Below, one piece after another: positions 1 through 64,000 of a stretch of DNA of 64,000 nucleotides. The notes beneath the pieces were generated by a model, which saw nothing but the letters and a program-made list of their open reading frames with translations, made no database searches and had not been told where the DNA came from. The DNA lies in assembly GCA_026874595.1 (NCBI GenBank), contig CM049311.1:22436676-22500675 (forward strand), read 5' to 3'. Position 1 is the stretch's first letter; the number at the start of each line of letters is the position of its first letter. The stretch is from Sipunculus nudus (taxonomy: Eukaryota > Annelida > Sipuncula > Golfingiida > Sipunculidae). The translations under genes and the position numbers were made by a program.

Positions 1-420
1 ATGGCCGCCATCCACCATTTTGAATTTTTTTTTTATATTTTTTTAACAGTATATGTTTTTTTGGGTCATGGGGGTCAAGGAATTCATATTTGATGTCCCA
101 TATGTGATTTGACCTATTTTGACCTCAAAGTCTAAGATGTTCGACCATATTAAAAAAGGTTTTCTCTTATGAGATCCATAGTGAGTCCTAGTGGTCCGTT
201 ACTCCATCGATTTGGTTTCTCTAAATGTTACTCTAAGAACATGGCAGAGCTGTCACTCTCAGGGTGATACCCAGAAAAGCCTGAAATCCAAGATGGATTT
301 GAAGATTTTGTCAATGATCTTTGCCTGCAGTGCATTTCAATATATAGATTCATGGTTTTTTGGGGTCGAGAAATACCTATATGATGTCCACTGCAGTATT
401 AACCTGTTTTAACCATACTG
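1..420 (+). repeat. Two diverged copies of a roughly 300-bp unit
   Basis: The stretch near 55-105 (ttttttgggtc, gatgtccc) resembles 355-400 (ttttttggggtc, gatgtcca), and atggccgcc-type text occurs at both 1 and 428. No gene is seen. Confidence 0.35.
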
Positions 421-1330
421 TCCAAGATGGCCGCCGATATTTGTAGCCCAAGGCCACAATCATTTTAAATTTGGTAGCTTAATTTTTCTATAATAGGCTC
501 TGTTCATCATGTTAGCTATAATAATATGCATCAGAACTATGCTTGAATATGCAGCAGAACTATGCTAAATACAGTAGATATCTCATAAGTCAAAAGGTTT
601 GATGAGAAATAGACATTTCAAAATATTGAAGGGAAAATCTGGACCATCGCGACGTAATTGCACTCCATTATTAAGCTTGGGAACAAGCTAGTTGAGTCCA
701 GGTCAGAGCCCCCGATTTCAAATCGACTTACTACTATTCCATAATGCACCCTAGTGGCTCGTTTTTCAATGGATTTGTTTTTTCTGAATTATATTTTTAT
801 GTGTCTCTCTCAAAAGTGAGTGTGTAACCGTAGGATCACGAAATCAAAATTGGTCGCTGCCCTCATTTGTGAACCTCATTTTCGATTCCTAGCATGGCAA
901 TGAGTGGGGTTTTGTTGTTTTGTTTGTTTGCAATTTGTTCTAGATACCTTCACTTGCAGAGACTACTAAATGCCATTATCAGATATTATAATTATCATAA
1001 TAAATACAATACTTTTCATGATGCGGGCGGGGCTGTTGGGGATTGTTCCGTAGAAAAATCATATATTCTACGTCAGTTTGGTGATTTGATTGTTGTGGGT
1101 GTTGTTCTGTGAATGTAACGTGGAAATTAAACGAAGGCTGTCTTAGTGGGAACCAAAAGAGCTAGATATAGTGTCATATAGTCTAGTCCACAGCATTAAT
1201 ATCAGCAGAAAGTCTCAGTCCAGACCTATCGAATCCAGTTTCAAGTCATCGTCCTCATTTTCGAGTCATGGTCCTTTTACTTAGAGTCCTACTATTCGAA
1301 ACCCGGGTCAACGTCTCATATATATACATA
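421..1330. other. No feature seen
   Basis: AT-rich sequence with only short chance frames on either strand and no recognisable domain or repeat. Confidence 0.5.
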
Positions 1331-1336
1331 TATATA

Positions 1337-1520
1337 CAGTGAAACCCTGTTGTATCGAAGTCGAAGAGACCCTCAGAAAACTTCAACATATTCGCGGTTC
1401 GACACAAGCGGGTTTTATTTGGTTATAATATAACTAGAGTTGTCCGGAACATCGAGTCTGTGACTTCGATATAAGCGGGGTATTCGACTTAAGCGAGTTC
1501 GACACAACGGGGTTTCACTA
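1337..1520. mobile_element. MITE with terminal inverted repeats (pogo/Tigger-like ends)
   Basis: The left end cagtgaaaccctgttgtatc pairs with the right end gacacaacggggtttcact. A second internal pair of gttcgacacaa-type motifs is also visible. TA dinucleotides flank both ends, as expected for Tc1/mariner-superfamily insertions. It has no coding capacity. Confidence 0.65.
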
Positions 1521-1530
1521 TATATATAAC

Positions 1531-1755
1531 TGGGGGACAGCTGAGTGGTAAAACGCTCGGCTTTCTCCGCTGGCGACCCTGGTTCGATTAACGGCGTGGC
1601 TTTGACAGTGTGTTGTAGTTGCCAGCCCAAGGTCGATGGTTTTCTCCAGCCTTACCGACTACCGAGCGCCAACATCCGAGCCACGGAGTGTGCCTCGAAT
1701 TAGTTGTACTAGTCGTAACTAGTTGTACAATCCATGTAAAATTTTAAAAAAAATT
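1531..1755 (+). mobile_element. tRNA-derived SINE, copy 1
   Basis: The head has an A-box-like cagctgagtggtaaaacgct and a B-box-like ctggttcgattaa. The body (ggttttctccagccttaccg) matches the copy at 8603, and it ends in an A-rich tail. It is not a functional tRNA gene: no closed acceptor stem is seen. Confidence 0.65.
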
Positions 1756-2159
1756 ATAATTTCCATTATCTAAGAATGTTTAATTGGAATTTGAGATAAT
1801 CCTATTTTTTTATGTTTGTGCCCTTATTCTGATTTGTTCTGTCATGTTTAATTAAAAGGAGTTTATTATATAAAGCTATATATGTTATATATATGGATAT
1901 ATAAAGCTGGAAAATATTCACGTGAATTTACAAGAGATTTTCATTCAAATGTATTTAATAAATTACTATTTTATGTTATCTTCAACTCAGTTGTAGAATA
2001 ACTGAAGGAGCAGAAGTTCTGCTAGTAAGGTTAGTTTAACTTTCGGCGTTACAAAGCCGTAAAGGGGATCAAGAAAAAAATATACTGTATATAAAATATT
2101 TTTATAAATTAAAAACTGAATGTAATGTAAACATCTTATGTATCTATTAAAATACCTAC

Positions 2160-2283
2160 CTTCTAACACATTGTGACATTTATAAGGGAAGGTAATATAT
2201 GAACCAGTAGTAACATCCGATTGATCATTACAACATTGACCTAGCGGTAAAGCCGCTGAGAGGAAAAATAGGTACATTTTCAA
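2160..2283 (-). CDS. Candidate first exon of a secreted protein
   Basis: On the minus strand an ATG at 2283 opens MKMYLFFLSAALPLGQCCND, a plausible signal peptide. The frame continues for 41 codons to GAAG, where gtaggt gives a good donor. No downstream exon was recognised toward position 1, so this may be the start of a gene off the window or a chance frame. Confidence 0.25.
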
Positions 2284-2584
2284 AAGGCATAAATAATATC
2301 TTAGGCCTTACAAATCAATCTGTCTAATTCATCCATCCACACGCAGATCTATCCAACAATTCTCAATACTGGATCTTATGAAAGTTTGAGTCTGCCGGTG
2401 TCGGGCAGTTGCATATTTCTCAATACCTCAAACATAGACTAATGCCACAATTGTATGAACCAAAACAGAGTTATGCGGGTACTATGTTTTCACGCGGCTT
2501 CCGCCGCCGACGCCGCATTCTTTTCCGGAGAACTCCTCTGAGACCCTTGGACCGTTTTTTCCGAAACCGAACATGATATTTGGG

Positions 2585-4085
2585 TCACATGTTAACTGGT
2601 GCCTAACAAAGACTGGTGGTGCCACCTGCAATCCTTGTCGTGCAGTATAAATCTGGTTGTCTTAGTGATAACAGTCCATACCTCAGGAGTGGTTCTGAAA
2701 GTTATATGGCTGAAATTGTGCATGTCCATAGATCTTGGATCTCTCCATCTCGTAATCGAGACTGGTGGCGCCACCTACAATCAATTTCGCGTGGCGTCCA
2801 TCCATGCGTTTGCCAACCGATCGTCTTAGTGATTAGTTCAATGTATTGAGCTGAAATTTTGCATGTCCATAGATCATGGATACCTCCATCTCTTACTCTT
2901 GACTGATTGCGCCATCTGTAATTTTATTTGCGTGGCATCCATCCATGCATTTGCTTTGGGTGAAAATCACTCTGGATCAGGAGTTGTTCAATGTATTGGT
3001 CTAAAATCAGGTATATACATCCATCTTGGATAGTTTCCTTGTACACCAGACTGGTAGCGCAACATACCATCCCGTTTCGTAGAATACATTGATGTACTTT
3101 TCTCAGGAGTGGTTGGCCTTATTGACCTATTGAGCTTAAATCCGTCCAGCTCGTACTAAAGACTGGTGTTTTTCTGTGGCGTCCATCTGTCTGTTTGCCG
3201 AGGGTGGGTGAACATTGCTCAGATCTGAGGAGTTAATGGAGGTATCAAAGTGATTTCTGACAGGTGGGGCAACTTACCTTCCCGTTCTCATTGAATACTT
3301 TTGATGCCTGTTTCTCAGGAATGGTTTGCCGTATCGGGCTGAAGCTTTGCATGTCCATATATCATGGATACTTCCATCTTGTACACAAGCCTGGTGCCAC
3401 AACCTTTATTTGTTTTCATGAAGCGTCCATCGATGATTATGTTTTTGGTTAAAAATGCACAGATCTCAGAAGTAGGTGGATGCATTAGCCTAAAATTCTG
3501 CATGTTTTTCCGTTTTGGATAGCTTTGTCGTAGACCAGACAGGTGGCGCCACTAACCTGGTCCGTCTTCGTAGAACAGATTGATGCCCTATTCTCAGGAG
3601 TGGTTTGCCGTATCGGCCTGATTTTTTGTAGGTCCATAAATCTTTGATACCCTCATATTGTACATCGTGCATGGTGGCGCCAACTGTAATGGTTTACACG
3701 TAGCATTCATCCTTAAATAAAAATTGCAATATCTCAGGAGTGTTTGGATGTATCAGCCTGAAAATGTCAATGTTTATCCATTTTGTAGCATAACAGACAG
3801 ATGGTTCCTCCTACCATTATGTTTACCTAGTATATATTGATACCCTTTTCTCAGGACTGGTATGACGTATCCGCCTGAAACTTTGCTTTTACATCCATCT
3901 TGGATTGCCTTCGTATAGGCAAGACAGGTGGCGCCACCTACAATCAAGTAGTCGTAAAAATCACGTATGCGTTCATCTCAGGTTGGTTTGACGTATCGGC
4001 CTTAATATTTTGCATGTCCATTTATAAACAATGGTATTTTCCTGTACACAGGACTGGTGGTGACACATATATTAATCATTAGTTT
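2585..4085 (+). repeat. Degenerate satellite, period about 100-150 bp
   Basis: About twelve diverged units share an actggtggcgccacctacaa core, cgtggcgtccatccatg, atctcaggagtggtttg and tttgcatgtccatagatcat. Spacing between cores runs from roughly 98 to 150 bases. Confidence 0.8.
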
Positions 4086-4650
4086 CCTTCATCCGTGTGT
4101 CTTGGGATACGTGGCCATCTCTAATGCAATAAATATGAAGGGCTGTCATGTTAGGGGAAATCCCATGCCTCATTTAACTCTCTGGTTTGGCGGAGACATG
4201 TAGTAGCTTGTCGACTCATCACATTTTTGTTTCATAATAACTGTTACGTATAAATACTGTATGCTATATGGAAACAATATATTTTCCCTATATACCCCGA
4301 GTGTATTGGCAGAACGAGAACCTGTATTTAACTCAAAGTTATTAATAGGTTATGTTATCTTATTTATTGTACGAATCTGAACACAATTTAATTCAATTTA
4401 TTTGAAATATTATTTATTAGAACTCACATGGAAACCACTACCACACACGACACCTCTCTTTGAAACCAACCTCCGTTGTATAACCTTTTATTATATGATC
4501 ACAATCAATTTATTCAGAGAAGGTGGAGAAATGTTATATATTTTTTAAGTAAAATAAAAAATTTTCCTCAGACGATGTGCATAAACACTTGAATAAATCG
4601 GAAGAAAAACATAAATTTTACCTGGCCAACTTTATACGTATATTTGTAGC

Positions 4651-4719
<69 letters not shown>

Positions 4720-6175
4720 TTAAAAGTTTGAAGAAACGTAAAACTATAGTCTCAGTTAACATCCTTCTATTCAGTAAATACTAACTGCTCCCGTGGAAAA
4801 CCTACGGCTCTATGTGATGCATATTTTTGTAATGAGGTGATAGGAACTTAACGACGCATATTTTAATCTTAAGGTTTTTGCAGGAACGTTTGTAATGTGT
4901 TTCACTTATATGATATAAAGTTTACATCGGCTAGAATTCTCCAGAAACACCCTCTCCCAAAATATCAACATAGAAAGAAAAATTATTCTATTCCAGAATT
5001 CCCACCAAAAAAAAAATAAATTTTTAGAAAGAGACGGGAGGCATATACAGGGTGTACGAATAACTAAGTGAGAAGTTTTTTTCCCGATGAACATCAAAGG
5101 TCCGACAGCTGCATTGCTTGGGAAATATCGCAGATATAAAGATTGTATAATAATGCATTCTACCGTGAAATTATATGAAAGATGCTTTGTATTAGTTGAA
5201 GCGCAGGCGACATAGTGAAACAAGATGTTATTCAGTGTAGTCAGTTGAGGGTTTAGTCTAAGGCATGTTGACAGACACATGCGTTTTTTGTATACACATG
5301 CATATGTCGTTGAAGTATCTTTTACGCGAAATGTATTGCTGCCAAGTTGAAAAAGATAGGCCCAGAAAAATATATTCTAACAGTATTAAATTTTTGGTTT
5401 AAGTACTGTAAATTGTCATGGAATAAGCAGGTCTGATACAAAATTGACAACTTTCCCAGATAAAAAGAAAGCACGTTGATATATTTTGATGAAAACATTT
5501 AGCAAAGAAACCGTTTCAGCCTTAGTTCGTCGCATTGTGTTTTAGTAAATTAACGCAAAATGTAATATAAAGATTTTTTGGGGTTTATTTGTTGACGGTT
5601 AGAGTAAAACTGCATCCCTAATCCATTACATTTTTGAAGGTAATCTGAATCACCATAATATATTTTTTCTTAAAAGCCATAATCACAATTCCACAAGGAT
5701 ATAATTGTGACTAGTAATAATTCGTCTTTAACTCAGGGTTCAGACCTGGACTCATCCAGCGTGGTCCCCAGCTTAATAATGGAGTGTAATTACTTCCCTA
5801 TGGATTTTTTCCTTTCCAATACTGTGAAAGGTTCATTTCTCACCAAAGCTTTGACCTTTGAGATAACCACTGTATATTTAACAGATTTTTAGGCATATTT
5901 AGCATAGTTCTGCCGGATAGTATTATACCCAACATAATCACAACTTCAAGCAGAGCGATATCAACCCACCTGTGGTCAGGATGCGAGACAGTTTGTGTTT
6001 GCACAATGATGCTTGTTGCCGTTCAATTTCAGCATTCAAAATGTACTATTATACAGATATAAACAAATCTAACTTGTGTTTACGATATAACACACCATGT
6101 ATTAGCAAAGTGTGTCCGTTTAAGTTTATCTTCATTTTCTTAGCCTCAGTAACGAAAGGCTATTGCAATTTTCAG
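4086..6175. other. Upstream of the gene A EGF exon
   Basis: Contains a (TA)n run at 4660-4712 and nothing that resembles gene B's signal peptide or lectin exons. A short frame near 5980-6085 has a PAN-like Cys pattern (see findings). Confidence 0.4.
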
Positions 6176-6313
6176 CTTGTCACTACCGTGAGTTCGGACC
6201 CGCCAGTCAGAACATCTGTCATTGTGCCAACAACTGGGACTGTGACAAGGAGACAGGAGTCTGCCCAGAGGTAACCTGTGATGAAGGTTATGGCGACAGC
6301 ACTTGCAGCATTA
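6176..6313 (+). CDS. Gene A EGF-like exon
   Basis: A 138-bp phase 1-1 exon, acceptor ttttcag and donor gtaag. It reads CHYREFGPASQNICHCANN and then CDKETGVC, ending DSTCSI. It is the same length as the gene B EGF exon, but the second cysteine (GPGC in gene B) is replaced (GPAS). Seven cysteines remain, an odd number that leaves one unpaired. Confidence 0.85.
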
Positions 6314-6396
6314 GTAAGAAAATAAATAATAGGACCTTCACTTAATTCCGATCATTACTATGCATAACTACATATTTGACAGAATTGTAACCTTAT

Positions 6397-6450
<54 letters not shown>

Positions 6451-8306
6451 GTTTTGTATAACAAGAATCATTATATAATATATCAATAGTGAAAGTTATT
6501 ACAAGTATTTGAATATAAAACTAATTTAATTTATCAATTTGCAATCTGAAGTTGCCCAAATTTTTATGTGTAGACCATGTATGTATTATACTGCGTTGTT
6601 GCAGAATTGCCAACACTATATTGGCGAAACGAAAACACAGCAAGGCCAGTGGATAACACAAACCATGTACGGATCATCTTCTATCAGTTTAAAAGAGGTA
6701 ATAATGCTTACCGTGACTCAGGTGAAGGTCCGGTGACAGAATACACAGTAGATGTGAAGGAAGAGGGGTCTATTGACTGGGTCCCCATTGAAACGTTTAG
6801 ACATGATGATACCAAGGACAGACTGGATGTAACTGTCACAGGTCTGAAGTACTACCGGAATTATACCCTGAGGGTAGTTCCGTGGTATCAACGAGATAAT
6901 GTCAGGCTTAATGGACGAGCAGAAGGTATATTTACCGTGAAAACAGACTGTGGAAGTAAGTGTATCGCTTTACTGTAATGAACAAAGCACACGTTGATTA
7001 ATTACTTTATTCTTGTACATTATCATACACTTAACATATCTGTGCATTGCAAATTCATGTTTTATCTATTGTTTTTATCTGACCCTATTGCTAATATGTG
7101 GAGTTTCCATTTTATTCTTTTTACTACCTTAAAAATAAATCACTCTTTCCTGTAACAAAAAATCCTAAATGGCATGTATACGTGTTTCAAATTTTGAAGT
7201 GTTAATATGAATACTCTCTAAATTATCTGCAATGACTGTCCGCCAACGTACAGCAAATCTAGTAAAACCTCTTTCTATGTGTATAAAATACACAAATATC
7301 CGGCTCCCTTTTTTAAGAATGTTTTCTCCTTTTACAGAACCAGATAAGCCCAAGTTTACAGATATTACAGCAAAGAGGGTTACAGGGGGAGCAAATATGG
7401 CCGTCAGTTTTACGGTAACATAAAATTATATGTAATAAGTATGTTGCACTTTCATGTATTTTGCATCATGATACATAGTTAAAAAGTTCGCTCCTGAGCT
7501 TTCACACTCAGCTGAAGCACACATCAGATAGGCTTAATATAGGCCACACTGTGCTTATTTAGTTTTACAAGAAAATTTATTTACATATCAAGATTTTATA
7601 TCACAATGCATGTGAATGACTTGTGCCCGTTAATCACACTGATGCCCATGCAGAGATATGGGAGAGAAGATAGAACCCTTAAAATATGACTTTGATTTGA
7701 TATGAGCTATGTTGGCCTTATTTTTGGTTAAATTCTTGAATAGCTTTATTGAATTTCTTAATGCATGATGTGCCCATTGACAATAACCTGAATCGGTGAA
7801 ATTTACTGCACGTGATCCTTGATTTGGTGATTTGTTAATGCAAAAATTGTCCGTAGGCCCTAATGTTATTGCAAGCCTGTAACACCCTTGAGTATCAGTA
7901 TTTTTTAAAGCTTTCATCATATTCTGTATTCACATCAAGAGTTTCTCACTTTTGGTCAATATACACAGAATATTAATCAAAAAGATGTTTTTCAAAAGTT
8001 TGATTCGAAGTTGTCGCGATTTCTGGAAGCAAAGCAATTAGCGAGTAGGGATTTCGTTTGTTTAGTTTAAAATGAAATGTGACTAAATCAGTGTATGGTA
8101 TTGCGATACACTTTTGTCGGACTAAGCTTAAGCCCTTTGAATATATACATTTGATGATTCATAGGGATGACATTATATATAACACGTTTTCATGTCACAC
8201 ATACGTACCTATTGATTTGTACGGATAAAATGATTTGGTCTATTAAAATGACGCCACCCTATTAGCATCTCTGATCGTCCGGTAAACAGCGTCCCCGCGT
8301 CGGACG

Positions 8307-8354
<48 letters not shown>

Positions 8355-9424
8355 AGTATATGTATTTATTTAATAATCAATATAAATCACAACAACATCC
8401 CATTTGCTAAAAGCTGATAAATAGTAGCCAACGATATAAATTTAAATGCAAATCGCAAACACTTGTCGGTCTGTGTTGATGGAACTGAAAACAGAAACGT
8501 ATTTTACACAAATCTGAAAAACATAAACATAAGCATCAGGAAGAATATCTTCTCCTGTATCAATTAAAAGACACGAGACTCTTCAAGGGTTATACGATGC
8601 TGGACAGTCGAGGGGTTAAAAGCCCGGCTTACTCCGCTGGCAACCCGGGTTCGTTACCCCGCGTGGTGATGAGCATGGGCTGTAGTTGCTCTTCCAAGAC
8701 TGCAGAATCTCCGGTTTTCTTAACCCCTACTTATTACCGATCAGCATCATCTGAGCCATGAAAAGTGTTTTGATTAGTCATTATAATTGTTTGCACAATC
8801 TATGTCAAATAAATTAGTTAATATTAAAAATACATATCGGCCAGTTTTGACGCATATAGTAATGAATACAATAGGAAATCAATTTGGCCGATAACGGGTA
8901 CTCCCGAAATTGACAGCTATCATGCAATCATGGCTGTCCATGTTATTGTAACAATATAGCAGTACACTGAATGATCTGAATATTACTGATTATTGGAGAG
9001 GAATTAATTATGAAATCACCATATAAAAGAACAACCTATATTAACTTCAGTTTAAAGCCTTTTTTTAACCGTAATCAACAGTGAACTACTAATATAAATC
9101 TGACATATATGGATGCTTGAAATGCAGGGAAATTTAGTTATGCCCTACGTTGGAAGGGAGTTTGGCACATGAAAACAGTGATTAGACACTAATTAGATCT
9201 CTTTATCCAAAGTGATTTGATACGTGTAGAGCAGCCAGGCGTAAAAAATTAAAAGTGTTGTTTCATCATCGCAATTTGAACGCAATATTGTGCTTGTTGT
9301 GTAACTCTAACTCGGTCGGCTGACTCAATATTATAACTTAATCTAATTTGATTTTTACATAAATTTAATCCAGGCTGGAAGCTCTTTACCTGTGAATCTT
9401 AATATACATTTTTTTCTACGTATA

Positions 9425-9472
<48 letters not shown>

Positions 9473-12400
9473 CTTTTGATTACCCAGGCTTTGTAACTTG
9501 CAGTTCTGCTTTCATATTCTGTTCTTGAACCAAAGCGATTTGCAGTATCTGTCATTTGTTTCATGATGAAGCCCAGGTAAATTGCAGTTAGACTATTTGC
9601 TGTCGCGGCCTTGGTTTTATATGGTACCTATACAGAAAGTGTACAAGAAAAACTTTTCATATAAATGGTTCAGCAGAACAAAGAGACTCACTTTTGCTTT
9701 GTCTAAAAGTTTAAAAGACAAGTTACATATGGCTGTCTAGCGTTTCTGGTAGCTCTGTCTGACTTTGACAGGGTTCAGCAGATATAAATGTTTTAAAAAA
9801 TTTTTGTGGGATGCCTTGTTGGATTTTCAAACACTGAAAACACACCTGTGTTCATGGGCGGTAGTGTCTTTTCAGGTTTCACATAAAATATAACACATTT
9901 GCATTCGGAGGCTTAACCGTGGATATTTAGGTGCCATATTAAAAAATGGCTATTGTCTGGAAGATGGCTACGATAGCATAGCCTTTATATCAAATTTAAG
10001 AAATCGTCAGATTATTTATATCATTGATATATTTTTTCATGTCACTGTAAAATCGGTATTAATTAGCTTGTTGAAATTCATTAATAATTCCCGATTGCTA
10101 TAACAAGTCATTCTTCCACTGAAAGCCAAAATTATATGAACTTATGTATATGCTGCAGATTTCATGTTTCATTTTGAAATTGGTTCGTAACTGTGTTGTT
10201 TACTTTTAGCTTTCAAAGGGCGGCCATAACTGTGCAAGCTATAAATTAGTTGACCTCAAGAGAAGAGCTCTTCCCATTACCAGCACAGAGTGGACTGATT
10301 CTGACTGGTTCGGCCCTATGGATGAGAGAGTAGAAGTGTTCATTGCTGAAATAGACATGACGAAAATGCATCAAGTTCAACTAACAGTTTATAATAATGC
10401 TAATAAGGGGACAGACAGTGGAATTTCGATATTTATGCCAATAACAGGTATTCCTATTTGCCAGTATATGTTAATGTTAACTTTATATGAATTATAAGAT
10501 TTTGAATCATCTTACAGTTACGGCACTTTTGCAACCTAATTGTTTGGGCATAATATAAGTTGGAATTATCTGATAAATATATGTTTCACTTGAACCCCTC
10601 CCCCGAAAAAAATTCTTTCAGTCCTTTTTACACAGTCTAGTAATCTGTTTTGAGGTGTATATTTTATTATGCTTGCTAATTTGACGGAGTGGTATATTAA
10701 TATAGTTGCATTGCAGATCTTCTCTTATTTAAATTTCAATGGCGATCCCGTGGAGGCCAACTGCCACATTTACCGTTCGAACAACTACCAAACGTAGGTC
10801 CGATGTAACAGATGTCTACCCTGAGATTAAAACTCCTGACAAAGTCTCGACCGAGCCTTCTGTAAACGACAAATCGGAAGTGAACGCTGGCACCATTACT
10901 GGAGGTGTGATATCAGCTATATTCCTGATAATTATCATAGCCTTACTTATCTACATTTGGTAAGTGTATACTGTTTTATTAAAAACCTTATAACAAATAT
11001 TATCACTTAGTATGAGCAGGGTAGTAACTAAATATACCTAACAAAGTTTAAAAGTCATTTCATCCAGATCATGCTGTAATTTTATATAAAATGTCATAAT
11101 TTCTTTTTACAGCATGTATGTAACCTTTGCACGTATATCACTGAAAAGTATTCCCTAAGAATTTTTCTGCATTAATTTTGGCATAACAAAAATATGCTAA
11201 TAGGGGTATTCATCTATTTGCTGCCTGAAATGCCCTTTCATGTGTTTCACAGGTTCATTTTTGTATGTGCATATATATATTTTGTCAATGTAAGCGTGAT
11301 ACTAATGTAATTAAAATGTATATAAAAGGAGGCTTAAACGAGGCTGTAGGACCAATCCAACAAAAGCCAAGGGGACACATCCGGTTAAGAATAAACATGT
11401 TTCAAGTGAGTACACATTTTCTACATTTTGAATACTTGACAGTAAAGAACTGCGCAAAACTGTTTAAGTTTTTCCAACTTCAAGAAATATTTATATATCA
11501 AACAGTAATGGAAATAATAAATAATCGAATTGCAGGATGATTGAAAGCAAAGCAACCAAGCTAATTTGAATATTATTACATTTATTCATATTCTTTAAAC
11601 AGTTGTACTTATTTGCATTTACATTATTTACATTTTACAATTGGCATCTAAATAATTTATACGCATACATTTTAATGCCTATATCTCTAGTGAGTTTCCT
11701 ACAGAGAATTTAACTTTTTCAATGGGCCTATCTTCTGATCACATGGATTCCACACCGAAAGAAAGAACAATAACTTTAACAGACTTCAGATTATTGTTCT
11801 TTTTTTAGGTGTGTAATCCATGTGATCATAAGACAGTAATAAATGAAAATAATTGAATAAATTTACCAGGCCTCACATTATTAATTTATTTTTTCAGTTG
11901 TCATCTACTTCCTCCTTCCAGTAAAATTAGATAATAGATCAAATGACCTATGGGTCATGGTTCTGAGTTTAATAGCAATCAGACCTGGACTTTCACATAT
12001 GTTAATGTCAGTTCGAAACATAAAAAGAAGGAAAGAGATCAAAAGTGAAAAAAAAAACATCTGCAGCACACACTGTTATATAATACCTTTGTTTAAAATA
12101 ACCTCTTGTTACTTTGGAAAGTTGTATGTACATCACTGAATGATACTAAATACTAATTAAACGCCTAAACTACGATTGTGCTTCAAGGTACAGCCAGAGC
12201 ACTTGTAAAGTATATATTTAGAGTTATGTTTTCAAATAAGCATTACTCATTCATTAGAAGAACTAAATGAAATTGTATTTGAATGAGCAGCAAAGAACAG
12301 AAATTGATCAAAAGTAAAATGACCTTGAGAGCATAGAACAAGGTCACAGCAACAGGAGAAAGTGTGACTCTGGGCATTTAGTAGATATGAGCTTTTCGAT

Positions 12401-13464
12401 GGTTCGGACGGGGAAAAAGACGCTAACTTGGTGAAATAATAAAAACGTCTGCTATGGCGTCTTATAATCAACTGCAGATGCATCTAAAGTTCTTTTATTC
12501 CTTATCCAACTGTCAAAGGTATTCTCTGTGACAGAGGAATAAGAAGACCAGTATTCTAGTTTCACTTTATGAAAAACTGCTGAACACTGAGCTGAAATTA
12601 TGAATCGAGTGTTCCCTGTTATATAAATTATGCAATATTAATTTCATGATATTGAAATTTTAGTTTCGGTTAACAGTAGCATTTACAGGATAATCCTATC
12701 ATTGGGTTTTCTCCTATTGCTAGGAAAATAGATATCTAGAAAGTAGATATTTTGTATCAGTTCAATTAATATGTGTAAAAAGTCCGGGGTTTCGTCTTAA
12801 ACCTGAGTATCTAAAGTTCAGCAGTCAAAGGTTATACGAATATATAGAAACAGCTAAAGGCTAAGTTTTCAGAGAAAAAATCACATCCGCTATTGACAGA
12901 TCATTTAAAAACACATGGTAAGGATAAAAAATTATTTATATATATATCAGGAAACCAAGATGATAACATCAGAGCCGAGGTGCCAGGTATGGATGGAGAA
13001 TGTGAAAGTGAAGGACTTTCCACTATTGGCCGCCACTCATATGTCAACGTGGAGGGAAACAAGTACCAAACACTGGACAAACAACAGATCACAACCCCTG
13101 AACAGAAGACGTACGGGGTTTCGTCTTCAACCTGAGTATCTAAAGTTCAGCAGTCAAAGGTTATACGAATATATAGAAACAGCTAAAGGCTAAGTTTTCA
13201 GAGAAAAAATCACATCCGCTATTGACAGATCATTTAAAAACACATGGTAAGGATAAAAAATTATTTATATATATATCAGGAAACCAAGATGATAACATCA
13301 GAGCCGAGGTGCCAGGTATGGATGGAGAATGTGAAAGTGAAGGACTTTCCACTATCGGCCGCCACTCATATGACAACGTGGAGGGAAACAAGTACGAAAC
13401 ACTGGACAAACAACAGATCACAACCCCTGAACAGAAGACGTACGCAAAACTCGATCCTGAGTGA
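6176..13464 (+). CDS. Receptor with EGF/FN3 ectodomain and tyrosine-motif tail (gene A, 5' incomplete)
   Basis: This looks like a single-pass receptor sharing gene B's ectodomain but lacking a phosphatase. Exons seen: 6176-6313 (EGF-like), 6605-6955 (FN3-like), 7338-7414 and 10210-10447 (membrane-proximal domain), a stalk plus transmembrane exon ending at 10959, 11332-11405 (basic juxtamembrane segment) and a terminal exon present twice (12951-13135 and 13280-13464). Phases 1-1, 1-1, 1-0, 0-1, then 2-1 match gene B where comparable. No signal peptide or lectin exon was found upstream in the window, so it may start outside or have lost them. The stalk exon cannot be joined in frame to the exon before it. 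Poly(A) signals occur at 13729 and 13990. It could be a functional paralogue with an unseen microexon or a recent pseudogene. Confidence 0.75.
6605..7414 (+). CDS. Gene A FN3-like exon and first membrane-proximal exon
   Basis: Exon 6605-6955 (351 bp) encodes LPTLYWRNENTA, IIFYQFKRG, GPVTEYTVDV, VTVTGLKYYRNYTLRVVPWY and RAEGIFTVKTDCG, an FN3-like fold paralogous to gene B exon 5. Exon 7338-7414 (77 bp, acceptor tttacag, donor gtaaca) encodes EPDKPKFTDITAKRVTGG and ends phase 0, exactly as gene B exon 6. Confidence 0.85.
7415..10209 (+). other. Gene A intron
   Basis: Holds SINE copy 2 and two (TA)n runs (8306-8349 and 9427-9468). No other exon recognised. Confidence 0.6.
8603..8820 (+). mobile_element. 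tRNA-derived SINE, copy 2 (gene A intron)
   Basis: Same family as 1531-1755: A-box region cgaggggttaaaagc, B-box gggttcgttacccc, shared body and shared end (caatctatgtcaaataaa). It lies between the two membrane-proximal exons of gene A. Confidence 0.65.
10210..10447 (+). CDS. Gene A membrane-proximal exon
   Basis: Acceptor cttttag, donor gtattc, phase 0-1. It encodes LSKGGHNCASYKLVDLKRR, then a Glu/Asp-rich strand region and ends IFMPITG. Gene B exon 7 starts LVKGGHNCDSYWKIDL and ends FPPITG, so the exons are clearly paralogous. Confidence 0.85.
10756..11405 (+). CDS. Gene A stalk/transmembrane exon and juxtamembrane exon
   Basis: The open frame contains PTATFTVRTTTKRRS, a short acidic stalk and a hydrophobic helix (IFLIIIIALLIYIW), ending at 10959 before gtaagt. 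I can support an acceptor at 10756 only weakly: it is phase 2, while the preceding exon ends phase 1. The stronger-looking acceptors at 10706 and 10717 both open frames that hit stops. The next exon (11332-11405, or 11329 by an alternative acceptor 3 nt upstream) adds a basic segment, WLKRGCRTNPTKAKG, and ends phase 1. Confidence 0.6.
11731..11833. repeat. 43-bp inverted repeat (hairpin) in gene A
   Basis: Arms 11731-11773 and 11791-11833 are complementary at about 39 of 43 positions, with a 17-nt loop. It lies in the intron before the duplicated tail exons. It may be a short foldback element. Confidence 0.75.
12785..13443 (+). repeat. 329-bp tandem duplication of intron end plus terminal exon
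   Basis: Unit 1 is 12785-13113 and unit 2 is 13114-13442, each starting at cggggtttcgtctt. I count about four differences over the unit: one in intron sequence and three in the exon. The two nonsynonymous ones both fall on the residue just after a motif tyrosine. Confidence 0.92.
12951..13135 (+). CDS. Gene A terminal tail exon, copy 1
   Basis: The first of two tandem terminal exons, acceptor tatatcag, phase 1. It encodes a cytoplasmic tail with HSYVNV and KYQTLD. The third motif is cut at the duplication junction: the frame runs from TY into intron-derived sequence, giving GVSSST and a stop at 13133-13135. It could act as an alternative last exon, or be skipped. It is 329 bp upstream of copy 2 and nearly identical. 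Confidence 0.55.
13280..13464 (+). CDS. Gene A terminal tail exon, copy 2
   Basis: Acceptor atatcag, phase 1, stop TGA at 13462-13464. The tail carries three tyrosine motifs: HSYDNV, KYETLD and TYAKLD. YDNV fits the YxNx pattern bound by Grb2-type SH2 domains; YETL and YAKL fit YxxL. The spacing is not that of a canonical ITAM, and the -2 residues do not fit the strict ITIM consensus. This copy keeps the natural C terminus (DPE) and is probably the ancestral last exon. Confidence 0.75.
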
Positions 13465-13728
13465 GTGTATACACGATGAAACTTGATACAAACCCGCAGA
13501 AATCTCGAACTTTGTTCTGATTTCATACACTCATCATGAATATGTATGTCTGTTAATTTACTCTGTAAACCTGTCTAAATGCTTACATTTATGTTAGTAT
13601 AAACAAATGGGGTTTATAATACGATATACATGTTTTCTTTTCAGTCATCAGAATTTAATCACTCGTCTTCTGTATAACTGTATTCTAAAAAAAGTATTTC
13701 ACATGCAAACGAAAACATGCCTATTAAC

Positions 13729-13995
13729 AATAAAATATTATAAATATTGGTTTGCGGTACGGTGTTTCGGATAGGTCACAAAGACTGTCATCTCATGTAT
13801 AAGAGATAATTGTTACTTAAGCATGAGTTAGCATATTAAACATAATAATCGTTATCTGACAAAGTTTTAGGTGGTTTATATATCCTAGTCCCCTCTATGT
13901 GTAAAATGTAGCAAAAATATGTTTTTTTATGTGCTTAAAGGGTATATTTAATTTGTAAATATATGTATCGTTTGTGCCAAACGTTTTGAAATAAA
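13729..13995 (+). promoter_or_regulatory. Candidate poly(A) signals of gene A
   Basis: AATAAA occurs at 13729-13734 and 13990-13995, about 265 and 525 bases after the copy 2 stop. Either would end a normal 3' UTR. No coding sequence is seen between them. Confidence 0.4.
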
Positions 13996-14094
13996 CTTTG
14001 AAGCGGCTTCAGCTGATATCAGCCTCTATGGTACATTTTTATAACAATTATTTAGAACAACCTGTCCTATCTATTTGTCTTGAGAAAAAAAATC

Positions 14095-14143
<49 letters not shown>

Positions 14144-17100
14144 TTTACACCGATTAGAAACATCGTGTTACAGCACAAAGAAGCATGATTATATTTTCCA
14201 GCTGAAGTAAACACTGTGAAGTGACATCATAATCATTATTTTACTTGCATATGCAGAGTGGGTGTCTGAAAGACCAGAGATTTTGTTTATTAATATTAAC
14301 ATTAATAGTTATTCTAGTTATCGCGACTCTTTTACATCTTAGTTGTCAAGAATCTTGAATATAAACAATTCGCCATTGTATTAATATTCCTTTGTTTCCA
14401 CATACAATTCCAAGAAAGCTTCCTGTTAGGAAAGCTACTTGATAGCTACTTGTTTTTGCTCTAAATATGGCCTTACATTTCAGATGACGCACGTGTCACA
14501 AATGTGTTATTACACAAACAATATATAACATGGAGTATCTGAGACGTGCTGAGACGAAGTAAAAGGTTTATAATCTCGAATAAACTTTAGGAAGTATATG
14601 TGTATCATGTGACTTGTAACCATATTTACATTTCAAGCTGGAAGCAAATATCCGATTTGCACGAATGATTCCCAAGGTAGATTTTAAAGTTGTTCATATT
14701 ATTATAAATCTCCGCTGACGAATACTAAATTCAAATATATTATATCTTTATCTCACGAATCCATTACATTTAGAATGTGCAAAAAGTTTTGAGTTCAGCC
14801 AACACATCACAATGTTAATAAATGTTTTGATATTATGGTACCATTGTTCTATAATGTAACAAACTGAATGAAACATATTAAAAGTAAAACTCCAAAAGCA
14901 GTCGTTTTGACAACAAATTCAATGATTATGAATGTAAACTTTGTATTTTGTCTTAAAGAAATATTGTTCTTTGAGAATTTTGACAGTTTTCTGCTATTTT
15001 TCGGATCAGTGTAAATGGATGTTGACAAATATAAAAAGAATAAATTGGTTTTCATAATGTAGTGTGTGTGTGTGTTATCGTTAAGGTACAAGGGTTTCCT
15101 GAGTTTGCATGTGAAAACGGCTCGATAAACACCCGGAACCCATAAAATTTAAGTGAACGCCCATATATAATACCGGCGTTTCTACAAAATGCCATCTAGC
15201 TTGAGCTGATAGTTGCTTACGTACATACTTCCATTTTCTAAAGAAGGACACTGAATTAAGATGAAATGTTGACAAGACTTAAACGTTCGGGGACCTCAAG
15301 CTTTTGATGCCTCAGGGAATGGATGCATAACGAATATTGTTTACATACAGAGTTCACGTGTAAAGCCAAAGATGTACCAGAAGAATATGTCACACCTTGA
15401 TGTTAATATATGTAACCACTCAATTGCGGTAGCAGTAGTTTTCATTAAACTTTGGATACACTATCGAGTGTTTTAATCATGGGACCGAGATGTTTCTATT
15501 GTTTACAATATGTTCATTATTATACTCTTTATACTTTAATACTATCCCCTGGAATAAAATAAAACGACCAATACCAAATGTATACTAGTACATGTTTATT
15601 TAATATCATACATATTGGTGGTTAACTGTGCATAAAGATACAACAGGCCTCATTTTAATATTCATGGTTGTTTAAGATACAACAGGCCTCATTCTAATAT
15701 TCATGGGCAGCTCACATTTAAATCGGGCCAATGCTAGAGTAATGTTTAGTGCGCCAAGTAGAGAGGGGAGGAAGCGCCCGAGAGGAGAGTAGGTTATTTC
15801 TTCCATCCCGTACATGAAATGTATTTAAAATAGCACAACAAATTAGGATTTTGAACATAGTAATTGAATAACCTTTTTCTGTCTGTCTGTACTAATTCTA
15901 GCTTTTAATAATAAATTAATATTTAAACGTTAACATATGTCTCCTTCATTTAAGGAGATGTTACCCTCCCGGGTAATAGGTCTTATAAATCATTGGTCTT
16001 AATAACCACATTCCTCTACGATTAAAATATATCTCATCCAATTTTCCCCCGTCTCCCACTATCGCACTGGAACGGTTATTAATGTTTACCTGAGTTGTGT
16101 CAGGGCAGCGTCCTTAAAATCCCGTGTATAGATTTTCTTTTAGGTATTCAATGGTTGTTAGCCCTGTTTTCAGTTCAGTTGTGCATCTTAAACAACAGTC
16201 TCAAGCGTCGACACCCCAAATCAGTTCTATTGAGTGTGCAAAGACGTGCTTATCTCGATACCTATTCTCCCTGAAGCCACAAAGAGAACACTCTCAGTCA
16301 TTCCCGTCCTATTATTGTATCTTCCCAAGTTAGATAATTCCCTTAAAGAGCGACAGAAAGGATGTGATGACAAATAGACTTCAGTAAACGACAAGGTTAC
16401 ATATGGTAGACTGGAAATCAGTAGTGTAGGTATATGTAACAAGGTTTTTATGCCTCAGTGAATGAATGCATAACGAATAGTGTTTACCTGCACACGTTAT
16501 GTGTATAGCCAGATTTTAATAAGAAGAACATTGTACGCCTGGATGTTAACCAATGTGTGTTTGAGCTCCTATTATGATGCTGGATGCTTTCATCTTACTT
16601 GGATATTATTGTATTTGGAGTGATAATGTCATGATTACTAAGCTGATTTCCTTTATTTATTTAATACCAGCGCTTTATACTGTTTTCCTTGAGTCATACA
16701 CAAGGAGTTGGCTTATGTGAGTAGGTTAAGGCAAATGTGTGAAGCCAAAACCCAACAAACAAGTCATGCCAAGGCCTGACTTTTGGACACCAGGTGGTCC
16801 TCGTAGTACATGAACCCATCTTTCTTTTATTAGAATGCTACGATTGCTTACTCCATCAGGAAATCATGAAAGAGTATGTGGTTTGTAGTACATAAGGATT
16901 GCGTTTATGTCAAAACAATTGTACACGGTTATATATTGAGTATGTACATAAATGTATACTATCCAGAATTAGATTCTGTGTATATATATACGTATATATA
17001 TATATATATATACATAAACAAACACAAACATATACACATATAAACGTATGACCCTTTTTAAGCACAAACACGTATATATATATACCTACATATTTATAAA

Positions 17101-18665
17101 TACACATTATTTTGGATAAGATCGCTAAAAGCATCTACCCCTTTCAATCCATGTCTATGTACACATTGACGTCCTCACCTAAAAGTAAATACATTTATCT
17201 TATGAAAGATTCCATATTTTCAGTTTTTGTTCACAAGTAAAGGACCTGTGTTCACACATTGCGCATTCTGAGAATACCTTGTAAGAGAGTTCAAAGGAGA
17301 CCCTTGTCTATCCTCAAGACCCTTCACCAACTAAGTGATACCCATGTCCATCCAAGGATCATATATTTTGAAGTATGAACCAGCTTATCATCCTTGGCCA
17401 ATATGTCTGAGTTCTTAGATTTAGTTCTCTAAATAGCTTATTATGTTTTGTACATCCGTGTGTCTGATGATAGAGCGGCCGTGTCAATGTAGACCCATTC
17501 CTGCATCTGTAGCCATTTTACCGGATGAATGATTCCATGACGGAACCAATGTCCGCTCCAGGAGTATGTACTTTGGAGTAAAAAAAAAACTCATGGCAAG
17601 ACCGACTCTGATGACATCCCGAACTCTTGGTATAGGTGATGAACTTGATATCTGACTTGCGGTCTTAGGCACTGAAATGGGGGAATCTTATGTGTCCTCC
17701 AAGAGCGAAAGCAGTCTTTGGCCACTGTTGTTGCCTGGATCCTGCAGGTGTTGGTGGATATAACCTATCTCGTCCTGAAATGAATGACATAAGTGATACA
17801 AGAGAGAAGAATGAATAACAGTAACTTTTGTTTTTATTCTGTAAGACTATGGTGACTGGTTTCTGCAGGTTTGTCAATAGTTCAATGATTTCAATCTATG
17901 TGCTGTTCGGGGAAGCGACCTTATGAAGATGTAGGCTATCACGTGACCAGGCAGGCGCTTTCCCATTGACTTACCTGCACCCACTTATTAGGTTTGCTAT
18001 TTCCAGCGGGAAACCCTCTCTGTGACTTAAATGTGAGGAAACCCATCTGTATGCAAATTAACTCATAGGGCCCCCCCCCCCGAAACAAAACACATTCCTT
18101 TCTCGAAATTTGTATATTGATAGCTTCTTTTGCGAAACAGCCGAACCTTACTGCTAATTAAAACGCCTTATAGTTAAAGTGCTCAGCTATTACGAATTTC
18201 CAACTTGACTTATAACCATCCATAACTTTCCAATACTTGTATGCTTAATGAAATCCTTTACATGTTGGTGCAATAATCAAACAAAGATGAAGAATATCAC
18301 TCATAAAAGTTAATTGTTTCACACAGAAGGGTGAGTTACCTTGATTGTGGTCAAAATCTGAAAGCATCAATCTATAATTGTAAAAATTTCAAATAATACA
18401 AAAATATTATGCCTTAGTGCTGGACTGGGACTAGGAATTTATGTTAGCGACAGAATAACAGGTATTTTATATTGGTCACCGCGAGCTCCACGGGGCCCCT
18501 TTAGCACTTAAGATTTAATCATAACTTGCATTGGCTTTACTCTAAAAAAAATCACAACACTTCAGATTTACATTAGATCAAAGCATACATTAACTTTTTG
18601 TACAGACTGACATCAGTTAAAAATCGCCTATTTTATAATGCAAAACATATACTGGAACGACGAGT
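13996..18665. other. Intergenic gap between genes A and B
   Basis: Apart from the direct repeat, (TA)n at 14097-14140 and 16978-17010, and a poly-C run near 18070, I see no gene. Minus-strand frames at 17484-17877 have no recognisable domain. Confidence 0.5.
15295..16580 (+). repeat. Direct repeat about 1.15 kb apart in the intergenic gap
   Basis: About 115 bases at 15300-15415 (atgcctcagggaatggatgc...) recur at 16448-16562 (atgcctcagtgaatgaatgc...). A separate short tandem pair, tacaacaggcctcatt, lies at 15640-15705. Confidence 0.7.
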
Positions 18666-18893
18666 CAATGAATATAAAACGTCAGCTTATATAAGCCCGA
18701 GTTTAAGAAAACCTATACACGTACACTCTTGATAGGTCATGTGACACAAAAAGTAGAGTCAGTCCTCTCATGTGTAACAGAGTATTGGTGCCACATACCT
18801 GTAGTAAGTGTAATACATGAGGTGTACAGTGTACGAGTGACAACAAGGAAGAAGCTTCTGACTGTATACCTGTCAATGTTTTGATGATCTAAA
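18666..18893 (+). promoter_or_regulatory. Candidate promoter and leader of gene B
   Basis: Two TATA-like stretches (atataaaa and tatataagc) lie about 200-220 bases upstream of the start codon. Immediately before the start is a two-codon upstream ORF (ATG ATC TAA, 18884-18892) that ends one base before the main ATG at 18894. No transcription start can be placed from sequence alone. Confidence 0.3.
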
Positions 18894-57427
<38,534 letters not shown>

Positions 57428-57707
57428 CAACACTAACGAGATCAAGTATTCCTGGGAACTTGATATAGCCGAGTAAAAAAAGTTTTTATGTGCATTAAAG
57501 ATGGGTCTGGTGTGCCAGGGGTAAAGTTTCTTACGTATATAGTGATGTTTCGCTCTTGATACGACAGCAATTGTACGGTCCATAGTGGGGACCGTCTGTA
57601 AATATCCATGATGCATTGTAACATTATTCTGTTTATGATGAGAAAGTGAATGGGGTACAAATATATGCAGCCAGATATTCATATGATTAACCAAGAGATA
57701 TATTTTA

Positions 57708-57713
57708 AATAAA
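57708..57713 (+). promoter_or_regulatory. Candidate poly(A) signal of gene B
   Basis: AATAAA, 281 bases after the TAG at 57425-57427, is the first such hexamer I see downstream of the stop. Confidence 0.45.
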
Positions 57714-58923
57714 TTTTAAATATTCATCATTTATAATACATGTATGTTTCTCCGGTATCCATACTAAAATAGTATGGTGGGTACAAATCTGAACGCTGTT
57801 GGGGGCATTGGTGAGTCCTGGTGACACTGTAAGAAATGTTTAGTGTGTATTTTTATTGGCACCTTAAACTAGTGATGTATGAATATATTATTCATAAATG
57901 AAGGACGGGGTTCCTGTTTCCCCGTAGCCATCAGCTGAGATGTTTTGGTTATAAGCGATACAGATTGCAATGAAAGCATCTGATCAATCCGGCCGTTATT
58001 ATGGCAGGAAAATGTTTGCAATGTTTGCATAGAGAATCCACTCGCATTTGATGATGTATGTCTAAAAATACAGTAAAACTTGACACATTGTATCACATGC
58101 TTTAAACAAATACATGTTTCATTGGTCAAACTCTTGACAAACTTCGATATTACATCCTGAGGAACGATCTCGATGTCGTTGTGCACTGACATTAGTGCCA
58201 GACCAGTGAGTTTCTCATTCCTAAATAATACGGATGGTAGAATGTGACGTAAGCATAACTGACTTTTCTGTAGAAAACTTTATATTGAAATAAGTCCAAA
58301 ATCTGCGGAAAAACAGTGACAGGAATTTTATGATTTTTTTTTTTGAAAATTTAATAATTATTTGACCGAGTGAAATTCCGGGAGGACGTTGAGAACTGGG
58401 TGCGACCGGCGGGGGGGGGGGGCATGACCCCCTGCGGCCCTCCTTGGCTACGTCCCTGGTGATTTTGCCCATTTTAACCTCATAATTATTTATTTGGAAA
58501 TAATATTAGAATATACCTCTGAAGAAAGCATACTGAATGGTATATTGCATAGGCATTAGAACAAGAATTAAACACGACATGTAACGGCAGCGTTAATGAT
58601 ATGATGTGTTCAAGAACATATATTGCTCCTAGCGTGATAGTAATCGATTGGTTTTTGGGGGGAATTTATCTCCATTTAATCAGGAAAAATTATATCAGTA
58701 TCACTGTGCATAATCAGAAGGTGAATGGTGTCCAATTATATGATTAGACATATTTATTTAACTAATTACGAGGATACATATGATTTTCAAATATTTTTCC
58801 AACTTAGTATCAATTAGAAATAGTCAGATACTTATTAAACCAAGATAATGGATATTATTGAATACACATAATTTTCATCTTGTGTGATTTGTATAGTGTA
58901 TGTTTGCTTTTGCGAAGACACAT

Positions 58924-59181
58924 AGTAAATTGGAAGTATGATGAATGATAAACTGTTCTCTTTTTGAGTCCACTTGATTGGATGCCTGCTTATAGACAAT
59001 ATTTGAATATTTAAGCTCTGTACCATGTTTAAAAACATTAGCCCACTTGTGCAACTAACTAATATAATGTTTTCAAACATGGTTTAGAGCTTAAATATTT
59101 AATTATTGTCTCTAAGCAGGCATCCAATCAAGTGGACTCAAAAAGTGAATAGTTTATCATTTATCATACTTTCAATTTACT
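58924..59181. repeat. Long palindrome with about 107-bp arms
   Basis: The left arm 58924-59030 pairs with 59075-59181 with few mismatches. A further short stem closes around the 24-nt loop at 59041-59064. Probably a foldback transposable element. Confidence 0.85.
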
Positions 59182-59182
59182 A

Positions 59183-59244
59183 AGTAAGTATCCTTAAATT
59201 AGCTCACTTGTGCAACTAACTAATATAATTTAAAGATACTTACT
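59183..59244. repeat. Second hairpin with a near-identical 24-nt loop
   Basis: Stem arms 59183-59201 and 59226-59244 pair with one mismatch. The loop 59202-59225 differs at one base from the loop of the palindrome just upstream. Confidence 0.8.
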
Positions 59245-59686
59245 CATACTTTCCTTCTAATACAAAGAGGTATACGTTTTCCTCATGTCATTAAAGGAAG
59301 TTTTTTTATAGTCTTACACATGGATATCATACTTTTCCCGCAATACTGGATACTTCCAATGCAATATTTATACATTTTTAAATATTTTTAGAGAAAGTAG
59401 GATTTTTTATCATTGCGTAATGTCATTCATATGAATGACTATGAATCCAAATATATGGTGTACGAATTTAATTTATGTTCAGCTATGAGTTTATAGAGGG
59501 CATAAGTACAAGGTTATATTAATTTGCTAACTTAATGTCTGATATCGAATCCTCAAGGCATCTTTACGATTGGTTGTTTTGATTTTGTTTGCTCATCGAA
59601 AATCTCTCTCACACACGCATCCACACACATATATGCCTGCTCAAGAAATACTTTGCATTTTGTATACAATATATATATATATATAT

Positions 59687-59733
<47 letters not shown>

Positions 59734-60505
59734 CTATATTTTCATGTCAGGAAGGGATGACATAGGTTGCATCTTTATGATTTTCATGTGTTTTGAAACT
59801 CGAGAGTGATTATTAATTATTTGTGTAAGCTTGTGTTTCCTCTGATTGTATCGTCTCCTGCACCAATGAATTAACAATGAACTTTGCTCATACGTTTCTT
59901 TATAATAAAACATTTTTATAATTGTCACATAAATTAATCAAATTCTATTAAGCATATTATATTCTTTTCCTGGAGTGTGTATTCTACATGTTAAGTTCAC
60001 AACCTTTCGATTCCCGTTTTAAACTATACTTAGATATATAATGCAATTTTTCTATGTGTACTTTTTATATGGTGAACAGGAATAAACGATATTTTATTTG
60101 ACCAATATATTTATTTTTTTTTCATTCATTATCATTTTCTGCTAAATATAGCTTTCTTGGACATAATATTTTGAAAATATTTAGGAATAACTGCCATTTG
60201 ACTTAGTTTGTGTGTACATAATCTCTCCCTCTCTCTCTTTCCCTCTCTCTCTTTCTCAGATGAATTCAGTAAGTTGAGTTTAAGGCCAGGGGCTTGGTTT
60301 CATATTGTTAACAGTAACCTACTTAATGCACGTAAGACCGATAACCAACGATCAAATATAAAACATCCATCGTTTGATGCTCTACTGCCTGTGTATTTGG
60401 TCTTTGTAACAGTCAATGCGGAAACGACGTAAATGTGTGACGTAGTAAGATTCGTGTCTTGTCCTCAGTTGAGTGCACTCTTGCTATTGCCGAGAAAAAA
60501 ATACC

Positions 60506-60507
<2 letters not shown>

Positions 60508-60536
<29 letters not shown>

Positions 60537-60560
60537 GAGAGAAAGAAAGAAAGAGGTAAA
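60508..60560 (+). repeat. (GA)n microsatellite
   Basis: GA-rich run at the end of duplicated segment copy 1, matched by the GA run at 63402-63435. Confidence 0.93.
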
Positions 60561-62045
60561 GAGACAGAGAGAGCGCGTATTGGATAGGATTTGATCATTC
60601 ACTTGATATGCAGTTCCAGAAGAATACTTGTTATGATTCCTTTAAAGTTCTATACAGTCACGTAGTTCACTCTGGTATCTGAATCCGGAGAAACAAATGA
60701 TTAATTTAATCTCTTGGCCACGCAAGGCCTGTCTTGTAGGAATGGTAATGACATATAGGATCACTATGGGTTGGACATGCTCTTGACCTTGGTATATCTG
60801 AACAATGACATCATCGGCGTCAGTTAATTCTTCCTCATTCGATGACATCAAAGTAAGGGGAATCGTGCATACATATCTCAAGACATCCTACTTTAAAATA
60901 ACAGTCACTGCGTCGTCATGTCATCCATGGATAGAGTGGGAAATTTATTCAAGACGCACAAAAGTAGATTTCTCATCTAAATATAAAACGATAAACCGCA
61001 CCAAAGCTTGTGAATGGTGTTAATTAGAATTATGTTGTTTAAGCTGCCGCAAAAAAACGGGAAGTGTAACGCATGCAGGTGTGAATGATTTGTGAGCATG
61101 CGGTGTGAGAGTCTGATGGGATGGCTGATATATAATTGCAGAATGTTACGCTCCACTTGGCAAGGTCTCTGACCTCATAGTTGGGAAACATCTAACATTA
61201 GGATAGTACTCAGTAGAGCACACACCTCCGCCAGCGCAAAACAATCATCCCGAAACCGCCCCTTTATCAAGTCTGACCCAATCCAGAAAGTAGTGGGGTC
61301 TTGCCTGGCTCACTTTCCAGCACTACACAGTATAGCTAAGAAATAATTAAACAGACACGGAATAAAACATAACCTCGTTGACGGATGAAACAAATATGCT
61401 CATGTTTGGACCCAATCATTTTATTGATGGTATAGTTTGCTTGCACCTTTAGGATAACCCAACACAGAGACCCCGAAATACTCCCAGACATCCTATGACA
61501 AATTTTTAAGTCTAGGATATTTTGTTTCGCCAATCCGTTTAATACGTCAAAAATTAAACGAATGGATCAATTTTTATATAAAAAAGGTAACGCAAACGAA
61601 ACTGTGAAAACCTTTTCCATGCATTGGTGTTGTGTACAAATTGTTAAACACATAAAAATGTGTTATCATGTGGAATAAAAGTAATGAAATATCATAAATA
61701 TTTATATAAATGTATGGCTTAAAATAAATGTACACCATACACCTTATTATAAAACGGGATACTGATACAATGCATCCTAAATATTGCAGACAATTCCCAT
61801 GCACAATAAACTTTCCGTTGCTGTCACATTGTTTTCCTTACGCTGAACGCATTAAATTCAAGAAACTTTTGATATGACTAAATTTCTAGCATACGCCTTT
61901 ATTTAATTAAATTTTACCATATTCGAATAATTAGACAAATCTAGCCAATAAATACTTTTATCCGAAGGCTAATAAATCATTAATACACTTCTACTAAACA
62001 AACAATAAAACTGCTGTTTAAACCATCATATAGCTACAATATTAA
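60560..62045. other. No gene seen between the duplicated segments
   Basis: Only short frames without recognisable domains (for example 60642-60881 on the minus strand). Confidence 0.45.
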
Positions 62046-62049
62046 AGAA

Positions 62050-62260
62050 AGGGGGTAGGACGTAGCCTATGGTCAAGGCGTTGGGCTTCGAAGATGAGGT
62101 CCCTCGTTCGAACCCCACCGGTGCCTCAATGGCATAAAAGTGAAATCTCCTCAGACCCTCAGAGATTCGCTCTAATGTTTAACGACAGGTTATGTCTTCT
62201 GTATTTTCCTAACCCCGTGCATATAAAACCTGAAATCCAGAAGGCCTAATATTCAAGAGG
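62050..62260 (+). mobile_element. tRNA-derived SINE, different family
   Basis: A-box-like tagcctatggtcaaggcg and B-box gttcgaacccc are followed by an unrelated body. No closed acceptor stem, so a SINE is more likely than a tRNA gene. Confidence 0.5.
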
Positions 62261-62299
62261 ATAATATATTTATGGATACATTTCAACTATTCAACATTT

Positions 62300-63063
62300 A
62301 AATGCTTCTTGGGTATCCATACTAAATTAAAACTATGGTAGATATTGATGTGTAGGTTGAAGGGGCACTGGTCAGTTCTGTTGACTGTTTACTGTAAGAA
62401 ATGTTAAATTTGTATCCTTTTCAGCACCGTCAAATAAGTAAATATGAATATATTATTCATAAAAGGAGGAAAATGAGGAATATTTCCTCTTGACTATCAG
62501 TTCAGCTGATGATCACCCAAAAGTATGGATGATAGAGTGTAAAGTTTTTTTTTTTAAATGTACGATTTGTAAAGATTTTGTCCCATTTTACATAACACAA
62601 AAATTAATATATGGGCTACTGTGGGAATATAATGAATTTTATCGTGACCATCAGCAGAACAATCTTACAACATGGTCGCAAAGATGTGCCAGAAAATGCT
62701 TTCAATTGGAGTTAACACCATTTAATTATACCCATCTAAGGATAAAGGGTCAATGTTTTTTTCGGTAACAAGTAATAAACACATTCACGTTTGTGTCACA
62801 AGAGTGATTAACGTCTGTTTCGTCAAAATATTTGAAACATATTAAGGTATTGGTCCGTTGCACAACTGAGCCATTTAAGAATACCCATTCATACTTTTCC
62901 TTCTTAGCTCAAAATATTTAGAGCACGAAAATATATGGCTGTTTATTTAATAAGTCTATAAAGGACTTAGGTACAGTGGTAAATTACTTTGTCTAATCAG
63001 TAATATGTCGTCAAGGCATCTTCATGATGAGCATGTTAGACTTTGCCTTTACAATGGAAACAA

Positions 63064-63114
<51 letters not shown>

Positions 63115-63410
63115 GCACACACACAGAACGAATGTTCCTTGCTTCAGTTATTTCAGCATGTTGTTTTTCAAGTCATGGGCTTCCTTTCGTCTTATTATTA
63201 GAAATGTGCAACACGAACTTGGATTCAGGGATCACATATAAAACATCCATATTTTGACGCTCTAGTGCCTGTCCACAGATATCTTTCTATTCTCCTGACA
63301 ATCACTACGGAAACATTGTGTATAATTAGCACGTGGTGAAATTGGTAGCCTTTTTTTCAGTGCTCAGTTAAGCGCACACACGATATTACCGACATATCCC
63401 AGAAAGAGAG
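62300..63410 (+). repeat. Diverged duplicated segment, copy 2
   Basis: Collinear with 57737-60560. Its last part repeats again at about 63585-63700 (cagttcagtgcacacgcgg, gaaaatatccgaaag), about 205 bases on. Confidence 0.65.
63067..63111 (+). repeat. (CT)n microsatellite
   Basis: Pure CT run in duplicated segment copy 2, corresponding to the CT-rich run at 60222-60258 in copy 1. Confidence 0.95.
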
Positions 63411-64000
63411 AGAGGGGAGAGGGGAGAGAGAGAGATCTTTTATTTTGCAAGAAAATATGTGAATATTGACTCCAAATATTGAGTTTCTATTAAAAAACGA
63501 ATGTCCTGAATAAAATAAGTGTTGTTAATGACATATAATCATTGTAAATATGGAACATATAGCGACATTCGTTTGCCTTGTATACGCAGTTCAGTGCACA
63601 CGCGGTAATTGCGAGATAAAATACATCCTAGACAGAGAGCGCGGTCCTCTGCCAGAAAATATCCGAAAGTTGAATCTGAATATTGAATTTCATGTTCCTA
63701 CAAAATGGCTCTGAATTATATTTTAACCTCGATTTCAATAAGACTTATATAGTCTTTATGACAGGAGCAAAACTAAAAGTGTGCCATCACCGAATCGTTA
63801 AATGGGAGATCCGAATTCGGACTTGTCAGTGATCTGGACAACCGTATTCACAGTGTGATGATTCATTGTTATCCAGATCATTATTGACGATTTGCTTGTA
63901 TCTCGATCTGGACATCAAGATGTGCTTGGTATAATAATTTCGACGTGATGATTCAAGAAGCATGCGAACCCGAAAGTGATTGTTTTCTTGAAATCCTAAA

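Follow-up and report, generated by a model that had tools for sequence, protein, structure and literature searches.

A receptor gene cluster in Sipunculus nudus in which one kind of ectodomain is predicted to carry either a tyrosine-bearing tail or a tandem phosphatase

Results

Two receptor genes in the window

We analyzed a window of 64,000 nucleotides from the 1.43-Gb genome of Sipunculus nudus (contig C6, CM049311.1, positions 22436676-22500675), in which a sequence-only reading had recognized two adjacent receptor genes, A and B, with shared ectodomain exons and opposite-looking signaling ends. The features of both genes are collected in Table 1; positions prefixed by a contig name elsewhere in the text are those of the contig.

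Table 1. Predicted features of genes A and B, numbered from the first base of the window
Feature	Position	Strand	Remarks
Gene A EGF-like exon	6176-6313	+	Phase 1-1; AG/GT splice sites; 138 bp, as in B; 62% amino acid identity to B's EGF exon over 47 aligned positions, E 1.8e-18
Gene A FN3a exon	6605-6955	+	Phase 1-1; 351 bp (345 bp in B); 53% identical to B over 129 aligned positions, E 3.6e-45; among the 21 C6 cluster matches; Pfam fn3 below cut-off
Gene A FN3b1 (FN3b first exon)	7338-7414	+	Phase 1-0; 77 bp, as in B; 45% identical to B over 29 aligned positions, E 1.2e-6
Gene A FN3b2 (FN3b second exon)	10210-10447	+	Phase 0-1; 238 bp (229 bp in B); 42% identical to B over 81 aligned positions, E 8.3e-14
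Gene A stalk and transmembrane exon	10740-10959	+	Acceptor lost; AA at 10738-10739, AG in sister locus
Gene A juxtamembrane exon	11329-11405	+	Phase 2-1; counterpart exon in gene G4
Gene A tail exon, copy 1	12951-13135	+	YVNV and YQTL; premature stop
Gene A tail exon, copy 2	13280-13464	+	YDNV, YETL, YAKL, stop; 21 tail matches genome-wide
Gene B signal peptide exon	18894-18957	+	Exon model
Gene B F-type lectin domain, first exon	19684-19938	+	FBP32 E 1.8e-20; eel agglutinin E 6.8e-10; Pfam F5_F8_type_C_2 34.5 bits, cut-off 27.8
Gene B F-type lectin domain, second exon	22259-22501	+	Exon model; solved-structure match
Gene B EGF-like exon	22968-23105	+	Exon model; similarity to A
Gene B FN3a exon	29937-30281	+	Exon model; similarity to A
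Gene B FN3b1 (FN3b first exon)	31205-31281	+	Exon model; similarity to A
Gene B FN3b2 (FN3b second exon)	33994-34222	+	Exon model; similarity to A
Gene B Thr-rich stalk and transmembrane exon	35022-35280	+	Exon model
Gene B juxtamembrane exons	35546-36794 (35546-35631, 35996-36410 with GC donor, 36704-36794)	+	Exon model
Gene B phosphatase D1 exons	37772-53705 (37772-37856, 38178-38254, 38681-38717, 39193-39290, 39732-39866, 41756-41901, 45096-45231, 53556-53705)	+	WPD and ten-residue signature intact
Gene B phosphatase-like D2 exons	53891-57427 (53891-53987, 54326-54399, 54728-54856, 55252-55383, 56145-56308, 56603-56738, 57335-57427)	+	WSN for WPD; HCLNGNKKSG, Lys for catalytic Arg

Gene B was modeled in 26 exons (18894-57427) that join into a single open reading frame of 1296 residues. 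All 25 acceptors are AG, and the donors are GT in 24 cases and GC in one. The GC donor lies at 36411 (AG/GCATGT) in the juxtamembrane region and is required for an open frame. By eye, the N-terminus is hydrophobic and there is a single transmembrane stretch. Pfam recognizes two Y_phosphatase stretches in the complete frame (E 2.7e-137), which bears out the tandem phosphatase that had been read from the sequence. Receptor-type tandem tyrosine phosphatases combine a catalytic D1 domain, marked by WPD and HCx5R motifs, with a D2 domain that is often inactive. Because D1 of gene B retains SWPD and the signature, whereas D2 has WSN and lacks the catalytic Arg, we read D1 as competent-looking and D2 as inactive-looking. 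With a signal peptide, one transmembrane segment and two phosphatase domains, gene B has the predicted build of a receptor-type tandem tyrosine phosphatase.

Several further features were seen in gene B. Directly after its EGF exon lies the remnant of a second one (23148-23214), which reads through 19 residues and then meets a stop. Inspection of the list of open reading frames by eye suggested degenerate LINE-like pieces on the forward strand of one intron (25258-27874) and pieces of a DIRS-like element, with reverse transcriptase and recombinase, on the reverse strand of another stretch of intron (47472-50686). None of the RNA families searched reached its gathering score.

Gene A shares ectodomain exons with gene B and is damaged

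The proposal that A and B share exons holds for four of them, the EGF, FN3a, FN3b1 and FN3b2 exons, which are similar in protein sequence, equal or close in length and identical in phase between the two genes (the base carried into each gene A exon was taken directly from the sequence). It is not supported for the stalk and transmembrane exons, between which no similarity was found at E<0.5 under low-complexity masking, so that detectable sharing ends at FN3b2. The split between the genes is old, because the gene A region has no DNA-level match to gene B at E<=1e-4 and FN3a has a dS of 1.93 (dN/dS 0.18). Gene A is not complete within the window: the exon for the second half of its lectin domain was located at C6:22435368-22435604, and 1.07 kb separate it from window position 1, upstream of which it lies. 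Between window positions 1 and 6176 no lectin domain matched at E<=0.01, and a 16-residue lectin match at 24-104 (E 0.24) was judged to be due to chance.

Gene A is damaged at the acceptor of its stalk and transmembrane exon. A sister locus at C6:22830590-22831030 has an AG at the corresponding place, and its neighboring intron and tail DNA are 96-98% identical to those of gene A. The strong AG at 10716 is out of frame and leads to a stop after 30 codons. Three AGs within the exon itself (10811, 10844 and 10880) keep phase and frame in a scripted check, at the cost of at least 24 stalk residues, and for this reason we call the gene damaged and not dead: a receptor with a shorter stalk would be possible. 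A working gene A receptor of the usual form is unsupported in this assembly, given the loss of an acceptor that the sister locus retains. Since the assembly represents one haplotype, the damage may be allelic.

The short tail with three tyrosine motifs that had been ascribed to gene A is present (YDNV, YETL and YAKL), and all three motifs occur only in the second of two tail copies, which arose in a 329-bp tandem duplication (12785-13444, 98% matches). In the part that the copies share, there are two replacement differences, each in the residue that follows a motif tyrosine (YVNV/YDNV and YQTL/YETL). The tail matches no known Pfam domain at E<=0.1.

A and B belong to a cluster on C6

Searched against the genome, the gene A tail gave 21 matches (E<=1), every one of them on C6 (22.450-23.126 Mb). 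They include gene A's own two copies, and three of them contain stops or are partial. The genome search scores the best candidates only, so that counts for large families are lower bounds. FN3a gave 28 matches, of which 21 lie on C6 (22.443-23.175 Mb) and the remaining 7, on C4, are weaker. Of 31 matches to the second lectin half, the cluster contains 17, C4 12 and C9 2. The D2 signature exon of gene B gave 16, with four in the cluster at 100%, one at 93% and the next at 75% on C4; and the D1 WPD exon gave 68, with four in the cluster at 92-100% and the next at 72%, in the same C4 gene as that of D2.

We annotated exons by tblastn across 264 contiguous kb. Exon-by-exon models were made for A, B, G4 and most of G5. 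For P4, P5 and the remaining tail genes, the assignment relies on exon matches that lie next to each other on one strand, and in G7 the transmembrane exon was not found. The cluster comprises about 20 tail loci, some of them broken, and four to five phosphatase loci, all with one kind of ectodomain.

One tail gene, G4 (C6:22536153-22550970, reverse strand), has an open frame from its lectin exons through the EGF, FN3a, FN3b, stalk and transmembrane, and juxtamembrane exons to the tail. All of its internal junctions are AG/GT, and its phases equal those of gene B up to the transmembrane exon; its signal peptide exon was not found. Because G4 is open throughout, a tail receptor can carry the whole ectodomain, including the lectin domain. 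The locus thus has clustered members with a shared ectodomain and, in the tail gene G4 and the phosphatase gene B, two classes of end, as paired receptors do.

Other groups of exons were noted in and beyond the cluster. Flanking G4 is an inverted pair of FN3a/lectin pseudogenes (C6:22514845-22515189, reverse strand, and C6:22567167-22567511, forward strand) whose FN3a proteins are 98% identical. At C6:22637672-22651858, three near-identical cassettes of FN3b2 and tail stand in tandem, with a stop in one tail and no recognized transmembrane exon. Groups of F-type lectin exons at C4:63.92-64.11 Mb and C9:63.27-63.29 Mb lack a match to the tail or to the two phosphatase exons of gene B that were searched. 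At C4:56.077-56.131 Mb, lectin (67%) and phosphatase (72-75%) exons lie on one strand outside the cluster and may form an outgroup to the family. Matching exon sets offset by about 110 kb and about 75 kb occupy C6 22614290-22778637 and 23043132-23174248, which suggests recent segmental duplications or uncollapsed haplotypes.

If the assembly had retained both haplotypes, the copy number would be inflated and the true locus would be a handful of genes. Tail and FN3a matches do recur at the two offsets, and the repeats that were read are near-identical. However, twelve FN3a groups differ by 15-54% in protein, beyond ordinary allelic difference, and the mixture of phosphatase and tail loci does not depend on the near-identical copies. 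We consider so small a locus very unlikely.

The ectodomain has an F-type lectin-like fold

The lectin domain of G4 matches the solved structures of FBP32 (E 9.2e-15) and eel agglutinin (E 7.2e-6), as that of gene B does with the values in Table 1, and both domains are similar in sequence to the F-type lectin fold. F-type lectins bind fucose through residues that in eel agglutinin are His52, Arg79 and Arg86 (PMC5712786). In our alignment, the His is unmatched in both B and G4, with a gap near it; gene B retains Arg79, for which G4 has Lys; and both retain Arg86. The fucose-binding His-Arg-Arg triad therefore looks incomplete in these two domains, and because the His is unmatched in both and Arg79 is replaced in G4, canonical fucose binding is doubtful.

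The names EGF and FN3 are used here as loose labels, given by pattern and by profile matches that are weak or missing. Pfam EGF did not match A or B at E<=0.1, and Pfam fn3 scored 23.5 bits for A and 14.6 bits for B against a cut-off of 25.

The tails carry conserved tyrosine motifs

We examined 19 of the 21 tail matches, leaving out two fragments. The commonest tail has four tyrosines, in YESV, YVNV, YETL and YAKL; gene A has Cys in place of the first. The tails are related to each other, so the following counts are not independent. YxN, which we take to be a Grb2-type site, occurs in 18 of 19 tails, against 0.21 per shuffled tail, and a loose ITAM-like pattern (YxxL/I-x6-12-YxxL/I) in 16 of 19, against 0.010. 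With the strict ITAM spacing of 6-8 the pattern is confined to a single tail of the 19, so that these are not ITAM receptors in the usual sense. Nor are they ITIM receptors by motif: [SIVL]xYxx[ILV] occurs in none of the 19 tails, against 0.17 per shuffled tail. Across 19 pairs, dN/dS of the tails relative to A or G4 ranges from 0.15 to 0.71. By eye, a YVNR segment in the phosphatase juxtamembrane region resembles the YVNV of the tail.

These values bear on whether the tail receptors are merely debris or by-products of a family of phosphatase receptors, having lost the phosphatase and gained a short, non-signaling C-terminal exon. Signs of decay are present in the cluster: besides the lost acceptor of gene A and the two inverted pseudogenes, there are a stop in the EGF exon of G11, a tail-only copy at 22614290, and two tail matches, at 22638573 and 22839242, that are interrupted by stops. 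Yet the tails are conserved, their tyrosine motifs stand far above shuffled expectation, G4 is open throughout, and tail loci outnumber phosphatase loci by about 20 to 5. We regard the debris explanation as improbable.

Signaling ends have been exchanged between genes

A second phosphatase gene, G5 (about C6:22590915-22612024, reverse strand), resembles gene B in one half and the tail genes in the other. Its phosphatase half, introns included, is 76-94% identical to that of gene B outside a tandem-repeat stretch (40335-41772) and 72-88% inside it, and the last 2.2 kb are 94% identical. The ectodomain of G5, by contrast, aligns with that of B over only 147 columns. Against gene A it is 81-83% identical around EGF and FN3a and 74-78% around FN3b, and against G4 it is 72-84% identical outside repeats, flanking intron being partly included in both comparisons. 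Over the whole EGF-FN3a intron, A and G5 are identical at 65% of 266 aligned columns, and B's intron gave no match in the same comparison; because whole-intron identity is only this high, DNA homology of the ectodomain introns rests on their flanks.

Synonymous divergence shows the same break. Between B and G5, dS is 0.40 for D1 and 0.12 for D2, against 1.74 for FN3a and 2.70 (saturated) for the first lectin exon, FTPa; for FN3a, dS is 0.29 between G5 and A and 0.37 between G5 and G4. Selection on protein does not explain this contrast. Judged by these sequences, G5 is a chimeric phosphatase gene with a tail-type ectodomain, and ends have been exchanged between genes. The D1 exons found in G5 have AG/GT sites; in its D2 region (C6:22590915-22594927), most of exon D2d is missing (about 150 bp; the exon is frame-neutral in B) and AA stands in place of the AG before D2a.

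FN3a trees were built from 18 of the 21 cluster loci, and the test on which we rely used 12 rows, excluding four rows outside the set with known ends and two pseudogenes. A single clade of the four phosphatase-bearing FN3a rows was rejected (p-AU 0.007 for the 12 rows; 0.013 without B). Sisterhood of the B and G5 FN3a exons was not rejected (p 0.26), B being a long branch whose placement is unsure, and support is weak for the majority of forks within the core set. The FN3a of P4 (at 22879491) groups with a tail gene, with support of 94/98 among the known-end rows and 98/95 in the wider tree, and that of P5 (at 23174248) is 99% identical to a unit outside the known-end set. Broader AU tests gave p values of 5.8e-4, 1.7e-4, 1.5e-55 and 3.2e-7, which we set aside because their extra rows include near-copies of phosphatase units, which inflate rejection. 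The tail and phosphatase classes are thus likely to be intermixed across the cluster. As in paired receptors elsewhere, ectodomains have passed between classes, to judge by the G5 chimera and the two AU values relied on.

The sequence-only reading had staked the A-B pair on trees that keep their ectodomains together, and here the outcome is divided. B's FN3a is only 46-58% identical to all others in the comparison, including 54% to A, and the nearest relative of A is a tail gene, at 92%. The ectodomains of G5, P4 and P5, on the other hand, are A-like.

The exchange of ends also bears on a more ordinary role, in which the tail receptors would be endocytic lectin receptors with YxxPhi sorting signals and the phosphatase genes would be ordinary ones that share only an ancestor with them. 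YETL, YAKL and YVNV all match YxxPhi, and an ectodomain of F-type lectin fold would suit such a role, but sorting requires neither YVN nor the 12-residue spacing between YETL and YAKL, and the exchange of ends between shared ectodomains would be left unexplained. We think this unlikely.

Discussion

A candidate paired-receptor cluster

The reading we favor is that A and B are members of one paired-receptor cluster, in which a common ectodomain is joined to either a tyrosine tail or a tandem phosphatase, ends are exchanged between genes and the phosphatase damps the tails. We put the chances of this whole reading at about even. The estimate rests on the cluster and is therefore unchanged by the damage to gene A. 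The paired-receptor locus proposed earlier gains further support at the level of the cluster, where about 20 tail loci stand with four to five phosphatase loci and phosphatase ends are found on ectodomains that group with those of tail receptors. It fares less well for A and B as a pair, with B's FN3a so distant from all others and A damaged.

As we read the cluster, the stalk of the common ectodomain is preceded by an F-type lectin-fold domain, a single EGF-like module and a pair of FN3-like modules. In receptors of one class the cytoplasmic tail is short, about 60 residues, and contains three or four tyrosines; those of the other class carry two tyrosine phosphatase domains in tandem, of which D1 looks competent and D2 inactive. 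Recombination has exchanged these ends between ectodomains. The sharing of ectodomain exons, the clustering and the exchange are shown by the sequences. Binding of ligand would cluster the tail receptors, and a Src-type kinase would phosphorylate their tails, whereupon YVN sites could recruit Grb2-type adaptors and paired YxxL sites could recruit tandem-SH2 proteins. Drawn to the same ligand, a phosphatase receptor whose ectodomain is similar would dephosphorylate the tails or the kinase. The kinase, the adaptors, the common ligands, the direction of signaling, the damping by the phosphatase and a role in recognition, of microbes included, are all parts that we infer, and D1 could act on other substrates.

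Receptor phosphatases can also activate Src kinases, as CD45 does. By analogy with such CD45-like activation of Src-family kinases, the polarity might be reversed or mixed, with the phosphatase receptor as activator and the tail receptors as adaptor or inhibitory partners. Grb2-type YxN sites are not diagnostic of activation, but an ITIM is found in none of the 19 tails, and we rate such a reversal as rather unlikely. Damping by the phosphatase remains the direction that we favor.

Relation to known systems

KIR, LILR and FcR-like receptors have shared ectodomains, opposite signaling ends and ectodomain exchange within one gene cluster, and in vertebrate paired receptors the inhibitory partner recruits SHP phosphatases through ITIMs. 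In the C6 cluster, by contrast, the partner would carry its own phosphatase, and the 19 tails examined have no ITIM. Among receptor phosphatases, the D1 part of gene B scores best against PTPRT, PTPRK and PTPRM of the R2B group (265, 254 and 248 bits; single-domain chains, among the 60 solved-structure matches listed). Gene B differs from R2B phosphatases in having no MAM or Ig match in Pfam at E<=0.1 and an F-type lectin domain and EGF module in their place, and we do not assign it to that group.

In invertebrates, the fester family and co-receptors of the Botryllus fuhc locus likewise form a receptor cluster with tyrosine motifs, variation in gene content and functionally paired members (PMC12065747). 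They differ in having Ig or sushi ectodomains and ITIM, hemITAM or core tyrosine motifs, and the account given there describes no built-in partner phosphatase (PMC12065747).

In architecture, the published system that comes closest is SudRes1 of Biomphalaria sudanica, a cluster of receptor phosphatases with EGF and galactose-binding domains and of other EGF genes that is associated with schistosome resistance (PMC12297450). The MEGF/GBD proteins of SudRes1 are single-pass and combine EGF modules and a galactose-binding-fold domain with a tandem intracellular phosphatase; their genes share a single chromosomal cluster with further EGF genes, of which one or more also encode a galactose-binding domain, and copy number is variable (PMC12297450). 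The main text of that paper does not contain the terms ITIM, ITAM, cytoplasmic tail, fibronectin, chimer, gene conversion, tyrosine-rich or recombination, and uses "paired" of sequencing reads only, so that in such words it describes neither partners with tyrosine tails nor an exchange of ends (PMC12297450).

Our searches of titles and opening lines of abstracts in the open-access literature, as distinct from subscription papers, found no molluscan cluster that pairs tail receptors with phosphatase receptors. In vertebrates, innate lymphocyte recognition is characterized by paired receptors whose ectodomains can be exchanged, and such receptors take other forms in tunicate allorecognition. We tentatively suggest, as a possibility that we hold with some doubt, that the C6 cluster is an invertebrate KIR-like paired-receptor complex, built independently, in which the damping partner has a covalently attached phosphatase and an ectodomain can be coupled to either end; SudRes1 may belong to the same system. 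If this is true, a cluster with a built-in phosphatase would show the pairing principle arising repeatedly and by different chemistry, with a receptor and its own phosphatase competing for one ligand. It would also offer a testable explanation for the snail receptor-phosphatase cluster linked to parasite resistance, and it names a partner to seek beside that cluster.
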